This document shows, in pieces, positions 1 through 64,000 of a DNA stretch of 64,000 nucleotides. Origin of the DNA: Aestuariispira insulae (GTDB lineage Bacteria; Pseudomonadota; Alphaproteobacteria; UBA8366; Aestuariispiraceae); contig NZ_QRDW01000002.1 of NCBI RefSeq assembly GCF_003385955.1, forward strand, positions 62,001-126,000, in the 5' to 3' direction. The notes under the pieces are model-generated. The model searched no databases. It saw only the letters and a program-made list of their open reading frames with translations, and was not told the origin of the DNA. A program made the position numbers and the translations under genes. Every line of letters begins with the position of its first letter. The stretch's first letter is position 1.

Positions 1-903
1 CCAGTTCACTTCCGTCAGCAGGATGGATTTCACCGCAAGCGCCTCGCGCGGGCCGACGATGACGCGCTGGTTTGCCGGGTCCAGCTTGATCACATAAAGC
101 GGGTCGGTATCATCAATGCGTCCGCCGATGCCAAGGCCCCGGCGCTGGCCGATGGTATATTTGATAATGCCGTTATGGCGCCCAAGAACCGTGCCGTCCA
201 TATGGACGATTTCACCATCTTCGACCGCTTCGGGGCGCAGTTTTTCCACGATCGAGACATAAGACCCGTCGGGTACGAAACAGATATCCTGGCTATCGGG
301 CTTGTCCGCCACTTCCAGGCCGAACCGGGCCGCATGCTCTCTGGTTTCGGCCTTTTCCATGCCGCCCAGCGGAAAGCGCAGGAAATCCAGCTGTTCCTGG
401 GTGGTGGCAAAGAGGAAATAGCTCTGGTCCTTGTTCGGATCAGCACCGCGATGCATCTCCGCCTTTAGCGGTCCTTGCATCTGCTGGACATAGTGACCGG
501 TCGCCATCACATCAGCGCCCAGGTCCTTAGCCGTTGCCAACAGATCGCGGAATTTCACCGTTTGGTTACAGCGCACACAGGGGATGGGTGTTTCACCGCG
601 CGCGTAGGAATCAGCAAATTCCTGGATGACACTGTCTTTGAACTTGCTTTCATAATCCAGGACATAATGCGGAAAGCCCAATGTGTCGGCAACATTGCGC
701 GCGTCATATATATCCTGACCGGCACAACAGGCCCCGGTTTTCTGGATCATCTCACCATGGTCATAAAGCTGCAGGGTAATGCCGACCACATCATAGCCCT
801 GTTCATGCAAAAGGGCCGCGGTGACAGACGAATCAACGCCGCCCGACATGGCCACGACCACACGGGTGTCTTTTGGTTCTTTGTCGATTCCCAGCGAGTT
901 CAT
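1..903 (-). CDS. mnmA: tRNA-specific 2-thiouridylase MnmA (3' end outside window)
   Basis: Reading the minus strand from the ATG at 903 gives 301 uninterrupted codons running off the window edge. The N-terminus carries the PP-loop ATP-pyrophosphatase motif SGGVDSS (about residues 20-26). Further on are [16 protein letters not shown], the CVRCN segment with a catalytic-type cysteine, the TGHY motif, DQSYFLF, the second cysteine in [12 protein letters not shown], and [10 protein letters not shown]. All are hallmarks of MnmA, which activates U34 of tRNA-Lys/Glu/Gln with ATP and inserts sulfur at C2. Family members are roughly 360-390 residues, so about 60-90 C-terminal residues lie outside. It is divergent from the gene at 1088. 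Identification is firm; only the end is missing. Confidence 0.95.
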
Positions 904-1087
904 GTTCCGTCTTCCAACTGTCTTGAGACCGGCCATCATACCGGATGTGGCCGGGTATATAGGTTTTCTGCGGTGAATGGCAAGGGGCTGTGGAAAAGTC
1001 GCCATTGGCGCTGTTAAGGCTTTCTTCGCCAAATGCTGGTATTCTTGCACTCTTTCAAGGCTGTAGGTTTATTCGGAGAATGGGGAC

Positions 1088-1972
1088 ATGATCTGTTTCC
1101 GGCGGATCGCATTCGTGATTATTGCAGGATTGTTTGGCGGTGTTGCCGGGGGGCCGGTCGGCCAGGGCTTTGCAGCCGACAAACCAGTCATCCATTGGAT
1201 TTCCGGGCCGATCCCCGAGGCGGTCATAGAAGAAAACGGCCAGATGTCCGGGGGGTTCCTGTTTGAAACCGTACGCTGGTTTGCCAGCCGTATGCCGGGC
1301 TATACCCACCGTTACCAACTGGTGCCGCTGAAACGCACCCATCAATTGCTGCAAAATGCGGATAGGATTTATTGCGGCTTTTCCCTGCTGCGCAATGCCG
1401 CGCGCGCCAGGCTCTATCATTTCAGCGAGCCGATCCATTGGGCACAAGGTTTTCGTGCCGGATACCGGGCCGGGAACGAAGATGTGGAACATTCCCTGAT
1501 TGAGGGTAAGGGGCTTGATATGGCCCAGTTCCTGGCTGGTACCGGCAAGGCAGGGCGGATATTGGGGCGGAGCTATAATCCGCAGCTGGATCTCTTCCTG
1601 GAAGAATTGAAAGGCCAGGGGCGCTTGCTGGAGGTGCCGGAACAGGCGGGCCTGATGGAGATGCTGGGGCGCGACCGGATCGATCTTCTGATCGATTACC
1701 CGCGCATGTTCCTGGGCACGGAAAAGCTGTCCACAGTATCGGTGATCGGGGTGAAACCGTATAACGCCATCCATTTTGCCTGTGCCATGACGACGGAAGG
1801 CCGGGCAGTGATTGACCGGGTTGACGGCATTATCGCGGATGAGCCGGCTTTGCCCGGCTATGCCGCTTTTCGCCTGCGCATGCTGCCGCCGGACCATGCC
1901 AGGGCGCTGGCCGATCAATTCGTGCGCTATCGTGAGGATAATAACCCTCAATCTTCTGACGAAGCGGGCTGA
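1088..1972 (+). CDS. periplasmic solute-binding-like protein, first of a tandem pair
   Basis: A 294-residue exported protein with a cleavable signal peptide (residues 1-30, ending GQGFAA). The mature part looks like the extracellular solute-binding family 3 fold, of the TIGR02285 type seen in proteobacteria: PVIHWISGPIPEAVI near the start, LVPLKRTHQLL, then GRDRIDLLIDYPRMFL in lobe 2. No ABC permease or ATPase is adjacent, so a sensory or orphan binding role is as likely as import. The next gene (2042) is a paralogue at roughly half identity by eye. The ATG at 1088 has purine-rich GGAGAATGGGG upstream. The ligand is unknown. Confidence 0.85.
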   Translation: MICFRRIAFVIIAGLFGGVAGGPVGQGFAADKPVIHWISGPIPEAVIEENGQMSGGFLFETVRWFASRMPGYTHRYQLVPLKRTHQLLQNADRIYCGFSLLRNAARARLYHFSEPIHWAQGFRAGYRAGNEDVEHSLIEGKGLDMAQFLAGTGKAGRILGRSYNPQLDLFLEELKGQGRLLEVPEQAGLMEMLGRDRIDLLIDYPRMFLGTEKLSTVSVIGVKPYNAIHFACAMTTEGRAVIDRVDGIIADEPALPGYAAFRLRMLPPDHARALADQFVRYREDNNPQSSDEAG

Positions 1973-2041
1973 AGTCATTAATTCTTTATTGGCATTCGTC
2001 GGTTAGTCTTAAAAGGGCGGCCGGGGGGACAAGACGGTGCC

Positions 2042-2902
2042 ATGGAGATGAAAGTTAAACTTGCCCCTTTTCAATTGGTCTTTGGCCTGATTCTTGGGAT
2101 TGCCATTCTTTTGGGGCGGCCGGTTTCAGCAGCGGATCCACCGGTCATTCGATGGATTGCCGGGTTGGTGCCGGGGGCAATCACGGAAACCGACGGGTCC
2201 ATGAGCGGCGGTTTCATGTATGAGACATCACTTTGGTTCGTGGACCGTATGAACGAATATGACCACCGGTTTCAGATCGTACCCTGGAAGCGCACTCATG
2301 CGCTTCTGGCCGGCGCAGATGAACTCTATTGCAGCTTTGCTTTGTTAAAGACTGCGGATCGGGCGCAACTCTATTATTACAGTGAACCGGTGCAGTGGGC
2401 CCTGGGCTTTCGGGCGGCGTTCCAGACCGGGAATGAGACAGTGGAGCGTGCGTTGTCGAAGGAAGATCATTTGGCAACGGACCTTTTTCTGGCAGGGAAG
2501 GGGCTGACCGGACGGGTCTTGGGCCGGACCTACAATCAGGTTGTGGATCAGTTTTTCACCCACATGAAGGATGAGGACCGTCTTATGGAAGTCAGTGAGC
2601 GTGCCAAGCTGTTGGAGATGCTTCAAAAGGGTCGCATTGACCTGATGATAGATTATCCCAGGGTGTTCCTGGCGGGAGATGGTTTAAGGACCGTATCCAT
2701 TACGGGCGTGAAACGGTATAATTCGGTGCATTTTGCCCGTGTCCGAACGCCGGAGGGAAAAGAAGTGATCAGGCAGGTTGACGCTCTGATAGCTAAACAG
2801 CCGGTGCCGCCTGTCTATGCTGGGTTCCGTTTCCGGATGCTGCCGGATGATCATGCAAGAGAGCTTGAACAACAATTTCTGAATTATTCGAAACGGCCTT
2901 GA
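2042..2902 (+). CDS. periplasmic solute-binding-like protein, second of a tandem pair
   Basis: A 286-residue paralogue of the preceding gene, with signal peptide 1-30 (ending RPVSAA) and the same landmarks in order: PVIRWIAGLVPGAI, MSGGFMYET, VPWKRTHALL, GRIDLMIDYPRVFL and RFRMLPDDHARELEQQF. The pair clearly arose by tandem duplication and has diverged. It lies 69 bp after the first copy and 22 bp before the gene at 2925, so co-transcription is likely. As with its twin there is no transporter next to it. ATG at 2048 (second Met) is an alternative start. Function beyond periplasmic ligand binding is not inferable. Confidence 0.85.
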   Translation: MEMKVKLAPFQLVFGLILGIAILLGRPVSAADPPVIRWIAGLVPGAITETDGSMSGGFMYETSLWFVDRMNEYDHRFQIVPWKRTHALLAGADELYCSFALLKTADRAQLYYYSEPVQWALGFRAAFQTGNETVERALSKEDHLATDLFLAGKGLTGRVLGRTYNQVVDQFFTHMKDEDRLMEVSERAKLLEMLQKGRIDLMIDYPRVFLAGDGLRTVSITGVKRYNSVHFARVRTPEGKEVIRQVDALIAKQPVPPVYAGFRFRMLPDDHARELEQQFLNYSKRP

Positions 2903-2924
2903 AGTCGGCGTCAGGAGGGGGAAT

Positions 2925-3422
2925 ATGAATGACCGTGAGTTGCTGCGCATCGCACGATTTTATGCGGAGAGCTTTCTGGAAATTGCACGGGAACCGCTAC
3001 CAGACATAGCGGATTGCCTGGCTGGCATTGTCGGCGAAGAGGATGATATCGGCCTGTTGACGGCGGCGACCCTCTATACGCCGGTGATCCATTTAATGCC
3101 CAGCGAGGATTTCATCGCAAAAACCTATGGCAAGGATGTGTTCAACCTCCTGATGGAGACCACCTATGACCCGGGCCTGAATTTGGCCCGGCGCCACCGC
3201 GCGATCAAGGCGAGGGTCCGGGATATGGATGCGCGGACGAAGATTTTACAGCTTGCGGTGCTCCGGGGATATGCGCCGCTGGAGCTGTCGCTGATGCGAT
3301 CGGCCGGCATCAACGCCAGGGATTATGTCCAATCGCTGGAATCCGTGGCCGCGTCACTGCGCGATACCTGTCCGGCCCTGTATGATCAATTCCTGGAAGA
3401 TTTGGATAACGTGGCTTTGTGA
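2925..3422 (+). CDS. degenerate HD-like (SpoT-type fold) protein, copy 1
   Basis: A 165-residue soluble all-helical protein preceded by a strong Shine-Dalgarno (AGGAGGGGG). The layout resembles the HD domain of RelA/SpoT: LLTAATLYTPVIH sits where AAxLHDxxED is expected, then YGKDVFNLLMETTYD, then RTKILQLAVLRGY where the KLADRLHNM segment would be. The histidine-aspartate metal ligands are replaced (Y-T for H-D), so hydrolase activity is unlikely. The next gene (3550) is a paralogue. The family assignment is an inference from motif spacing; the conservative label is hypothetical protein. Confidence 0.7.
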   Translation: MNDRELLRIARFYAESFLEIAREPLPDIADCLAGIVGEEDDIGLLTAATLYTPVIHLMPSEDFIAKTYGKDVFNLLMETTYDPGLNLARRHRAIKARVRDMDARTKILQLAVLRGYAPLELSLMRSAGINARDYVQSLESVAASLRDTCPALYDQFLEDLDNVAL

Positions 3423-3549
3423 ATGCTGATTGCGTCCTGGCCTGGCTGTCGGCTGTTTCTGGCCATGGGCATGGTTTTTCGTGTAGAATTTAGAAATTGA
3501 AAACCGGATAGATCCGGAAAACCGGCCGCCATGCAAAAAGGATCGGCCA

Positions 3550-4164
3550 ATGATGGGTTTAACAGAGACACCGGCACCGGAGGCCGGTTCGGCTGACCGG
3601 CTCCGCAACGCGCGCTATGTCGCGACATGTTACCTGGAACATCATCCGGGTGTTTATCATGATGTTTTTGACGAAATGCGCGGCCTGTTCCCGAAAGAGG
3701 CGGACCCGGGGCTGCTGGCCGCCGCGGCGCTCTATACACCGGTTGTTCATGTCCGACCCGCCGAATGGCGGATTGAGCGAGGGTTTGGACATGATGTTTT
3801 TCGCTTGCTGATGGAAACCACCTATGATCCGGCACTTGGGCCGCAAGACCGTTTGGCCGCCATGACAGAGCGCCTGCCCATGTTGAGCGATCGCGGTTTG
3901 ATTTTACAGGTGGCGGCGCTGAAGGCCTATTTCGAACAGGATGTCTACCTCCACAGTCGGGTCTGCCCCGATGGGGATCTTGATTATTGCCGATGGCTGG
4001 AAGGGGTGCTGACTTCGCTGTCGGATATCTGTCCGGAATTGGCGGCAAGAACCGGCCGCATGTTGGCCTTTTATCTGCGCCGACGGGCGGATGCACCTTT
4101 CGGTGGGGAGCGAAGCGCCGGTATGGCGGGCTGGGTACGCTCGATTTTTACCCCCGGTAACTGA
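3550..4164 (+). CDS. degenerate HD-like (SpoT-type fold) protein, copy 2
   Basis: A 204-residue paralogue of the gene at 2925. Matching landmarks are LLAAAALYTPVVHVRP, FGHDVFRLLMETTYDPAL, MLSDRGLILQVAALKAY and SLSDICPELAARTGRM, followed by about 40 extra C-terminal residues rich in Arg and Gly. It also lacks the HD metal-binding pair. It starts with two adjacent ATG codons (3550 and 3553) after AAGGAT. The two neighbours form a second tandem-duplicated pair immediately after the duplicated binding proteins. Function unknown; by analogy it could bind a nucleotide or a partner protein without catalysis. Confidence 0.7.
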   Translation: MMGLTETPAPEAGSADRLRNARYVATCYLEHHPGVYHDVFDEMRGLFPKEADPGLLAAAALYTPVVHVRPAEWRIERGFGHDVFRLLMETTYDPALGPQDRLAAMTERLPMLSDRGLILQVAALKAYFEQDVYLHSRVCPDGDLDYCRWLEGVLTSLSDICPELAARTGRMLAFYLRRRADAPFGGERSAGMAGWVRSIFTPGN

Positions 4165-4270
4165 TTGAAGAATTTTCGCGTATTTGTGGTACCATCCCCC
4201 CGACTATAATCATTATTGGTTGGTGGCAGCATGCTGTCACCGGCAGTCAGATCTTCTTATAGGGGGAAAG

Positions 4271-5776
4271 ATGGAGCGTCAGGTAACGCCGGAAACGGCC
4301 CGCGAAGTTTTGAAAAACATCGAACCGGGTGATCATGTGCGGTTTGAAAAAGGCCATTACAAACAATCGCTGTTCATTCGCCTGGGCAACCTGCATGAGG
4401 AGGGGGCACCACAGACAATCTTCGACGCCGAAAAAGGTGTGGTGATCGGCGCAGGGGTTTCGGCCGATGATTTCCGGGAAGAGGGCAATGAGCGATCCAT
4501 CCCCGACGGGACACCGGAGCATAGTTTCCCCGGGCTTTATCCCTTCATTGATGAGGCCCATGTGACGATACGCGAAAGCCGCGGCCTGGAATGGCGCGGC
4601 TTTCATTTTGAGGAGAGCTGGCCCACCCATATATTCCTGGATCGTGTGCGGGATGTGCGGTTGGTGGATTGCCATTTCCTGGATGCCACCTTTGCCATTG
4701 GCGCGACGGGCCGGGAAACCTATGGCATCGAGATCGAAGATTGCAGCTGGTTGCAGGACCGGGTGCCGGGCCGGATCTGGCGCAAGATCCCCTGGTGGCG
4801 AATGCATGGGGCGGAGGGTGACGGCTATCCGCCGGTGGATGTGAAGGGCGACTGGCGGATGTTTGACGGGGATTTCTTCCGCAGCCTCAACATCCGGGGC
4901 GGGGTGGCCATGCGGCGTTGCCGGATCGGTCAGGCTTTTAACGCCTTTCATATGTATAACGACGATTATGAGCCGGATGTCAGCCTGGATGTGGAAATTC
5001 ATGACTGTGATTTCTTCGAGATCCGCGACAATGTGCTGGAGGCGGAACAGGCCTGCACCAACTGGTGGTTCCATAACAACCGGGTCTGGAACACCCATAA
5101 ACCGCTCTCATTGGAAATCAGGGGCGGCGGCGGTCTGTTCCTGTTTGCCAACCGGTTCTGGTTCGATTCCGTGCAGGGGCCGCAGGGCTATGATGCCAAC
5201 CGCGGCGGCGGCATGTTCAAATTTGGCAAAAAACCGCCGAAATCCCCGATGCAGCCCAGCTATTTCTTTCACAATTCCATCGCCAGCCGGTCCGATTATG
5301 CCCGCAAAGGCAGGCTGGCCGGATTGCAGCATTTCAATAATGCGTTGCGCTTCGTACGGCGCGGCACGGACTATTCCCATTTCATTGAGGATCTGCCGGA
5401 AATTTTTGGCAACCTTTCCGCCGATCCCAGCCTGCCGGAATATATTCGCGATCGTTTTGCGATTGATTGGGCGGAATATGACATTTCTTTTCGCAATGAT
5501 GTGGTGTTCCATGAAGCCTGGCCGGGCATCCTGATGGACAATGGTTATAACGAGATTGCCTCCGCCTCATCCCAGGAACCGGGCTTTGCCGACTGGCTGA
5601 CCGGGGATTTCCGCCTATCCGAAGGCTCGCCCTGCCGGGTCGGCAGCATGGCGCGCAGCCTGGCCCTGCCGGCCGGTGGCCATTGGACCCTGGCAGGCGG
5701 CCAGGATATTGGCGCCCTACAGGGCGAAAAACTGACCGAGGGACCGCCTTTCAAGGCGGTGGGGAATGACGGCTAA
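4271..5776 (+). CDS. right-handed parallel beta-helix repeat protein
   Basis: 501 residues from the ATG at 4271, chosen because AGGGGGAAAG lies directly upstream; the frame stays open to a TTG at 4184 but that extension has no ribosome site. The body has short repeating strand-turn units typical of parallel beta-helices (VTIRESRGLEWRGFHFEES, VRDVRLVDCHFLDATF, IEIEDCSW, VSLDVEIHDCDFFEIRDNV). The C-terminus (FRLSEGSPCRVGS ... GGQDIGAL) matches the cap of polysaccharide-acting beta-helix proteins. No signal peptide is visible, odd for a fold that usually acts on extracellular glycans. The stop is 2 bp from the convergent gene's stop. Confidence 0.75.
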   Translation: MERQVTPETAREVLKNIEPGDHVRFEKGHYKQSLFIRLGNLHEEGAPQTIFDAEKGVVIGAGVSADDFREEGNERSIPDGTPEHSFPGLYPFIDEAHVTIRESRGLEWRGFHFEESWPTHIFLDRVRDVRLVDCHFLDATFAIGATGRETYGIEIEDCSWLQDRVPGRIWRKIPWWRMHGAEGDGYPPVDVKGDWRMFDGDFFRSLNIRGGVAMRRCRIGQAFNAFHMYNDDYEPDVSLDVEIHDCDFFEIRDNVLEAEQACTNWWFHNNRVWNTHKPLSLEIRGGGGLFLFANRFWFDSVQGPQGYDANRGGGMFKFGKKPPKSPMQPSYFFHNSIASRSDYARKGRLAGLQHFNNALRFVRRGTDYSHFIEDLPEIFGNLSADPSLPEYIRDRFAIDWAEYDISFRNDVVFHEAWPGILMDNGYNEIASASSQEPGFADWLTGDFRLSEGSPCRVGSMARSLALPAGGHWTLAGGQDIGALQGEKLTEGPPFKAVGNDG

Positions 5777-5778
5777 GA

Positions 5779-6675
5779 TCAGGAACGGCCAGTGCTGGTG
5801 AAGCCGAGATGGTGTTCATACAAACCCAGCCAGACCTTTGATGCCTCCCGTGCGGCTGTTAGATCGGCGGGTGATGCGCCAGCTTCGTATTTCGCTTTTT
5901 TGGAAAGGACCTCCTCGCGTTCACGATCCCAGCTGGACGGGTCTTTTTTCTGGTGCAGCTCAATGGCGATATAGAGCCATTTCAAATAGTCGATCGGGTC
6001 CGGTTCACCGGTTTTTCCTTCAAAGCTCAAGTTGCTGACGGAATAGGCTGACGCTATGGCCCCTTTTCTCGCGGCTCTGATAAAGGAACGGCGTGCCTTT
6101 CGGTAACTTTGATCAATGCCAAAGCCGGTTTCGTAGAAAATTCCAAGATTGTTTGACGCACTTGCATGGCCAAGCTCGGCAGCTTTCTTGGTCCATTTTA
6201 CCGAATTGGCGGGATCATTCTGTGTGTAGTAATAGGTGCCAAGATAGAACATCGAATGCATGTTGCCCTGATCAGCGGCTTCAGTCAGGTAAGGAACAGC
6301 TTTGGTGATGTTTTTTACAACACCGTTGCCGACATAGTAGGATTCCCCGACAAAGGCGGCGGCAGGCTTATAACCATTCTCGAACGCCTTTTTGGACCAT
6401 TCAAAGGCCTGCTTTGAGTTTTGTTCAATGCCCAGGCCGCTGTTAAGATGGATGGACAAAGCATACATGGCTTCCGGGAAGCCTTCCTCCGCCAGCTTGA
6501 GATAGCCCTGGACTGCCTCTTCGGACTGATCGTTTCGATACATCTCCACATATCGGTCAAGCTCTGCCTGATGGTGGGGGGACGGCTCTGTTTTTGCTGT
6601 CGGCTGAACCTGGGACTGACAAGCCGCTATCATCAGAGACAGGGCCAATGCGGCCAGTTTTAGTCGGTTTTCCAT
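5779..6675 (-). CDS. Sel1-repeat lipoprotein
   Basis: 298 residues. The N-terminus is a lipoprotein signal with lipobox IAAC (Cys19), so the protein should be anchored to a membrane facing the periplasm. From residue 60 to about 230 there are five or so Sel1-like (SLR/TPR) helical hairpins, such as AMYALSIHLNSGLGIEQNSKQ, AAAFVGESYYVGNGV, HSMFYLGTYYYTQND and ASNNLGIFYETGFGIDQ, a protein-protein interaction scaffold. A hairpin terminator (6760-6785) separates it from the upstream nuclease gene, so it is probably its own transcript. Partner unknown. Confidence 0.85.
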   Translation of the reverse strand: MENRLKLAALALSLMIAACQSQVQPTAKTEPSPHHQAELDRYVEMYRNDQSEEAVQGYLKLAEEGFPEAMYALSIHLNSGLGIEQNSKQAFEWSKKAFENGYKPAAAFVGESYYVGNGVVKNITKAVPYLTEAADQGNMHSMFYLGTYYYTQNDPANSVKWTKKAAELGHASASNNLGIFYETGFGIDQSYRKARRSFIRAARKGAIASAYSVSNLSFEGKTGEPDPIDYLKWLYIAIELHQKKDPSSWDREREEVLSKKAKYEAGASPADLTAAREASKVWLGLYEHHLGFTSTGRS

Positions 6676-6759
6676 GGTCCCTGATCCCTTAAAGCAATAT
6701 GTCCGCGATCAAGGTAGTTTGCGATTAAGTGACCGGCAACCGAATTCCTGGAAACAATT

Positions 6760-6785
6760 GGCCGGGGCGATGTTACGCCCCGGCC
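6760..6785 (-). terminator. GC-rich hairpin after the RTX nuclease gene
   Basis: A perfect inverted repeat, GGCCGGGGCG - 6-nt loop - CGCCCCGGCC, lies 17 bp past the stop of the minus-strand nuclease gene. On the minus strand it is followed by AATTGTTT rather than a pure T run, so termination may be imperfect. Confidence 0.6.
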
Positions 6786-6802
6786 ATGATTTGTTTATTC
6801 AG

Positions 6803-9706
6803 TTACGAGCCGGCTGTGAGGATCGATGAAAACCCATCGGCTTTTTCGGAAACATATCCGGCGTCTTCGCCCGCCTGGCTGCCGGCAAAGCCCGCCATGG
6901 CGCTGACCAGATTGCCAACATCGGTGACCGGCAGGCGGGTGCCGTCATTCAGCTCGAACGCTTTCAGGTTCGGTCGGTTGCCCGCATACCAGTCGGCGAT
7001 GGTAATGCTGTCGCCGCCGTCCAGACTGGCCACCAGATTATCGCCATCCTGCGCGAAACTGACCTGATCTGCGGTGATCCCGGTGCCAAAGCGCACGATA
7101 TCCCGGCGGTCGGCATTGACCACCAGATCCTCGCCATCGCCATAGCCAAAGAGATAGACATCGCGGCCCTTGCCGCCGATCAGTATGTCATTGCCAGCTC
7201 CGCCGATGAGCGTGTCATTGCCTTTGCCGCCATTCAACAGGTCGTCCCCGGCCCCGCCCAGCAGCAGATCTTTGCCCTTGCCGCCGATCAGGGTGTCGTC
7301 GCCATCGCCGCCGAACAGGTCATCCCGGCCTTTGCCGCCCTCAATATAATCAGCACCGCCATTGCCGATCAGCAGATCGTCCCCCTTGTTGCCAAGGATG
7401 ATATCGTCGGCAGCTCCGCCTTCCAGGATATCGTCGCGGCGTGTGCCGACCAAAACCATGGGATCGGCCTTAGGAATGGTGATCCGCGCCAGGATCGGTT
7501 CATGGTCGCTGGCGGCGTCGGCGAAATCCACATTGGTGTGGACCACATCAAATTCGGTGACATCGCGCAGGCTCTCCGACACCAGAAGATGATCCAGATT
7601 TTGCGAGCTGCCCTGATAATTATAGGTATAGACGCTGTCATCCCCGGCATCGATCAGGGCCTGGATCTGGTTATAGAGCACCTGGTTATCCTCTGACTCG
7701 CCCGAAAGATGGTCGATGGGGGTGGAGAAATCGAAATCATTCATATCGCCCAGCACGACGATCTTGGCGTCCGGATCGTCGTCCAGCATGGCATCGACCG
7801 CGGCATTAATGGCCTGGGCCTGGGCGATGCGATCTTCTTCACCCGCATTGATGAAGGGCTGGGTGTCGCCAAAGATCGGTGTGGAGCCGAATTTTGAGGA
7901 GAGGTGATTGTTGATCACGGTCACGGTTTCGCCATTGAACTCAAACTGCGCCTGCAGCGGAATTCGCGAGCCGTCGAAGGCCGGGTCATCCAGCCGCTGA
8001 ACCGAATCCTCAACCAAGGTGACCCGCTCTGGATTATAGAGATAGGCGACCCGGATATTGCCGCCGGGCTGGCCGCCCTGGGTCTTGTCCTCGGGGTCGA
8101 TATCAAAGAACTGGTATTCCGGCCCGCCCAGCGCCTTGATCGCATCGGCAAGCGCCTGCAGGGTCTGGTCGGCATCCACGGTACCATCATCGGTAGCGCC
8201 GGAATTATCTTGGACTTCCTGAAGCGCCAGGACATCGGGGTTGAGCAGATTATCGACAATCTGCTGGGCGATGGCCTGGATCTGGTCAGTGTCGGACGGG
8301 TCCAGGTTCAAGACATTATAGCTGGCCACCGTCATCTGGTCGTCATTGCCGGTGAGGCTGGTGATTTCCTGTTCGGTCAGGCCCGCTGCGGCATTGAGCG
8401 CTTCGGTGGCGAGGATCTCATAATTGCCATAGCTGTAGCTCATCACGCCGGTGACATCGCCCAGGCTGTCGCCGACATTGACATTGATCGATCCGCCCGG
8501 TGTCAGGGTGTTGTCGATCTGGATCTGGATGCGTTCGGGGTTGGTATCAGTCTCGCCCAGATGGATACCGCCTCGCTCATGCATGCCGGTGGCATTGTCA
8601 CCGTTATCGGCCACGGTCCAGATTTCGCCATAGCGGTTGGTGGCGCCGACCACCTGGGTATCGGGCACGGTGACCCGCATGCCTTCCAGGCTTTCATAAA
8701 AATCAATGCCGTCGCTTTCCGGGTCATAACTGCCAAAGGCATCATCCTCGACAACGTCGGTCGGGGCCATGCGGCCGCCTTCGCCCAGGATCACCGCCGC
8801 GGGCAGATCATTGCCGGAAGAAAGCACATTGCCGTTGACATTGGTCAGCTGGGTGATGCTCAGGTTATGGGAGGAGGCACCGCCCGGCTGATATTCCTCA
8901 ACCGTGCCGGATACCTCCACGGCGTCACCAACCGCCACGGTGGGGGCACTGCCGGTGAAGATGAAAATGGCGTCAGACGTGCCGATATTGCCATCGCCGG
9001 AGGCGTCTTGCAGGTAATAGCCGTTGCTGTCGACCGCGGTCACGATGCCGCTGGTTTTAACCGCCTGGCCGGTATAGGCGGATTGATGGGAAAGCCCCTG
9101 GATGTCGTAGATCGCCACAAAATCCGGATCGCCGCCACCATTGTTGCCATCGGTGCTGTTGGCGGCATTGGGGGTGTTGACCGCGGTACCGGCATCATGG
9201 CTGTCGGTGGAGCCGGGCAGGCCGTGGCCGCCATAGTCATTTTCGATAAAATCACCGGCGCTGTCGGTATCCTGGCCATCCACCAGGCGCGAGGCGCCGC
9301 CCATATCACCCAGAACCACGTCGGAAAAGACTGTGTCGGAGGCGCTGTCCTGGATCGCGACAGAATCGGCGATGGCCGAGAAGGGGCCGGTGACGGCCCC
9401 GCTGTCCGGGTCCAGGCTGACCATATCCCCGACAGAACCGGTGAAGTTTTCCACCAGCAAAAGGGTCACCGTGCCGTTTTCAAACCGGTTGGATGAAAAA
9501 TCCAGGGTGAAAAAGCCTTCGGCATTGGTTTGTCCCAAGGTGTCGACACTGTCGATACGGCCGACACTGTTGCTGGCATCACCCTCGATCTGGATCAGGG
9601 TATATTGGCTGTAATCGGTGTCCGGCGTGCCGAAAAATTCGACAAACTCAAAAAGATCGCTGCCGGAATGGTCGAGCACGAATTCATTAATGACGGGTGA
9701 TGGCAT
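6803..9706 (-). CDS. secreted RTX endonuclease/exonuclease/phosphatase-family nuclease (ExeM/NucH-like)
   Basis: A 967-residue modular protein. Residues 1-190 resemble a lamin-tail-like beta domain (INEFVLDHSGSDLFEFVEFF). About 200-290 is an OB-fold of the kind found in extracellular nucleases (YDIQGLSHQSAYTGQAVKTS). About 455-790 is the EEP nuclease domain with metal and active-site motifs VASYNVLNL, LALQEVQD, NNHLSS, VVLGDMNDFD, NLDHLLV and SDHEPIL. About 795-885 holds RTX nonapeptides (GGxGxDxLx) that bind calcium, followed by a C-terminal type I secretion-type tail. There is no Sec signal, consistent with type I export; no exporter genes are in the window. It probably degrades extracellular DNA for phosphate or matrix turnover. 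Confidence 0.9.
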   Translation of the reverse strand: MPSPVINEFVLDHSGSDLFEFVEFFGTPDTDYSQYTLIQIEGDASNSVGRIDSVDTLGQTNAEGFFTLDFSSNRFENGTVTLLLVENFTGSVGDMVSLDPDSGAVTGPFSAIADSVAIQDSASDTVFSDVVLGDMGGASRLVDGQDTDSAGDFIENDYGGHGLPGSTDSHDAGTAVNTPNAANSTDGNNGGGDPDFVAIYDIQGLSHQSAYTGQAVKTSGIVTAVDSNGYYLQDASGDGNIGTSDAIFIFTGSAPTVAVGDAVEVSGTVEEYQPGGASSHNLSITQLTNVNGNVLSSGNDLPAAVILGEGGRMAPTDVVEDDAFGSYDPESDGIDFYESLEGMRVTVPDTQVVGATNRYGEIWTVADNGDNATGMHERGGIHLGETDTNPERIQIQIDNTLTPGGSINVNVGDSLGDVTGVMSYSYGNYEILATEALNAAAGLTEQEITSLTGNDDQMTVASYNVLNLDPSDTDQIQAIAQQIVDNLLNPDVLALQEVQDNSGATDDGTVDADQTLQALADAIKALGGPEYQFFDIDPEDKTQGGQPGGNIRVAYLYNPERVTLVEDSVQRLDDPAFDGSRIPLQAQFEFNGETVTVINNHLSSKFGSTPIFGDTQPFINAGEEDRIAQAQAINAAVDAMLDDDPDAKIVVLGDMNDFDFSTPIDHLSGESEDNQVLYNQIQALIDAGDDSVYTYNYQGSSQNLDHLLVSESLRDVTEFDVVHTNVDFADAASDHEPILARITIPKADPMVLVGTRRDDILEGGAADDIILGNKGDDLLIGNGGADYIEGGKGRDDLFGGDGDDTLIGGKGKDLLLGGAGDDLLNGGKGNDTLIGGAGNDILIGGKGRDVYLFGYGDGEDLVVNADRRDIVRFGTGITADQVSFAQDGDNLVASLDGGDSITIADWYAGNRPNLKAFELNDGTRLPVTDVGNLVSAMAGFAGSQAGEDAGYVSEKADGFSSILTAGS

Positions 9707-10076
9707 ATGTCTTGTTCCCTCAATTTTTTTCTGACATTGGGGCGGGGATCAGGCAAAGCGCATCCATTGGCCCGCCGATGGTTGGCGGCACCTCAAAGAG
9801 GAACGATCCTGAAACTACCCCAGGTTTAAATCCCTGTTCTTGTCGGGATGGTCAGGATCTCTTTATAGTAGAATGATGTCAATTATATTAAGTAATAATG
9901 GGCGGTATTATGGGGTGCTTTTTTGAGGATCTTGAACGGTTGGCGAAATGGTGTTCTTCAAAAAATAATTAAATAACAAAAAGATATAATAAATTCATGG
10001 CAAGGGGGACGCCAACGGACAAAAGGATGAAAATGATTGGGGGAGAGACAATAAGGGCAGGAGGGCGATGCAATTT
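9707..10076. other. intergenic stretch without a supported gene
   Basis: This 370-bp gap between the nuclease start and the stop of the gene at 10077 is AT-rich from about 9870 to 9990, which fits a promoter region for the minus-strand nuclease. I see no convincing coding frame, RNA or repeat here. Confidence 0.5.
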
Positions 10077-10394
10077 TTACGCGGCCCCGCCCTTCATCAA
10101 AAATCGAATCTCTTCCTGGGTCAGCAGCGGCTTGCGGCTTTCCCGGCGCGGAAATGGACCGGGCTTTTGCGACCGGCGATCCGATTTGCGGCGGTCGGGC
10201 TGATGGCGTTCCACCTCTTCCAGATGCAGCAGCCGGGTCCGGATCAGACGATATATCCGCATGCCGAGATGATCGTCGCGGCCGGTCCGGCGGTCTGCCT
10301 TCCGGCGGTCGCCCTGTCGGCGCTCCACCCCCCATTGATCATAAGGGGTGATGTCCTGGATATCCTCAATCGCCTCTTGCTTTGCTTCTTTCAT
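10077..10394 (-). CDS. small DRR-repeat hypothetical protein
   Basis: A 105-residue, strongly basic protein containing clustered (E/D)RR units: VERRQGDRRKADRRTGRDD around residues 23-42 and ERHQPDRRKSDRRSQ around 61-75, ending with TQEEIRFLMKGGAA. No signal peptide or membrane segment. Similar DRR runs occur in the gene at 49226 and, in other bacteria, near PilZ-type or motility-associated small proteins, but I cannot name a family. It is divergent from the lipoprotein at 10607. Composition makes nucleic-acid or membrane-surface binding possible. Confidence 0.7.
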   Translation of the reverse strand: MKEAKQEAIEDIQDITPYDQWGVERRQGDRRKADRRTGRDDHLGMRIYRLIRTRLLHLEEVERHQPDRRKSDRRSQKPGPFPRRESRKPLLTQEEIRFLMKGGAA

Positions 10395-10606
10395 GGCCGT
10401 GCCCTGTCATGATCCCGCTCTGCCTGCGGCTGTTCCCCATATGGTTGGTCTAGATAGAGATGGTTCAACCATGCGAATAGCATGCCAATATGGCGTGAAT
10501 GGGGCGGTATTTCACATTCGATCAGATGGTGGCTGAGGCGGGCTTGCACCTTTCCGGTTGGCGGTTACAATCGCGGCGTGGAATGCCTGCATCGGGGGAA
10601 AGATAT

Positions 10607-11098
10607 ATGAAATTCAAACCTATGGCCCTGTCAATTGCGCTGGCGGGATTGTTATCCGCCTGTGTGACGGCCAAGCCGGTTGAGAACAGCCGGGGGCTTG
10701 AGGATCTGGTGAGCTGTCGGACACAAACAGCGGCGGCGGTTGATTTTGAATTGGAGGCAAACCGGGAATCCTTTGCCCGGCCGGATGAGGAAGCCGGCAA
10801 TTTCCGCATTCCCAACGATCCGCTTTTCGCATTTGGTCAGCGGGTCCGGTTTTTTGGTTTCAAGGGTGTCGGCCAGGCGGCGGGCCCGAATATGTTCCTG
10901 GAAGCGGAAACGGCGACTGTGAAACCCCTGCTGGAGGAACGTCTGGGGCAGGCGCTGACCTATAATGAGGAGCATGAGCGCTATTATCATGCCATCAAGG
11001 ACAAAAGCGGCCGCCGAACCCTGGGCTTTGTGATGCTGTTTGAAGAAAAAGAACAAGGCCTGGCGGTGGTTATGTGCGCCATCGTGCCGCGCTATTAA
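10607..11098 (+). CDS. small hypothetical lipoprotein
   Basis: 163 residues from the ATG at 10607, chosen because GGGGGAAAG precedes it and because this start gives a proper lipoprotein signal (MKFKPMALSIALAGLLSAC, lipobox LSAC). The mature protein has mixed alpha/beta composition (GQRVRFFGFKGVGQAAGPN, RTLGFVMLFEEKEQG) with no motif I recognise. It sits 16 bp before the gene at 11115 and is probably co-transcribed with it. Confidence 0.75.
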   Translation: MKFKPMALSIALAGLLSACVTAKPVENSRGLEDLVSCRTQTAAAVDFELEANRESFARPDEEAGNFRIPNDPLFAFGQRVRFFGFKGVGQAAGPNMFLEAETATVKPLLEERLGQALTYNEEHERYYHAIKDKSGRRTLGFVMLFEEKEQGLAVVMCAIVPRY

Positions 11099-11114
11099 CG
11101 GGGGAAGAAACATT

Positions 11115-11486
11115 ATGATCCGTGAAGAATTTGATCGATTTTGCGGCTCCCTGCCGGGAACCAGCAATGTGATTCAATGGGGCAATGCCTCGGTCTGGAA
11201 AGTGGGGGGCAAGATTTTTGCTATCTGTTCCCATTGGGGCCCGGGCGAGGATCAGAAGATCAGCTTCAAATGTTCCGACATGTCCTATCAGGTTTTGATC
11301 GAACAGCCGGATATCATCCCGGCCCCCTATCTGGCGCGCGCAAAATGGGTGCAGCTGGCTGAGATGGACGCCATGACGGAAGAGGAAATCCGCGCCTATG
11401 TCACCCAGGCGCATAAAATCATCGCGGGCAAACTGACCCGGGCCAAACGGCGTGAGCTGGGCCTGGAGGAACTGGTGGCCGGATAA
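11115..11486 (+). CDS. MmcQ/YjbR family protein
   Basis: 123 residues from ATG 11115 after GGGGGAAG. The sequence follows the YjbR-type (CyaY-like fold) pattern: an N-terminal helix EEFDRFCGSLPG, strands around WGNASVWKVGGKIFAI, ISFKCSDMSYQVLIEQPDII, then APYLARAKWVQL and a C-terminal helix AHKIIAGKLTRAKRRELG. The family is described as double-wing DNA-binding-like with no firmly established role. The preceding lipoprotein gene is 16 bp away. Confidence 0.8.
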   Translation: MIREEFDRFCGSLPGTSNVIQWGNASVWKVGGKIFAICSHWGPGEDQKISFKCSDMSYQVLIEQPDIIPAPYLARAKWVQLAEMDAMTEEEIRAYVTQAHKIIAGKLTRAKRRELGLEELVAG

Positions 11487-11569
11487 ATTACAGTGACGGG
11501 AAAATTCTTGGCTGATAGCATTGATATCAATGTTTTATGGGTTCCAGAAACCGGGTGGGAGAGCAACAG

Positions 11570-12667
11570 ATGAAAAGACGCCAATTCCTGAAAAATGCCG
11601 GGGCTTTTGCCGCCGGCGGTGCCGCCGCCAGCAGCCTGGCCGCACCGGCGATCGCGAAGAATAAAATCGAATGGAAAATGGTCATGCCCTGGCCCAAGGG
11701 CGCACCGGGAGTTGGTGTCAATGCCCAGCGCATCGCCGACATGATCACCAGCGCCAGTGACGGCCGCCTGACGGTGACCCTTTATGGTGGGGGTGAGTTG
11801 GTGCCGCCGTTTGAATGTTTTGACGCGGTTCAGAACGGATCGGCAGATATCGCCCATGGCACGCCTTATTACTGGTCTGGCAAAAACAGCGCATTCCATT
11901 ATTTCACGACCTTGCCCTTTGGTATGACAGCCACCGAAATGGCCAGCTGGATCCGATTTGGCGACGGTCAGGCGCTTTGGGACGAAACCTATGGCAGCTT
12001 TGGCCTGAAAGGCTTTTATGCCGGCAGCAGCGGGGTTCAGACTGCGGGCTGGTTCAATCGCGAGATCGGTTCGCTCAATGACCTCAAAGGTCTGAAGATG
12101 CGCATTGCGGGTCTGGGGGGGGAGGCCATGCGTCGGTTGGGCGTGTCGGTTGTCATGATGCCACCGGGCGAGATTTACGGTGCCATGCAGTCGGGTGCGG
12201 TGGATGCCGCCGAATGGGTCGGTCCGTGGAATGATCTGGCCTTCGGCCTTTATAAGACCGCGAAATATTATTACATGCCGGCCTTCCATGAGCCGGGCCC
12301 GGCGCTTGAGGTTTTCCTGAAACAGGAAACCTATGAAGCGCTGCCCCAGGATCTGCAGGCGATTGTGAAAATGGCTGTGACGGCGGGTGCGATGGATACG
12401 CTCTCTGATTTCACCTATCACAATATCACCAGCCTCAAGCCGCTGGTGGAGGGTAAGGGCGTTGCCGTCCGGTCGTTCCCGGATGAGGTGGTTTCCGCCC
12501 TGGGTGAGAAATCCATGGAGATCATCGCCGAAACGGCGGGCAAGGATGATCTCTCGAAACGGATTGATGCCAGTGTGCGCGACTTTGTCGGTCAGGCGGT
12601 GGATTATGCCGACCTGATCGAGCGGCCGATGCTGCGCCAGCGCTCCATGGTCTGGAAACAGGGCTGA
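11570..12667 (+). CDS. TRAP transporter substrate-binding protein (DctP family), Tat-exported
   Basis: 365 residues from ATG 11570, after GGGAGAG. The N-terminus MKRRQFLKNAGAFAAGGAAA is a twin-arginine signal with cleavage after APAIA. The mature part fits the DctP/TakP class: WKMVMPWPKGAPG, GRLTVTLYGGGELVPPFECFDAVQNG, the helix-bordering KGLKMRIAGLGGEAMRRLG and GEIYGAMQSGAVDAAEWVGPWND, the last resembling segments that contact carboxylate ligands. Binding of a 2-oxo or other organic acid is likely. No DctQ/DctM membrane genes lie nearby, so the transporter must be elsewhere or the protein is an orphan. Confidence 0.9.
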   Translation: MKRRQFLKNAGAFAAGGAAASSLAAPAIAKNKIEWKMVMPWPKGAPGVGVNAQRIADMITSASDGRLTVTLYGGGELVPPFECFDAVQNGSADIAHGTPYYWSGKNSAFHYFTTLPFGMTATEMASWIRFGDGQALWDETYGSFGLKGFYAGSSGVQTAGWFNREIGSLNDLKGLKMRIAGLGGEAMRRLGVSVVMMPPGEIYGAMQSGAVDAAEWVGPWNDLAFGLYKTAKYYYMPAFHEPGPALEVFLKQETYEALPQDLQAIVKMAVTAGAMDTLSDFTYHNITSLKPLVEGKGVAVRSFPDEVVSALGEKSMEIIAETAGKDDLSKRIDASVRDFVGQAVDYADLIERPMLRQRSMVWKQG

Positions 12668-12809
12668 TCTTCGTTTCAGGCTGTGCCACGACGCATGAAT
12701 GGATGGCTTTCTCCGCTGTTGGCAGAGCCTGAATGGCCTGTTGCCGCGGGGAAACTCCGGCCTTATTGAGGCCGGGGTGGGAATCGCCATACTGAGTAGG
12801 AGCAAAACT

Positions 12810-13634
12810 ATGCACCGTGTTTTGCGTGCTGCGGTTTTCCTAGCCGGATTGGCCAGCAGCTTTGGGACAGCGGCTGATGAGCTGCCCTTGATCGACGGCC
12901 ATATCCATTACAGCCATGATGCCTGGGAAGAGACCCCGCCGGAACAGGCGATCGAAATCCTGCGGGCCGCCGGGCTTTGGAAAGCCTTGGTTTCCTCCTC
13001 TTCTGATGAGGGCACGCAAAAGCTCTATCAGTTGGCCCCCGATCTGGTGGTGCCGGTTTTGCGTCCCTATCGCAAACGCGGTGAGCTCGGCCGCTGGTTT
13101 CGGGATGAAACCGTGCCGGACATGCTGGCCGAACGGATCGCCCAATATCATTATCTGGGCATTGGGGAATTTCACGTCAGCGGCGCGGATGCGGACAGCC
13201 AGGTGATGCGGGCCGTGGTTCAACTGGCAAAGAAACATGACCTCTTCCTGCATGCCCATAGCGACGCCGACGCGGTGGACCGGATTTTCAAACAGGACTC
13301 GACCGCCCGCGTGCTGTGGGCCCATGCGGGCTTTGAACCGGTCGAGGTGATCCGGGCCATGATGGGAAAACATAAAAAATTATGGGCGGATCTTTCCTTC
13401 CGTACCCCGGAAACCGGTGATGGCGGGGTACGGCCCGAATGGCGGGCTTTGTTCGAAGAATTTCCGGATCGGTTCCTGATCGGCACCGATACCTATACCC
13501 CGGAACGCTGGTCCTATGTGGGGGCCTATGCGGATCAGGTGCGCAGCTGGCTGGCCGCCTTGCCGGAGGATCAGGCCATCGCGATCGCCCATGGCAACGC
13601 GGAACGCCTGCTGGCGGCGACAAGGACGCCTTGA
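12810..13634 (+). CDS. exported amidohydrolase-family protein
   Basis: 274 residues from ATG 12810 (GAGTAGGAGC upstream), with signal peptide MHRVLRAAVFLAGLASSFGT. The barrel motifs of the amidohydrolase_2 group are visible: metal-binding LIDGHIHYS after the signal, GIGEFHVSG, LFLHAHSDADAV, VLWAHAGFEP, DRFLIGTDTYTPERW, and AIAHGNAERLL at the end. A periplasmic hydrolase or decarboxylase acting on a small molecule is expected; the substrate cannot be read from the sequence. It follows the TRAP binding protein by 142 bp and could serve the same compound. Confidence 0.85.
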   Translation: MHRVLRAAVFLAGLASSFGTAADELPLIDGHIHYSHDAWEETPPEQAIEILRAAGLWKALVSSSSDEGTQKLYQLAPDLVVPVLRPYRKRGELGRWFRDETVPDMLAERIAQYHYLGIGEFHVSGADADSQVMRAVVQLAKKHDLFLHAHSDADAVDRIFKQDSTARVLWAHAGFEPVEVIRAMMGKHKKLWADLSFRTPETGDGGVRPEWRALFEEFPDRFLIGTDTYTPERWSYVGAYADQVRSWLAALPEDQAIAIAHGNAERLLAATRTP

Positions 13635-13901
13635 TCAGAGTGCGGTTTCTTCAACAGACGGTTTGAAAATCAACGGTGAACCGCAGAAAAACTATGTTGG
13701 CTCACTTATTAGAACGGGATTGGCTCATGGACTGGTCTTTCGAAGAGAGGCTTGATTTATAACCTCTGATGGAACAAGAGCTTTGAACTCTTGAGATATA
13801 TCCGAAAACCGCTGGAAATTCAGGTGATCCTGTGCCAGAAAGGCCGCGCTTTTCTGTCCCCTTGGCGGGGGATTTATCTTGTCACCGATGGAGAGTGAGC
13901 G

Positions 13902-14564
13902 TTGAGCGCGGAAAACAACCTGGTACTGGCGGTACCGAAAGGCCGGATTTTGGATCAGCTGCGTCCCCTGATGGACAAGGCCGGCATCCATCCGGAGCCC
14001 GCTTTTGACGACCCCAAGGCGCGCCAGCTGCAGTTTGGCACCAATGTGCCGGGCCTTTCCATCGTGCGTGTGCGCTCCTTTGATGTTGCGACCTTTGTTG
14101 CCTTTGGCGCGGCCCATATGGGCGTTGCCGGCAATGATGTCCTGATGGAGTTCGACTATCCGGAGATCTATGCCCCGGTCGACCTTAATATCGGCCATTG
14201 CCGCATTTCGGTGGCCGAGCCGACCGCGCTGTCCCAGGAAGACGATCCCCGGCAGTGGAGCCATGTGCGTGTGGCCACCAAATATCCGGAAGTGACCCGC
14301 AAGCATTTCGCGGCCAGGGGCGTTCAGGCGGAATGTATCAAGCTGAACGGCGCGATGGAGCTGGCGCCGAAAATGGGGCTTTGCCGCCGTATTGTTGATT
14401 TGGTCTCCACCGGCACCACCTTGAAGGAAAACGGCCTGGTGGAGATCGAAGAGATCGCCCAGATCACCAGCCGGCTGATCGTCAACCGCACGGCGCTGAA
14501 AACCCAGCCCGATGAAATTGGCGGCTGGATCGAGAAGTTCCAGGAGGTGGTCAATGCCGGTTAA
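13902..14564 (+). CDS. hisG: ATP phosphoribosyltransferase, short form (HisG)
   Basis: 220 residues, initiating at TTG 13902 behind GGAGAG; no ATG or GTG fits the frame. It catalyses the first step of histidine biosynthesis, joining ATP and PRPP. Visible motifs are VPKGRILDQ at the N-terminus, [14 protein letters not shown]-type segment [14 protein letters not shown], and the PRPP loop [14 protein letters not shown]. The length and absence of a C-terminal regulatory ACT-like domain place it in the short-form class, which needs HisZ; hisZ is not in the window. Its stop overlaps the hisD start by 11 bp, so the two are translationally coupled. Confidence 0.95.
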
Positions 14565-15858
14565 TTTCTCAACCAAGGACGCTGATTTCGAGGCACAGTT
14601 CGACGCGCTGCTCAATTCCAAGCGCGAGATGGACGAGGATGTCGATAAAATCGTTTCCGACATTATCGCCGATGTGCGCAAACGCGGCGATGCGGCCGTG
14701 CTGGATTACACTACGAAATTTGACCGGCTGGAACTGACCGCTGAAACCATGCGGATCGGTGCCGAAGAATTAGCGGCGGCGGTTGATAAATGCGAGCCGC
14801 ATGTGATCGAGGCGCTGAAGCTGGCTGCGGACCGGATCGAAAAATTCCATGCCAAGACTCTGCCGGACAATCTGGATTACCGGGATGAGCAGGGGGTGCG
14901 TTTGGGCTCCCGCTGGACCGCAGTTCAGGCGGCGGGCCTTTATGTGCCGGGCGGCACGGCGGCTTATCCCTCTTCCGTATTGATGAATGCGATCCCGGCC
15001 AAGGTGGCCGGTGTCGAACGTCTGGTGATGGTCGTGCCGACACCCGATGGGGTGCGCAATCCCCTGGTTCTGGCGGCGGCTCATATCTGCGGCATTGACG
15101 AGGTTTATGCCATTGGTGGCGCGCAGGCGGTGGCCGCACTGGCTTACGGTACCGAGACTATCGAACCGGTTGATAAGATCACCGGGCCGGGCAATGCCTT
15201 TGTGGCGGCGGCCAAACGCCGGGTCTTCGGCCAGGTGGGCATCGATATGATCGCCGGGCCATCCGAGATCTTGGTGGTGGCGGATCACGCCAATGATCCC
15301 GACTGGATCGCCATGGATCTGTTGAGCCAGGCCGAGCATGATACCTCCGCGCAATCGATCCTGATCACCGATGACGCGGGTTTTGCCACCCAGGTGGCGC
15401 AGGCAGTGGATAAAGCGTTGGAAACCCTGCCGCGCACCGAAATAGCGGGCCAGAGCTGGCGTGACCATGGTGCGGTCATTGTAGTGGAAAATATGGATGA
15501 GGCGGTGCCGCTGATCGATCGGATCGCGCCCGAGCATCTGGAACTGGCGGTGTCTGACCCGGATGCGCTTTCTAACAAGGTCACCAATGCTGGTGCGATC
15601 TTCCTGGGCCGTTACACGCCGGAAGCCATCGGCGATTATGTGGCCGGCCCCAACCATGTGCTGCCGACGGCGCGGAGCGCGCGTTTCTCCAGCGGTCTTG
15701 GTGTTCTGGATTTCATGAAGCGCACAACCTTTGTCGGCTGTGACGCGGAAAACCTGCGTGCCATTGGCCCGGCGGCTGTGGACTTGGCGGTGACGGAAGG
15801 CCTTGGCGCCCATGCCAGGTCTGTGGCGATCCGTTTAAACCTGCCGGTTGAGGATTGA
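14554..15858 (+). CDS. hisD: histidinol dehydrogenase (HisD)
   Basis: 434 residues from ATG 14554 (CAGGAGGTGG upstream, inside the hisG tail). HisD performs the last two NAD-dependent oxidations from histidinol to histidine. Motifs: [77 protein letters not shown] with zinc ligands, and IAPEHLEL. Full length for the family. A terminator at 15873 ends the hisGD transcript. In many alphaproteobacteria hisD is followed directly by UPF0262; here that gene lies 7 kb downstream. Confidence 0.97.
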
Positions 15859-15872
15859 ATGCTGAAATAAAA

Positions 15873-15906
15873 AAAAGGCGCTCGGTTCCGGGCGCCTTTT
15901 CTTTTT
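15873..15906. terminator. bidirectional terminator after hisD
   Basis: AAAAGGCGC - 10 nt - GCGCCTTTT followed by CTTTTT on the plus strand and by a run of T on the minus strand. It lies between the convergent hisD and the lipoprotein gene at 15937 and can serve both. Confidence 0.85.
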
Positions 15907-15936
15907 GGCATGAATTCTCTTTGAAATCCAAAGGCC

Positions 15937-16641
15937 TTACGGGCAGGGGACAATAGGTGACGATTCATTCAGGATCTGTTTGACCAGACTGTCTTCGGCT
16001 TTGGTCCCTTCATGAAGCCACCAGCCGTTCTTGACATTGGAACAACGGTTTTCGACCGGAATTCCGGCTAGATCGTATTTCTTCTTGATTTCAGCTAGAT
16101 CACTCTCAAAATCGTTATCGATCCGCAAAGACATGCTCAGGGCTACCGCCTGGATGTGACCGATATAAGTGGCCTTGCCGGCTTCGACAGTGAACGTCGG
16201 ATAAGAATCCAGTTTTAGACTGTCTCCGCGATAATATCTGTAGCGCCATTGGTCAATTTGATAGGTGCCTGCAGGTACTTCCAGAACAAAATACCGGCCT
16301 GTTCTATTGCGGCTTTTATAATCGGTGTTCCGGGCCGGCAGCAACAAGCTGGCCCCACGGGAGGCAGTGTCGACTGATGCCTTGATTTTGCTGTCGCCGT
16401 CGCCGGCTATCTGGGACATTCCAACATTAAGATGATGTGGCTGGGTTAAAAAACGCTCTTCGACATGGCCGATGATCAAGCCCATTGTTTGTGCACGGGT
16501 CGCTTCGAAACCGGCATCTGCTTGTGAAATACCTGTGCTGGTTGTCATGCAACCGGACAAGAAGAGAGAAATGGCTGCAACGCCCATGGCTTTTACAGCC
16601 AGAGAAAGTCTAAAAGCGTGTCTTATCATCGAACATATCAC
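15937..16641 (-). CDS. hypothetical lipoprotein
   Basis: 234 residues (or 229 from the internal ATG at 16626). The signal ends in lipobox LSGC (VAAISLFLSGCMTT), so a lipid-anchored periplasmic protein is expected. The mature part has beta-rich segments GRYFVLEVPAGTYQIDQWRY and YPTFTVEAGKATYIGHIQAV, reminiscent of DUF2846-like lipoproteins that carry an Ig-like sandwich, but I cannot assign it firmly. Monocistronic, convergent with hisD and divergent from the SDR gene. Confidence 0.7.
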   Translation of the reverse strand: MICSMIRHAFRLSLAVKAMGVAAISLFLSGCMTTSTGISQADAGFEATRAQTMGLIIGHVEERFLTQPHHLNVGMSQIAGDGDSKIKASVDTASRGASLLLPARNTDYKSRNRTGRYFVLEVPAGTYQIDQWRYRYYRGDSLKLDSYPTFTVEAGKATYIGHIQAVALSMSLRIDNDFESDLAEIKKKYDLAGIPVENRCSNVKNGWWLHEGTKAEDSLVKQILNESSPIVPCP

Positions 16642-16864
16642 TTAAGAAGGTTATTGATGGCGCGGATCTTACTGATTGGGCGTGCAAGATCAATTTCGGG
16701 TTGTTTAATAAAATTGTCTGAAAATCCGAGCATTTTTTTCCGGCAGGAATTGTTGCCTCAAATAAATGCATATCATTGACAAGCTATTGATTGTTTGACT
16801 GTTTTTGCACTGTGCAATTAGCTCTTGCCCCAGTGATAACTGTTTTTGAGCGGGAGAGGTTGAT

Positions 16865-17632
16865 ATGCCGTTCTCAATTTCCGGAAAGAAGGTTCTGATC
16901 ACTGGCGGCACCGCCGGGATCGGTTTGGCGACGGCGGCGCATTTTGTGGCCCAGGGCGCGGATGTGGTGATCTGTGGACGCCGTGAAAGCGGAGAAGAGG
17001 TTGCCCGGGAGATCGGCTGTCATTTTGTTCGGGCGGATATGACGGTTCCTGCCGAGATCGATGAGTTGTTTCAACAAACACTCGCCCTGCTGGGCGGGCT
17101 GGATGTGGTGATCAGTAATGCGGGCGGCGGCCTGGACGATCTGATCACGGATATTCCATTGGAAGATCATGATTTCACGGTCGCGCTGAATATGCGATCC
17201 GCTTTCAAGGTGCTGCAACTGGCGGCGCGTCATGTGACGGATGGCGGTGCTATCATCAATACCGCCTCTATCCATGGAATGCGCGGGGTGGCTGGGGTTT
17301 CCAGCTATGCCGCTACCAAGGCAGCGCTGATCAATCTGACGCAAAGTGCTGCATTGGAGCTGGGCGCGCGCAATATCCGCGTCAATGCCGTCAGTCCAGG
17401 CCTGATAAATTCAGAGATTTGGGACGGGGAAGCACCGGTTGAAAAAGCAAAGATTGTGACCGCCCTCGGGCGGATGGGTGAGGCAGCCGAGATTGCGACC
17501 GTCTTTCATTTTCTGGCCAGCGGCGCCGCGAGCTATATCACCGGGGCGAACCTGTCGGTTGATGCCGGTGTGACCGCTGGCACACCGCTTTCCCTGTCGG
17601 CGTTGCTCGAAGATAAGTTGCTCGAAGAATAA
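16865..17632 (+). CDS. short-chain dehydrogenase/reductase (SDR) family oxidoreductase
   Basis: 255 residues, ATG 16865 after GGGAGAGG. A classical SDR: the NAD(P)-binding loop TGGTAGIG at 14-21, NAG at NAGGG, catalytic Ser in NTASIHG, YAATK (Tyr-x3-Lys), and the post-catalytic VSPGLINSEIW. Arg-Arg after the second strand (CGRRES) favours NADP(H). The substrate is unknown. It stands alone between a lipoprotein and a kinase operon. Confidence 0.9.
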   Translation: MPFSISGKKVLITGGTAGIGLATAAHFVAQGADVVICGRRESGEEVAREIGCHFVRADMTVPAEIDELFQQTLALLGGLDVVISNAGGGLDDLITDIPLEDHDFTVALNMRSAFKVLQLAARHVTDGGAIINTASIHGMRGVAGVSSYAATKAALINLTQSAALELGARNIRVNAVSPGLINSEIWDGEAPVEKAKIVTALGRMGEAAEIATVFHFLASGAASYITGANLSVDAGVTAGTPLSLSALLEDKLLEE

Positions 17633-17774
17633 AGGAAATTTTGTTTCTGAGAACGGGTAGGTAGTAATTAAGGCCCAATTGAACAACCTAATATTTTGTT
17701 AATGAAATCCGTGATACTGTTCCAGCAGAGCTTTCCATACCGGAAAGCGCCGTTTTCGGGGTTCGGAATAAGCA

Positions 17775-20700
17775 ATGGCTGTGCAGACACGAACTTTGAG
17801 GACTGATGGGGGAATTCTCGATTCAAGCTTTCTCGCTGTCTTTTCTCTGGTCTCCCTCCTGATTGTTGTGGTCAGTCTGCTTTGGGCAAAAAGCGATGAG
17901 CAGGCGGAGATTGATCGGATCGGGAGCACGGGCGTGGAAAAGAGCCTAAGGACGGCTCAATACTTTATGGCCAATCTTGAATCTGCAATCGTCGAGTTGG
18001 GCATTTTTAGCCGGCTGCCGGGGTTTTCACTTTATCTCTCCACCATGAAACCGGAAGACCGTCAGGCGGCACAGGCGGAGTTAGCCGCCCTTGCCCAGGC
18101 CTGGCCTGCCATAGACCAAGTCCGGTTCCTGGATCTCTCTGGACAGGAAAGAATCCGGGTGGATCGTCGTGAAGGTCGGATCGAGATCATTTCCGAGGAT
18201 CTGTTGCAGGATAAATCTGCGAGGGAGTATTTCAACGAGACGATGAAATTGTCCGATGGTCGTTTCTATCTCTCGAGGCTGGATCTCAATGTCGAACATG
18301 AGGAGATTGAAACACCCTGGAAACCAGTGGTTCGGATTGCCCGCCAGGTGAAAGACCTGAGCGGCGCGGTTGTCGGGATGGTGATCATCAATCTGCATGC
18401 GGATTTCATTCTGGATGAGATCGCGCGTTATGATGCCGGGGATGAACTGCGCCCCGAGGTTATGTTGTTGGCGGAAGACGGATCCTGGCTGGTTGGGGGG
18501 GCACCCGAAAAAAGCTGGGGCTTTGTCTTTGGCAACGGCGAGGGGTTTGGAAAAGATTATCCGGATTTATGGCAGAAGATGCAGGAGAAGGATCAGGGCT
18601 ATCTGATCCAGGATGGGGATCTGTACGCCTTTGCGACGCTTCAACCCGATGATGGCATCATGCTCAGACCTTCGCTCAAAGGACGTCTGCAGGGTTTTTC
18701 CAGCCCGGTCGGTTTTTGGAAGGTCGTTTACAGGTTAAAATCCCCGAGCCTACCTTTTTATACCCGGCCGCTCTGGTGGGGTGGTATGTTCTTGGCACTA
18801 ATCCTGGCAGCGTGGGCCGTCTGGGGGGTGCGCAAGCTGGTCGCCGACCGGCGGGAGGCGCTGGCCCGTGAAAAAACAGCCATCACCCGCAATCGCCATG
18901 TGATGGACTTTGCGGATGCCATGATCTGGATCACCAGCTTGGACGGCACGCTGGCCTTTGCCAATCAGACCTATTGTGAATTACTGGATCGCGAGGCCGA
19001 TGATTTGCTCGGGAAGCGGCATGACGACAGAATTTCTGCGGCCCTGAAGAAAGCGAAGCATGCGCGCAGGATGGGACAGTATCAGGGGGTGATGCCGGAT
19101 GATGAGGAATTGACGATCGAGTTTCAGGCCAAAGGCCGAAAGCGGATATTCCTGGTCAGCATGCTTGCCCTGCATAATAGCAGGGGGCAGGTGGATTCGC
19201 ATTGCGCCATCGGGCTCGATATCACCCAACTCAAAGAAACCGAGGAATCGCTGTTGAACGCACGCGGTGAGGCTCTGGAGGCCAGCGCATCAAAATCCAA
19301 GTTCCTGGCCAGCATGAGCCATGAATTGCGGACGCCGCTGAATGCCATTGTCGGCTATACAGAGCTTTTGGATGAGGAGGCGGAGGAAGACGGCCTGGAA
19401 GGGTACAGGAAAGATCTGCGACGGATCCTGGATGCCAGTAATCATCTGTTGTCATTGATCAACGATATCTTAGACCTGTCCAAGATTGAAGCGGGTCAGC
19501 TTGAATTGAATGTTGACGAGTTTCCGCTTGGAACCCTGTTGGAAAATATCGAAAACACAGCCTCACCGCTGATGGCTAAGAACAGCAATCGATTCCGCGT
19601 TGACTGTCCCGACCGGGCCTTGACGCTTGTCGGGGATCAAACCCGTCTTCGCCAGATCCTTTTGAATTTGCTTAGCAATGCCGCCAAATTCACCGACAAG
19701 GGAGAGGTTATCCTGTCCTGTCAGTTCAAGGGAATCAATGGCCCCGATGCCCGGATCCTTTTTGAAGTCGCGGATTCAGGTATTGGAATGAACCCGGAGC
19801 AGATGGCGCGTTTGTTTGAGGATTTTCATCAGGCGGATGCCTCCATTGCCGGCCGGTTTGCAGGCACGGGGCTGGGGCTCTCCATCAGTCGTCAATTGGC
19901 CCGAAAGATGGACGGGGATATCCGGGTGGCAAGCGAGGAAGGGAAGGGGGCGGTCTTCACCGTGGAAATTCCCCGTATTCTTGAGGAGGGGTTGGGCATT
20001 TCCCTGTCTGAACCGGTTGAGTTGAAAATAGAGGACGAGAGCGATGCGGTTGTCCTGGTCATAGATGATGATCCGGATGCACGCGAATTGCTGGTGCGCC
20101 ATATCACTTCCGCTGGCATGGGGGTGATGACCGCCTCCAATGGTCGGGATGGTCTGAAACGTGCCTTCCAAGTGAAACCTGATGTGATTTCGCTGGACCT
20201 GGTGATGGATGCGACTGATGGCTTTCAGATTCTTGAACTGCTGAAAGACGCCGAGGAACTGAGGGATATTCCGGTGGTCATGTGCTCAATCTCCGATGAA
20301 GCGGAGAAATGTATGTCGATCGGCGCGGTGGAGGTGCTGCGCAAACCGGTCAACCGCAATGAATATCTGGATGTGTTGCGCCGGCATGTCCGTCCCGCCC
20401 CGAAGGCTCCGATTATGCTCATCGATGACGATCCTGTGATCCGGGAAATGATCAGCCGCCAACTCAGCGGAGACGGTTATGCAACGGTTGAAGCGCAAAA
20501 CGGGCGTGATGCATTGGAAATGCTGGCGCAGGATTGCAGGCCGCAATGTATCTTGCTTGATTTGATGATGCCGGAAATGAACGGCTTTGAATTTTTGGAA
20601 AAACTTCGGTTGAAAGAGGAATGGCAGGAGATACCGGTCTTTGTTGTGAGCGCGATGGAGCTCAATGATGGTGAACGGCAGTTATTGAAGAATTCGGCGG

Positions 20701-20792
20701 CAGGCGTCATTGAGCGTGGCGGTCGGCGGATTGCGGAGATTTTGAGGGAGGTGCGACAAGGAGTTGAACACGGGATGGAGAAAATGGAATGA
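17775..20792 (+). CDS. hybrid sensor histidine kinase with periplasmic sensor, PAS and two receiver domains
   Basis: 1005 residues. TM helix 18-38, a periplasmic region about 45-325 with double-Cache features ([31 protein letters not shown]-like [12 protein letters not shown]), TM2 about 334-352, a PAS domain about 370-490, then HisKA with phospho-acceptor His516 ([11 protein letters not shown]), HATPase with the N box (NLLSNAAKF), DSGIGM and GTGLGLS. Two receiver domains follow (Asp in VISLDLVMD and [13 protein letters not shown]). The second lacks the usual conserved Lys near its end (AAGVIERGG), so its switching may be altered. The next two genes overlap or abut and form one operon. Confidence 0.92.
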
Positions 20793-21205
20793 CGGAAACC
20801 GAGTATTCGGCGCAAGTGTTGATCTTGTTGGTAGAGGATAACGAAATGAATCGGGATATGTTGTCCCGGCGGTTGCGCAAGCGCGGCTATGAGGTCGTTC
20901 TGGCGGAAGATGCCGAAAAAGCGCTGGAATACCTGTCCAAAACCCTCCCCGACATTGTATTGATGGATATCAGCCTGCCTGGTATGGATGGGCTGGAGGC
21001 GACCCGCCGGATCCGGACTTTCGCCAGCAGGAACGAGTTGCCCATCATTGCCCTTACCGCCCATGCTACGATCATGGATCGCGAAGTGGCCATGCAGGCC
21101 GGATGCAATGCGTTCGAGACTAAGCCCATCAAGCTGGCCAATGTGTTGTTGAAAATGTCCGATTGCCTTGCGGCGCGAACACGCTTCAGGGAGCAGAATC
21201 TATGA
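20789..21205 (+). CDS. stand-alone response-regulator receiver protein
   Basis: 138 residues and essentially only a receiver domain: acidic pocket VEDNEMNRD, phospho-acceptor Asp in [13 protein letters not shown], Thr in ALTAH and Lys in ETKPI. It resembles the CpdR/DivK type with no output domain. The start overlaps the kinase stop by 4 bp (ATGA), and its own stop overlaps the next start by 4 bp, so the three genes are tightly coupled. It is likely a phosphorelay target of the hybrid kinase. Confidence 0.92.
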
Positions 21206-21729
21206 CGCCTCAAGGGCAATGGAAATCCTGTCGGCAGCAAATCTCGCGTTTGCTGCAGAAAATCCATGCCCGAACTTGGTCTTTGCGAAAGATCATGAAA
21301 TCCGCAAAGCGGGAGGCGTATCTGCCCGATCTTTTCCGGGTGGTCGAAGCCCTGGAAAAATTGAAAAATCAGATGGGGGACCGAACCTTATCGGGCCAGC
21401 AGAACAAGGCTTCCCAGTCACAGATTGTGCGGGACGATTATGTCATTCTTCGGGACCAGGGGCATGATCTTAGAAATACCGTGACAGCCCTGCACGGTTT
21501 TGCCGAGCTGATTGGGGAGGAAATCACGGAGAATGACGAAGCGGTTCTTTTGCCACCGATCCAGGAATTGATCACCCTGACGGGGCGGCTGGAGCAGGCG
21601 GTGGAAAGCTATGTAAGGCAATTGATGGAGGAACAGGAAACCGTTGCGCCTGATGAAGCCCCTGTTGCCACCGTTGGGAAGACCGGCCGCCAGGAAAGCA
21701 GAAAGAAGACAGAAAAAGACCTGCATTGA
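21202..21729 (+). CDS. DHp-like (HisKA-type) domain protein without kinase domain
   Basis: 175 residues from ATG 21202 (ATGA overlap with the preceding stop). The central helix RDQGHDLRNTVTALHGFAEL looks like the H-box helix of a histidine-kinase dimerisation domain, with a second helix LLPPIQELITLTGRLEQAVE, but no ATP-binding domain follows. Such isolated DHp-like proteins can act as phosphotransfer intermediates or as partners of receivers. Here it follows a hybrid kinase and a receiver, which supports a phosphorelay role. The N-terminal 70 residues are basic and helical. The role is inferred. Confidence 0.75.
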   Translation: MTPQGQWKSCRQQISRLLQKIHARTWSLRKIMKSAKREAYLPDLFRVVEALEKLKNQMGDRTLSGQQNKASQSQIVRDDYVILRDQGHDLRNTVTALHGFAELIGEEITENDEAVLLPPIQELITLTGRLEQAVESYVRQLMEEQETVAPDEAPVATVGKTGRQESRKKTEKDLH

Positions 21730-21767
21730 CCAGGGATTGGTATCGCAGACGGGGCGTCTCCCGAAAC

Positions 21768-21801
21768 AAAAAAGGCGTGGGATATTCCCACGCCTTTTTT
21801 T
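21768..21801. terminator. bidirectional terminator between kinase operon and PEP-CTERM gene
   Basis: A perfect 15-bp inverted repeat around a 3-nt loop; stems GGCGTGGGA/TCCCACGCC are flanked by A6 on the left and T7 on the right, so it works as an intrinsic terminator in both directions for the convergent genes. Confidence 0.92.
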
Positions 21802-21820
21802 GATAATGTCCGATCTCGGA

Positions 21821-22543
21821 TCATGCAGCCTGACGGCGGCGACGATAGAGACCCATGCCGGCGAGGCCAAACAGAACCAGGCCAGCCGCAAACGGCTCCG
21901 GCACGTCCGGGATAGAACCGATATCCAGGGTGGCATAGCGAATGACGCTGCCTGCAACCAGATATTCACCTACGCCGTCACCGTAGAAGGTTACGGTGGT
22001 GAAGGTTGCGGAAGTATCGATACCGGCGACAAAGTTGGTGAAGACACCGTCTTTGGCAAAACCCGGGTTGTCGTTGGCGTTGTTTGCAACAGCCACCTGG
22101 CGGGTAGCGCCGCCGTCAAACGCGATATAGAGCGCGGACGGGAAGCAACAGGTTGCCCAGTCACCAACTTCCAGACCAAAAGCGTTGATCGCGGTGTTGA
22201 AGGTGAAGGTCAGGCCGGAACCGGCAGCATTATTCGTCGGGTTGATGCCGATGGAGTTGCCGGTCAGGTTGCCATTATAATTGTTGTCGATAGGACGATT
22301 GGTGCCATTGGTGGAAGAGATGGTGTAGTCACCACGGTTCCAGGTATTGCCGTTGGACAGGTTGGAGAGCGTGTCGGTCTGGACAACGCCGCCAACACCG
22401 GTCACAGCATTATCAAATGCGGCGGTGCCATCAGCAATGGAGTCATTGTAGATTACAGGCGCTGCGGACGCGGAGAACGCGAAAAGAGCAACGGTACCAG
22501 CAGCTGCCAGAGACAGGCCTGCTTTTTTGATAACATTCAACAT
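21821..22543 (-). CDS. PEP-CTERM sorting-signal protein
   Basis: 240 residues from ATG 22543, chosen because GGGGGTAAAC precedes it and a proper signal peptide follows (VIKKAGLSLAAAGTVALFAF, cleavage near SASAA). The mature part is Asn/Thr/Gly-rich and beta-like, with one CC pair. The C-terminus is a textbook PEP-CTERM tail: VPEP, a hydrophobic helix (FAAGLVLFGLAGMGLY) and RRRRQAA. Exosortase (EpsH) is expected to recognise it and move the protein to the surface or matrix. No exosortase is in the window, but an exosortase-associated acyltransferase is at 29479. A sigma-54 promoter lies upstream. Confidence 0.9.
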   Translation of the reverse strand: MLNVIKKAGLSLAAAGTVALFAFSASAAPVIYNDSIADGTAAFDNAVTGVGGVVQTDTLSNLSNGNTWNRGDYTISSTNGTNRPIDNNYNGNLTGNSIGINPTNNAAGSGLTFTFNTAINAFGLEVGDWATCCFPSALYIAFDGGATRQVAVANNANDNPGFAKDGVFTNFVAGIDTSATFTTVTFYGDGVGEYLVAGSVIRYATLDIGSIPDVPEPFAAGLVLFGLAGMGLYRRRRQAA

Positions 22544-22604
22544 GTTTACCCCCAGGAAAACAAAAAAAGAATAAGTGCGATACTGCCCCACACGGCCTGC
22601 TATG

Positions 22605-22620
22605 TGCAGCTTCCGTGCCA
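22605..22620 (-). promoter_or_regulatory. sigma-54 (RpoN) promoter for the PEP-CTERM gene
   Basis: On the minus strand the sequence TGGCACGGAAGCTGCA matches the -24/-12 consensus (TGGCACG-N4-TTGCA) with one mismatch, and has the diagnostic GG-N10-GC spacing. It lies 62 bp upstream of the ATG at 22543. PEP-CTERM genes are known in several bacteria to be RpoN-dependent through PrsK/PrsR, which fits. Confidence 0.75.
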
Positions 22621-22881
22621 ATAAATTAAGTTGTTGTTTTTAAAGTATAAAAAATTAGGTCCTTTGATTTTTTTGAGATGATTGTAAAACTTTCTGACAG
22701 TATTTACGGGGGATGGCTAAGAATATAATTGAATAATAAAATAATAGATAACTAATAAATAAATATACGAGTTACGGTGGCAGCATTCGGAAAATGTCGG
22801 ATTGTGGGGAATCCATGTTTCCCCCACCGTGCCAAGCAGCTAAACTCGCCCGAAAGTGTGGTCGCGAATAGGGAGTAGGTC
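22621..22881. other. AT-rich intergenic stretch
   Basis: Together with the PEP-CTERM leader this is a 338-bp gene-free gap between divergent genes. It contains A/T runs around 22640-22770 and the UPF0262 ribosome site (GGAG before 22882). No RNA gene or repeat is recognised. Confidence 0.5.
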
Positions 22882-23373
22882 ATGTCCGACTGGGATAGTG
22901 AAAAGGACAGAATCACGGATATCAAGCTTGAGGAAGGCTCTGTGGTCCGACGGTCTCCCGAGGTGGAGCATGAGCGCGCAGTCGCCATGTATGACCTGTT
23001 GGATATGAACCGGTTCAGGCCCGTCGGCGCGGAAATCAGCGGTCCTTATAAAGTGATGCTGGCGATTGAGGACGGCAAGCGGCTGCATTTCAAGATTAAC
23101 AATGAGGCGGATGAATTATTGTCCCAGGTGATCCTGGCCATGTCGCCCTTTCGCCGGTTGATCCGGGACTATTTCCAGATCTGCGAAAGCTATTATGATG
23201 CCATCAAACGGCTGTCCCCCTCTCAGATCGAAACCATCGATATGGCCCGGCGCGGCCTGCATAATGAGGGATCGGATCTGCTCCGCGAACGCCTTCAGGG
23301 CAAGCTGGAGATGGATCAAGCTACCAGCCGCCGCCTTTTTACACTGATTTGCGTGCTGCATATCCGGGCGTGA
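22882..23373 (+). CDS. UPF0262 family protein
   Basis: 163 residues matching the alphaproteobacterial UPF0262 family: an N-terminal ITDIKLEEGSVVRRSPEVEHERAVA-like region, PYKVMLAIEDGKRLHFKI, MSPFRRLIRDYFQICESYYDAI, and SPSQIETIDMARRGLHNEGSDLL at the C-terminal half. Function unknown. It heads the conserved string with the LMW phosphatase, maf, RNase E/G and yacG, and in many relatives directly follows hisD. Confidence 0.92.
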   Translation: MSDWDSEKDRITDIKLEEGSVVRRSPEVEHERAVAMYDLLDMNRFRPVGAEISGPYKVMLAIEDGKRLHFKINNEADELLSQVILAMSPFRRLIRDYFQICESYYDAIKRLSPSQIETIDMARRGLHNEGSDLLRERLQGKLEMDQATSRRLFTLICVLHIRA

Positions 23374-23423
23374 AGATTTGAAGCGGTCCTCTAAAAACAT
23401 CAATAAGCGAGCGGGGTCACGTC

Positions 23424-23912
23424 ATGGCCCCGACTGATGTGGGTTTCATACCGGGCGCGCCTGGGCTTGATGATGATTTTGAGATGCCCGATGCGGTATT
23501 ATTCTGCTGCACGCTCAATGCCATACGCTCACCCATGGCCGAGGGGATCCTGAAAAAGTTATTGGGCACAAAGATCTATGTGGATTCGGTCGGTGCCCGC
23601 TCTTCGGATTATGCTGATGGATTTATGGTTGAGGTCATGCAGGAAATCGGTGTGGATATGTCCGATCATGCACCGAAGATCTTTGACGAACTGGAAGATG
23701 GCTATTATGACCTGATCATCGCGCTCTCACCGGAAGCACAGCATCATGCGGTGGAGATGACCCGGACCATGGCCTGCGATGTGGAATTCTGGAACACCCT
23801 GGATCCTTCCATTATCGAAGGCAGCCGGGATGTCCGGCTTCAGGCCTATCGGCAGGTGCGTGACCAGTTGATGAAAAAGATCAAACAGCGTTTTCGGATC
23901 GAAGACGACTGA
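23424..23912 (+). CDS. low-molecular-weight protein-tyrosine-phosphatase-like protein
   Basis: 162 residues. The P-loop CTLNAIRSP follows the C-x5-R-S pattern of LMW phosphatases and ArsC, preceded by strand AVLFC; VDSVGARS and MSDHAPKIF follow as in the family, and DLIIALSPEAQHH replaces the usual DxP segment further on. It sits 50 bp after UPF0262 and 19 bp before maf, the usual alphaproteobacterial order; in many relatives infA lies in this gap but here there is no room for it. The true substrate is unknown. Confidence 0.88.
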   Translation: MAPTDVGFIPGAPGLDDDFEMPDAVLFCCTLNAIRSPMAEGILKKLLGTKIYVDSVGARSSDYADGFMVEVMQEIGVDMSDHAPKIFDELEDGYYDLIIALSPEAQHHAVEMTRTMACDVEFWNTLDPSIIEGSRDVRLQAYRQVRDQLMKKIKQRFRIEDD

Positions 23913-23931
23913 CAATACGAGAAAGTCTTAA

Positions 23932-24516
23932 ATGACCAGATTTGTTTTGGCTTCGGCCAGCCCGCGCCGCCTGGATTTGCTGGCGCAGATCGGCATCAAG
24001 CCGGACCAGGTGGATCCGGCGGATGTGGATGAAACGCCCCTGAAAGATGAAAGCCCGCGCAATTTGGCCCTGCGCCTTGCGAAGCTGAAGGCCGAAGCGG
24101 TGCATGCCAGTCATGCGGGTGCGGTCATTCTGGCCAGTGATACGGTTGTTGCCCTGGGCCACCGTTCGCTTGCCAAAGCCTCTGACGAAGGGGAGGCGCG
24201 GAAATTCCTGGGCCAGTTGTCAGGACGGCGCCACCGTGTTTATACCGCGGTAGCGGTGATTGATGGTGAAAACAACATGCATGCCCGCGTGGTACGCACC
24301 GATGTGAAGCTAAAACGCCTGAGCCCGTCGGAGATTGACGCCTATATCGATAGCGGCGAATGGCGCGGCAAGGCGGGTGCATACGGTATCCAGGGTCTGG
24401 CGGCGGCCTATGTTAATTTTATCAGCGGCAGCTATTCCAGTGTGGTTGGCCTGCCGCTATTTGAGGTTTCCCAGATCCTGAGCGGGATCGGATATAAAGG
24501 ATTGAAATCCGCATGA
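23932..24516 (+). CDS. maf: Maf family nucleoside triphosphate pyrophosphatase
   Basis: 194 residues with all Maf signatures: LASASPRRLDLL at the N-terminus, ILASDTVVALG (catalytic Asp), GRRHRVYTAVAV, and SGEWRGKAGAYGIQG near residues 141-155. Maf proteins hydrolyse non-canonical or modified NTPs, keeping them out of RNA and DNA, and are linked to division arrest. The stop overlaps the RNase start by 4 bp (ATGA), showing coupling. Confidence 0.95.
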   Translation: MTRFVLASASPRRLDLLAQIGIKPDQVDPADVDETPLKDESPRNLALRLAKLKAEAVHASHAGAVILASDTVVALGHRSLAKASDEGEARKFLGQLSGRRHRVYTAVAVIDGENNMHARVVRTDVKLKRLSPSEIDAYIDSGEWRGKAGAYGIQGLAAAYVNFISGSYSSVVGLPLFEVSQILSGIGYKGLKSA

Positions 24517-25886
24517 GCAAAGCAGTGTTTGATACCCTGATTGAGGTTTCACCGGGTGAGGTGCGAGCCGCCAGGGTCGGTGAAGATGGCAAGCTGCATG
24601 AATTGATCATTGAGCGCATTCATGAAAAATCCCTGGTTGGTGGTATTTATGCAGGCCGGGTGAAGCGCGTTGAAAAGGGCATGGACGCGGCTTTTGTCGA
24701 TATCGGGGAAGGGGAGCTTGCGCTTCTGAACCGGGCCAAGGGCATCTCGGAAGGTCAAAACCTGATCGTGCAGGTAACCCGGGATGGGCGCGATGGCAAA
24801 GGCCCGGCAGTCACCCGCAATCCCAGCCTGTTGGACCGCTATCTGGCCCTGGTGCCGGGACGCAAGGGACTTAACTGGGCGCGCGCGGTCGGCAAGGGGC
24901 GCGATCGCGCGCGGCTGGAAGATTTCATGACCGAGTTCCTGGATGGCCGCGAAGGCTATTCCGTGCGCGGGGCCGCCGTCGCGGCCAGCGGCGGTGCCCT
25001 GGAGGCCGCGGTCGAGGGGCTGGAAAAGCGTTGGAACGATCTGCAGGCGGCCCACAAAGCGGATCAGTCACCGCGCTGCCTGGAAGAGCCCATGGATCTG
25101 ATCGCGCGTCTGATGCGCGATGCCGGGGCCAATGCCCGATTTGCCATCGATGATCGCCAGGCCTATCTAAAGGCGGAAAAGGAAGCCAAAGCCACCATGA
25201 CCGACCTGGTGGAAGGGCTAATGTTCTTCAACGGCAAAACGCCTTTGTTTGATGAGCAGGAAGTGGAAGAGCAGATTGATGAAGCGCTTAGCCGCGAGGT
25301 GTATCTGCCCGGCGGCGGCAATATGGTCTTCGATGCGACAGAAGCGCTGACCGTGATTGATGTCAACATGGCCGAAGGGGCCAAACAGGGCGATGATGCC
25401 ATCTTCCAGGTCAACCGGCGTGCGGCGGAGGCAATCGCCCGGCAGGTGACTTTGCGCAATGTCTCCGGCCTGATTGTGATTGACTTCATCTCGATGAAAA
25501 ACAAGGGCCGTGCCAAGAAACTGGTGGAGATCCTGCGTGGCCTTTTCCGCGATGACAGCCGCCATACGGATGTGTTGGGCCTGACAGCGGCGGGATTGAT
25601 GGAAATCACCCGCCAGCGTGAGGGCCGCAGTCTGGAAACGCAGATGCTGAACCCCCGCTGGCCGGCGATAGAGCCGAAGCCGGCGGCACAGGCCTGTGCG
25701 GTGATGCGCGCGGCCCTGCGATTGACCGGGGCCGGCAAGCCGGTGGCTTATGCATCCTCGGAAGTCCAGGCGGTTCTCAATGGCGAGATGGCGGATGCGA
25801 TGGCGGATGTGAACCGGCGGCTGGGCCAGCCCTTGATCCTGAAAGAGGGCGAGGATCTGGTGCCGCCACAGGTGGAGATGGAATAA
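24513..25886 (+). CDS. ribonuclease E/G family protein (short form)
   Basis: 457 residues. An S1-like RNA-binding part spans about 35-115 (GGIYAGRVKRVEKGMDAAFVDIG), followed by the RNase H-like and DNase-I-like catalytic part. The two catalytic aspartates correspond to TVIDVNMAEG and LIVIDFISM, with NRRAAEAIARQ between them. The CPxCxG zinc-link cysteines expected after the LEITRQREGRSLE-type segment are absent, unlike E. coli RNase E/G. It cleaves single-stranded RNA, probably for rRNA or mRNA processing. It sits between maf and yacG as in other alphaproteobacteria. Confidence 0.9.
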   Translation: MSKAVFDTLIEVSPGEVRAARVGEDGKLHELIIERIHEKSLVGGIYAGRVKRVEKGMDAAFVDIGEGELALLNRAKGISEGQNLIVQVTRDGRDGKGPAVTRNPSLLDRYLALVPGRKGLNWARAVGKGRDRARLEDFMTEFLDGREGYSVRGAAVAASGGALEAAVEGLEKRWNDLQAAHKADQSPRCLEEPMDLIARLMRDAGANARFAIDDRQAYLKAEKEAKATMTDLVEGLMFFNGKTPLFDEQEVEEQIDEALSREVYLPGGGNMVFDATEALTVIDVNMAEGAKQGDDAIFQVNRRAAEAIARQVTLRNVSGLIVIDFISMKNKGRAKKLVEILRGLFRDDSRHTDVLGLTAAGLMEITRQREGRSLETQMLNPRWPAIEPKPAAQACAVMRAALRLTGAGKPVAYASSEVQAVLNGEMADAMADVNRRLGQPLILKEGEDLVPPQVEME

Positions 25887-25890
25887 GGCA

Positions 25891-26079
25891 ATGGGGCAGG
25901 CAAAGAGTGAAACCGGCCAATGTAGCATCTGCGGCAAGCCGTCCGAGGAGAAATACAAACCCTTTTGCTCGCGCCGCTGCGCGGATGTGGACCTGCATCG
26001 CTGGATGGGCGGAACCTACCGGATTCCCACCGAAGAACCGGGTTTCATCAATGATAATGATGAAGAGCAGGAATACTGA
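25891..26079 (+). CDS. yacG: DNA gyrase inhibitor YacG
   Basis: 62 residues with the four-cysteine zinc site CSICGKP ... FCSRRCADVDLHRWM and the family's acidic tail (PTEEPGFINDNDEEQEY). YacG binds GyrB and blocks DNA binding in E. coli. It starts 4 bp after the RNase stop and is the last gene before tRNA-Phe, a common alphaproteobacterial arrangement. Confidence 0.95.
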   Translation: MGQAKSETGQCSICGKPSEEKYKPFCSRRCADVDLHRWMGGTYRIPTEEPGFINDNDEEQEY

Positions 26080-26192
26080 TCCGGGCCTTTTAAAAAAAAC
26101 TTTAACAAAGTTGAAATTCGGGCTGGACAGACCCGGTCAAACTCTCTAAATCAGTCCCCGCACCGAACGATGGCCCGGCCATCCGGTCCGGC

Positions 26193-26268
<76 letters not shown>

Positions 26269-26272
26269 CTCC

Positions 26273-26316
26273 AAAACCCCGCTAAGCCCCTGCGCTGGCG
26301 GGGTTTTCGATTTTTT
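26273..26316 (+). terminator. terminator after tRNA-Phe
   Basis: AAAACCCCGC and GCGGGGTTTT form a 10-bp stem around a 15-nt loop, followed by CGATTTTTT. It starts 5 bp after the tRNA. Confidence 0.85.
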
Positions 26317-26369
26317 CGTCTGAAACGGAAAATCCGGGCCAACAAAAGTTTTACACTGCGGTTTTACAA

Positions 26370-26945
26370 TCATGACCGATTCTCCCATTTTCGCATGGCA
26401 GATTGGGCGAGCAATTTTCGCTGAGCGTCACGGGTGTAATGCTGAACCATTGCCATGGTTTTATGGCCCGTGATCGCCATGATTTCTTTTTCGGTACAGC
26501 CCGCCTCGGCGAGCGCCGTTGATGCGTTTTTCCTCAGCCCATGGATTGTGCAGCCATCATTAGACGTTCTCCCGCCCAGGCCGCAGGCGTTTATTTCTTT
26601 GTGGAATACGGACCGGAATCCATCAGCGGTGTAAGCCTTGCCTTTCTGGTTTACGATAATGAAATACCCGAGCTTGTCGCCCATGGCGTGCTTGTATGCC
26701 CGAATCTCGTCCTGGAGTGTGGGATGCAGGGGAATCCAGGTTGTTGTTCCTGTTTTCTCCTGAACGACTTCGATCACGTTGCCTTTGATATGTTTCCAGG
26801 TCATTTTCAACACATCAGAAATTCGCTGCCCGGTGTACAGAGCCAAAAAATAGACCATTCTGCATACTGGATGGGCCACAGTACCCTCAAACCAAAGAAG
26901 CTCCTCTGGCTCCCAGGTTTTATACCCCGGCCCTTTCTTGGAGAA
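26370..26945 (-). pseudogene. truncated phage-type tyrosine integrase
   Basis: Only the catalytic domain remains. On the minus strand, an open frame of 169 residues from a GTG at 26879, extendable with native-looking sequence (KGPGYKTWEPEELLWFEG) to about 26945, contains box I TGQRISDVLKMTW with the active Arg, HGLRKNAS (H-x-x-R), ITGHKTM and the nucleophile Tyr in MVQHYTRDA. The N-terminal arm-binding and core-binding domains (about 150-200 residues) are missing and the upstream frame merges into an unrelated gene start. The active site is intact, so decay is by truncation. It sits 102 bp from tRNA-Phe with its 3' end towards it, typical of an integrative element. Confidence 0.85.
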
Positions 26946-26997
26946 AAAGAAGCCTGTAAACCAGTGGTAGTTTATTCCTAATTGAATGAGAGCTTGA

Positions 26998-27660
26998 ATG
27001 CTGGCTAATCTGAAAACACTCTTGATGTCTGTTTTGGCAGTCGTTTTTCTGAGCCAGGTGGCGTGGGGGCAAACGCCAACGGCCTTGCTGCCAAAGAATG
27101 AACTATTGTCTCTCTATCAAGATGAAGACGGAATAGAGAGGGAAGTTCAACAGCTTCATAAGGGGCAACTGTTGGACCTGGCTAAGGGGGGTGATGCGGA
27201 GGCGCGTTTTCTGCTCCATTCGCTCTACGGATCGGAGAATTCTGTTTTTGGGTTTGATGGGGGGAAATCGGAACACTGGCTTCACGCAGCCGCCGAAGCG
27301 GGGCATGTGGAAGCCATGCTGCTGACCGGGCTTTATGCATTCACCAGCAGTAAAGAGAATTTTTTTAATGCGCAGAAATGGCTGCTTGTGGCCTCAGCTA
27401 TCGGAAATGAAGAACAGGCGGTACGCGCGAACCAGAATCTTAACAACATGCTTGTATTCACACCGCTGGAACGACAAAAGGAGATCCGGGCTGGTGCAGC
27501 ACAATGGCTGACGCAGAGGGGCAGCAAAATACCGGATCTCTGGGCATGTTATGGTCGGGATAATTTCTCAGAATGCTGGGTGGGGCTTATTAATTGCCTG
27601 ACGGCAGCCGGTTCGAATGAGGCGATGCGTGCGGTTTGTATTCACGAAATTCAGCCGTGA
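26998..27660 (+). CDS. Sel1-like repeat protein, exported
   Basis: 220 residues. Signal peptide 1-24 (VLAVVFLSQVAWGQ). The mature protein has Sel1-like hairpins: DLAKGGDAEARFLLHSLYG, HWLHAAAEAGHVEAMLLTGL, AQKWLLVASAIGNEEQAV. Three or four cysteines near the C-terminus (WACYGRDNFSECW, INCLTAAG, VCIHE) could form disulfides in the periplasm. It follows the truncated integrase divergently and may be cargo of the same element. Not closely similar to the Sel1 lipoprotein at 5779. Confidence 0.8.
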   Translation: MLANLKTLLMSVLAVVFLSQVAWGQTPTALLPKNELLSLYQDEDGIEREVQQLHKGQLLDLAKGGDAEARFLLHSLYGSENSVFGFDGGKSEHWLHAAAEAGHVEAMLLTGLYAFTSSKENFFNAQKWLLVASAIGNEEQAVRANQNLNNMLVFTPLERQKEIRAGAAQWLTQRGSKIPDLWACYGRDNFSECWVGLINCLTAAGSNEAMRAVCIHEIQP

Positions 27661-27684
27661 TTCAGAATGATCGATTTGCCTGCC

Positions 27685-28539
27685 TCATCGGTTCACCATC
27701 TTCCGGACGATGCGGATTTTTAGCCGGTTGATCGGGTTCCGGTTGCCCATGAGATTATAAGTCTTGTGATAGCGGTTTTCATACATATCGAACTGTTTGA
27801 CCCAGGGGGCGGCATTGATGGTGCCACGGTTCAGGAGGATCTTCAGTGCCTCGCCGCCGATCACCGCCGCACAGGCCATGCAGGCCGGGGCCAGCGAGGG
27901 GCCTTTCTGGGCCATCAGGTCGACATAGGTCATGTCGACAATATGGTGGCGGTGGCGCAGCTTGGGGGATAATCCCACCAGGAATCGGACCGCCTTGTCG
28001 AGATCGCTTCGCCCGCAGAGTTGGAAATATTCCTCGAACGCCATGCCTTGTGGATCGAAGACCAGCAGGGCTGTGGAAAGGCCGATCGGGCCCGCAGTGA
28101 TCGCAAAGATCCCTTTTTCGCGGCATCTTTCAAACAGTTTTGCCCGCAGGTCCAGCACGAAGAAATCAAGCCCGTCGGCATAAAGATCAACATCGTCCAG
28201 AAAAGCATCCAGATTTTCCTCTGTGACGCCATCATTGAAAACCGTCACGTCCGCTTCCGGATTGATTGCCAGGATATCCTGTTTGATGACCTCGACCTTG
28301 CTCTGGCCGATGGTGTTCATCCGGGCACCGACCTGTCGGTTGAAATTGGCCAGTTCAAAAACGTCCATATCCGCCAGATGGAATTTTTCAATACCCATGC
28401 GCGCCAATGTCTGGGCGTAGAGGCCCCCGACACCGCCAACACCGGCGATCGCCACTTTCTTGCTTTTCAGGATGTTTTGTTCCGCCACTGTCACCAGGCC
28501 GAGATTTCTGGAAAAGGCGGAGTCATATTGGAAGGTCAT
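27685..28539 (-). CDS. ThiF/E1-like adenylyltransferase family protein
   Basis: 284 residues. An N-terminal helix with FSRNLGLVT, then the nucleotide-binding GVGGVGG at about 34-40, the DMDVFELANFNRQ strand-and-arginine finger that contacts ATP, and the later Asp in YADGLDFFVLDLR. A CMAC pair near residue 222 precedes a helix (AVIGGEALKIL) common to MoeB/ThiF proteins; there is no second CxxC, so the usual four-Cys zinc site is incomplete. E1-like enzymes adenylate a carboxylate. No ubiquitin-like or sulfur-carrier protein is nearby; instead the gene is divergent from a methyltransferase and an acyltransferase, suggesting a small-molecule substrate. Confidence 0.88.
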   Translation of the reverse strand: MTFQYDSAFSRNLGLVTVAEQNILKSKKVAIAGVGGVGGLYAQTLARMGIEKFHLADMDVFELANFNRQVGARMNTIGQSKVEVIKQDILAINPEADVTVFNDGVTEENLDAFLDDVDLYADGLDFFVLDLRAKLFERCREKGIFAITAGPIGLSTALLVFDPQGMAFEEYFQLCGRSDLDKAVRFLVGLSPKLRHRHHIVDMTYVDLMAQKGPSLAPACMACAAVIGGEALKILLNRGTINAAPWVKQFDMYENRYHKTYNLMGNRNPINRLKIRIVRKMVNR

Positions 28540-28676
28540 GATCCATTCACTGTCGATGATTTTAAATAAATTTTTCTAATAAGCTATTTTGCATATGAAT
28601 AAAATTAAATCATTTGCAAGAAATAACTCGTTTTAATACCTACAAAAATATCGTGATAAAGAAAAGATATTGGTTG

Positions 28677-28707
28677 CGTAATAATATATAAATAACTAAT
28701 TATTACG
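28677..28707. promoter_or_regulatory. inverted repeat in the ThiF/methyltransferase intergenic region
   Basis: CGTAATAAT and ATTATTACG are perfect 9-bp arms separated by 13 bp, in an AT-rich divergent promoter region 79 bp upstream of the methyltransferase start. The spacing suits a dimeric regulator or a promoter-overlapping operator. AT-richness raises the chance background. Confidence 0.4.
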
Positions 28708-28729
28708 TTAGGAGAGTTTAATATTTATA

Positions 28730-28753
28730 GAATGCACATGATTACATGCATTC
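28730..28753. promoter_or_regulatory. imperfect palindrome upstream of the methyltransferase ribosome site
   Basis: GAATGCACATG - ATTA - CATGCATTC pairs over nine positions with a 2-nt bulge in the left arm. It ends 23 bp before the GGAGG ribosome site, so it could be an operator or a leader hairpin. Confidence 0.4.
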
Positions 28754-28785
28754 AATTCGTGTTGATTGCGAATTTTGGAGGAATG

Positions 28786-29445
28786 ATGACAAGTAAATCA
28801 CTTGGAACTATGGAAGACGCCTATGACTCACCGCCTTGGTGGTATGATATCCGGGGCCTGTTTATCCTGACCTTTGCTTATAACGACACTTTGTGGCGTC
28901 AGGTGCGTTTCTTTTCAGGCCATATCGGCGACAATCATCTGGATGTCGCCTGCGGAACCGGATCTCTGTTGGATCTGGCCTACCGTTATCGGCAGATGTC
29001 CGGGCGCGTCAACAACAGGATCACGGGCATTGACTATGCCCAGGCCATGTTGGTCGGTGCTGTGCGGCGATTCCGGAAACGCGGGAATGTGGCGTTTCAT
29101 CAGGCGGATGCCGCCGCCATGCCGTTTGACGATTGCGCCTTTGATGCCGCAACCATTCTCAATTCCCTCCATGCATTGCCGGATCCGGCGGGCGCGCTTC
29201 GGGATATTCACCGGGTGCTGAAACCCCAAGGAACCCTGGCGGCCAATATCCTGCTGCAGCCCGAAGGCACAGGGCTGCTTGCCCGATTTGCCAACCGTAT
29301 CAACCGGTGGGGCCAGAAGAAGGGGATATTGAACCGGGCTTATAGGATAGACGAGGTGGAAAGGCTGCTGTTGGACGCCGGTTTTGCCATTCGCGAAAGT
29401 TTCCGTAAGGGCAATTGTTTCTACGTCCTGTCAGATAAACCATAA
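28786..29445 (+). CDS. class I SAM-dependent methyltransferase
   Basis: 219 residues from ATG 28786 (GGAGG 4 bp upstream; ATG 28783 is equally in frame). The Rossmann fold is clear: motif I LDVACGTGSLLDLA, acidic loop ITGIDYAQAM, motif III-like HQADAAAMPFDDCAFDAATI, and IHRVLKPQGTLAANIL. It resembles the UbiE/Methyltransf_11 group. A hydrophobic N-terminal segment (WWYDIRGLFILTFAYND) suggests membrane or lipid proximity. It lies 33 bp before the acyltransferase gene and is probably in the same operon. Likely substrate: an acylated small molecule. Confidence 0.88.
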   Translation: MTSKSLGTMEDAYDSPPWWYDIRGLFILTFAYNDTLWRQVRFFSGHIGDNHLDVACGTGSLLDLAYRYRQMSGRVNNRITGIDYAQAMLVGAVRRFRKRGNVAFHQADAAAMPFDDCAFDAATILNSLHALPDPAGALRDIHRVLKPQGTLAANILLQPEGTGLLARFANRINRWGQKKGILNRAYRIDEVERLLLDAGFAIRESFRKGNCFYVLSDKP

Positions 29446-29478
29446 CAAAAAAATGCACTGTCGGAGGGAGCCGATCTG

Positions 29479-30429
29479 ATGACTATTTTGAACCCAGTCC
29501 TGTATGGCGAGGGGGGCCCGGTGGCATCCTTTCACGAGCCGCCTTTCATCGAGCGGGAGCGTGCATTGGTGATGTTCAGGCTGTTTTACAAGATTTTCGA
29601 TGTAGTCCATGCCGACAGCCCCGCGTTGCTGGAACAGGCGAGGCGCCTGCGTTATCGCGTTTTTTGTGAGGAATTTGACGGTTATGAGAATCCGGACGAC
29701 CATCCGGATGGCCTGGAGCGGGACAGCTTTGACGCTCATGCGGAGCATATTCTATTGGTCTATAAGCCAACGGGAACGGCGATCGGCACGGTCAGGCTGA
29801 TCAAGCCCCGTCCGGACAATTGGCAGCGGTCTTTCCCTGTGCAGGGGCTTTGTGACTTTGAACATCTCCGGGATGCGGAATTCATCCGGGGGGCTTGTGA
29901 GTTTTCACGATTATGCATCTCAGGTAGCCTTCGGGCCGAAGCAAAGGATCATTTGCAAAATGTCTATGCCAGGTCACGCCATCTGGCGTCTTACGAGAGG
30001 CCGCTGGTAAGGAATATCATCTCGATGACCATGTTGGGAATCATCGGTGTTGCCTTTGAGCGCGCCTTGAAAAACGGCCTGACCAATATTCTGGGTATCA
30101 TGGAACCCTATCACATCAACCGGCTTCACCGCAGCGGCATGATCTTTCACCCCATCGGACCACGGATCGATTATCACGGCACCCGCCAGCCGTTTGTAAC
30201 CAACATCCTTGAAACATTTCGCCATGCCGTTGAGCATCACAATGATATCTGGGCCGTGGTTAGCCAGCTTGGACGCATTCACAGTCTGGCGTTGGAGGTG
30301 GAGCAGTTGCATCGTGAAAAAGGCTCGGGAACGTTTGTTCCGGAAATCGACTATTCCCTGCCGACGCAATGGCGTCGGCGGTGTGGTGATGTCCTGCCGT
30401 CACATCTGGCCTGGTTGTTAGCCATGTAA
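29479..30429 (+). CDS. PEP-CTERM/exosortase system-associated acyltransferase
   Basis: 316 residues of the LuxI-like N-acyl amino acid synthase type found with exosortase systems (TIGR03694-like). Recognisable parts: YKIFDVVHADSPALLEQARRLRYRVFCEEFDGYEN, DSFDAHAEHILLVYKPTGTAIGTVRLI, ACEFSRLCIS, and the later GVAFERALKNGLTNILGIMEPYHINRLHR and FHPIGPRIDYHGTRQPF. The family transfers a fatty acyl group, probably from acyl-ACP, to an amino-group acceptor. A ribosome site CGGAGGGAG precedes it. With the methyltransferase and the ThiF protein it may make a modified N-acyl metabolite. Confidence 0.9.
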   Translation: MTILNPVLYGEGGPVASFHEPPFIERERALVMFRLFYKIFDVVHADSPALLEQARRLRYRVFCEEFDGYENPDDHPDGLERDSFDAHAEHILLVYKPTGTAIGTVRLIKPRPDNWQRSFPVQGLCDFEHLRDAEFIRGACEFSRLCISGSLRAEAKDHLQNVYARSRHLASYERPLVRNIISMTMLGIIGVAFERALKNGLTNILGIMEPYHINRLHRSGMIFHPIGPRIDYHGTRQPFVTNILETFRHAVEHHNDIWAVVSQLGRIHSLALEVEQLHREKGSGTFVPEIDYSLPTQWRRRCGDVLPSHLAWLLAM

Positions 30430-30460
30430 TCAATTGAATTATATTGCCAATTTCCTCGAT

Positions 30461-30477
30461 TTGGCCTAGCGTTTGCG
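30461..30477 (+). promoter_or_regulatory. possible sigma-54 promoter for the OmpA-type gene
   Basis: TTGGCCTAGCGTTTGCG has the GG-N10-GC spacing with good -24 (TTGGC) and -12 (TTTGC) cores and lies 38 bp before the ATG at 30515. Half-matches are common by chance, so this is tentative. Confidence 0.35.
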
Positions 30478-30514
30478 CCAACAATCAATCGTTCATTGGG
30501 AATGAGTACCCGCC

Positions 30515-31588
30515 ATGCGCACCAGAATGCTGACCACTTCTGCCTTAACATTGATCCTGCTGACCGGCGCAAGCCTGAGCCAGGGGATGGCGCAATCATC
30601 CGGCAGTTATCTCGCGCTGGGGGCGGGCTTTGACTTTCAAAACGAAGCCGATCTTGATGGCAGCGGCATAGACAGCACGATGGACATCGATACCGGTTGG
30701 GCCGGGCTGTTTGCCTATGGGTACCGCTATGATCCTAACTGGCGCGCCGAGATCGAGTTTTCTTATGCCAATGCGGACGTGGATTCGATCAGTGGCGGCA
30801 CGGATCCGGCTGGGGATGTTGCGATTTTCGCCGGCATGGCAAATGCGCTTTATGATTTCCAGACTGACAGCAAATTCACCCCCTATGTCGGGCTGGGTCT
30901 CGGTCTCGCGCAGGTCGATTATTCCGGCGTCACACCAGTAGGCGGCAGCCGGATAGATGATCGGGATACGGCATTCGCTTTTCAGGGGATCCTGGGGGTT
31001 GCTTATGACATGGGCGACGGTGTCTCTCTGACCGCCGATTACCGGCATCTGAGAACCACGGATCTGGATCTCCGCAGTGATAACGGCACCAGGGTCGACA
31101 GTGACTATGCTGACAATCGTTTCATGATCGGCTTCCGCTGGTCGCTTGGGGTGCCGGATGCGCCCGCAGCGGAGCCGGCACCAACGCCGGTGGTACAGGC
31201 CCAACCGGCACCGGAACCCGCGCCGGAACCTGCCCCTGAGCCAGTGGTGGTGCCCAATACCTATCTGGTTTTCTTTGACTGGGACAGCGCCTCGCTGCTG
31301 CCGGGCTCGGCCGCTGTGGTTGAAGAGGCCGCGGCCAATGCGGGCAGGGCCAATATCACGCGCATCGTTACCACCGGCCATGCAGACAGTTCCGGTTCTG
31401 ATGCTTATAACTTACGGCTCAGCAAACGCCGGGCGGAGGCTGTCAAAGCAGCCCTGGTCGGTCTGGGAATTCCGGAAAGCGAGATTGACGTTCAATGGAA
31501 AGGGGAGCGTGAACCCCTGGTGCCGACAGAAGATGGCATCCGCGAGCCGCAGAACCGGCGTGTGGTGATTGATTTCAGCGGAAGCTGA
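30515..31588 (+). CDS. OmpA-family outer-membrane protein
   Basis: 357 residues. Signal peptide to about residue 27 (GMAQ). Residues 28-215 form an OmpA-like eight-stranded barrel with alternating aromatic strands (YLALGAGFDFQNE, GLFAYGYRYDPNWRAEIEFSYANA, FTPYVGLGLGLAQVDYSG, FMIGFRWSLG). A Pro/Ala/Glu-rich linker (about 216-248, repeating PEPAPEPAPEP) leads to a C-terminal OmpA domain that binds peptidoglycan (YLVFFDWDSASLLPGSA, TGHADSSGSDAYNLRLSKRR, NRRVVIDF). It anchors the outer membrane to the wall. Confidence 0.93.
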   Translation: MRTRMLTTSALTLILLTGASLSQGMAQSSGSYLALGAGFDFQNEADLDGSGIDSTMDIDTGWAGLFAYGYRYDPNWRAEIEFSYANADVDSISGGTDPAGDVAIFAGMANALYDFQTDSKFTPYVGLGLGLAQVDYSGVTPVGGSRIDDRDTAFAFQGILGVAYDMGDGVSLTADYRHLRTTDLDLRSDNGTRVDSDYADNRFMIGFRWSLGVPDAPAAEPAPTPVVQAQPAPEPAPEPAPEPVVVPNTYLVFFDWDSASLLPGSAAVVEEAAANAGRANITRIVTTGHADSSGSDAYNLRLSKRRAEAVKAALVGLGIPESEIDVQWKGEREPLVPTEDGIREPQNRRVVIDFSGS

Positions 31589-31645
31589 GACCAGAATCGT
31601 TTTCCCCTTAGGAAAATCAACCGGGCCCCGTTCATCAAAATGGGG

Positions 31646-32152
31646 TTAATTGGATTGGGAGATCAGCAGTTCCGTGCCACAGACGGCGACGCCGTGTTGC
31701 TGGCTGAAGGGGTGTGCGGCGGCAAAGTCGGATAATTCACCTTCGGGCAAGGCTATGGTCTGACTGATCAGGCTGGTGGCGTTGTCGCAATAGTCTGCGT
31801 TACGCAGACTGCGCATGGAAGCTTCGTTGGCCAGGCGGGTGATAAACCGGTTCAAGCGCTTTTCCGCATTCTTGCCATGTATCCGGTTGAATGTGCGTTT
31901 CAGCTCTTTGCCCTGATCGACAAATTCATCTTTGAATTTGCTGATGATCTTGTTGTAGCCCGCGCGTTCTTTACAGGTGAGTGCCGCGACCATCAATTCT
32001 GTCTGGAACAGACGGGTTTGCAAGGCAGGAAGCTCCGTCTGCTTGACGCAGATCTCAGCCAGAGCCGTACTGAAGGGCAGGCAGGACATCAACAGGACCG
32101 CGCAACCTCTGGAAAAGGAGGCAGAGTTTTCCAAAACAGCACGGAATGCCAA
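31646..32152 (-). CDS. hypothetical exported protein
   Basis: 168 residues from a TTG at 32152, preferred over the upstream ATG (32269) because GGAGGGAG lies just ahead and because it exposes a signal peptide (FSRGCAVLLMSCLPFSTALA, cleavage before EICVK). The mature protein is helical with Cys residues at CVKQ, LTCKERAGYN, YCDNA and VCGTELL, probably disulfide-linked. The family is not recognised. Downstream, CCCCGTT/AATGGGG around 31632 could be a weak terminator for the convergent OmpA gene. The start choice is uncertain. Confidence 0.65.
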   Translation of the reverse strand: MAFRAVLENSASFSRGCAVLLMSCLPFSTALAEICVKQTELPALQTRLFQTELMVAALTCKERAGYNKIISKFKDEFVDQGKELKRTFNRIHGKNAEKRLNRFITRLANEASMRSLRNADYCDNATSLISQTIALPEGELSDFAAAHPFSQQHGVAVCGTELLISQSN

Positions 32153-32265
32153 GACCTTCTCCCTCCTGATTGCTGTGTGAAAATCAAGTTCTCTTACTAT
32201 CTCACGCCTGGAAACGCGAGGCAATATAATGCGTGCAGGCATATTAGGGAAGAGAAACGGTCGTT

Positions 32266-33027
32266 TCAACCGGGGCAGCGGTTGAGGCTGGCCGGTTCCA
32301 GATCGTCCGGGAACTGAAACCGGTCCAGAATCCGGGCGATGGTGCCGTCTTCCAGCATTGCCTTATGATGCCGGTTGATTTGCTCAACCAAGGCGGCCCC
32401 GTCCTTGATCGCCCGGGAAATTGGTAAATGCAGGATGTTGCAGCTATGGGCCGGCTCCGCAATGGTCAGGTCATTCGCAAACCCGGCGATATCCGGATCG
32501 CTGATGACCAGATGCCGCAGCATCAGGCGGTCGATCAGAATGGCATCGACCCGGCCAAAAAACGCCATTTTCAGGCCGCGGGGATAATCATTGAACGGAT
32601 CGACCTGATAGCCTTTTTCCGTCAAGGAATCCTGGAGGGAGGTGCCGCGCAATGCGCCGACCAGATTGTTGTCCGTCTTCGGAAAGGCTGTGTCCTGTTT
32701 GTGGACAAAGACCATCTCCAGCCTTCCGATGGCTTCGGTATAATGATAGTCACCTTCACGCTCTGCGGTCTTGAAGGCCCCCAAAATACCGGTGTAGGAG
32801 CCGACTTTGGTGCCTTCCAATGCCCGTCTCCAGGGCACATAGGCAATTTTTAACTGATGACCCGACCGGTGCAGGGCCTCGCGTGTGATGGCGGCCAGTA
32901 ATCCGTCTTCCGGCATGTGGGCAGAGGCATAAGGGATATAATCGACACTGGCAAAAACGAGGGTCTCCGCCTTGGCAGCGAAGGAAACCAAACAGAAGAC
33001 GAAAGTTGTCAAAATCCGTTTCTTCAT
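32266..33027 (-). CDS. periplasmic solute-binding family 3 protein (orphan)
   Basis: 253 residues from ATG 33027 with signal peptide MKKRILTTFVFCLVSFAAKA. Features of SBP_bac_3: LVFASVDYIPYAS, ITREALHRSGHQLKIAYVPWRRAL, VGALRGTSLQDSLTEKGYQVD, AFFGRVDAILIDRLMLRHL and the final helix NRHHKAMLEDGTIARILDRF. It has no adjacent transporter, like three other such proteins in this window. Role may be sensing or a low-abundance uptake accessory. Confidence 0.82.
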   Translation of the reverse strand: MKKRILTTFVFCLVSFAAKAETLVFASVDYIPYASAHMPEDGLLAAITREALHRSGHQLKIAYVPWRRALEGTKVGSYTGILGAFKTAEREGDYHYTEAIGRLEMVFVHKQDTAFPKTDNNLVGALRGTSLQDSLTEKGYQVDPFNDYPRGLKMAFFGRVDAILIDRLMLRHLVISDPDIAGFANDLTIAEPAHSCNILHLPISRAIKDGAALVEQINRHHKAMLEDGTIARILDRFQFPDDLEPASLNRCPG

Positions 33028-33101
33028 GATCCCGGCCCGGTCTGTTACGGTCTCAGGATAGTTGAAAAGGATATTGGATGCCAATGATTTAGCCGATTGG
33101 T

Positions 33102-33140
33102 GCAAAAGAAAAGCCGCCGGAATATTCCCATTCCGGCGGC
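33102..33140 (-). terminator. terminator of the dehydrogenase gene
   Basis: GCCGCCGGAAT - 6 nt - ATTCCGGCGGC is a perfect 11-bp stem; on the minus strand it is followed by TTTTCTTTT. It lies 32 bp past the stop at 33172. Confidence 0.9.
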
Positions 33141-33171
33141 CTTGCTTTTCTGCGCTTAAGAAATCCGGATC

Positions 33172-35736
33172 TTAGGATTTCATGCGTGCGTTGGTCGGGT
33201 CGTAGAGTGCTTTCATGCCAACGCCTTCGACAATGATCGGGAATTTCTGGTTGAAATACTCGATCTCCAGGGTGCGGCCTTCCTCACAGTAATCGTGCGG
33301 CAGGTAACCCATCGCGATGTTTTTGCCGACGGACGGGCCATAGGCAAAGGAGGTGGTGTAGGAACGACGGCCCTTGCCATCGATCAAAACCTCATTGGTT
33401 TTCGGATCGATGATCGGACAGTTGCCCATCATGAAGCGGGCGACGCCGTCTTTATCGATATTGTCGGTGACCGACATGGTGCAGAGCATGGCAACCTGGT
33501 TGTCCAGCGCGCGCTGGGCAATGTTGGCTTCCTTGCCGCGGAAGTCAGCGGCCTTAACCTTCGGACGGGCCAGGCCGGCTTCCAGAAGGTTGTAGTGGCT
33601 GAGCAGGTCCGCATTCTGCAGACGCAGGCTTTTCTCCAGACGGCGGCTGTTGGCATAGGTTTCAACACCAATGGGCGTGATGCCGACTTCGCGGAACATA
33701 TCCCACAGCGCCAGGCCGTAAGACATGGAGAAGTGCAGCTCCCAGCCCTGCTCACCTACGTAGGAGATGCGGAAACCTTTGACCGGAATGCCGCGCAGGG
33801 TGAAGTCCTTGCAGGCACCAAAGCCGAAATTGTCGATATCCAGGAATTCCGGACGATCGGCCAGTTTCTGCAGGGTCGCACGGGCATTGGGGCCCCAGAC
33901 ACCGATACAGCCGTAATGGTCGGTCCGGTCCTCAACAAAGACATCCCAGCCCTTGTCCTGGGCCATGCGGCGCAGATAGGTGGCGTCACGGTTGCCCGCG
34001 TCCCCGCCGTCGATCATCTGGAAGCGGTTTTCGCCCAGACGCAGCACGGTCAGATCCGCGATCACGCCGCCCTGGTCATTGAGGAAGTTGGTGTAGACCC
34101 CTTTGCCGATGGCGGTGTCACCAGCGACTTTGGAGGAGGATACATATTCCATCAGGTCGGCCGCATTGGAACCGGTGATGTCATAGATGGCAAAGTGAGA
34201 CAGGTTCACCATGCCGACATTCTCGGACAATTCCAGATGCTCGGCATTGGAAACACGCCAGAAATGACGGTTGTCCCATTCGTTCAGACGCTCTGGGATG
34301 CGGTCAGCGTATTTTTCCAGCAGATGATCGTTGCAGGCATAGCCGTGCGCGCGTTCCCAACCGGCGATTTCCATGAAATGCCCGCCCAGTTCCTTTTCAC
34401 GCAGGTAATAGGGCGCGGTCCGCAGGTTACGGCCAAGGCCATAGGGCTCGCGGGCATGGACCGGCGGGTTGTAGATCTTGAACGCGGTCTCATAGCAGCG
34501 GTCATAGATGTATTTTTCCGATTTCTGGATCGGATAATAGCGGGCATAGTCGATTGGCGCATGGTCGATTTCGGTCTCACCGTCGGTCATCCAGTCGGCG
34601 ATCACCTTACCGGTGCCGGGGCCGTCTTTGACCCAGACGGATACGCCGTACCACAGGCCGCGCACATCCGGGGATTCGCCGATGGACGGGCCGCCGTCAG
34701 CGGTCACCTGCAGCAGGCCGTTGAAGGAATGCTTTTCGTTGTACCCAAGCTCCGCGAGGATCGGGGTCAGCTCCATGGCGCGTTCCAAAGGCTCGATGAC
34801 CTGTTCCATTTCCAAATCGCGCTGGGACGGGGAGAGGCGTGCCTCTTCCTTTTCCAGGATGTCGCGCGGATGAACCAGGCGGGGTTCTTTTTCTTCGTAA
34901 TAACCCCATTCGATCTGGCCGCCCTCGGTGGTGCCGGCGGCACCGGTATCACGCAGGTAAGCGGAGTTGCCCTGGTCACGGAGCAGCGGATAACCGATTT
35001 CCTTGCCGGTGCCTTCGAACTCGTCGTAGGGCCCGAAGAAGGTCAGCGGATGGTCAACCGGCATGACCGGCAGATCTTCGCCGGCCATTTCGGCGATCAG
35101 GCGGCCCCACAGGCCGGCGCAGACCACGACATATTCACAGGCGATATAGCCTTTTTCGGTGTGAACGCCCTTGATGCGGCCGTCTTCGATGTCGAGGCCG
35201 GTGCAGGAGCAGTTCGGAATGGTTTCCAGCTTGCCGGTGGCTTCGGCTTCCAGGATCATCTCGCCGGAGACGGTCTGGGACCGCGGGGTGACAAGGCCGG
35301 CGTCCGGGTCGTACAGCGCGCCCTGGATGACGGTCTCGTCGATCAGGGGCATCATTTCCTTGGCTTCTTCCGGGGTGATCATGCGCACGTTGGAGCCGAA
35401 AGCCCGGCCGGAGCTGACACGGCGCTCAAGCTCGCCCATGCGCTCGTCATCATCCTTGCGCGCAACCTCGATGCCACCGATCCGCTCATAGCGGCCGCGG
35501 GCTTCGAAGAAGTCGATGGAATATTTCGTGGTGTAGACCGTCATCTGGTCATGGGCGGTCATGAAGCAGAAGTCGGATGCATGACCGGTGGAACCGATAT
35601 CGGTGGGGATCGCAGATTTGTCGATCCCGATGATGTTGTCCCAACCCCGTTCGATCAGGTGATGGGCAACTGACGCCCCGACGATGCCGCCCTGTCCGAT
35701 GATAACGACCTTCGCGCTTTTGTTAAACTGCGCCAT
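33172..35736 (-). CDS. FAD-dependent dimethylglycine/sarcosine dehydrogenase-like protein with GcvT domain
   Basis: 854 residues from ATG 35736 (GGAGACGG upstream; the frame continues to 35838 without a ribosome site). The N-terminal DAO fold starts with VVIIGQGGIVGASVAHHLIERG. GSTGHASDF keeps the His of the STxHA motif to which FAD is covalently attached in dimethylglycine and sarcosine dehydrogenases, although the usual Trp before it is Gly. A middle FAO_M-type region and a C-terminal GcvT/THF-binding domain follow (FGACKDFTLRGIPVKGFRISYVGEQGWE). Expected reaction: oxidative N-demethylation with transfer of C1 to tetrahydrofolate. The exact substrate is unknown. Confidence 0.88.
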   Translation of the reverse strand: MAQFNKSAKVVIIGQGGIVGASVAHHLIERGWDNIIGIDKSAIPTDIGSTGHASDFCFMTAHDQMTVYTTKYSIDFFEARGRYERIGGIEVARKDDDERMGELERRVSSGRAFGSNVRMITPEEAKEMMPLIDETVIQGALYDPDAGLVTPRSQTVSGEMILEAEATGKLETIPNCSCTGLDIEDGRIKGVHTEKGYIACEYVVVCAGLWGRLIAEMAGEDLPVMPVDHPLTFFGPYDEFEGTGKEIGYPLLRDQGNSAYLRDTGAAGTTEGGQIEWGYYEEKEPRLVHPRDILEKEEARLSPSQRDLEMEQVIEPLERAMELTPILAELGYNEKHSFNGLLQVTADGGPSIGESPDVRGLWYGVSVWVKDGPGTGKVIADWMTDGETEIDHAPIDYARYYPIQKSEKYIYDRCYETAFKIYNPPVHAREPYGLGRNLRTAPYYLREKELGGHFMEIAGWERAHGYACNDHLLEKYADRIPERLNEWDNRHFWRVSNAEHLELSENVGMVNLSHFAIYDITGSNAADLMEYVSSSKVAGDTAIGKGVYTNFLNDQGGVIADLTVLRLGENRFQMIDGGDAGNRDATYLRRMAQDKGWDVFVEDRTDHYGCIGVWGPNARATLQKLADRPEFLDIDNFGFGACKDFTLRGIPVKGFRISYVGEQGWELHFSMSYGLALWDMFREVGITPIGVETYANSRRLEKSLRLQNADLLSHYNLLEAGLARPKVKAADFRGKEANIAQRALDNQVAMLCTMSVTDNIDKDGVARFMMGNCPIIDPKTNEVLIDGKGRRSYTTSFAYGPSVGKNIAMGYLPHDYCEEGRTLEIEYFNQKFPIIVEGVGMKALYDPTNARMKS

Positions 35737-35885
35737 AGATACCGTCTCCGTATTAGAAGATTTATTTGAATAGTTTGCCGCAACGATTGACGTCGGCGTC
35801 CCGCCCGGTGCGGGGTTTCCCGCTTGAATATCCGACACGCTGCGTCATCTGACCCAGAAAACTATACTGGCGATTGTCTCAAGAC

Positions 35886-38663
35886 TTAAAGCCTGACGAC
35901 ATTTTCTTTTGATTGAGCGGACTCGGGTGATCCGGTGCGGAGCTGTTTTGCTTCCCGGCTTCGCCTGAAGCTCAGCCGGATCTGTTTTTCCCCTTCAATG
36001 ACGACAAACAACAGAATACCGGTCAATAGGATAAGCAATCCATCAACAAGGGGAACCGATTGCGTGCCGAAGAGCTTTTGCAGCGGCGGCAGATAGGTCA
36101 TGGCAAACTGGGCTGCCGTGACGGTCAGCACAGCGATCCATACCGCCCTGGTGCCCTTGATCGCATCCAGGGACAGCGAGCTGCCATGGATGTTGCGGAT
36201 GAAAAAGAGGTTGAAGATCTCCATCACGACCAATGTGTTCAATGCCATGGTTCGGGCCAGTTCCAGGGAATAGCCCTGTGCCAGTGCGTAATTATAGATG
36301 CCAAAAACGCCGCCCAGAAACAGCAGGGATACCAGAATGATATACCAGGCCAGTTCTGCACTGAGGATGGATTCCCCTTTGGGGCGGGGCGGGCGGCGCA
36401 TGGTGTTTTTTTCGGTCGGCTCAAAGGCCAGCGCCACTCCCAATGTCACTGCCGTGATGAGATTGACCCAGAGGATCTGGATCGGGGTGATCGGCAGGGT
36501 CATGCCAAAGAGAAGGGCGACGATGATGGTCATGGCCTCGCCCGCGTTGGTGGGCAGGGTCCAGCTGATGACCTTTTTGATATTGTCGTAAACCGTGCGG
36601 CCTTCGCGCACGGCGGCAGCGATGGAGACGAAATTATCATCCGCCAACACGAATTCGGCGGCTTCCTTGGCAGCCTCACTGCCTTTCAGGCCCATGGCGA
36701 TCCCGGCATCGGCCCGTTTGAGCGCCGGGGCGTCATTCACGCCATCCCCGGTCATCGCCACCGTCATGCCCCGTGACTGGAGCGCCATCACCAGGCGCAG
36801 TTTATGTTCCGGACTGGTCCGGGCGAAAATGTCGGTTTCTGCCACGGCGGCCGACAGAGCCTGATCGTCCATCCGGTCCAGGTCCGCACCGGTCAGAACC
36901 CTGTCGGGATTGTTCAGGCCGACCTGGCGGCCAATGGCGGCGGCGGTGCCCTGATGATCGCCGGTGATCATTTTCACTCTGATTCCGGCCCGATGGCATT
37001 CTGCCACCGCGTCGATCGCATCCTGCCGGGGCGGATCAATCAACCCGACCAGGCCGATCAGCGTTAGTTCCTGCTCCACATCCGCATAGTCGAGAGTGGT
37101 CTTGGTCTTGTCGACCGGCTTCACCGCCAGGGCCAAGACCCGCTGGCCACGTGAGGCGATGGCCTCAGCCTCCTGTTGCCAATAGCCCAGATCCAACGGG
37201 CCTTTGCCATCACCGGCAATGCGCTGATGACTGCACATGGACAGGATTTTTTCCGGTGCGCCCTTTACGGCGATGAATGCGTTTCGTTCATGATCGTGAT
37301 GGAGGGTTGCCATGAAACGATGTTTGGCATCAAAGGGGATGGTGTCGGTCCGGGGCAAGCCTGATAACTCCCTTTTGGGATCCATGCCAAGTTTGCCGGT
37401 CAGCGCCAGCAAAGCGCCTTCCATGGGGTCACCCTCCACGATCCAGGTTTCATCCCGTTTTTGCAGGACGGCATCATTGCATAAGGTGGCGATGCGGCCG
37501 ATTTCGCGTAAGGGGTCATGTTCGCTGAGGCTGACTTCGGTATTGTCCAGGTGGATTGTGCCGCGCGGCTCATAGCCGCGCCCCCGGAGAGAAAACAGAT
37601 GCTGGTCGGTCACGACAGAAACCACCATCATCTCGTTGCGGGTGAGGGTGCCGGTTTTATCGGAACAGATGACCGAAACCGATCCGAGTGTTTCTATAGC
37701 GGGTAAGCGGCGCACGATGGCATTACGCCGGGCCATGGCCTGAACCCCGAGTGCCAGTGTGATGGTAAGGACAGCAGGCAGACCCTCGGGAATGGCGGCG
37801 ACAGACAAACCAACCACTGCCATGAAAATCTCTGCAAAGGGCAGGTTTACAACCACATGGCCATAAACGAGCAGAAGCATGGCAATCGCCAGGATCACCC
37901 CGGTCAGCCATTTTGCAAACCGATCCATCTGCAAGATCAGCGGTGTTTTCAGGGTTTCGACCCTGGCCAACAGGCGACTGATACGGCCAATTTCCGTCTC
38001 TGCGCCCGTTGCGGTGACGACACCGCGGCCCAGTCCGCTAGAGACAAGCGTGCCGCTGAACGCCATGCAGGTCCGGTCCCCCAGGGCAGCATCCGGGTCA
38101 ACAGAGGAAACCTGCTTGTCGACCGGCAGGGATTCACCGGTCAAGACAGCCTCCTGAACCTGCAGGCCATGAGCGACCGTGAGCCGCAGGTCAGCCGGGA
38201 TTTTCTCTCCGGCTTCCAGCAGGACGATATCGCCGGGCACAAGCGTTTCGGCATCGACGGTATGGCGCTCACCATCACGCAGAACCGATGCCCTGGGGGC
38301 CAGCATCTGACGGATGGCGTCCATTGCCCTTTCCGCCTTGCCTTCCTGCAGATAGCCAATCACGGCATTGATCAGGACCACAGCGGCTATGACCGATGTG
38401 TCGAACAGATGGCCCAGCAGGCTTGTGATGGCGGCGGATGCCAAGAGCACATAAATCAGAATATTGTGGAATTGCGACAGGAAACGCCGCCAGGCCGGAC
38501 GTTTTGGCGGGGCGGGAAGCCGGTTTGGGCCAAATTTACCAAGGCGGATGGATGCGGTCTCCTCCGCCAAACCGGCGGGGGTGGATTGTAGTTTCACCAA
38601 GGCGGCTTCCGCTGGATCGCAATGCCAGCGAGCTGTCCGGTTGTGTTCCTGCATGCCCGTCAT
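35886..38663 (-). CDS. P-type cation-transporting ATPase (P2A, calcium-pump-like)
   Basis: 925 residues from ATG 38663 (the frame opens at 38693; ATG 38654 is also possible). Domains in order: an N-terminal cation-ATPase domain, actuator with LTGESLPVDK, M4 motif VAAIPEGLPAVLT (PEGL, as in SERCA-type pumps), the phosphorylation site CSDKTGTLTRNE, nucleotide domain, hinge MTGDGVNDAPALKRADAGIAMG, and a C-terminal cation-ATPase domain with six helices. It pumps a divalent cation (Ca2+ or Mn2+ by family) or possibly another ion across the inner membrane at ATP expense. Single gene, upstream of the dehydrogenase. Confidence 0.9.
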   Translation of the reverse strand: MTGMQEHNRTARWHCDPAEAALVKLQSTPAGLAEETASIRLGKFGPNRLPAPPKRPAWRRFLSQFHNILIYVLLASAAITSLLGHLFDTSVIAAVVLINAVIGYLQEGKAERAMDAIRQMLAPRASVLRDGERHTVDAETLVPGDIVLLEAGEKIPADLRLTVAHGLQVQEAVLTGESLPVDKQVSSVDPDAALGDRTCMAFSGTLVSSGLGRGVVTATGAETEIGRISRLLARVETLKTPLILQMDRFAKWLTGVILAIAMLLLVYGHVVVNLPFAEIFMAVVGLSVAAIPEGLPAVLTITLALGVQAMARRNAIVRRLPAIETLGSVSVICSDKTGTLTRNEMMVVSVVTDQHLFSLRGRGYEPRGTIHLDNTEVSLSEHDPLREIGRIATLCNDAVLQKRDETWIVEGDPMEGALLALTGKLGMDPKRELSGLPRTDTIPFDAKHRFMATLHHDHERNAFIAVKGAPEKILSMCSHQRIAGDGKGPLDLGYWQQEAEAIASRGQRVLALAVKPVDKTKTTLDYADVEQELTLIGLVGLIDPPRQDAIDAVAECHRAGIRVKMITGDHQGTAAAIGRQVGLNNPDRVLTGADLDRMDDQALSAAVAETDIFARTSPEHKLRLVMALQSRGMTVAMTGDGVNDAPALKRADAGIAMGLKGSEAAKEAAEFVLADDNFVSIAAAVREGRTVYDNIKKVISWTLPTNAGEAMTIIVALLFGMTLPITPIQILWVNLITAVTLGVALAFEPTEKNTMRRPPRPKGESILSAELAWYIILVSLLFLGGVFGIYNYALAQGYSLELARTMALNTLVVMEIFNLFFIRNIHGSSLSLDAIKGTRAVWIAVLTVTAAQFAMTYLPPLQKLFGTQSVPLVDGLLILLTGILLFVVIEGEKQIRLSFRRSREAKQLRTGSPESAQSKENVVRL

Positions 38664-38823
38664 CTCTTTTGCCCCGCAGCCGATCTCACACAATCACAGA
38701 GGGAGAATAGTAGGAGGACGGGCGCTTTTATAAGCTGACCTGGATCAATCTTTTATGAAAATATTTTGACCCGCCTTGGCCCATGCATGACAGCCGACCG
38801 CCAGATTCGGTCCAAAGGAAGAT

Positions 38824-39672
38824 CTAGGGGTCGATCCCAAAATCCTTCGCGACCCGAACCAGCGTCTGCTGGACCGTCGCATAGCCGTAATGGTCTCGTA
38901 TCTTGTAGAGATAATATCGGATTGACCGGACGGGAATGGCGGTGATGATGGAAATTTCTTCCATGGTCTTACCGGCGATCGCCCATTTCAGGGTTTCCAT
39001 TTCCTTGTCGCGGAATTTGGGTTTGGGCGGCGACATTTTCGGATGGCTGTCGTCATTGGCTCTGTCCGGCCGGCGCCAGAGGCTGGATAGCAGGCTGGCC
39101 AATTGCACGAAAACACCCATCTCCCGCTCCCGGACCTTGCGTCCCAGGGCGAAATTGATGGTCGAGATGATCTTGTTAGGATCGCTGACCGGCAGTGGCA
39201 CGCAGACCGAATCCTGGTTGACTATGCCCGCCACATTGGCATTTTCCGAATAAAGGAATTCCAGGAAAGGGCGCTCGTCGCGCGGTAATTGCGAATAGGC
39301 ATAGGGTTGTCCCATGCGCAGGGCGGTGCCGGAAAAACTGGTGTCATCCTCATAGGGGGGCGTTAGCGGGCTGCTTTTATGCGCTGCCCCCAGATCATCC
39401 AAGACCGCCCGGCTGTATTCATCGGTAAGGAAAATTTTGTTGACCCGGACCTCGTCCCTGTCCTTGCCGTTATGCGGGGCCAGAAGACGGTCTTTCCAGG
39501 TGACGGCCTGAATGCCGTGACGCTGGAAGAAAGAGCGTATTTTCGCGTCCGTTTCGGGGCCCTGTTCAAGGGCTGCCAGTGATTTCCAGAGAATGCTGTA
39601 GGCTTCGAAAAACTGCCCAGGCACAAATTGACCGGGCAGGAGCTGATTATAAACCGCACCCATACTAACCAT
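38824..39672 (-). CDS. LuxR-family transcriptional regulator
   Basis: About 282 residues; the start is uncertain (ATG 39672 or 39663; the frame opens with GTG at 39702). The C-terminus is a GerE/LuxR helix-turn-helix: FRDKEMETLKWAIAGKTMEEISIITAIPVRSIRYYLYKIRDHYG. The N-terminal 200 residues may be a ligand domain of the autoinducer-binding class (NVAGIVNQDSVCVPLPVSDPNKIISTINFALGRK), but its signature Trp/Tyr residues cannot be placed with confidence. No LuxI is beside it. It is divergent from the TRIC-type channel at 39827, its possible target. Confidence 0.82.
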   Translation of the reverse strand: MVSMGAVYNQLLPGQFVPGQFFEAYSILWKSLAALEQGPETDAKIRSFFQRHGIQAVTWKDRLLAPHNGKDRDEVRVNKIFLTDEYSRAVLDDLGAAHKSSPLTPPYEDDTSFSGTALRMGQPYAYSQLPRDERPFLEFLYSENANVAGIVNQDSVCVPLPVSDPNKIISTINFALGRKVREREMGVFVQLASLLSSLWRRPDRANDDSHPKMSPPKPKFRDKEMETLKWAIAGKTMEEISIITAIPVRSIRYYLYKIRDHYGYATVQQTLVRVAKDFGIDP

Positions 39673-39826
39673 CCAAATTCTAACACCTACCGCCCAGGAC
39701 ACTATAATCGGATTTGGGGGGGAATTACCACCAGTGAAACAGCGGAAACAAAACTCTGTGCATGGTTGCCTGCCTGGTCAAAGCCGACTAGCCTTTCAAA
39801 ATCGGTAAAAAAGACGGTGTGATCAG

Positions 39827-40462
39827 ATGCTTACCATTATCTCCTGGTTGGATATCATCGGGGTGGCCATCTTTGCGGTCACCGGTGCTCTGGTCGCGTC
39901 CAGAAAGCAGATGGACATTGTCGGCTTTGTCCTGATTGCCACCTTCACCGGCATTGGCGGTGGCACGATCCGGGACCTTTTGGTCGGGGCAACCCCGGTT
40001 TTCTGGGTGAAGGAGCCGCTCTATCCGCTGACCTGCCTGGCCAGTGCGGTGATCGTTTATTTTACCGCCCATTTCTTTGAAAGCCGCTATCGAGTGCTGC
40101 TGTGGCTGGATGCGTTGGGTCTGGCCATGTTCTGCATCACGGGGGCTGCCAAGGCCCTGTCTTTGGGGGTGCATCCGGGCATTGCCATGGTTCTGGGCAT
40201 GATTTCGGCAACCTTTGGCGGGCTGGTGCGGGATGTGGTTTGCAACGAGATCCCCTTGATCATGCGGCGCGAGATCTATGCGATTGCCGCCGCGCTCGGC
40301 GCCGTGCTCTATGTTGGGCTGGTACAGCTGGATCTCCCGGTCGGTATTCCGGCCCTGATCGCCTTCCTGGCGGCGTTCGGCCTGCGCGCTTCCGCCCTGG
40401 TCTGGGGCTGGGGCTTTCCGGTCTATAAAGCACGACCGGGCCGGGATTATCCAAACGAATAA
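39827..40462 (+). CDS. TRIC/UPF0126 family cation channel protein
   Basis: 211 residues with about seven membrane helices arranged as two homologous halves: GVAIFAVTGALVASRKQMDIVGFVLIA and GLAMFCITGAAKALSLGVHPGIAMVLG, each ending in the glycine-rich TGIGGGTIRDLL and ATFGGLVRDVV loop. This is the prokaryotic trimeric intracellular cation (TRIC) channel family, K+-permeable in studied members. Located in the inner membrane. Monocistronic, with a hairpin between it and the convergent gene. Confidence 0.93.
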   Translation: MLTIISWLDIIGVAIFAVTGALVASRKQMDIVGFVLIATFTGIGGGTIRDLLVGATPVFWVKEPLYPLTCLASAVIVYFTAHFFESRYRVLLWLDALGLAMFCITGAAKALSLGVHPGIAMVLGMISATFGGLVRDVVCNEIPLIMRREIYAIAAALGAVLYVGLVQLDLPVGIPALIAFLAAFGLRASALVWGWGFPVYKARPGRDYPNE

Positions 40463-40465
40463 AAA

Positions 40466-40491
40466 AGCCCCGCCGGCGAACCAGCGGGGCT
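40466..40491 (-). terminator. terminator of the enolase-superfamily gene
   Basis: AGCCCCGC - 10 nt - GCGGGGCT. On the minus strand the hairpin is followed by TTTTTT, making it a standard terminator for the gene ending at 40514; on the plus strand there is no T run. Confidence 0.85.
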
Positions 40492-40513
40492 CCAAGTGGT
40501 GGGAGAGCAGGGA

Positions 40514-41617
40514 TCATTCCATCCGGCTGACGGCGTAGGTTGACCGTTCAAGCCAAGCGGGGTTGATCTCCACCCCCCAGCCGGGGGTTTCTGTCACGGT
40601 GGCCATGCCATCGGTGATTTTGTAGGGGTCTTCGGTAAAGAGGCCATATTGCCAGGGGTAATAATCCTCAACCTCGATGTTGAATTCGAGATATTTGCCG
40701 GCATTGGGAATCGCGCGCAGCAGATGCATGGTAAACAAGGTCACCATGGACCAGTTGGCGGCGTGCGGTGTGCAGGGCATGCCCGCTTCCTCGGCCATTT
40801 TTGCGACTTTGAGCGTGCGCGACAGCCCACCCAGGTAACAGATATCGGGCTGCACGATATCAACCACTTTGGTTTCGATCATCTGTTTCCAGACCGCCAG
40901 CTCACAATCCTGCTCACCGCCAGTGACATCGATATCCAGCGCGGCCGTTACTTCTCTGGTCTGGTCATGCTCCCAATAGGGGCAGGGTTCTTCATAATGG
41001 CTGATGCCCCATTCCTGAAGCATATGGCCTACGTCAATGGCCTTTTTCGGGGAATAACAGCTATTGGCATCCACCAATAGGGCGATCTTGTCGCCCATCG
41101 CCCGGCGCATGGTCGGCACGATCTCTTCCGTGCGGCCCGGCCATTCATCCCGGTCGCGGCCAACCTCTGCCCCGATGCGGAATTTGAAAGCGTCAAAACC
41201 CTTTTCATCGCGCAGCCGCACCAGGCGGTCCGCCTCATCCTTTGGCGTGATGTCGCGCTTCATGGAAGACCCGTAGGCACGGACCTGTCCCGGTGTGCCG
41301 CCGATCAGTTCGCAAACCGGCTTTTCTTCCATCCGGCCACGCAGATCCCACAGCGCGGTCTCCACACCGCCCAGCGCCCGGTAAATATAGGAACCTGGGA
41401 ATTTATGCTCGCGCTCGGGAATCAACCGGATCAGTTCCTCTATATCCAGGACATCCAGGCCCAACGCATGGGGCGCCACCTGGCGGTGCAGCACCTGGGC
41501 GGTGATGTCGGCATGATAAGGGGCGGTCTGGCCCCAGCCGTGGCGGCCGTCATCGCTGGTGACACGGACGAAGCAGACGTCCCGTGTGGTGAAGGTTTCA
41601 ATGCAGGAGATTTTCAT
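40514..41617 (-). CDS. mandelate racemase/muconate lactonizing enzyme family protein
   Basis: 367 residues of the enolase superfamily. An N-terminal capping domain (KISCIETFTTRDVCFVRVTSDDG, GSYIYRALGGVETALWDLRG) precedes a barrel with metal ligands in ALLVDANSCYS (Asp), SHYEEPCPYW (Glu) and VTGGEQDCEL (Glu), catalytic-region KFRIGAEVGRDRDEW, and TPHAANWS with a candidate general-base His. Members dehydrate or epimerise acid sugars or racemise acids. Its divergent promoter shares the 46-bp element with the mocR gene, so it probably belongs to the same regulon as the importer and GMC oxidoreductase. Confidence 0.9.
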   Translation of the reverse strand: MKISCIETFTTRDVCFVRVTSDDGRHGWGQTAPYHADITAQVLHRQVAPHALGLDVLDIEELIRLIPEREHKFPGSYIYRALGGVETALWDLRGRMEEKPVCELIGGTPGQVRAYGSSMKRDITPKDEADRLVRLRDEKGFDAFKFRIGAEVGRDRDEWPGRTEEIVPTMRRAMGDKIALLVDANSCYSPKKAIDVGHMLQEWGISHYEEPCPYWEHDQTREVTAALDIDVTGGEQDCELAVWKQMIETKVVDIVQPDICYLGGLSRTLKVAKMAEEAGMPCTPHAANWSMVTLFTMHLLRAIPNAGKYLEFNIEVEDYYPWQYGLFTEDPYKITDGMATVTETPGWGVEINPAWLERSTYAVSRME

Positions 41618-41689
41618 TGCAGGCCACTCATTCGGTTACCGGCTTGGCGGGATAGGGGCACAAGCCTCATTGTTTCCAGAATATGAAAT

Positions 41690-41735
41690 ATTGGTTTCAA
41701 AAATAGATCCATTGTGACAAATCGACGATACCAAT
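41690..41735 (-). promoter_or_regulatory. MocR operator-like 46-bp element, copy A
   Basis: Read on the minus strand, it begins ATTGGTATCGTC, has AATGGATCTATTTT near its centre and ends GAAACCAAT; ends are inverted (ATTGGTWTC and GAWACCAAT). Copy B at 43293 matches at 37 of 46 positions, with mismatches mainly between 12 and 23 bp from its start. It lies between the divergent starts at 41617 and 41778. ATACCA half-sites are typical of GabR/MocR operators. Confidence 0.8.
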
Positions 41736-41777
41736 TATAATTAGGCATAGATTGTATTCGGTTTTAAGGTCATCCCC

Positions 41778-43280
41778 ATGAAATATTCCGGCGGTGCGCT
41801 GCTTTCTTCCATCCGGCTCGAACACGGGGCGGATAAAAACCTGAACGCCCAACTTTACATGGCGATCCGGGATGTGATTTTGTCCGGCGGGGTGAAGGCT
41901 GGGGAACGCCTGCCGGCCAGCCGGACGCTGGCCAATGAATTGGGCATATCCCGGACCACGGTGATTAATGCGCTGGACCGGCTGATGGCGGAGGGCCTTT
42001 TGGAGGCCAGGCAGGGGGCCGGTACCTATGTCAGCGAGGCAATGAATGCCGAACGCCCGGCACCGGGGCCGACGCCACAACGTACCATCGCGGACAAGGA
42101 GCCGCGCCTGTCCCATACGGCGCACCATTTCACCAAACATTTCACCCCGCGCAACCAACTGCCGACACAGGCACGTGCCTTTGTTACCGGTTTGCCGTCC
42201 TTTGATACCTTCCCGATGGCGCAATGGTCGAAACTGGCCGCTAAACATTGGCGCAATGACCGTAATCTGGTCATGGGCTATGGCGACCCACGGGGCGATC
42301 CGGCCCTGCGCCGGGCCATTGCGTCGCACGTCAATGCCAGCCGTGGGATCCAATGTGACCCGGATCAGATCTTCATCACAGGTGGCGCACAGCAGGCCTT
42401 CCAGATGATCGGCGCGATGCTGTTGAATCCGGGAGACCGGGTCTGGTTCGAAAATCCCGGTGCGATCGGGGCGAAAAATTCCCTGCTGTCCTGTGGGGCG
42501 GATCTGGTGCCGGTGGATGTGGATGACGAAGGGATATCCGTGGCGGACGGGCTGGAAAAAGCCCCGCATTTCCGCATGGCCTTTGTCACACCGTCCCATC
42601 AGCAGCCGCTGTCCATGGTGATGAGCCTGCGCCGTCGCTTTGCCTTGCTGCAGGCGGTAGAAGAAGCGGATGCCTGGGTCATCGAGGATGATTATGACAG
42701 CGAGTTTTATTTTGGTGGTCAGCCCCTGCCGACCCTGAAAAGCGTCGATACCACCGGCCGTGTGATCTATGTCGGCACCTTTTCGAAATCCCTGTTCCCC
42801 GCCTTGCGCGTGGGGTTCATTCTCTCTCCGCCCAGCCTGGTGGAGATGTTCGAGCGGGTATCAATTTCGTCGCAATCAGGAATCGCCAACAGTTTGCAGG
42901 CGACCATTGCCGATTTCATGGATGAAGGTTTTTTTGCAACCCATATCCGGCGCATGCGCCAGGTTTATGCGGAACGGCATGAGGCCCTGATCACGGCGGC
43001 CCGGGACAAACTGGACGGGCTTTTGGATGTGCGGCGGACCTTGAGCGGCCTCCATACGGTGGGTTATCTGGCCGAAGGCCTGGATGAGGGCGAGGGAGCC
43101 CGCCTGCTGGATGAGGCCGGGATCGCGGTTTCCCCCTTCGCCCGCTATTGCCTGTCCCCGATCGACAGACAGGGCTTTGCCCTTGGCTTTGGGGCGGTCA
43201 ATCCCCAGGAAATCGGGAGCGGTGTCGCCCGGCTAGCGGAAACCCTCAGGACTCTGCAACGCAACAAATCCTTACGTTAA
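41778..43280 (+). CDS. MocR-family regulator (GntR-type wHTH fused to aminotransferase domain)
   Basis: 500 residues. The N-terminal winged helix-turn-helix (about 15-90) has LYMAIRDVILSGGVKAGERLPASRTLANELGISRTTVINALDRLMAEGLLEARQG. The rest is a class I aminotransferase fold with a PLP-type lysine in VGTFSKSLFPALRVGF, Asp in IEDDYDSEFYFGG, and the PLP-binding FITGGAQQAFQM. These regulators sense amino compounds or PLP-linked ligands (GabR, PdxR). Operator-like elements lie on both sides of the gene. It likely activates the importer operon to its right and the enolase-superfamily gene to its left. Confidence 0.93.
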   Translation: MKYSGGALLSSIRLEHGADKNLNAQLYMAIRDVILSGGVKAGERLPASRTLANELGISRTTVINALDRLMAEGLLEARQGAGTYVSEAMNAERPAPGPTPQRTIADKEPRLSHTAHHFTKHFTPRNQLPTQARAFVTGLPSFDTFPMAQWSKLAAKHWRNDRNLVMGYGDPRGDPALRRAIASHVNASRGIQCDPDQIFITGGAQQAFQMIGAMLLNPGDRVWFENPGAIGAKNSLLSCGADLVPVDVDDEGISVADGLEKAPHFRMAFVTPSHQQPLSMVMSLRRRFALLQAVEEADAWVIEDDYDSEFYFGGQPLPTLKSVDTTGRVIYVGTFSKSLFPALRVGFILSPPSLVEMFERVSISSQSGIANSLQATIADFMDEGFFATHIRRMRQVYAERHEALITAARDKLDGLLDVRRTLSGLHTVGYLAEGLDEGEGARLLDEAGIAVSPFARYCLSPIDRQGFALGFGAVNPQEIGSGVARLAETLRTLQRNKSLR

Positions 43281-43292
43281 GCGGAAAAATAA

Positions 43293-43338
43293 ATTGGTAT
43301 CGTCATTTATCTAGAATGGATATATTTTAGAAACCAAT
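43293..43338 (+). promoter_or_regulatory. MocR operator-like 46-bp element, copy B
   Basis: Starts ATTGGTATCGTC, centre AATGGATATATTTT, ends AGAAACCAAT. It is in the opposite orientation to copy A and lies 115 bp upstream of the ABC binding-protein gene (43453), just after mocR. Conservation of both ends and the centre at identical spacing argues for protein binding. Confidence 0.8.
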
Positions 43339-43452
43339 GAAGTAATAGGCTTCTAATAGGGATCAAAAATACCGGCCCGGAATGCGGACGATCCGAAAAC
43401 AAGAAACCGGTAAACCGGGCAAAAAACAAGCGTTTAACAGGGAGTGAATCAA

Positions 43453-44526
43453 ATGAAGAGAACAGTTCTGAGCGGCGTGGTTGCGGCCGCGCTGCTGGCT
43501 GCGGGTACATCCGCCAATGCGGAAACCCTGCGTCTTCTGACCTGGGGCAGTTATGCGCCGGAAAAAGTCATCGAGATGTTCGAGGAGAAATATCCCGACA
43601 TCGAAGTGGAAGTGACCTTCTCCAACAATGAAGAGATGATTTCCAAGCTGCGGGCCACCGGCGGTGCCGGTTTCGACCTGGCCCAGCCCAGCCATGACCG
43701 CGTTCATGCGGCGCAGTTGGAATACAATATCTACAAGCCGTTGGATATTTCAAAGATCAACACCGCCAATATGGACCAGACCCTGTTGGCCGGCGTGAAA
43801 ACCAACACCACCATTGAAGGCGATCTTTTCTCGGTCCCGCATCAATGGGGAACCTCTGGCCTAATGGCGGATAAATCCAAAGCGCCGAATTTCTCCAGCT
43901 GGGCGGATCTTTGTAACCCGGAATATCAGGGCAAGACCTCTATGCGCCTGAAGCGCACGATCCTGCTGGGTACCGCCTTTGCCATGGGCGAAGATCCGTT
44001 TGCCGCCTATTCAGACCTGAAGAAATATCAGTCCATCCTGGACCGGGTGGCCGACAAGCTGATCGAGTGTAAATCGAATATCAAGGCCTATTGGAAAGGC
44101 GGGGATGATCTTTCCAGCATGATGCTGTCCGGCGAGATCGTGGCGTCTGAAACCTGGGATTCCACCGCATATAAGTTGTTTGACCAGAATAAGAACATCG
44201 TCTTCATTCCGCCGAAGGAAGGCGCATTGGCCTGGATCGACACCTTCACCCTGCCACGCAAGGGCAAGGCGGATGACGCGGCCTATAAATGGATTAATTT
44301 TGTCATGCAGCCGGACATCGTGCCGCTGGTTTCCGGCAGTTCCGGTGCCATTGCCGCAGTCAACGGTGGTGTTGATTTGATGCCGGAAGACAAACGCGCC
44401 GCCGTTAAGGCCGCCTTTGATGACGCGGCCATCGCGAACCTGAAATTCTTCGCCAATATCCCGCCGGGCATCGAAGATATGGAAGGCAAGACCCTGGAGA
44501 AAATCAAGGCAGCCACCGGCGGCTGA
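43453..44526 (+). CDS. polyamine-type ABC transporter substrate-binding protein
   Basis: 357 residues from ATG 43453 (GGGAG upstream; GTG 43444 is in frame). Signal peptide 1-24 (SGVVAAALLAAGTSANA). Family resemblance to PotD/PotF: LRLLTWGSYAPEKVIEMFEEKYPDIEVEVTF, GGAGFDLAQPSHDRV, VPHQWGTSGLMADKSK, SSWADLCNPEYQGK, GALAWIDTFTLPRKGKADDAAYKWINF. It delivers a spermidine/putrescine-like or related compound to the permeases encoded downstream. A hairpin at 44554 lies between it and the ATPase gene. Confidence 0.92.
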   Translation: MKRTVLSGVVAAALLAAGTSANAETLRLLTWGSYAPEKVIEMFEEKYPDIEVEVTFSNNEEMISKLRATGGAGFDLAQPSHDRVHAAQLEYNIYKPLDISKINTANMDQTLLAGVKTNTTIEGDLFSVPHQWGTSGLMADKSKAPNFSSWADLCNPEYQGKTSMRLKRTILLGTAFAMGEDPFAAYSDLKKYQSILDRVADKLIECKSNIKAYWKGGDDLSSMMLSGEIVASETWDSTAYKLFDQNKNIVFIPPKEGALAWIDTFTLPRKGKADDAAYKWINFVMQPDIVPLVSGSSGAIAAVNGGVDLMPEDKRAAVKAAFDDAAIANLKFFANIPPGIEDMEGKTLEKIKAATGG

Positions 44527-44553
44527 CACCCCTGATCCCAGTCAATTACCTGC

Positions 44554-44587
44554 AGGGGAGGTCGCTTCGGTCCTCCCCTCCCTTTTT
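44554..44587 (+). terminator. intra-operon hairpin after the binding-protein gene
   Basis: AGGGGAGG - 10 nt - CCTCCCCT followed by CCCTTTTTT. Such attenuating terminators after a periplasmic binding-protein gene let it be made in excess over the membrane components. Confidence 0.8.
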
Positions 44588-44607
44588 TCTGTCTTGAGTA
44601 AGGTGCC

Positions 44608-45717
44608 ATGGAATACGATCTCACCTGCGAATCCGTCTGCAAAAAATTCGGTGAATTTACTGCTGTCGACGATGTCTCTTTCCAGATCCCGAGCGGGTCC
44701 TTCTTTTCAATCCTCGGCCCGTCGGGATGTGGCAAGACCACATTGATGCGTATGATCGCAGGCTTTGAGAGCACCACCAGCGGGGATATCAAGATCAAGG
44801 GTAATTCCGTGCTTTCCCTGCCGCCGAACAAGCGCAATGTGAAGATGGTGTTCCAGCATCTGGCATTGTTCCCGATGATGAATGTGTTTGAAAATATCGC
44901 TTATGGCCTGCGCTGTCAGGGCGTTGGCAAGGAAGAGATCAAGCGCAAGGTCCAGGATGTGTTGGAACGGGTCAGCCTGCCGGATGTGGGGAGCAAGGAA
45001 ATCAGCCAGCTTTCCGGTGGCCAGAAACAACGTATTGCCATTGCACGCTGCATGGTTCTGGACCCGGATGTCCTGTTGCTGGATGAACCGCTGGGCGCGC
45101 TGGACCTGAAATTGCGCGAAAGCATGAAGATCGAGCTGAAGCTCTTGCAGCATCAGTTCAACACCACCTTTATCTATATCACCCATGACCAGTCGGAAGC
45201 CCTGGTCATGTCGGATAATGTGGCGGTGATGAACCAGGGCCGGTTCGAACAGATCGGCACCCCGCAGGCGCTGTATCACAAGCCGGCCTCCGCCTTTGTT
45301 GCGGGTTTTGTCGGTGATGCCAACCGCTGGTCCGGGCGAGTGGTAGAAGGTGCTGACGGCGCGGTGAAGGTCCAAACCGATGGGGGCCTTTCACTGGTCG
45401 GCACAGCTGCCGGCGGCAGTCTTTCCGGCAGCGGCACCGATGTTGAGATTTTTGTGCGTCCGGAATTTATCACGGTTGCGCGCGCGAAAGGCGATGCCCC
45501 GGCCCAGGTTAACGGCCAGAACCATCAGCGTGGCGTGGTGGACAGCCTTTTGTTCAACGGTGCCAACAGCCGGGTCCTGGTGCGTTCTACCAACAACCAG
45601 CTGATCGAGGCGGATTTCCTGCTGACCGGAGGCACGGACGATCTGAAACCGGGCGATGCGGTGGACCTTTCCTGGTCGATTGAGCGCAGTGCCTGTTTCC
45701 AGGCGGCCAGAGGCTGA
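44608..45717 (+). CDS. ABC transporter ATP-binding protein (PotA-like)
   Basis: 369 residues. The ATPase has Walker A GPSGCGKTTLM, Q-loop KMVFQHLALFP, signature LSGGQKQRIAIARCM, Walker B DVLLLDEPLGALD and the switch His in YITHDQSEAL. A C-terminal TOBE-type domain (about 240-365) is present, as in PotA. It energises the two permeases that follow. Its stop is 10 bp before the first permease start. Confidence 0.95.
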   Translation: MEYDLTCESVCKKFGEFTAVDDVSFQIPSGSFFSILGPSGCGKTTLMRMIAGFESTTSGDIKIKGNSVLSLPPNKRNVKMVFQHLALFPMMNVFENIAYGLRCQGVGKEEIKRKVQDVLERVSLPDVGSKEISQLSGGQKQRIAIARCMVLDPDVLLLDEPLGALDLKLRESMKIELKLLQHQFNTTFIYITHDQSEALVMSDNVAVMNQGRFEQIGTPQALYHKPASAFVAGFVGDANRWSGRVVEGADGAVKVQTDGGLSLVGTAAGGSLSGSGTDVEIFVRPEFITVARAKGDAPAQVNGQNHQRGVVDSLLFNGANSRVLVRSTNNQLIEADFLLTGGTDDLKPGDAVDLSWSIERSACFQAARG

Positions 45718-45727
45718 CGGGGGTTCC

Positions 45728-46594
45728 ATGGACAAGGATATCAAAAGGCTCAGCCTGATCCTGCTGATGGCGCCCTTTGCGCTGTGGATCCTGCTGCTGA
45801 TTATCATTCCCCATGTGGGCATTTTCCTTCTCTCGCTCCGGGAGAAGATATCCTACAAGGAATTCACCTATGGCCTGGGGAACTATATCGAATTCCTGAA
45901 CGAGCCGATTTATTGGAACACCCTTTTGCGCACCGGCTCCATGTCGCTGCTGGTGACCATTTTGGCGCTGCTGATCGGCTTCCCGGTCGCTTATTACATT
46001 GCCAAAGTGGCCCGTAAGAAAAGCAAGGGCGCCTTGTTCCTGCTCTGCCTGCTGCCCCTGTGGGTCAGCGAGTTGATCCGCACCTTTGGCTGGATCCTGC
46101 TGCTACGCGAGACCGGGGTGGTCTCCGGGTTCCTGCAAACAATCGGCATCATCGATCAACCGGTGGAATTCCTCTATAACGATGTCACTGTGATCATGGG
46201 GCTGGTATACACCGTCATGCTGTTCATGATCGTGCCGCTGGTCTCCACCCTGGACGGCATGGATGATGCCATGGTCGAGGCGGGTTATAACCTGGGCGGC
46301 AGCGGTTTCACTGTCTTGCGCCGGATCATCATTCCCTATGCCATGCCGGGCATTGTGGCCGGTTCCATTGTGGTCTTCATGCTGGCGGCAGGTAGCTACC
46401 TGACACCGATCCTGCTGGGCGGCAAGAATAGCAGCTGGTTCACCGAACAGATCTATGACCAGTTCATCACCCGCTATAACTGGGAATCGGGCGCAGCCTT
46501 CGGTTTCCTGCTGCTGGCATTCACCTCCATCGTTGTCTGGTTGGGCCTACGGCTCACCGGCCAGTCTCTGGCAACTACCGTGGCGAAGGACTGA
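45728..46594 (+). CDS. ABC transporter permease, PotB-like
   Basis: 288 residues with six predicted membrane helices, starting MDKDIKRLSLILLMAPFALWILLLIII. The EAA loop, which contacts the ATPase, is in DAMVEAGYNLGGSGFTVLRRIIIPYAMPGI. It forms the channel with the next gene's product. ATG 45728 is chosen 10 bp after the ATPase stop because the upstream extension has no ribosome site. The stop is 4 bp before the next start. Confidence 0.93.
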   Translation: MDKDIKRLSLILLMAPFALWILLLIIIPHVGIFLLSLREKISYKEFTYGLGNYIEFLNEPIYWNTLLRTGSMSLLVTILALLIGFPVAYYIAKVARKKSKGALFLLCLLPLWVSELIRTFGWILLLRETGVVSGFLQTIGIIDQPVEFLYNDVTVIMGLVYTVMLFMIVPLVSTLDGMDDAMVEAGYNLGGSGFTVLRRIIIPYAMPGIVAGSIVVFMLAAGSYLTPILLGGKNSSWFTEQIYDQFITRYNWESGAAFGFLLLAFTSIVVWLGLRLTGQSLATTVAKD

Positions 46595-46598
46595 GGCT

Positions 46599-47450
46599 AT
46601 GATCAAGAATCCTGTATTTACCCTGGCCTATCGCTGCTACATCCTGGCCTTTTTCCTCTTCCTGGCGGCCCCGTTGGCGGCGGCGGGCATGTTTGCCTTC
46701 AATGATTCCCTGTTTCCGGCATTGCCCTGGCAGGGGTTCACGCTCGACTGGTTCTTTAATGACACCGAACCGAAACTGGGCATGTTCCATGATCGCAGAT
46801 TGCTGCGCGGGCTCTATTATTCCTTCATTATTGCGAGTTGTGTCTCCCTGATGTCGGTTTTTGTCGGCACCTGCAACGCCTTCCTCTTCACCAGGGGCCA
46901 GTTTCCGGGCAAAGGCGTTCTTTACATCCTGATGGTGGTGCCGCTGGTGATCCCCGGTGTGATCCTGGGTATTTCCATCCTGGTGCTGGCCAGCACCATC
47001 GCCAATGGTGTGGAAGAAGCCTATGGCTGGGAATGGGATTTCCTGCGGCCGGGCCTGCCGCTGGTGGTTTTGGGACAGTTTTCCTTTGTCACCACGATCA
47101 CCTCCCTGGTGATCACGGCGCGCCTGCAAAAGCTGGATTTCTCGCTGGAAGAGGCGGCCTTTAACCTAGGGGCCAAGCGGCTGCGCGTCTTGCGCACCAT
47201 CACCCTTCCCTTCCTGAAACCGGCTCTGATCGCCAGCGGCCTGGTGGCTTTTCTGGTCAGTTTCGAAAACTTCAACACCACATTGATGGTGGTGGGATCC
47301 GAAGCACCGCTGACCGTCACCATGTTTGACCGCATGGTGAAGGTAGGCTCGACACCGGTTTTGAATGCGGTTTCCTTCTTCCTGATGATCGGCTCAGGGA
47401 TCCTGGCGTTGGCCATGGTCTTTGCCCAGCGGAACAGCAAGTCGGAATAG
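46599..47450 (+). CDS. ABC transporter permease, PotC-like
   Basis: 283 residues with six membrane helices and an EAA motif (FSLEEAAFNLGAKRLRVLRTITLPFLKPAL). The N-terminus is NPVFTLAYRCYILAFFLFLAAPLAAAG. It partners the PotB-like permease. ATG 46599 lies 4 bp past the preceding stop. The next gene, the GMC oxidoreductase, begins 6 bp after the stop, so all five genes from 43453 probably share one transcript. Confidence 0.93.
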   Translation: MIKNPVFTLAYRCYILAFFLFLAAPLAAAGMFAFNDSLFPALPWQGFTLDWFFNDTEPKLGMFHDRRLLRGLYYSFIIASCVSLMSVFVGTCNAFLFTRGQFPGKGVLYILMVVPLVIPGVILGISILVLASTIANGVEEAYGWEWDFLRPGLPLVVLGQFSFVTTITSLVITARLQKLDFSLEEAAFNLGAKRLRVLRTITLPFLKPALIASGLVAFLVSFENFNTTLMVVGSEAPLTVTMFDRMVKVGSTPVLNAVSFFLMIGSGILALAMVFAQRNSKSE

Positions 47451-47456
47451 GGGCAG

Positions 47457-49085
47457 ATGGGTCAGTTTGACTTTGTTATTGTCGGGGCGGGCTCGGCCGG
47501 CTGTGTGCTGGCCAGCCGCCTGAGCGAGAATGGCAAATATTCAGTCTGTCTGTTGGAGGCGGGGGGATCGGATCTCAATTTCTGGATCCAGATGCCGATC
47601 GGTTATGGCAAGGCGTTTTATGATAAACGCATCAACTGGATGTACCAGACCGAGCCTGAACCCAATCTGGACAACCGGCGCAGCTATTGGCCCCGGGGCA
47701 AAGTGCTGGGCGGATCCAGTTCCATCAATGCCATGGTCTTCATCCGCGGCCAGGACCGTGATTATGATGAATGGCGTGATCGGGGCAATCCGGGCTGGGG
47801 CTATTCCGATCTTCTGCCCTATTTCAAGAAAATGGAAACGGCGGGCGATGGCGCGGATGATTGGCGCGGCGGCGACGGGCCATTGCATGTGACCGATCCC
47901 AGTGCCGATACCCACCCTATTTGTGAGGCCTTCATCAAGGCGGGCGGGGCGCTTGGCCTGCGCCATACCCCGGATTTCAACGGCGCGGATCAGGAAGGGG
48001 TCGGCCGGTATCAGATTACGGCCAAGGGCGGCATCCGTATGTCGGCCAGCCGGGCCTATCTCTGGCCGGCCAAAGGGCGCAAGAACCTGACCGTCATTAA
48101 GCATGCGCGGGCCAGGCGCATCCTGCTTGAAGGTAGACGGGCGGTTGGCATTGAATATGACTGCAAGGGCAAGCGGCAGGAAGTGCGTGCCGGGCGAGAG
48201 GTCATCCTATCGGCGGGCGCAATCAATTCACCGCAGCTTCTGATGCTTTCAGGCATCGGGGCGGGCGCGGTGTTAAAAGAACCGGGCCTGGATGTGCAGC
48301 TGGATAATCCAGCCGTCGGGCAGAATCTACAGGACCATCTGGCGCTGGATTATCTCTATAAGGCGAAAGTGCCGACCCTGAATGATCAGTTGCGGCCCTG
48401 GTGGGGCAAGCTGATGCATGGTATCCGCTATGTCCTGGCGCGACGCGGGCCGCTCTCTTTGAGCGTCAACCAGGCAGGCGGCTTCTATCGCAGCCGGGAG
48501 GGCCTCGACCGCCCGAACCAACAGCTGTTTTTCTCGCCCTTGAGCTATACCAAGGCCCCACCGGGTAGGCGTCCGCTGATGAACCCCGATCCTTTCTCGG
48601 GTTTCCTGTTGGCGACACAGCCAACCCGGCCGACCAGCCGGGGCCATCTGACCCTGGCCAGCGCCGATCCGGATGCGGCTCCAAGGATTTATCCCAATTA
48701 TCTTTCCACGGATTTCGATATCCAGGAGATGTTGGAGGGCGCGGCTTTCCTGCGCAGGCTCGCGGCAGCACCGGGCCTGGCCGATGTGATTGAGGCGGAA
48801 ATGGCACCGGGGCCGCATATTCAATCGGAAGAAGATCTTCTGGCCGATATCCGCGCGCGCAGCGGTACCGTCTTCCACCCGGTCAGCACATGCCGCATGG
48901 GACCGGCGGATCAGGGCAATGTGGTGGATGCGCGCCTGCGGGTGCATGGTCTTGGTAGTCTTCGGGTGGTGGATGCCTCCATCTTTCCCACATTGATCGC
49001 AGGCAATACCAATGCGCCCGCCATTATGGTGGGCGAAAAGGGTGCGGATTTGGTCCTGGAGGACCAGGCAGAGTGTAGGTTTTAA
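47457..49085 (+). CDS. GMC-family oxidoreductase (choline dehydrogenase-like)
   Basis: 542 residues. FAD-binding VIVGAGSAGCVLASRLSE at the N-terminus, GMC signature 1 GKVLGGSSSINAMVFIRG, signature 2 GAINSPQLLMLSGIG, and the active-site region TVFHPVSTCRMGP (His) with SIFPTLIAGNTNAPAIMVGEKGA. It oxidises an alcohol (choline or a similar amino-alcohol) to aldehyde with electrons to quinone or an acceptor. Tight linkage with a polyamine-type importer suggests it processes the imported compound. No betB-like aldehyde dehydrogenase follows. Confidence 0.93.
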   Translation: MGQFDFVIVGAGSAGCVLASRLSENGKYSVCLLEAGGSDLNFWIQMPIGYGKAFYDKRINWMYQTEPEPNLDNRRSYWPRGKVLGGSSSINAMVFIRGQDRDYDEWRDRGNPGWGYSDLLPYFKKMETAGDGADDWRGGDGPLHVTDPSADTHPICEAFIKAGGALGLRHTPDFNGADQEGVGRYQITAKGGIRMSASRAYLWPAKGRKNLTVIKHARARRILLEGRRAVGIEYDCKGKRQEVRAGREVILSAGAINSPQLLMLSGIGAGAVLKEPGLDVQLDNPAVGQNLQDHLALDYLYKAKVPTLNDQLRPWWGKLMHGIRYVLARRGPLSLSVNQAGGFYRSREGLDRPNQQLFFSPLSYTKAPPGRRPLMNPDPFSGFLLATQPTRPTSRGHLTLASADPDAAPRIYPNYLSTDFDIQEMLEGAAFLRRLAAAPGLADVIEAEMAPGPHIQSEEDLLADIRARSGTVFHPVSTCRMGPADQGNVVDARLRVHGLGSLRVVDASIFPTLIAGNTNAPAIMVGEKGADLVLEDQAECRF

Positions 49086-49225
49086 GCTCAGAAGGCTATG
49101 CCGGTGCTCTGTCATTTGTGACAATTGGATAACTTTCCAACCGCCGCTAAAATACGATTATGTGAAGAAAGGACAAAGCTATCCCAGAACGTTAGCCGAA
49201 GTCAGTTGATTGAGGGTGTCTTGAG

Positions 49226-49663
49226 ATGAAACAGCAGGTCATTTTTCCCCCGTTGCGGCCGGGCCAAGGGATCGGAACCTTGGAAGAAATGGATTTCGAT
49301 CGCCGTTCAGGCCCTGACCGGCGCGGTAACCGGCATGATCGGCGTGGCGAGCGGCCGCAGCCGTCCATTCAGGACCATGCTCAGAATGAACAGATCCGTG
49401 ATTTTGGTGACCGCCGCCAGCCGATGAAAGAGGAACCGGCGATGATGGCACCTACTGCACTTATTGAGGCAGAGGCATCAATGAGTGCACGGGAACCACA
49501 AGATATCGATCACTTGCCGCCGCTTAGCCAGTTAGTGAAAATGATACTCGTTTCCGCTAATGATGACAGCATTTCCAACCATGACCTGAAGGTGGAGAAC
49601 AACCTGTTGAAGGGGCTGATCAAACAGCTGATCACGGAACTTGATAACCGTCGTTCTGGTTGA
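49226..49663 (+). CDS. small DRR-repeat hypothetical protein
   Basis: 145 residues. The N-terminal third is basic with (D)RR units (FDRRSGPDRRGNRHDRRGER, FGDRRQPMKEE); the C-terminal third is an amphipathic helix (NHDLKVENNLLKGLIKQLIT) likely to form a coiled coil. No signal peptide. It resembles the 10077 protein in the DRR motif only. Function unknown. The stretch before it (49086-49225) has no gene. Confidence 0.65.
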   Translation: MKQQVIFPPLRPGQGIGTLEEMDFDRRSGPDRRGNRHDRRGERPQPSIQDHAQNEQIRDFGDRRQPMKEEPAMMAPTALIEAEASMSAREPQDIDHLPPLSQLVKMILVSANDDSISNHDLKVENNLLKGLIKQLITELDNRRSG

Positions 49664-49697
49664 ACCTGTCTAATCAGAAAATATTGGGTAGGATCGC

Positions 49698-50546
49698 TCA
49701 GTTGCCTGCGATGTGAAAACCCTTTTCCGGGGCATAAGCCATATCCATATTCAGGATCGCGCTCCATTTCCGCGCGGCCTTTTCAAAAAAATCGCTGTTT
49801 TGCATATTCTGGAAGGTGTGCCGCCAGTTTTCGATTATTGCCTGTTCGGTGCCTTTAGACAGCATGATGAAGCTGGGCGCTTCGCGAAAAACCAGAGCGG
49901 GTTCGATGGAACCGGGATCGATGGCAAGCTCGCGGGTTATTGCCGGCATTTCAATGTCGGAAGAAATCCATAAATCAGTGCGGCCAAGACTGAGCTGTTT
50001 CAGGCCGAGCGGAAAACTGCTGGTTTGTGAGACCTCTGCGCCCTCCGCCAGGAACAGACGGGTGCGCCAATCCTCACGCATGCCGGAAATCATCAGACGC
50101 CGCTGCACCACATCGTCAATGGACCGGATATCAAAGTCGGATTCACGCCGTTTCCATAATATATGCTTCCGGCTGATGATGGGGCCGATGAAATGAAAGC
50201 CAAGATCAATGCGTTCCTGCGTGTGGCCTGCGGTGAAAATCACCACATTGGGGGTGGTTTTGGCAATCAGGAAGGCCCGTGGCCAGGGTCTCAGTTCTAT
50301 TTTGACATCCAGGCCCTGGCGGTTGAGAATTTCCCGGATGATATCGATGGTGGTGCCGATCAGCTCGCCATTTTCCAGGTAATTGGCAGGCGGTTCCTCC
50401 GCCGTGACGATCCGGAGGCCGGTTTGATCCTGGGCCTGGGCCGGTAGATGTTGCGCGGTGTATAGGGCCAGACCAAGGATCATCTTGGCCAGCCAACCGG
50501 CTCGGCCGACGCTGAACTTGAAAATCACACCAAAGGCCATATTCAA
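49698..50546 (-). CDS. periplasmic solute-binding family 3 protein (orphan)
   Basis: 282 residues. Hydrophobic N-terminal signal (MILGLALYTAQHLPAQA) with likely cleavage before QDQTGL. Mature motifs: RIVTAEEPPANYLENGELIGTTIDIIREILNRQG, KIELRPWPRAFLIAKTTPNVVIFTAG, RRLMISGMREDWR, LGLKQLSLGRTDLWISSDI and NWRHTFQNMQNSDFFEKAARKW. Like the proteins at 1088, 2042 and 32266 it has no transporter genes adjacent. A signalling or accessory role is possible. ATG 50546 lacks a strong ribosome site; ATG 50483 would shorten the signal. Confidence 0.8.
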   Translation of the reverse strand: MNMAFGVIFKFSVGRAGWLAKMILGLALYTAQHLPAQAQDQTGLRIVTAEEPPANYLENGELIGTTIDIIREILNRQGLDVKIELRPWPRAFLIAKTTPNVVIFTAGHTQERIDLGFHFIGPIISRKHILWKRRESDFDIRSIDDVVQRRLMISGMREDWRTRLFLAEGAEVSQTSSFPLGLKQLSLGRTDLWISSDIEMPAITRELAIDPGSIEPALVFREAPSFIMLSKGTEQAIIENWRHTFQNMQNSDFFEKAARKWSAILNMDMAYAPEKGFHIAGN

Positions 50547-50633
50547 GATAACATCCGTATATCCTTAAAAAAACACTCCCATATTTGATGAAGTTATAAC
50601 TGATCGCAATGAAATAGTCCGGCAAAATAGAAC

Positions 50634-50662
50634 GGAACCCGCAGCTCGCTGCTGCGGGTTCC
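50634..50662 (-). terminator. terminator of the HicA-like gene
   Basis: GGAACCCGCAGC - 5 nt - GCTGCGGGTTCC, a perfect 12-bp stem, followed on the minus strand by GTTCTATTTT. It lies 62 bp after the stop at 50725. Confidence 0.85.
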
Positions 50663-50724
50663 TTGCCAGATAGTAAAAATGACTTTTCAGAATAACGGGT
50701 GGATCGAAAGCCCGGACCAAACAG

Positions 50725-50991
50725 TCAGCCGGGATAGGCGGTTTCCGGATCGATGCCGCAGGCTGTGATAAAATGTTTGACCTGTTGGACCTCTTCTTTG
50801 GGCAGGCTGTGTTTGGGCATGGCGAAGTTCACAGTGCGACCGTTTAAGGTGACATGAACCTTGCCGGCATGGCTGGTGCTGATATCCGCGCCCAGATCCC
50901 GCAACAGGCTTTCAACATCTTTCATTTTGATATTGGCACTGACCGGATGGGCAAAAAGCGCTTGCATGGTTTTTTTGTGGTGATGGTTCAT
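50725..50991 (-). CDS. small HicA-like (dsRBD-fold) protein
   Basis: 88 residues. From residue 20 it follows the HicA mRNA-interferase pattern: NIKMKDVESLLRDLGADI, a short hairpin, KVHVTLNGRTVNFAMPKHS and LPKEEVQQVKHFITACGID. The catalytic GSHxxxxx His segment is replaced by TSHAGKVHV, with His retained but not in the usual Gly-Ser-His context, and no hicB lies beside it. A solo RNA-binding or domesticated protein is possible. The family call is an inference from pattern. Confidence 0.6.
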   Translation of the reverse strand: MNHHHKKTMQALFAHPVSANIKMKDVESLLRDLGADISTSHAGKVHVTLNGRTVNFAMPKHSLPKEEVQQVKHFITACGIDPETAYPG

Positions 50992-51350
50992 GGCAGACCC
51001 CTTTATCTGGAAGTTTGTTTCTGGAATCAGGGTAGGGCGGACCAGGCGCGCAGGCCTTGATCCAGATCATCAGCGAGCGGGTTTTGCCAAAAATTTTGCC
51101 GGGCGATCGGGAAAAAATAAATCAAGGTATCTGGGTAAGAAACCGCTTGACATGGAAAATTGGTGCTTTTGCGCCGATTTCTGGTTAATTAGTTGTTATT
51201 GTTAAGGAAATAAGTCATGAAAAGGACATAATTGGTCGCAGATTTTGCCACATTGCGGCGAGAAAACAGCCACCGCCGGACGGGGCAGGATTATTCAAGT
51301 CCGCGAGACCGGCAATGAACCACAATGATCCAAATTCAAGGACCTAGAAA
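50992..51350. other. intergenic stretch
   Basis: A 359-bp divergent region between the HicA-like gene and the EF-hand gene. It contains a TTGACA at 51147 but no -10 at proper distance, and a tiny ATG-initiated frame of four codons at 51217. No supported gene, RNA or repeat. Confidence 0.45.
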
Positions 51351-51581
51351 ATGACCATGAAAACCTTCTTTGCTGTTTCCGCTGCTGCCATGATCGCTTC
51401 CTCCGCTGCTCTGGCGGGCGGTCTGGATTTCGAAACCACCGATCAGAATGCCGATGGTTTTGTCAGCTTCAAGGAAATCCAGGCTGTTGCAAAAGACATT
51501 ACCGCTGAATCCTTCCTGGAAGCCGATGGCGACAAGGACGGGGTCCTGAGCACAGAGGAATTCTCTGCTCTGGTGAAATAA
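51351..51581 (+). CDS. small exported EF-hand protein
   Basis: 76 residues. Signal peptide to about residue 22 (AMIASSAALA). Two EF-hand-type calcium loops follow: DQNADGFVSFKE and DGDKDGVLSTEE, spaced to form a pair. It may bind Ca2+ in the periplasm or outside. A ribosome site AAGGA lies 8 bp before ATG 51351. A terminator-like hairpin lies downstream. Confidence 0.88.
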   Translation: MTMKTFFAVSAAAMIASSAALAGGLDFETTDQNADGFVSFKEIQAVAKDITAESFLEADGDKDGVLSTEEFSALVK

Positions 51582-51623
51582 GGGCGCTCCCTCCCTTATT
51601 ACCCATTACGATACCCCTTCCGG

Positions 51624-51653
51624 ACCGGGACGTGCCTATTGACGCGTCCCGGT
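51624..51653. terminator. hairpin between the EF-hand and metallohydrolase genes
   Basis: ACCGGGACG - 12 nt - CGTCCCGGT between convergent genes; a second weaker hairpin (AATAAGGG/CCCTTATT) lies at 51577-51600. T runs are short, so efficiency is uncertain. Confidence 0.5.
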
Positions 51654-51657
51654 TCGT

Positions 51658-52779
51658 CTATTGGGCCGTTACCCGTAATTGCGGGGATAGATGCGCCGAC
51701 TGTTCCTTGCCTGATGTCTGGGAATCCAGGATGCGCAGCTCGCCTACCACCATGGTGGTGAATTCATCCGGCGTGAGGCCGGCAAGCCCCCGCTGGCGCG
51801 ACAGCTCATCAACCGGATCGCCAGGGCCTTCCGCCGTCAGCGGGAAGGTGCCCCAATGCATGCCGATTGATTTTTTCGCGCCAATATCCCGGTGCAGTTT
51901 GACCGCTTCCTCTGGATTGACGTGATAAAGCTTCATGAAAGATCGGGGCGCATAGGCACCGATCGGGATCAGCGCCAGATCAATCCCATCGGCTTTCTCA
52001 CCGATTTCCTTGAATTGCTTGTCATTGTAACCGGTATCCCCGGCAAACCAGATCTTCTTTTCATCAAAGGTCATCAGCCAACTGGCCCAAAGCGTGGTGC
52101 GCCGGTCGAACAATCCTCTGGCCGACCAATGCTGGGACGGCATGGCCTGAAATGTGACATGGTCAAAACCGGCCTGGTCCCACCAATCAAATTCCCGGAC
52201 ACGTTCTCTCGGCACGCCTTCATCGGCGAACCAATCGGCCAGGCCCAGCGGCACCAGATAGACCGGTCTGTCGCCCAGGACTTCCACCGCCTTGTCATCC
52301 AGATGGTCATAATGGTTATGGCTGATCACCACATAATCGATTTTCGGCAGCTTTGCGTAATCGATCACATGGGGGACATAGCGTTCCGGCCCGGAAAAGG
52401 AAAAGGGTGAGGCCCGGTCGGAAAAGATGGGGTCGGTCAGGATATTGATGCCATTCACCTGGATCAGGAAGGTGGAATGGCCGAGCCAACTGATCTGGGG
52501 CGGGGCATCGGGGCCGATATCCAGCTTTTCCGGGGACAGGCGGGTGACAGGCACCTCGCCGGCACGTGCGGCATGATCGGCCCATTTTGTATCGCCAAAG
52601 GCGCGCATGGCCAGGAAATGGAAAAAGGTCTTATTGGGATCGGTGATCTCGGTATTGCGAAATCCACCCTCCACATGATGGGCTGGGCCGATGGGTTCAG
52701 TGCCAACCGAGCTGCAACCCGATAGCAGTGCCACAAACGCCAATCCGGCCAGACAGGTACCGCGTTTTGCCAAGGTCAT
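51658..52779 (-). CDS. MBL-fold metallo-hydrolase lipoprotein (NAPE-PLD-like)
   Basis: 373 residues. Lipobox in FVALLSGCSSV (Cys22). The metallo-beta-lactamase site is intact: ISWLGHSTFLIQVNG, VVISHNHYDHLDDKAV (HxHxDH), WFAGDTGYNDKQF and SIGMHWGTFPLT. The N-terminal PNKTFFHFLAMRAFGDTK and overall layout fit N-acyl-phosphatidylethanolamine phospholipase D-like enzymes. It would hydrolyse a phosphodiester or lipid in the periplasm. The start overlaps the upstream SDR stop (TGATG), so the two genes form an operon. Confidence 0.9.
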   Translation of the reverse strand: MTLAKRGTCLAGLAFVALLSGCSSVGTEPIGPAHHVEGGFRNTEITDPNKTFFHFLAMRAFGDTKWADHAARAGEVPVTRLSPEKLDIGPDAPPQISWLGHSTFLIQVNGINILTDPIFSDRASPFSFSGPERYVPHVIDYAKLPKIDYVVISHNHYDHLDDKAVEVLGDRPVYLVPLGLADWFADEGVPRERVREFDWWDQAGFDHVTFQAMPSQHWSARGLFDRRTTLWASWLMTFDEKKIWFAGDTGYNDKQFKEIGEKADGIDLALIPIGAYAPRSFMKLYHVNPEEAVKLHRDIGAKKSIGMHWGTFPLTAEGPGDPVDELSRQRGLAGLTPDEFTTMVVGELRILDSQTSGKEQSAHLSPQLRVTAQ

Positions 52780-53540
52780 CAGGCAACACCCGCCAACTGC
52801 CGTTCGCGTTCACCGCGCAGGGAAAAATCACCGCCGTCAAATTCAGCCGCCTTCTCGGAACAAAGGAAGGCAATGGCGCGCCCCGCCCATTCCGCCGGGA
52901 TATGATCCTCCCATTCCAGCTCACTCACCGGGTTGATACCGGATTTCTTGATTTCACGCTGCATGTCGGTGGCCACGGTTCCGGGGCTCATGCCAACAAC
53001 CCGGATGCCTTTATCGGCATATTCAAGATGGGACGCCCGGGTTAGGGACAAAACCGCGGCCTTGCTGGCGCAATAAGCGCTCCAGCCTTCCAGAACCTTG
53101 GTGGCGGCTCCGGAGCTGACATTGACGATGACACCGGATCCCAGTTTTTCCATGATCGGCAGGGCGGCGCGCATGCCGTGATAAACCCCTTTGACATTAA
53201 TGTCGATCAGCCGGCCCCAGTCCTCGGGGTCACTGTCGCCCAACCGGTCGATAGGATCGATGACACCAGCATTATTGATCAGGAAATCCAAACGGCCGAA
53301 TGTATTCACACAGGCATGGACCGCGTCCGAGACCTGGTCGAAATCGGCGACATCACATGCAATGGCATCTGCCTGATGGCCCGCTTCGCGCAGGGTGTCG
53401 GCCAGTGCCTGCAGAGCGTCCCCGGATCGGGCCGCCAGCATGACGGAAGCCCCGGCCTGGGCCAGGACAATGGCGGCGGCGGCCCCGATGCCGCGGCTGG
53501 CCCCGGTGATCAGCGCGGTTTTGCCGGTAAAATCCTGCAT
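52779..53540 (-). CDS. short-chain dehydrogenase/reductase family protein
   Basis: 253 residues. TGASRGIGAAAA at residues 12-23, NAGV, catalytic NVSSGAA (Ser) and YCASKAAV (Tyr-x3-Lys), post-catalytic MSPGTVATDMQ. Several acidic residues after the second strand are absent and AARSGDALQAL suggests NADP(H). Its stop overlaps the start of the lipoprotein hydrolase by 1 bp. Substrate unknown. Confidence 0.9.
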   Translation of the reverse strand: MQDFTGKTALITGASRGIGAAAAIVLAQAGASVMLAARSGDALQALADTLREAGHQADAIACDVADFDQVSDAVHACVNTFGRLDFLINNAGVIDPIDRLGDSDPEDWGRLIDINVKGVYHGMRAALPIMEKLGSGVIVNVSSGAATKVLEGWSAYCASKAAVLSLTRASHLEYADKGIRVVGMSPGTVATDMQREIKKSGINPVSELEWEDHIPAEWAGRAIAFLCSEKAAEFDGGDFSLRGERERQLAGVA

Positions 53541-53704
53541 GATGATAGTCTCCCCTGTGTCGAGTATGGCTGATCCCTATTTAGGGATCTTGCGGGGAAG
53601 TTGCACGGGGCTATTGGCAAATAATTTCAATATCCTGTGCTTCATAGGCGCGGGATGTTGCTGATGAAGCGGGGGCGGCAATTGATGGCATGCGGCGCGG
53701 CCTT

Positions 53705-54427
53705 CTATTGCCTTGGAGTGCCTGCGATATAGATGGTCTGGGTAAACTCGTTATGCTGTAGGGGGTTATGAAAGGTCACCTCTTCCGCGCGGGCGGTTTC
53801 AAACACCTGGGCCAAGCGCTCGGTGAAACCCGGGTCGGCCCGGTCGTTGGACCAAAGGGCAAAGACGCCCTGCGGTTTTAGATGATGAGCCATTTTTGCC
53901 AAACCGTCCGGCGTGTAAAAAGGCGCATTGCCGGGATCTAGCAGAAACTCCGGGGAATGGTCGATATCCAACAGGATCGCATCAAACTGTCGCCCCGGCT
54001 GGTCCGGGTCATAGCCATCCGTGCCCGCCGAAAGTTTGAAAAAGTCGCCTAGCACAAACCGGCAGCGGTCATCGCCGGTGAGTTCCGGCCCCAGTGGCAA
54101 AAGGCCGCTTTCATGCCAGTCGATAACAGCCTCCATGGCATCCACAACCAGCATGGCCCCGACCGTGTCATGATCAAGGGCTGCCTTGGCGGTGTAGCCG
54201 AGGCCCAGCCCGCCGACCACGACCTCCAGATTGTCGCCTGCCAGGTCCGCCAGGCCCAGATTGGCAAGGGCAATTTCGGATTCCGTGAACAGGTCGGACA
54301 TCAAAAACTCGTCACCCAGCTTAATTTCGATGACGTCAACGTCCAGCGACAATTCCCGGCGGCGGCGCAGGCTCAACAGCCCGATGGGGGTATGCCGGTA
54401 ATCCAGTTCCTTGAAAAGCAGGCTCAT
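53705..54427 (-). CDS. spermidine-synthase-like (class I Rossmann) protein
   Basis: 240 residues from ATG 54427. It resembles the SpeE/spermine-synthase fold: strands ELSLDVDVIEIKLGDEFLMS, the nucleotide-binding VVVGGLGLGYTAKAAL, acidic strand AMLVVDAMEAVIDW, and the region FDAILLDIDHSPEFLL with PDGLAKMAHHLKPQGVFALWS. The polyamine-binding gate residues cannot be confirmed, so methyl- or aminopropyl-transfer is unresolved. It lies upstream of no obvious partner. Confidence 0.8.
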   Translation of the reverse strand: MSLLFKELDYRHTPIGLLSLRRRRELSLDVDVIEIKLGDEFLMSDLFTESEIALANLGLADLAGDNLEVVVGGLGLGYTAKAALDHDTVGAMLVVDAMEAVIDWHESGLLPLGPELTGDDRCRFVLGDFFKLSAGTDGYDPDQPGRQFDAILLDIDHSPEFLLDPGNAPFYTPDGLAKMAHHLKPQGVFALWSNDRADPGFTERLAQVFETARAEEVTFHNPLQHNEFTQTIYIAGTPRQ

Positions 54428-54497
54428 CCGGCAATTCCTTGATCCATGAAACAAAAGCGGCTGCAAGGGTGACAGCTGCCGCCCGCCAGATCAACCG

Positions 54498-55091
54498 TCA
54501 TCCGCCATAGCGGTAATGGCCGGTGATGCGGTAATCGAACAGCATGTTTTCCAGCATCGGGCCAAAGCCGATATTGTGGATGATCAGGGGGGTGCCGTTT
54601 TCTGCATGCTGATCGGAGACGATCCCGATATGGGGCAGGTTGCCGCGATCGCGCAGGTTCCATGTGACAATGTCGCCCGGCCGGTAATCTGAGGCGTGGC
54701 GGCTGGGCGTGAGGGCCTGGCCGTGGCGTTCGAAAAAGACCCGCAAATTTGGCACACGGCGATGATCGATATTGGCGTCGGGGCGTTTCAGCCCCCAGAA
54801 ATTGGGGTAGGCGCTGAAATGCCGGGACATGTCCTCATGGACACGCTCTTGCAGATCAATGCCAAGCGCCCGGTAGGACCGGACCACAACATCGCTGCAT
54901 ACCCCCAGATAATCCGGGACATCGCCATTGGGATAGGCGATTTTGCGATAGGAGCCATCATAAATCACCCGGTGGTCGGTCCGGTCCATGGCGGCTTTCG
55001 CCAGGGCGGCGGGAAAGGCATCGTCAGCCTTGGCAGGGGACAAGGCATTGACCAACAGCATCAACAGCGTGACAAAGAAGATATACAGCAT
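54498..55091 (-). CDS. DUF1287 family exported protein
   Basis: 197 residues. Signal peptide to about residue 22 (LLMLLVNALSPAKA). DUF1287 landmarks: YDGSYRKIAYPNGDVPDYLGVCSDVVVRSYRALGIDLQ with a catalytic-type Cys, MSRHFSAYP, DHRRVPNLRVFFERHG, DYRPGDIVTWNL, LPHIGIVSD, IIHNIG. It looks like an NlpC/P60-like periplasmic hydrolase (Cys, His). Exact target unknown. It is divergent from the acetyltransferase at 55204. Confidence 0.85.
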   Translation of the reverse strand: MLYIFFVTLLMLLVNALSPAKADDAFPAALAKAAMDRTDHRVIYDGSYRKIAYPNGDVPDYLGVCSDVVVRSYRALGIDLQERVHEDMSRHFSAYPNFWGLKRPDANIDHRRVPNLRVFFERHGQALTPSRHASDYRPGDIVTWNLRDRGNLPHIGIVSDQHAENGTPLIIHNIGFGPMLENMLFDYRITGHYRYGG

Positions 55092-55203
55092 GACATAATC
55101 TCCCCTCGAAAAAGCAGCGTCAGGCTGATGGTGAGGGTATCGTCAGGCTTTGCCGGCATTGGGGCCGGTTTGGGGCGAAAATAGGGCAGGGAGAATTTGG
55201 AAT

Positions 55204-55668
55204 ATGACCAACACATTCCGGATGATTGAAATGGGCGACCGCGCGCAGATGCGGGATATGGCGGGCGAGGTCTATGCCTATTTCCGGGGAATCGCCGGGA
55301 ACGGGGATATTGCGGCAACGGAAAGAGAGCGGGACGATTTTGCCGATCTCAGCCTGGGCGATGATCCGCTTTGTAACTGCCTGCTGGCGCTGAATGGGGA
55401 TCGGATCGTCGGGTATATGGCCTATTATTATGGGACGTTTGACACCGATCGTGCCTTTTATATTGCCGGGCTTTTCGTCCGGGAGAAGGCCAGGGGACAG
55501 GGGCTGGGCCGCCAGTTCATGGATCTGGCATATGGCCTTGCCGAAAAACGTCGGGCGCAGCGCATTGTCTGGCAGGTCTGGGTGGAGAACGACCCGGCCT
55601 TGCGTTTTTATGAGGGCCTGGGGGCTGAATACATCCCGGAAGAAAAGCTGATGACGATCCGGCTCTGA
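55204..55668 (+). CDS. GNAT family N-acetyltransferase
   Basis: 154 residues from ATG 55204, preceded by AGGGAGAATTTGGAAT. The GNAT core is visible: CLLALNGDRIVGYMAYYY (strand pair), FYIAGLFVREKARGQGLGRQFMDLA (acetyl-CoA loop with RGQGLG), and NDPALRFYEGLGAE. It transfers acetyl from acetyl-CoA to an amine; substrate unknown. Its stop is 8 bp from the convergent CoA-transferase stop. Confidence 0.9.
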   Translation: MTNTFRMIEMGDRAQMRDMAGEVYAYFRGIAGNGDIAATERERDDFADLSLGDDPLCNCLLALNGDRIVGYMAYYYGTFDTDRAFYIAGLFVREKARGQGLGRQFMDLAYGLAEKRRAQRIVWQVWVENDPALRFYEGLGAEYIPEEKLMTIRL

Positions 55669-55676
55669 TACCGGGG

Positions 55677-56999
55677 TCATATCAATCCCCGTTCCCGCGC
55701 CCGGGCCGAGAGATCATCGCGGAAATCCGGATGGGCGATGTTAATCAGCGCACGGGCGCGTTCGCCAAGGGATTTGCCCTTCATATCCACCGCGCCAAAT
55801 TCGGTCACCACATAATGGGTATCCATCCGGGGATCGGTCACAGTGCTTTCCGCCAGATGGGGCACGATCCTGGAAATCGACCCGCCTTTGGCGGTGGAAT
55901 GCAGTGCGATGAAGGATTTCCCGCCAGGGCTTTCAAAAGCTCCGCGCACAAAATCCAGCTGGCCGCCGGTGCCGCTAAACTCCCGGCCATTGATGCTTTC
56001 CGAATTGACCTGGCCCGAGAGATCCACCTGGATCGCGGCATTCACCGAAATCAGGTTCTTATTCTTGCGGATGACCGCCGGGTTGTTAACCCAGCTCACC
56101 GGGTAGCCGGTGATCGACGGATTGTCATCCATGAAATCGAACATCTCGCGGTCGCCCAGTGCCAGGGTGAAGACATGCTTGTGCGGCAACAGGGTCTTGG
56201 TCGCGCCATTCATGACACCTTTCTTGATCAGGCGCACCATGGGCGGCGAAAACAGTTCCGAATGCAGGCCCAGATCCTTATGCCCTTCCAGCCGCTCCAT
56301 CACCGCGTTCGGCACCGCGCCCACCCCCATCTGGATGGTCGCGCCATCGGGGATCTCGGCGGCGATCAGATCGGCGATGGCCAGATCCTCCGCACAGGCC
56401 TGACGGTTGCCAATTTCCATCAAGGGCGTGTCATGCTCAATCACATGATCGACGGCGGACACATGCAGCAGGCACTCGCCAAAGGTACGCGGCATCTGGG
56501 GATTGACCTCGACAATCACGCGCTTGGCCTTGCGCACCACACTGGCGGAATAATCCGCATTGGTGCCCAGTGAAAAATGCCCGGATTTATCCATCGGCGA
56601 GACCGTGATGGCGATACAGTCGGGGGTGATCTGTTCGGAGAGCAAACGCCCGGCCTGGAAAAAGACGCAGGGCACGAACTGGACCCAATCCTGGCCCGCT
56701 TTATGGCCCGCCTCCGCCAGCGCCCGGTCGTGGGAGGACATGAACAGCGGATGGGGTTTGATCACCTCCATCAATTCCGGCACCAGCAGGGTTTCCGCCG
56801 CCGCCGGAGTGGAATGCATGTAATAAAGCTTCAGCAGGCTCAGATCGCCCGCATGGGCGCGTTTGGCCAGCGCCGCCATGAAGGCGGGCGGCATGGCAAC
56901 CCCCATGCCAAGGATCAGATTGGACCGGTCGGGCACGCGGGCGGCGGCCTCGTCATGGCTGACCAGTTTTTGTTGGTAAAGGCTTTCCACTTCGGTCAT
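55677..56999 (-). CDS. acetyl-CoA hydrolase/transferase family protein (4-hydroxybutyrate CoA-transferase-like)
   Basis: 440 residues, the usual length for the family. Motifs: GMGVAMPPAFMAALAKRA, ISPMDKSGHFSLGTNADYS-like segment, IQMGVGAVPNAVMERL, and GLHSELFSPPMVRLI containing the conserved Glu that forms the enzyme-CoA thioester. It moves CoA between short-chain acids and acetyl-CoA. A single gene; its substrate cannot be fixed from the neighbourhood. Confidence 0.9.
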   Translation of the reverse strand: MTEVESLYQQKLVSHDEAAARVPDRSNLILGMGVAMPPAFMAALAKRAHAGDLSLLKLYYMHSTPAAAETLLVPELMEVIKPHPLFMSSHDRALAEAGHKAGQDWVQFVPCVFFQAGRLLSEQITPDCIAITVSPMDKSGHFSLGTNADYSASVVRKAKRVIVEVNPQMPRTFGECLLHVSAVDHVIEHDTPLMEIGNRQACAEDLAIADLIAAEIPDGATIQMGVGAVPNAVMERLEGHKDLGLHSELFSPPMVRLIKKGVMNGATKTLLPHKHVFTLALGDREMFDFMDDNPSITGYPVSWVNNPAVIRKNKNLISVNAAIQVDLSGQVNSESINGREFSGTGGQLDFVRGAFESPGGKSFIALHSTAKGGSISRIVPHLAESTVTDPRMDTHYVVTEFGAVDMKGKSLGERARALINIAHPDFRDDLSARARERGLI

Positions 57000-57102
57000 G
57001 GTGTCGATCCGTTTGAGACAGGGGCTTGAAACTGACGCTTGAGTCTAACTATTTTGCGCTGCACAAAAATTGAATTTTTAATGACAATGGGGGAGGGGAT
57101 CA

Positions 57103-57765
57103 ATGCTGGTGATTTTTGATTGCGACGGCGTTCTGGTGAACAGCGAAGCGATCTATATCCAGGCGGAGCTGGACCATCTGGCGGCGGCCGGGCTGAATTT
57201 TGACCGGCGCGATTACATGACCGCTTTTACCGGCATGCCGATGGATGCCTGGGAGCGCAAATTGACCGAGCTGGCCATGACACGGTTCCAGGTGGAGCTG
57301 GCCAGCGATTTCTTCGACCGGCTGGCCCGCCAGGTGAAAGATCAGATCGAGCGCGATCTGGCCATGGTGCCGGGGGCCAGGGACCATATTGAGGCGCTGG
57401 AGCGGCCGGTCTGCGTGGCGTCCAGCACGGGCCTGGAAAAGCTGCATTGGAAACTGAACCATACGGGACTTGCCCCGCTGTTTGGCGAAGGGATCTATTC
57501 CGCCGACATGGTGACCCACGGCAAGCCGGAACCGGACCTGTTCCTGCATGCGGCGCGCGAGATGGGCGCGAAGCCGAAGGATTGCATCGTGGTGGAGGAT
57601 AGCAGCAACGGCGTGCTGGCCGGCAAGGCGGCCGGCATGACCGTGATCGGCTTCACCGGCGGCGCCCATTGCCTGGACGCTCATGACGCAGACCTTATCA
57701 AGGCCGGGGCCGACCATGTGGCGGCGGATTACCCGGCGCTGCAGGAGATGTTGGGGTATTTGTGA
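57103..57765 (+). CDS. HAD-superfamily hydrolase, beta-phosphoglucomutase-like
   Basis: 220 residues. Motif I VIFDCDGVLVNSE with the two catalytic aspartates, motif II CVASST, motif III Lys (HGKPEPDLFL) and motif IV VVEDSSNGVLAG. A cap domain spans about 15-80. Likely a phosphatase or sugar phosphomutase. A good GGGGGAGGGG ribosome site precedes ATG 57103. Confidence 0.93.
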   Translation: MLVIFDCDGVLVNSEAIYIQAELDHLAAAGLNFDRRDYMTAFTGMPMDAWERKLTELAMTRFQVELASDFFDRLARQVKDQIERDLAMVPGARDHIEALERPVCVASSTGLEKLHWKLNHTGLAPLFGEGIYSADMVTHGKPEPDLFLHAAREMGAKPKDCIVVEDSSNGVLAGKAAGMTVIGFTGGAHCLDAHDADLIKAGADHVAADYPALQEMLGYL

Positions 57766-57818
57766 GAAGAGTTTTTACTTGTATTAGTTCCGATCTAATC
57801 TGACACAGGTCAACCCAG

Positions 57819-58859
57819 TCAGTAAGAGATCACCCTGAATTCTTCTTCGCGATTCCATTGATCACGAATCTCAATAATCCCATCCTCCATTGTCAGGAAA
57901 AGCCGCACCAATTCCGGGTCAAAATGCCGCCCGGCCCCTTCTCGGATCGCACTAAATGCTTCTTCTATCGACCATGGTTCCTTATAGGGTCGTTTCATGG
58001 TCAGGGCATCAAACACATCCGCGATCGCCACAATCCTAGCGGATTCCGGTATATCTGTTCCAGATAAACCGCCCGGATAGCCGCTGCCATCCCATTTTTC
58101 GTGATGACATTGCGCGATCTCAGATGCCAGATAGAAAAGCGGACTGTCGCTTTTTCGGAGGATTTGCGCACCGATCTCCGCATGGCGCTTCATGATCTCC
58201 CATTCCTCCCTGTCCAGTTTCCCGGGTTTCTTCAGGACGGAATCCGGAATACCGATTTTACCGGTATCATGGAGGGGGGCTGCCAGTTCCAGGAGGCGGC
58301 TGTCCTCCTCGGACCAGCCGGCGGCGGTAGCCAGAGCCTTGGCATAGGCCGCCATCCGCCAGATATGGACACCTGTGTCCGTGTCGTTATAGTGCCCGGC
58401 CTCTCCCAGCATTTCGATGGCTGTTTCCAAAAGGCGCTGATGCTGGTCCACCTGCTGATGTACTGATTTTCGCAAGCTGATATTCATGCGTGGCAGCTTC
58501 AACTGGGTCTGCACCCTTGCCATCACCAGGGCAGGACTGACCGGTTTGGCGATGTAATCCACCGCCCCAACCATGAACCCTTCTGCCTCGTCGGAAATAT
58601 CCGACATCGCGGTTACAAAAATGACGGCAATATCCAGGGGCCGGCAATCTTTCTTTAATGCCGTGCAAACCTCATATCCGTTCATTCCGGGCATCATGAT
58701 GTCCAACAAGGCTATATCAGGCGCATGTTCCTGAGCCAGTTCAATAGCTCGTATACCCTCTTTGGCAAAAAACAGTTCGAAATCCTCTTCCAGAATACCC
58801 TTCAGCAAGGCGAGATTGGCTGGTTCATCATCCACCAATAGTATTTTGCCTAACTTCAT
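57819..58859 (-). CDS. response regulator with HD-GYP output (c-di-GMP phosphodiesterase-like)
   Basis: 346 residues from ATG 58859. The receiver domain (about 1-125) has VDDEPANL, the phospho-acceptor Asp in ALLDIMMPGMNG and Lys in IAKPV. The HD-GYP domain (about 150-340) has the HD pair in LAAPLHDTGKIGIPDSVL, KRHAEIGAQIL, CHHEKWDGSGYPGGLSG (GYP) and DVFDALTMKRPYKEPW. It should degrade cyclic-di-GMP on phosphorylation. It overlaps the upstream kinase gene's end by 32 bp and is the last gene of the PhnD-kinase operon. Confidence 0.93.
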   Translation of the reverse strand: MKLGKILLVDDEPANLALLKGILEEDFELFFAKEGIRAIELAQEHAPDIALLDIMMPGMNGYEVCTALKKDCRPLDIAVIFVTAMSDISDEAEGFMVGAVDYIAKPVSPALVMARVQTQLKLPRMNISLRKSVHQQVDQHQRLLETAIEMLGEAGHYNDTDTGVHIWRMAAYAKALATAAGWSEEDSRLLELAAPLHDTGKIGIPDSVLKKPGKLDREEWEIMKRHAEIGAQILRKSDSPLFYLASEIAQCHHEKWDGSGYPGGLSGTDIPESARIVAIADVFDALTMKRPYKEPWSIEEAFSAIREGAGRHFDPELVRLFLTMEDGIIEIRDQWNREEEFRVISY

Positions 58860-60247
58860 GGCAATCCTCCTCAATGTTCGCCCCGTTTTGGCCTGCCAGA
58901 TCGAATATCAGGGCCGCCGCTTTCTCAAATTCGAACTCATCCACATATTCGGCCAGGGCCCGCCGGTCCTTCAGGCAACCCGCGTGTTCCAATATTGACA
59001 ACACCTCTTTCAAGGATTGTCCGTTCACTTGGCCTGAAGATAACTCATTGGAAAGGTTGAGCAGTTTCTCCTTTTCCCGAGCGAGCTCCGCATAGGTAGG
59101 CATAGTATTGGTCGGGACTTCGGGCACCGGCTTGATCGAGTTTTCAAGCAGTTCAATGGACTTCAGAACCTGTTCAAGGGATATTGTCAGTTCCGCCGAG
59201 GCCTGACGAATAGCGCCAGGCAGGATTTCTTTGTTTTTCAGTAAATCCTCATATTGCTCAAACTGGTCCCAAAGCTTATCAAGCGCCAGATTGCCAGCAA
59301 GGCCTTTTAGCGCATGTGCCTTGGCCAACGCCTCACCCCGGTCCCCGCCAATCGCTGCACTCAGCAGGCCGAAGCCCGACAGGGCATGGTTGTTTTTAAA
59401 TCCGACAAGTGCCTTTAAATAAGCTGCCCTGTTGCGCCACCTCTTGAGGCCCACAGCCACATCGGCAACCCCATCCAGCAGGGCCCAGTTGTGGTCATCG
59501 GATATCTCCAATGTCCTGCCTATTGTCTTGCGTGTCCGCCCCTTGCTTTCTTCGACCAGTTCCTCCATCAGGGATGAAACTCGTTCAAAATCCACCGGTT
59601 TTGCCGCGACAACATCCATCCCGGCCTCAAGGCACAGGCTCCTTTCCTCCTCCATCACCGAGGCGGTCAAGGCGATGACAGGTGTTCTCGGCAGATTGTT
59701 GTCATCCTCGTAGGAGCGGATTTCCCGGGTGGCTTGCATGCCATCCATGACCGGCATCTGCACATCCATTAAAATCACGTCCGGCTTCTGTTCGACATAA
59801 GCCCTGATGGCCAATTGTCCATTCTCGGCGGTCAGGACGCGATGCCCTTCCTCATTCAGATTCAAAATGCATAGATCCAAGTTTTCCTGGATATCGTCCA
59901 CAACCAAAACCAGGAATTCCCGTCCAGGCTGATTGGCGGCGGGCGCCGGGGCAAGCCCTGCATCCTGCCTTAGACAGACCTCACAAGTCGCATCGTCAAA
60001 ACTGATGGTGAAGAAAAAGGAACTGCCGATGCCCGGCTGACTTTCCAGCCAGATACTGCCCCCCATCAGTTCCACAAGCTCCTTGCTGATTGCGGTTCCA
60101 AGACCCGTACCGTTGTAATGCCTGGTGGATGCGTCATCGACCTGCGAAAAACTATCGAATATGGTCGCCTGCTTATCCGTTGGAATGCCAATTCCGGTAT
60201 CGCGCACCTCAAAAGAGATCAGGTTCATAATCTCTGTTCCGCCCGCG

Positions 60248-60444
60248 TAGACGGAAATGCCGCCCGTTTCCGTGAATTTGATGGCATTGCCGATCAGATT
60301 GTTCAGGACTTGGCGAATACGGTCGGCATCCCCGACAAAGCAGCTTGGCAGATTGGCCGCCATTTCATATTGCAGGGTCAGGCCTTTTTGCTGTGCGGCA
60401 TATTCAAATCCCTGCATGACCTCTTCCAGTAGGGTCGGCAGGTG
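60248..60444. repeat. 197-bp perfect tandem repeat, copy 1
   Basis: First unit of a head-to-tail direct repeat with no mismatch seen against copy 2; units start with TAGACGGAAATGCC and end GGTCGGCAGGTG. The length is not a multiple of three, so it shifts the kinase frame by two bases. Confidence 0.95.
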
Positions 60445-60641
60445 TAGACGGAAATGCCGCCCGTTTCCGTGAATTTGATGGCATTGCCGATCAGATTGTT
60501 CAGGACTTGGCGAATACGGTCGGCATCCCCGACAAAGCAGCTTGGCAGATTGGCCGCCATTTCATATTGCAGGGTCAGGCCTTTTTGCTGTGCGGCATAT
60601 TCAAATCCCTGCATGACCTCTTCCAGTAGGGTCGGCAGGTG
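60445..60641. repeat. 197-bp perfect tandem repeat, copy 2
   Basis: Second unit, immediately adjacent to copy 1, followed by unique sequence GAAACATTCC. It encodes the end of the HisKA region through the N box of the kinase. Confidence 0.95.
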
Positions 60642-61612
60642 GAAACATTCCCGGATCAGTTTCCATTGCCCGCTTTCAAGCTTGCTGTAGTCGAGTATGT
60701 CATTGATGACGGTCAGAAGATTGCGCGCGGACTGGTTGGCCGTTTTCAAATGCTTGACGACTGTTTCCGGCAAGCCCTCGGATCGTAGGGACACGTCCAG
60801 GAATCCAAGCACTGAGTTCATCGGTGTGCGTATTTCGTGGCTCATATTGGCAAGGAAGCGTGATTTTGCCAGGGCCGCATCCTCAGCCCGTTTTTTTGCC
60901 GCTTCCAGATCCGCAGTTTTTTCGCGAACCATGTTTTCAAGATTATCACGGTGATTGCGCAGCTGTTTTTCCCGGTCTATTACCTTGTCGGCCATATCTC
61001 CCAATGTTGCAGTCAGTGAAGAGATTTCATCCTTTCGTTCATCTACCAGGATTTCGACTTCTCGGCCGACCGAGACTTCCTCAGCCAATGTTGCCAATCT
61101 GCTCAGCCGGAGAAGCATCAATTTGCTCAGGTAAAAATAAAGAAACAGAACCAGCACAACCAACACTGCAAGAATTGTTCCTCCAAGAATCCGGACCGTC
61201 TTGGTTTCAATTCTTGTGAGCGCTTCCCGATCCAGCGCCAAGCTCATTCTGGCGAGCGGTGCCGCCGCACTTCCGATCAGGACCTCCAAGGGTTCTTGCT
61301 CGGGGGAACTGCCGACTTCGCTCATCATCGGATAAAGTATGATGCCCTGGGGATTTTGAACGACGACCCTGCTCCAGTTTTCCCGTTCCTTTTCAATCTG
61401 CGCTAAAGTCTCCTGGATTTTGGCCAGATCCATGGCGATCACATCCGGCTCCAGCGCCAAGGCAAGGATCCTGAGGAAAGATTTTTCCTGTTCCAGTTGC
61501 CCCTCAACACGTTTGGTCACATAAAGTGGGGACACCACAGTTTCCCATAACAGAGCAATCAGGACTGTTACGATACAGATTGGAACCAGGATTTTACTGC
61601 GCAGCCCTCTGA

Positions 61613-62443
61613 TCATGAGCGGACAAAATAATTTTCGAGGGACAGGGTTTCCAATGTCTTCAGGTCACCTAAACCTGCAGTGCCATTTTTCTTCATTGGA
61701 ATTTTGGAAAGCATATTCTGACCCGCCGGTGTTTTTCCCAGCTCCAAAAGGTGACTTTGTATCTTCTGCCTGACTTCCGCGTTCAGTCGCGGGTGCGCAA
61801 TAACGGGATGTGGGGGAACCGCAACGGTCGTATGGATAATCGTCAAGGCGTTTCGAACGGATTCCGGCTGCGCTTCAAAGGTTTTTTTCACCCCGCCCCC
61901 TGCCGCAACAAAGCCGCTCATTACATTAAGATAAACCGAACTGTGGCTCTTGACGTATCTTGGCTCAATCTCAATGGAAAACGTGCGGTCAAATTCCGCC
62001 CGCGGTATCAAGGCAGCCCCGAGCGCGTTTGGTGCGGGAAATGCAACTTTGCGGCCGTTGAGTTCCTTGATGGATCGAATCCCGCTATCTTTGCGGACAA
62101 CAATAATCCCGGAAAGGGATCTACCAATATCCCTGACTACCGGCAGATATCCGTTTTCGCGATGCGCGACCAGGGCATGGTATGGGTTCGCGTAGGCCAA
62201 ATCATAATGGCCTGCCGCCAGCTTCTTCTCAAAATCCGGGATATCCTTAGCATTTTGCAGCGTGACTAAAACACCGCTCTCTTGAGATAGGCTTTCTGCA
62301 ATAGGAGCCCATATCTGCTGGATTTTCCGGGCGTCAAACTGGGGGACAACCCCAAGAATCAGTGTTTCGGATTTTGCTGTATTTCCGGAAATGGCTAACG
62401 CAAAGAGACAGCTGATCGTTCCCAAACGCTTTATTAATGACAT
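61613..62443 (-). CDS. PhnD-like periplasmic phosphate/phosphonate-type binding protein
   Basis: 276 residues from ATG 62443 (GGGAG six bases upstream). Signal peptide about 1-24 (LGTISCLFALAISGNTAKS). The mature part matches PhnD: TLILGVVPQFDARKIQQIWAPIAESLSQESG, DFEKKLAAGHYDLAYANPYHALVAHRENGY, GRKVAFPAPNALGAALIPR and SGFVAAGGGVKKTFEA. In this family the binding residues accept phosphonate-, phosphite- or other oxyanion ligands. The stop overlaps the histidine kinase start by 4 bp, suggesting it senses ligand for the kinase rather than feeding an ABC transporter. Confidence 0.9.
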   Translation of the reverse strand: MSLIKRLGTISCLFALAISGNTAKSETLILGVVPQFDARKIQQIWAPIAESLSQESGVLVTLQNAKDIPDFEKKLAAGHYDLAYANPYHALVAHRENGYLPVVRDIGRSLSGIIVVRKDSGIRSIKELNGRKVAFPAPNALGAALIPRAEFDRTFSIEIEPRYVKSHSSVYLNVMSGFVAAGGGVKKTFEAQPESVRNALTIIHTTVAVPPHPVIAHPRLNAEVRQKIQSHLLELGKTPAGQNMLSKIPMKKNGTAGLGDLKTLETLSLENYFVRS

Positions 62444-62789
62444 GGCATACTCCCACGGCCACCACCGCCCGGACCGCCCTTGGTCCACCATCCCATGCCT
62501 GAATTAAAATGCTTATTGCTCCCCAATTCATCAATTGAGTTCCTCTATATTAGCAACCAATAATTAACAAAAATTTAGAGATACTCACTTTTTTGTAAAC
62601 GCAATGTAACATCAGGTAACCGAGCCATTTACATTCGTTCTTGGTGCCCTAGAACTTTCCAAAATTGACGTCGCAATCCCCAACATTTTCTGGATGTCTC
62701 ACTAGTTTGAGATTTTTCATTTATAAATCAGTATCTTAAGATGCTAAGTCTCAAGGCCTGCTCTTTGCTATTCTTTCAATAGCGCCCTG
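62444..62789. other. intergenic stretch
   Basis: A 346-bp region upstream of the PhnD-like gene and before 62790. It is AT-rich around 62560-62760, which fits a promoter for the minus-strand operon. I see no gene, RNA or repeat. Confidence 0.45.
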
Positions 62790-63098
62790 TTGGCGGCCGC
62801 AGACCCTAAATGGCACCATTTCATCGACAGCCTTTCTTCGGCCAGGGTTGCGGACATGGATGATGGCGGCATGGGGAGCCTGCTGTTTGATCCCGATTGC
62901 CCGGAAGAGCGGCGTCTCGGTGAGCAGATCAGCGAAGGTGTTTTTTTCGACATCGACGGGGTCGAGGTCTCGGTGGCGCTGAATGTGGACAACCTTGGCG
63001 CGCTGTATGAGTTGGATGTTTGGAAAGTCACCTTCGAAAAGACAATCCAGTTGCCGGATGACATTCGTGAATTCAAGGTGACTGGCCCCGTTCGCTAG
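62790..63098 (+). CDS. small hypothetical protein (possibly DUF6984-like)
   Basis: 102 residues beginning at a TTG (62790) without a visible ribosome site; the frame is open back to a stop at 62745 but has no better start. The interior looks like a conserved unit: DMDDGGMGSLLFDPD, then FFDIDGVEVSVALNVDNLGALYELDVWKVTFEKTIQLP. This pattern recalls the DUF6984 family, from memory only. It is either a leaderless or TTG-started gene or a 5'-truncated one. Its stop overlaps the convergent PPK2 stop by 4 bp. Confidence 0.6.
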   Translation: MAAADPKWHHFIDSLSSARVADMDDGGMGSLLFDPDCPEERRLGEQISEGVFFDIDGVEVSVALNVDNLGALYELDVWKVTFEKTIQLPDDIREFKVTGPVR

Positions 63099-63904
63099 CC
63101 CTGCGCGGCCTTCTTATCCTTCAATTCCTGTTTCAGGGCCTGGGCCATTTCCTCCACTTCCGGGCTGAGCGGCGGGGAGGAGAGATCGACGCCGCGTTTC
63201 AAACGCCGGATCACCGCTTTCAGGATGGCTATCCTGGCATATTTCTTCTGTTCGGAAGAGATTAATATCCAGGGAGCCTTGCGGGTCGAGGTCTCCTTGA
63301 GCATCTGTTCGATGGCGGCCTCATAGTCCGCGCGCTTGGCCCGGTTGCGGAAATCCTCGGTCGAGAGCTTCCAGCGTTTGACCGGGTCATCCATGCGCGA
63401 AACAAAGCGCTTCGCCTGTTCCTTTTCCGAGACATGCAGGAAAAACTTCATCACCGTGATGCCGTCATCGGCCAGCATGCGCTCAAATTCGTTGATTTCG
63501 CGGTAGGCGCGTTTCCATTCCGACGGCTGGGCCAGGCCCTCAACCCGCTCGACCATCACGCGCCCGTACCAGGACCGGTCGAAAATGGCGGTGGCGCCCG
63601 CTTCCGGCAGGCGGCGCCAGAAACGGTAGAGATAATGGTTGTCCTTTTCATGGGGCAGGGGCGCGGCAATGGGCCAAACCCGGCACATTCGGGGGTCAAG
63701 GTGATGGACAAGCCGCTTGATCGCGCCGCCCTTGCCTGCGGCATCCCAGCCTTCAAACACGATCACTGTGCGCAGCCCGGCCCGGAACCTGGCCTGCTGG
63801 ACCACCATCAATTCGCCCTGCAGCCGGCGCAATTCGCCCAGATAGTCGTCGCCGTTATAGAGCTGTTTCAAATTGACAGTTTCCAGCATCGGTTTCTTGG
63901 CCAT
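63095..63904 (-). CDS. polyphosphate kinase 2 family protein (PPK2)
   Basis: 269 residues from ATG 63904 (the frame opens at 63961; AGGGAAAAT precedes 63904). Walker A in FEGWDAAGKGGAIKRLV, Walker B in FDRSWYGRVMVERVEG, lid RFVSRMDDPVKRWK, and PWILISSEQKKYARI. A single-domain PPK2 that phosphorylates NDPs (or NMPs, depending on class) with polyphosphate. Stand-alone gene. After it to 64000 nothing is seen. Confidence 0.93.
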   Translation of the reverse strand: MAKKPMLETVNLKQLYNGDDYLGELRRLQGELMVVQQARFRAGLRTVIVFEGWDAAGKGGAIKRLVHHLDPRMCRVWPIAAPLPHEKDNHYLYRFWRRLPEAGATAIFDRSWYGRVMVERVEGLAQPSEWKRAYREINEFERMLADDGITVMKFFLHVSEKEQAKRFVSRMDDPVKRWKLSTEDFRNRAKRADYEAAIEQMLKETSTRKAPWILISSEQKKYARIAILKAVIRRLKRGVDLSSPPLSPEVEEMAQALKQELKDKKAAQG

Positions 63905-64000
63905 CGGATTTTCCCTGTTGATATTCTTGGCGACAGCAGTTTGATCTGTTGCCGGCTGCAAGGCAAATTATAGAGCGGCATGAAAGGGGTGGCATTGATG

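Follow-up and report, generated by a model that had tools for sequence, protein, structure and literature searches.

Candidate operators of a MocR-type regulator at the enolase-superfamily, ABC importer and GMC oxidoreductase genes of Aestuariispira insulae

The mocR locus and its two 46-bp elements

The window analyzed here is a 64,000-nucleotide stretch of the Aestuariispira insulae genome (contig NZ_QRDW01000002.1, positions 62,001 to 126,000) in which a mocR gene lies between an enolase-superfamily gene and the genes for an ABC importer and a GMC-family oxidoreductase. The features of the locus, in window coordinates, are the following:

40514..41617, minus strand: enolase-superfamily (mandelate racemase/muconate lactonizing) gene, divergent from mocR
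41678..41683, minus strand: promoter of the enolase-superfamily gene, predicted -10 TATTCT, beginning 7 bp past operator 1
41690..41735, minus strand: operator 1 (candidate), in the divergent enolase-superfamily/mocR intergenic region, running 5' to 3' towards the enolase-superfamily gene; boxes on the minus strand, 5' to 3', ATTGGTATC ... AATGGATCT ... GAAACCAAT
41714..41741, plus strand: predicted mocR promoter, GTGACA-16-TATAAT (alternative TTGTGA-18), 11/12 consensus matches
41778..43280, plus strand: mocR, encoding a GntR-type wHTH and a fold-type I aminotransferase domain
43293..43338, plus strand: operator 2 (candidate), with the same three boxes, running 5' to 3' towards the ABC importer operon
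43346..43351, plus strand: promoter of the importer operon, predicted -10 TAGGCT, beginning 8 bp past operator 2
43453..44526, plus strand: ABC importer solute-binding protein, PotD/PotF-like
44608..45717, plus strand: ABC importer ATPase
45728..46594, plus strand: ABC importer permease 1, PotB-like
46599..47450, plus strand: ABC importer permease 2, PotI/PotC-like
47457..49085, plus strand: GMC-family FAD oxidoreductase, choline-dehydrogenase-like

The initial annotation had described two 46-bp copies, inverted relative to each other and identical at 37 of 46 positions; their location proved exact, and we confirmed the identity. Aligned in direct orientation, the two share only 23 of 46 positions. 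When both intergenic regions were dinucleotide-shuffled in 500 trials, the best 46-base match had a mean of 23.9 (sd 1.4) and a maximum of 30, compared with the 37 observed. The whole genome (4.82 Mb) was scanned by pattern matching, a weight matrix being used on the orthologous loci. The two elements were the only genomic matches to ATTGGTWTC-N26-30-GAWACCAAT, the reversed control of which gave 0 matches, and the three-box pattern returned exactly operators 1 and 2 at 0 mismatches, the remainder being unrelated matches with 3 mismatches. The shuffles and the genome-wide pattern scan rule out chance similarity of the elements. We also rejected the reading of element 2 as a mocR terminator, since the scan shows no terminator-like site inside it.

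Candidate operators at orthologous loci

The group of enolase-superfamily, mocR, importer, and GMC genes recurs in ~25 loci, with MocR identities of ~50–60%. We trained a weight matrix on the mocR-upstream sites and on operator 2 and applied it to the orthologous loci. It detected 70 operators in 31 loci, of which 30 lie in the enolase/mocR region, 22 belong to the importer operon, and 18 to the GMC gene. Of these, the 39 operators at importer and GMC promoters other than operator 2 lay outside the training set. Most operators scored above 15, compared with a best unrelated score of 14 in 1.0 million background positions; some weak GMC operators scored 5–8, near background, and rest on position and orientation. 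The 68 operators with a checkable downstream gene all face the same way with respect to the structural gene, and not with respect to mocR; the remaining two are on truncated contigs. A GMC gene standing alone has its own operator (L036, L098, and L100), and the held-out loci L121–L123 contain seven operators, at the expected promoters and in the expected orientation. At one of these, L123 from Paraburkholderia, the enolase gene and the importer retain their sites, while mocR lies >1.5 kb off with its own separate promoter.

Within the set of relatives, the pattern (≤1 mismatch) occurred in five of the six genomes with an orthologous mocR versus two of ~134 genomes without one. As the initial annotation had asked, we looked for the element at orthologous loci. 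In Comamonadaceae, Sphaerotilaceae, Rhizobiaceae, Roseobacteraceae, Kiloniellaceae, and other groups, it lies upstream of one or more of the divergent enolase-superfamily gene, the importer operon, and the GMC gene. The comparison supports the proposed link of the enolase-superfamily gene, mocR, the importer, and the GMC gene into one regulon. The description of the elements as flanking mocR holds in the window and not as a rule, since copies in relatives need not flank mocR; each element belongs to its target promoter.

The best explanation, and a very probable one, is that the two elements are operators of the MocR encoded between them. We base this on comparative genomics, namely the occurrence of just two sites in the A. 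insulae genome, their conservation in relatives, the target set, the orientation rule, and the position of the -10; as with MocR-type operators, a site is present at the regulator and at conserved target promoters in orthologous genomes. Inverted 46-bp repeats ~1.6 kb apart around a single gene could also be read as the terminal inverted repeats of a small mobile element carrying mocR. However, no target-site duplication was found, the proteins examined included no transposase, either within the unit or next to it, the similarity is limited to spaced boxes, and relatives also have direct-orientation copies upstream of importer or GMC genes away from mocR. Since the sites go where the targets go, we exclude terminal repeats of a mobile element: the orientation rule and the conserved position at promoters already refute this reading, and we give it practically no credence. 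The sites could instead be bound by another regulator, e.g., a 41%-identical MocR paralogue encoded in the same genome, whose upstream region contains a related three-box site, ATTGGCTTGC..AACCATTGTTGG..GGTGCCATT, so that cross-binding is possible. We consider binding by another regulator very unlikely because the site tracks the enolase-linked MocR clade and relatives without that clade essentially lack it, the paralogue's own site differs in its boxes, and the mocR promoter itself carries a site.

The site upstream of the paralogous mocR reads ATTGGCTTGCATAAAAGAACCATTGTTGGAATATTGATGGTGCCATT (L120:7498-7544, contig C8, same genome) and scored 14.8. Similar site variants precede more distant mocR genes (L044, L051, L058, and L061), suggesting that the three-box layout is older than the regulon.

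Box anatomy and regulator family

Read towards the structural genes, the boxes are ordered → → ←, with ATTGGT (ATTGGTATC), AATGGA at +22 bp, and an inverted ACCAAT at the end. TGG occupies element positions 3–5 and 25–27, 22 bp apart, and the inverted CCA occupies positions 42–44. MocR-type operators contain two to four repeated boxes, direct and/or inverted, at whole-helical-turn spacing and with a TGG or TGT group (PMC5320631); here, TGG boxes are repeated in both direct and inverted orientation with helical-turn spacing, and → → ← is the commonest layout (32%) among 761 reconstructed MocR regulons (PMC5320631). The non-redundant operator consensus is AnTGGtnTgnnnnattntncAaAaTGGacCTnnnnnnnngnCCant.

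Across relatives, the GG of box 1 and the GG of box 2 are invariant, the center box AAAaTGGacCT is the best-conserved part, and box 3 is the weakest, its CC being kept at 50–79% in the GMC class. For these reasons, the operator core is the direct repeat, TGGtnT with AAAaTGGacCT 22 bp on, accompanied by a weaker inverted third box, rather than the outer inverted pair. Of the conserved outer half-sites and center noted initially, the center stands, being itself a box in the direction of the first half-site, and the outer pair does not stand as the core. The ATACCA, GabR-type label suits the outer boxes of some copies and not the core, which repeats TGG in direct orientation and has a center resembling PdxR boxes and moc-boxes; with the order → → ← and the repeated unit TGGtnT/TGGacCT, the sites are not operators of the GabR (ATACCA) type. 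Agreement between the outer half-sites was 4.74 of 8 for own pairs versus 4.29 for crossed pairs, a covariation too weak to serve as independent evidence; in L096 and L097, both outer boxes changed together. In two Rubrivivax loci (L029 and L032), box 3 has been lost from the enolase operator and the direct repeat kept.

The MocR protein contains PF00392 (residues 24–85) and PF00155 (residues 146–453), matches the full-length GabR structures 4n0b and 7pq9, and has an SKS motif (FSKS) near residue 337, read from the sequence and presumed to hold the PLP lysine. By these features it would belong to the MocR subfamily, which is vitamin-B6-linked. The best NCBIfam model was rhizopine MocR (NF052281) at 459.5 bits, below the curated cut-off of 650; the PdxR model (NF052282) gave 404.2, above its cut-off of 320, and the GabR model gave 262 bits, placing the protein further from GabR than from rhizopine MocR or PdxR. 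The enolase-linked MocRs form one clade, set apart by a branch with 100/100 support.

Rhizopine MocR is an activator of importer and catabolic genes that acts at PmocB (PMC10107442). At PmocB of Sinorhizobium meliloti L5-30, the proposed moc-box AAAGYGGYTCT forms a direct repeat and resembles the center box described here (PMC10107442), although its period is 24 bp (11 + 13) rather than 22 bp, the inverted third box is present only here, and the target genes differ. The PdxR box of Corynebacterium glutamicum, AAAGTGGW(-/T)CTA, closely resembles the center box as well (PMC4494728); in contrast to PdxR, the targets here are importer and catabolic genes, the neighborhood lacks pyridoxine-synthesis genes, and in the loci examined none of the genes adjoining the operators was a pdx gene. 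GabR of Bacillus subtilis likewise has three 6-bp boxes in ~41 bp over divergent regulator/target promoters (gabR/gabTD), with the third box in the -35/-10 spacer, but its order is → ← → with ATACCA direct repeats, as opposed to → → ← with a PdxR-like center. The MocR regulogs of Suvorova and Rodionov (2016; RegPrecise) share the → → ← layout and the box distance of about two helical turns and also include regulation of transporters and redox enzymes. Their main text names no enolase-superfamily/GMC regulon, though the supplementary tables may list it without a function, and we found no paper whose main text connects a MocR to both a GMC oxidoreductase and an enolase-superfamily gene.

Promoter geometry and proposed regulation and substrate

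Of 49 non-redundant sites, 34 had their best -10 at offsets of 6–10 past the operator, compared with 6.1 expected, and the offset peaked at +8/+9 in each of the three target classes. L096 and L097 have an identical TAGGCT at the same place as the importer -10 of the window. In the target promoters, the -35 slot would sit between boxes 2 and 3, where the match is poor and there is no clear -35. This arrangement, with box 3 in the spacer, matches a rebuilt GabR promoter with the native gabTD site spacing, in which the -35 lies between S2 and S3 and S3 falls in the spacer (PMC9452892). The -35 and spacer of the predicted mocR promoter fall inside operator 1; this promoter is near consensus in the window, and a matching one is not clearly conserved in relatives.

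On this promoter geometry and by analogy with GabR and rhizopine MocR, activation rather than repression of the targets seems likely. A head-to-tail MocR dimer, as expected for the family, would bind the 22-bp direct repeat (~two helical turns). Operator 1 would serve the divergent enolase-superfamily/mocR promoters, and the importer-GMC operon would be under operator 2. When bound, MocR would cover its own -35 and spacer, and the position of these within operator 1 fits autorepression. The PLP of MocR would react with the imported amine to form an external aldimine, and in the aldimine state MocR would activate both outward promoters, which have a -10 at 7–9 bp past the operator and a poor -35. 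GabR represses its own expression and, with PLP and GABA, activates gabTD (PMC6917764). While operator identity is well supported by the sequence comparisons, activation and the class of inducer are what we infer, an amine being proposed because known inducers form an aldimine with PLP.

The same operators could also serve a MocR that is a plain repressor of all the promoters and is released by its inducer, as with EnuR, a MocR repressor whose operators lie over the promoter core (PMC8739950). Protein bound at box 3, which in the targets separates the -35 slot from the -10, could obstruct polymerase. However, the lack of a recognizable -35 in the target promoters suits an activator, the fixed orientation and -10 distance in all target classes exceed what occlusion needs, and rhizopine MocR, the closest named family, activates its promoter (PMC10107442); we therefore regard plain repression as unlikely. 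The activator reading can be taken further. The regulon would then be undescribed and widespread and serve an amine-bearing polyol or polyamine-like substrate, and MocR, as a head-to-tail dimer on the 22-bp repeat, would be an obligate, orientation-locked activator replacing the -35 at every target promoter. We offer this fuller form tentatively, with confidence somewhat short of even.

The combination of an importer, GMC alcohol oxidation, an aldehyde dehydrogenase, an FAD amine oxidase, and an enolase-superfamily enzyme suggests an amine-bearing polyol or polyamine-like compound as the substrate, taken up for catabolism. A betaine-aldehyde-dehydrogenase-like enzyme and an AmaA-like FAD oxidase are added in the loci of relatives. 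At L018, L030, L037, and L100, an aldehyde dehydrogenase and/or DAO-family FAD oxidase is tied to the same operators; the cluster in the window is without them. The enolase-superfamily protein is close to the solved structures 3t8q, 3u4f, 3tcs, and 3t9p, to which the PDB titles assign no function, and the inducer would indicate the substrate of this enzyme. In Ruegeria pomeroyi, SPOA0381 and SPOA0384 were up 2.4- and 2.8-fold, respectively, on Micromonas exometabolites (PMC9870897). By gene order, these genes would be the R. pomeroyi version of the importer; the main text of R. pomeroyi transporter-mutant work does not name the system.

With a defined operator, a target set, and a predicted promoter geometry, the regulon is compact and testable. 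The regulator clade spans alpha- and betaproteobacteria, including the genetically tractable R. pomeroyi DSS-3, and the fixed operator orientation and -10 distance bear on how MocR proteins activate transcription. Versions of the gene group are found on megaplasmids in R. pomeroyi, Shinella, and Paraburkholderia. The R. pomeroyi DSS-3 locus (L121, megaplasmid positions 416152-435600) also contains a second mocR-like gene, an epoxide hydrolase, an aldehyde dehydrogenase, and two FAD oxidoreductases. In Comamonadaceae (L018–L033), the same operator precedes the genes of a different ABC importer (only ~30–48% identical), so the operator seems to have been kept while the transporter was exchanged.
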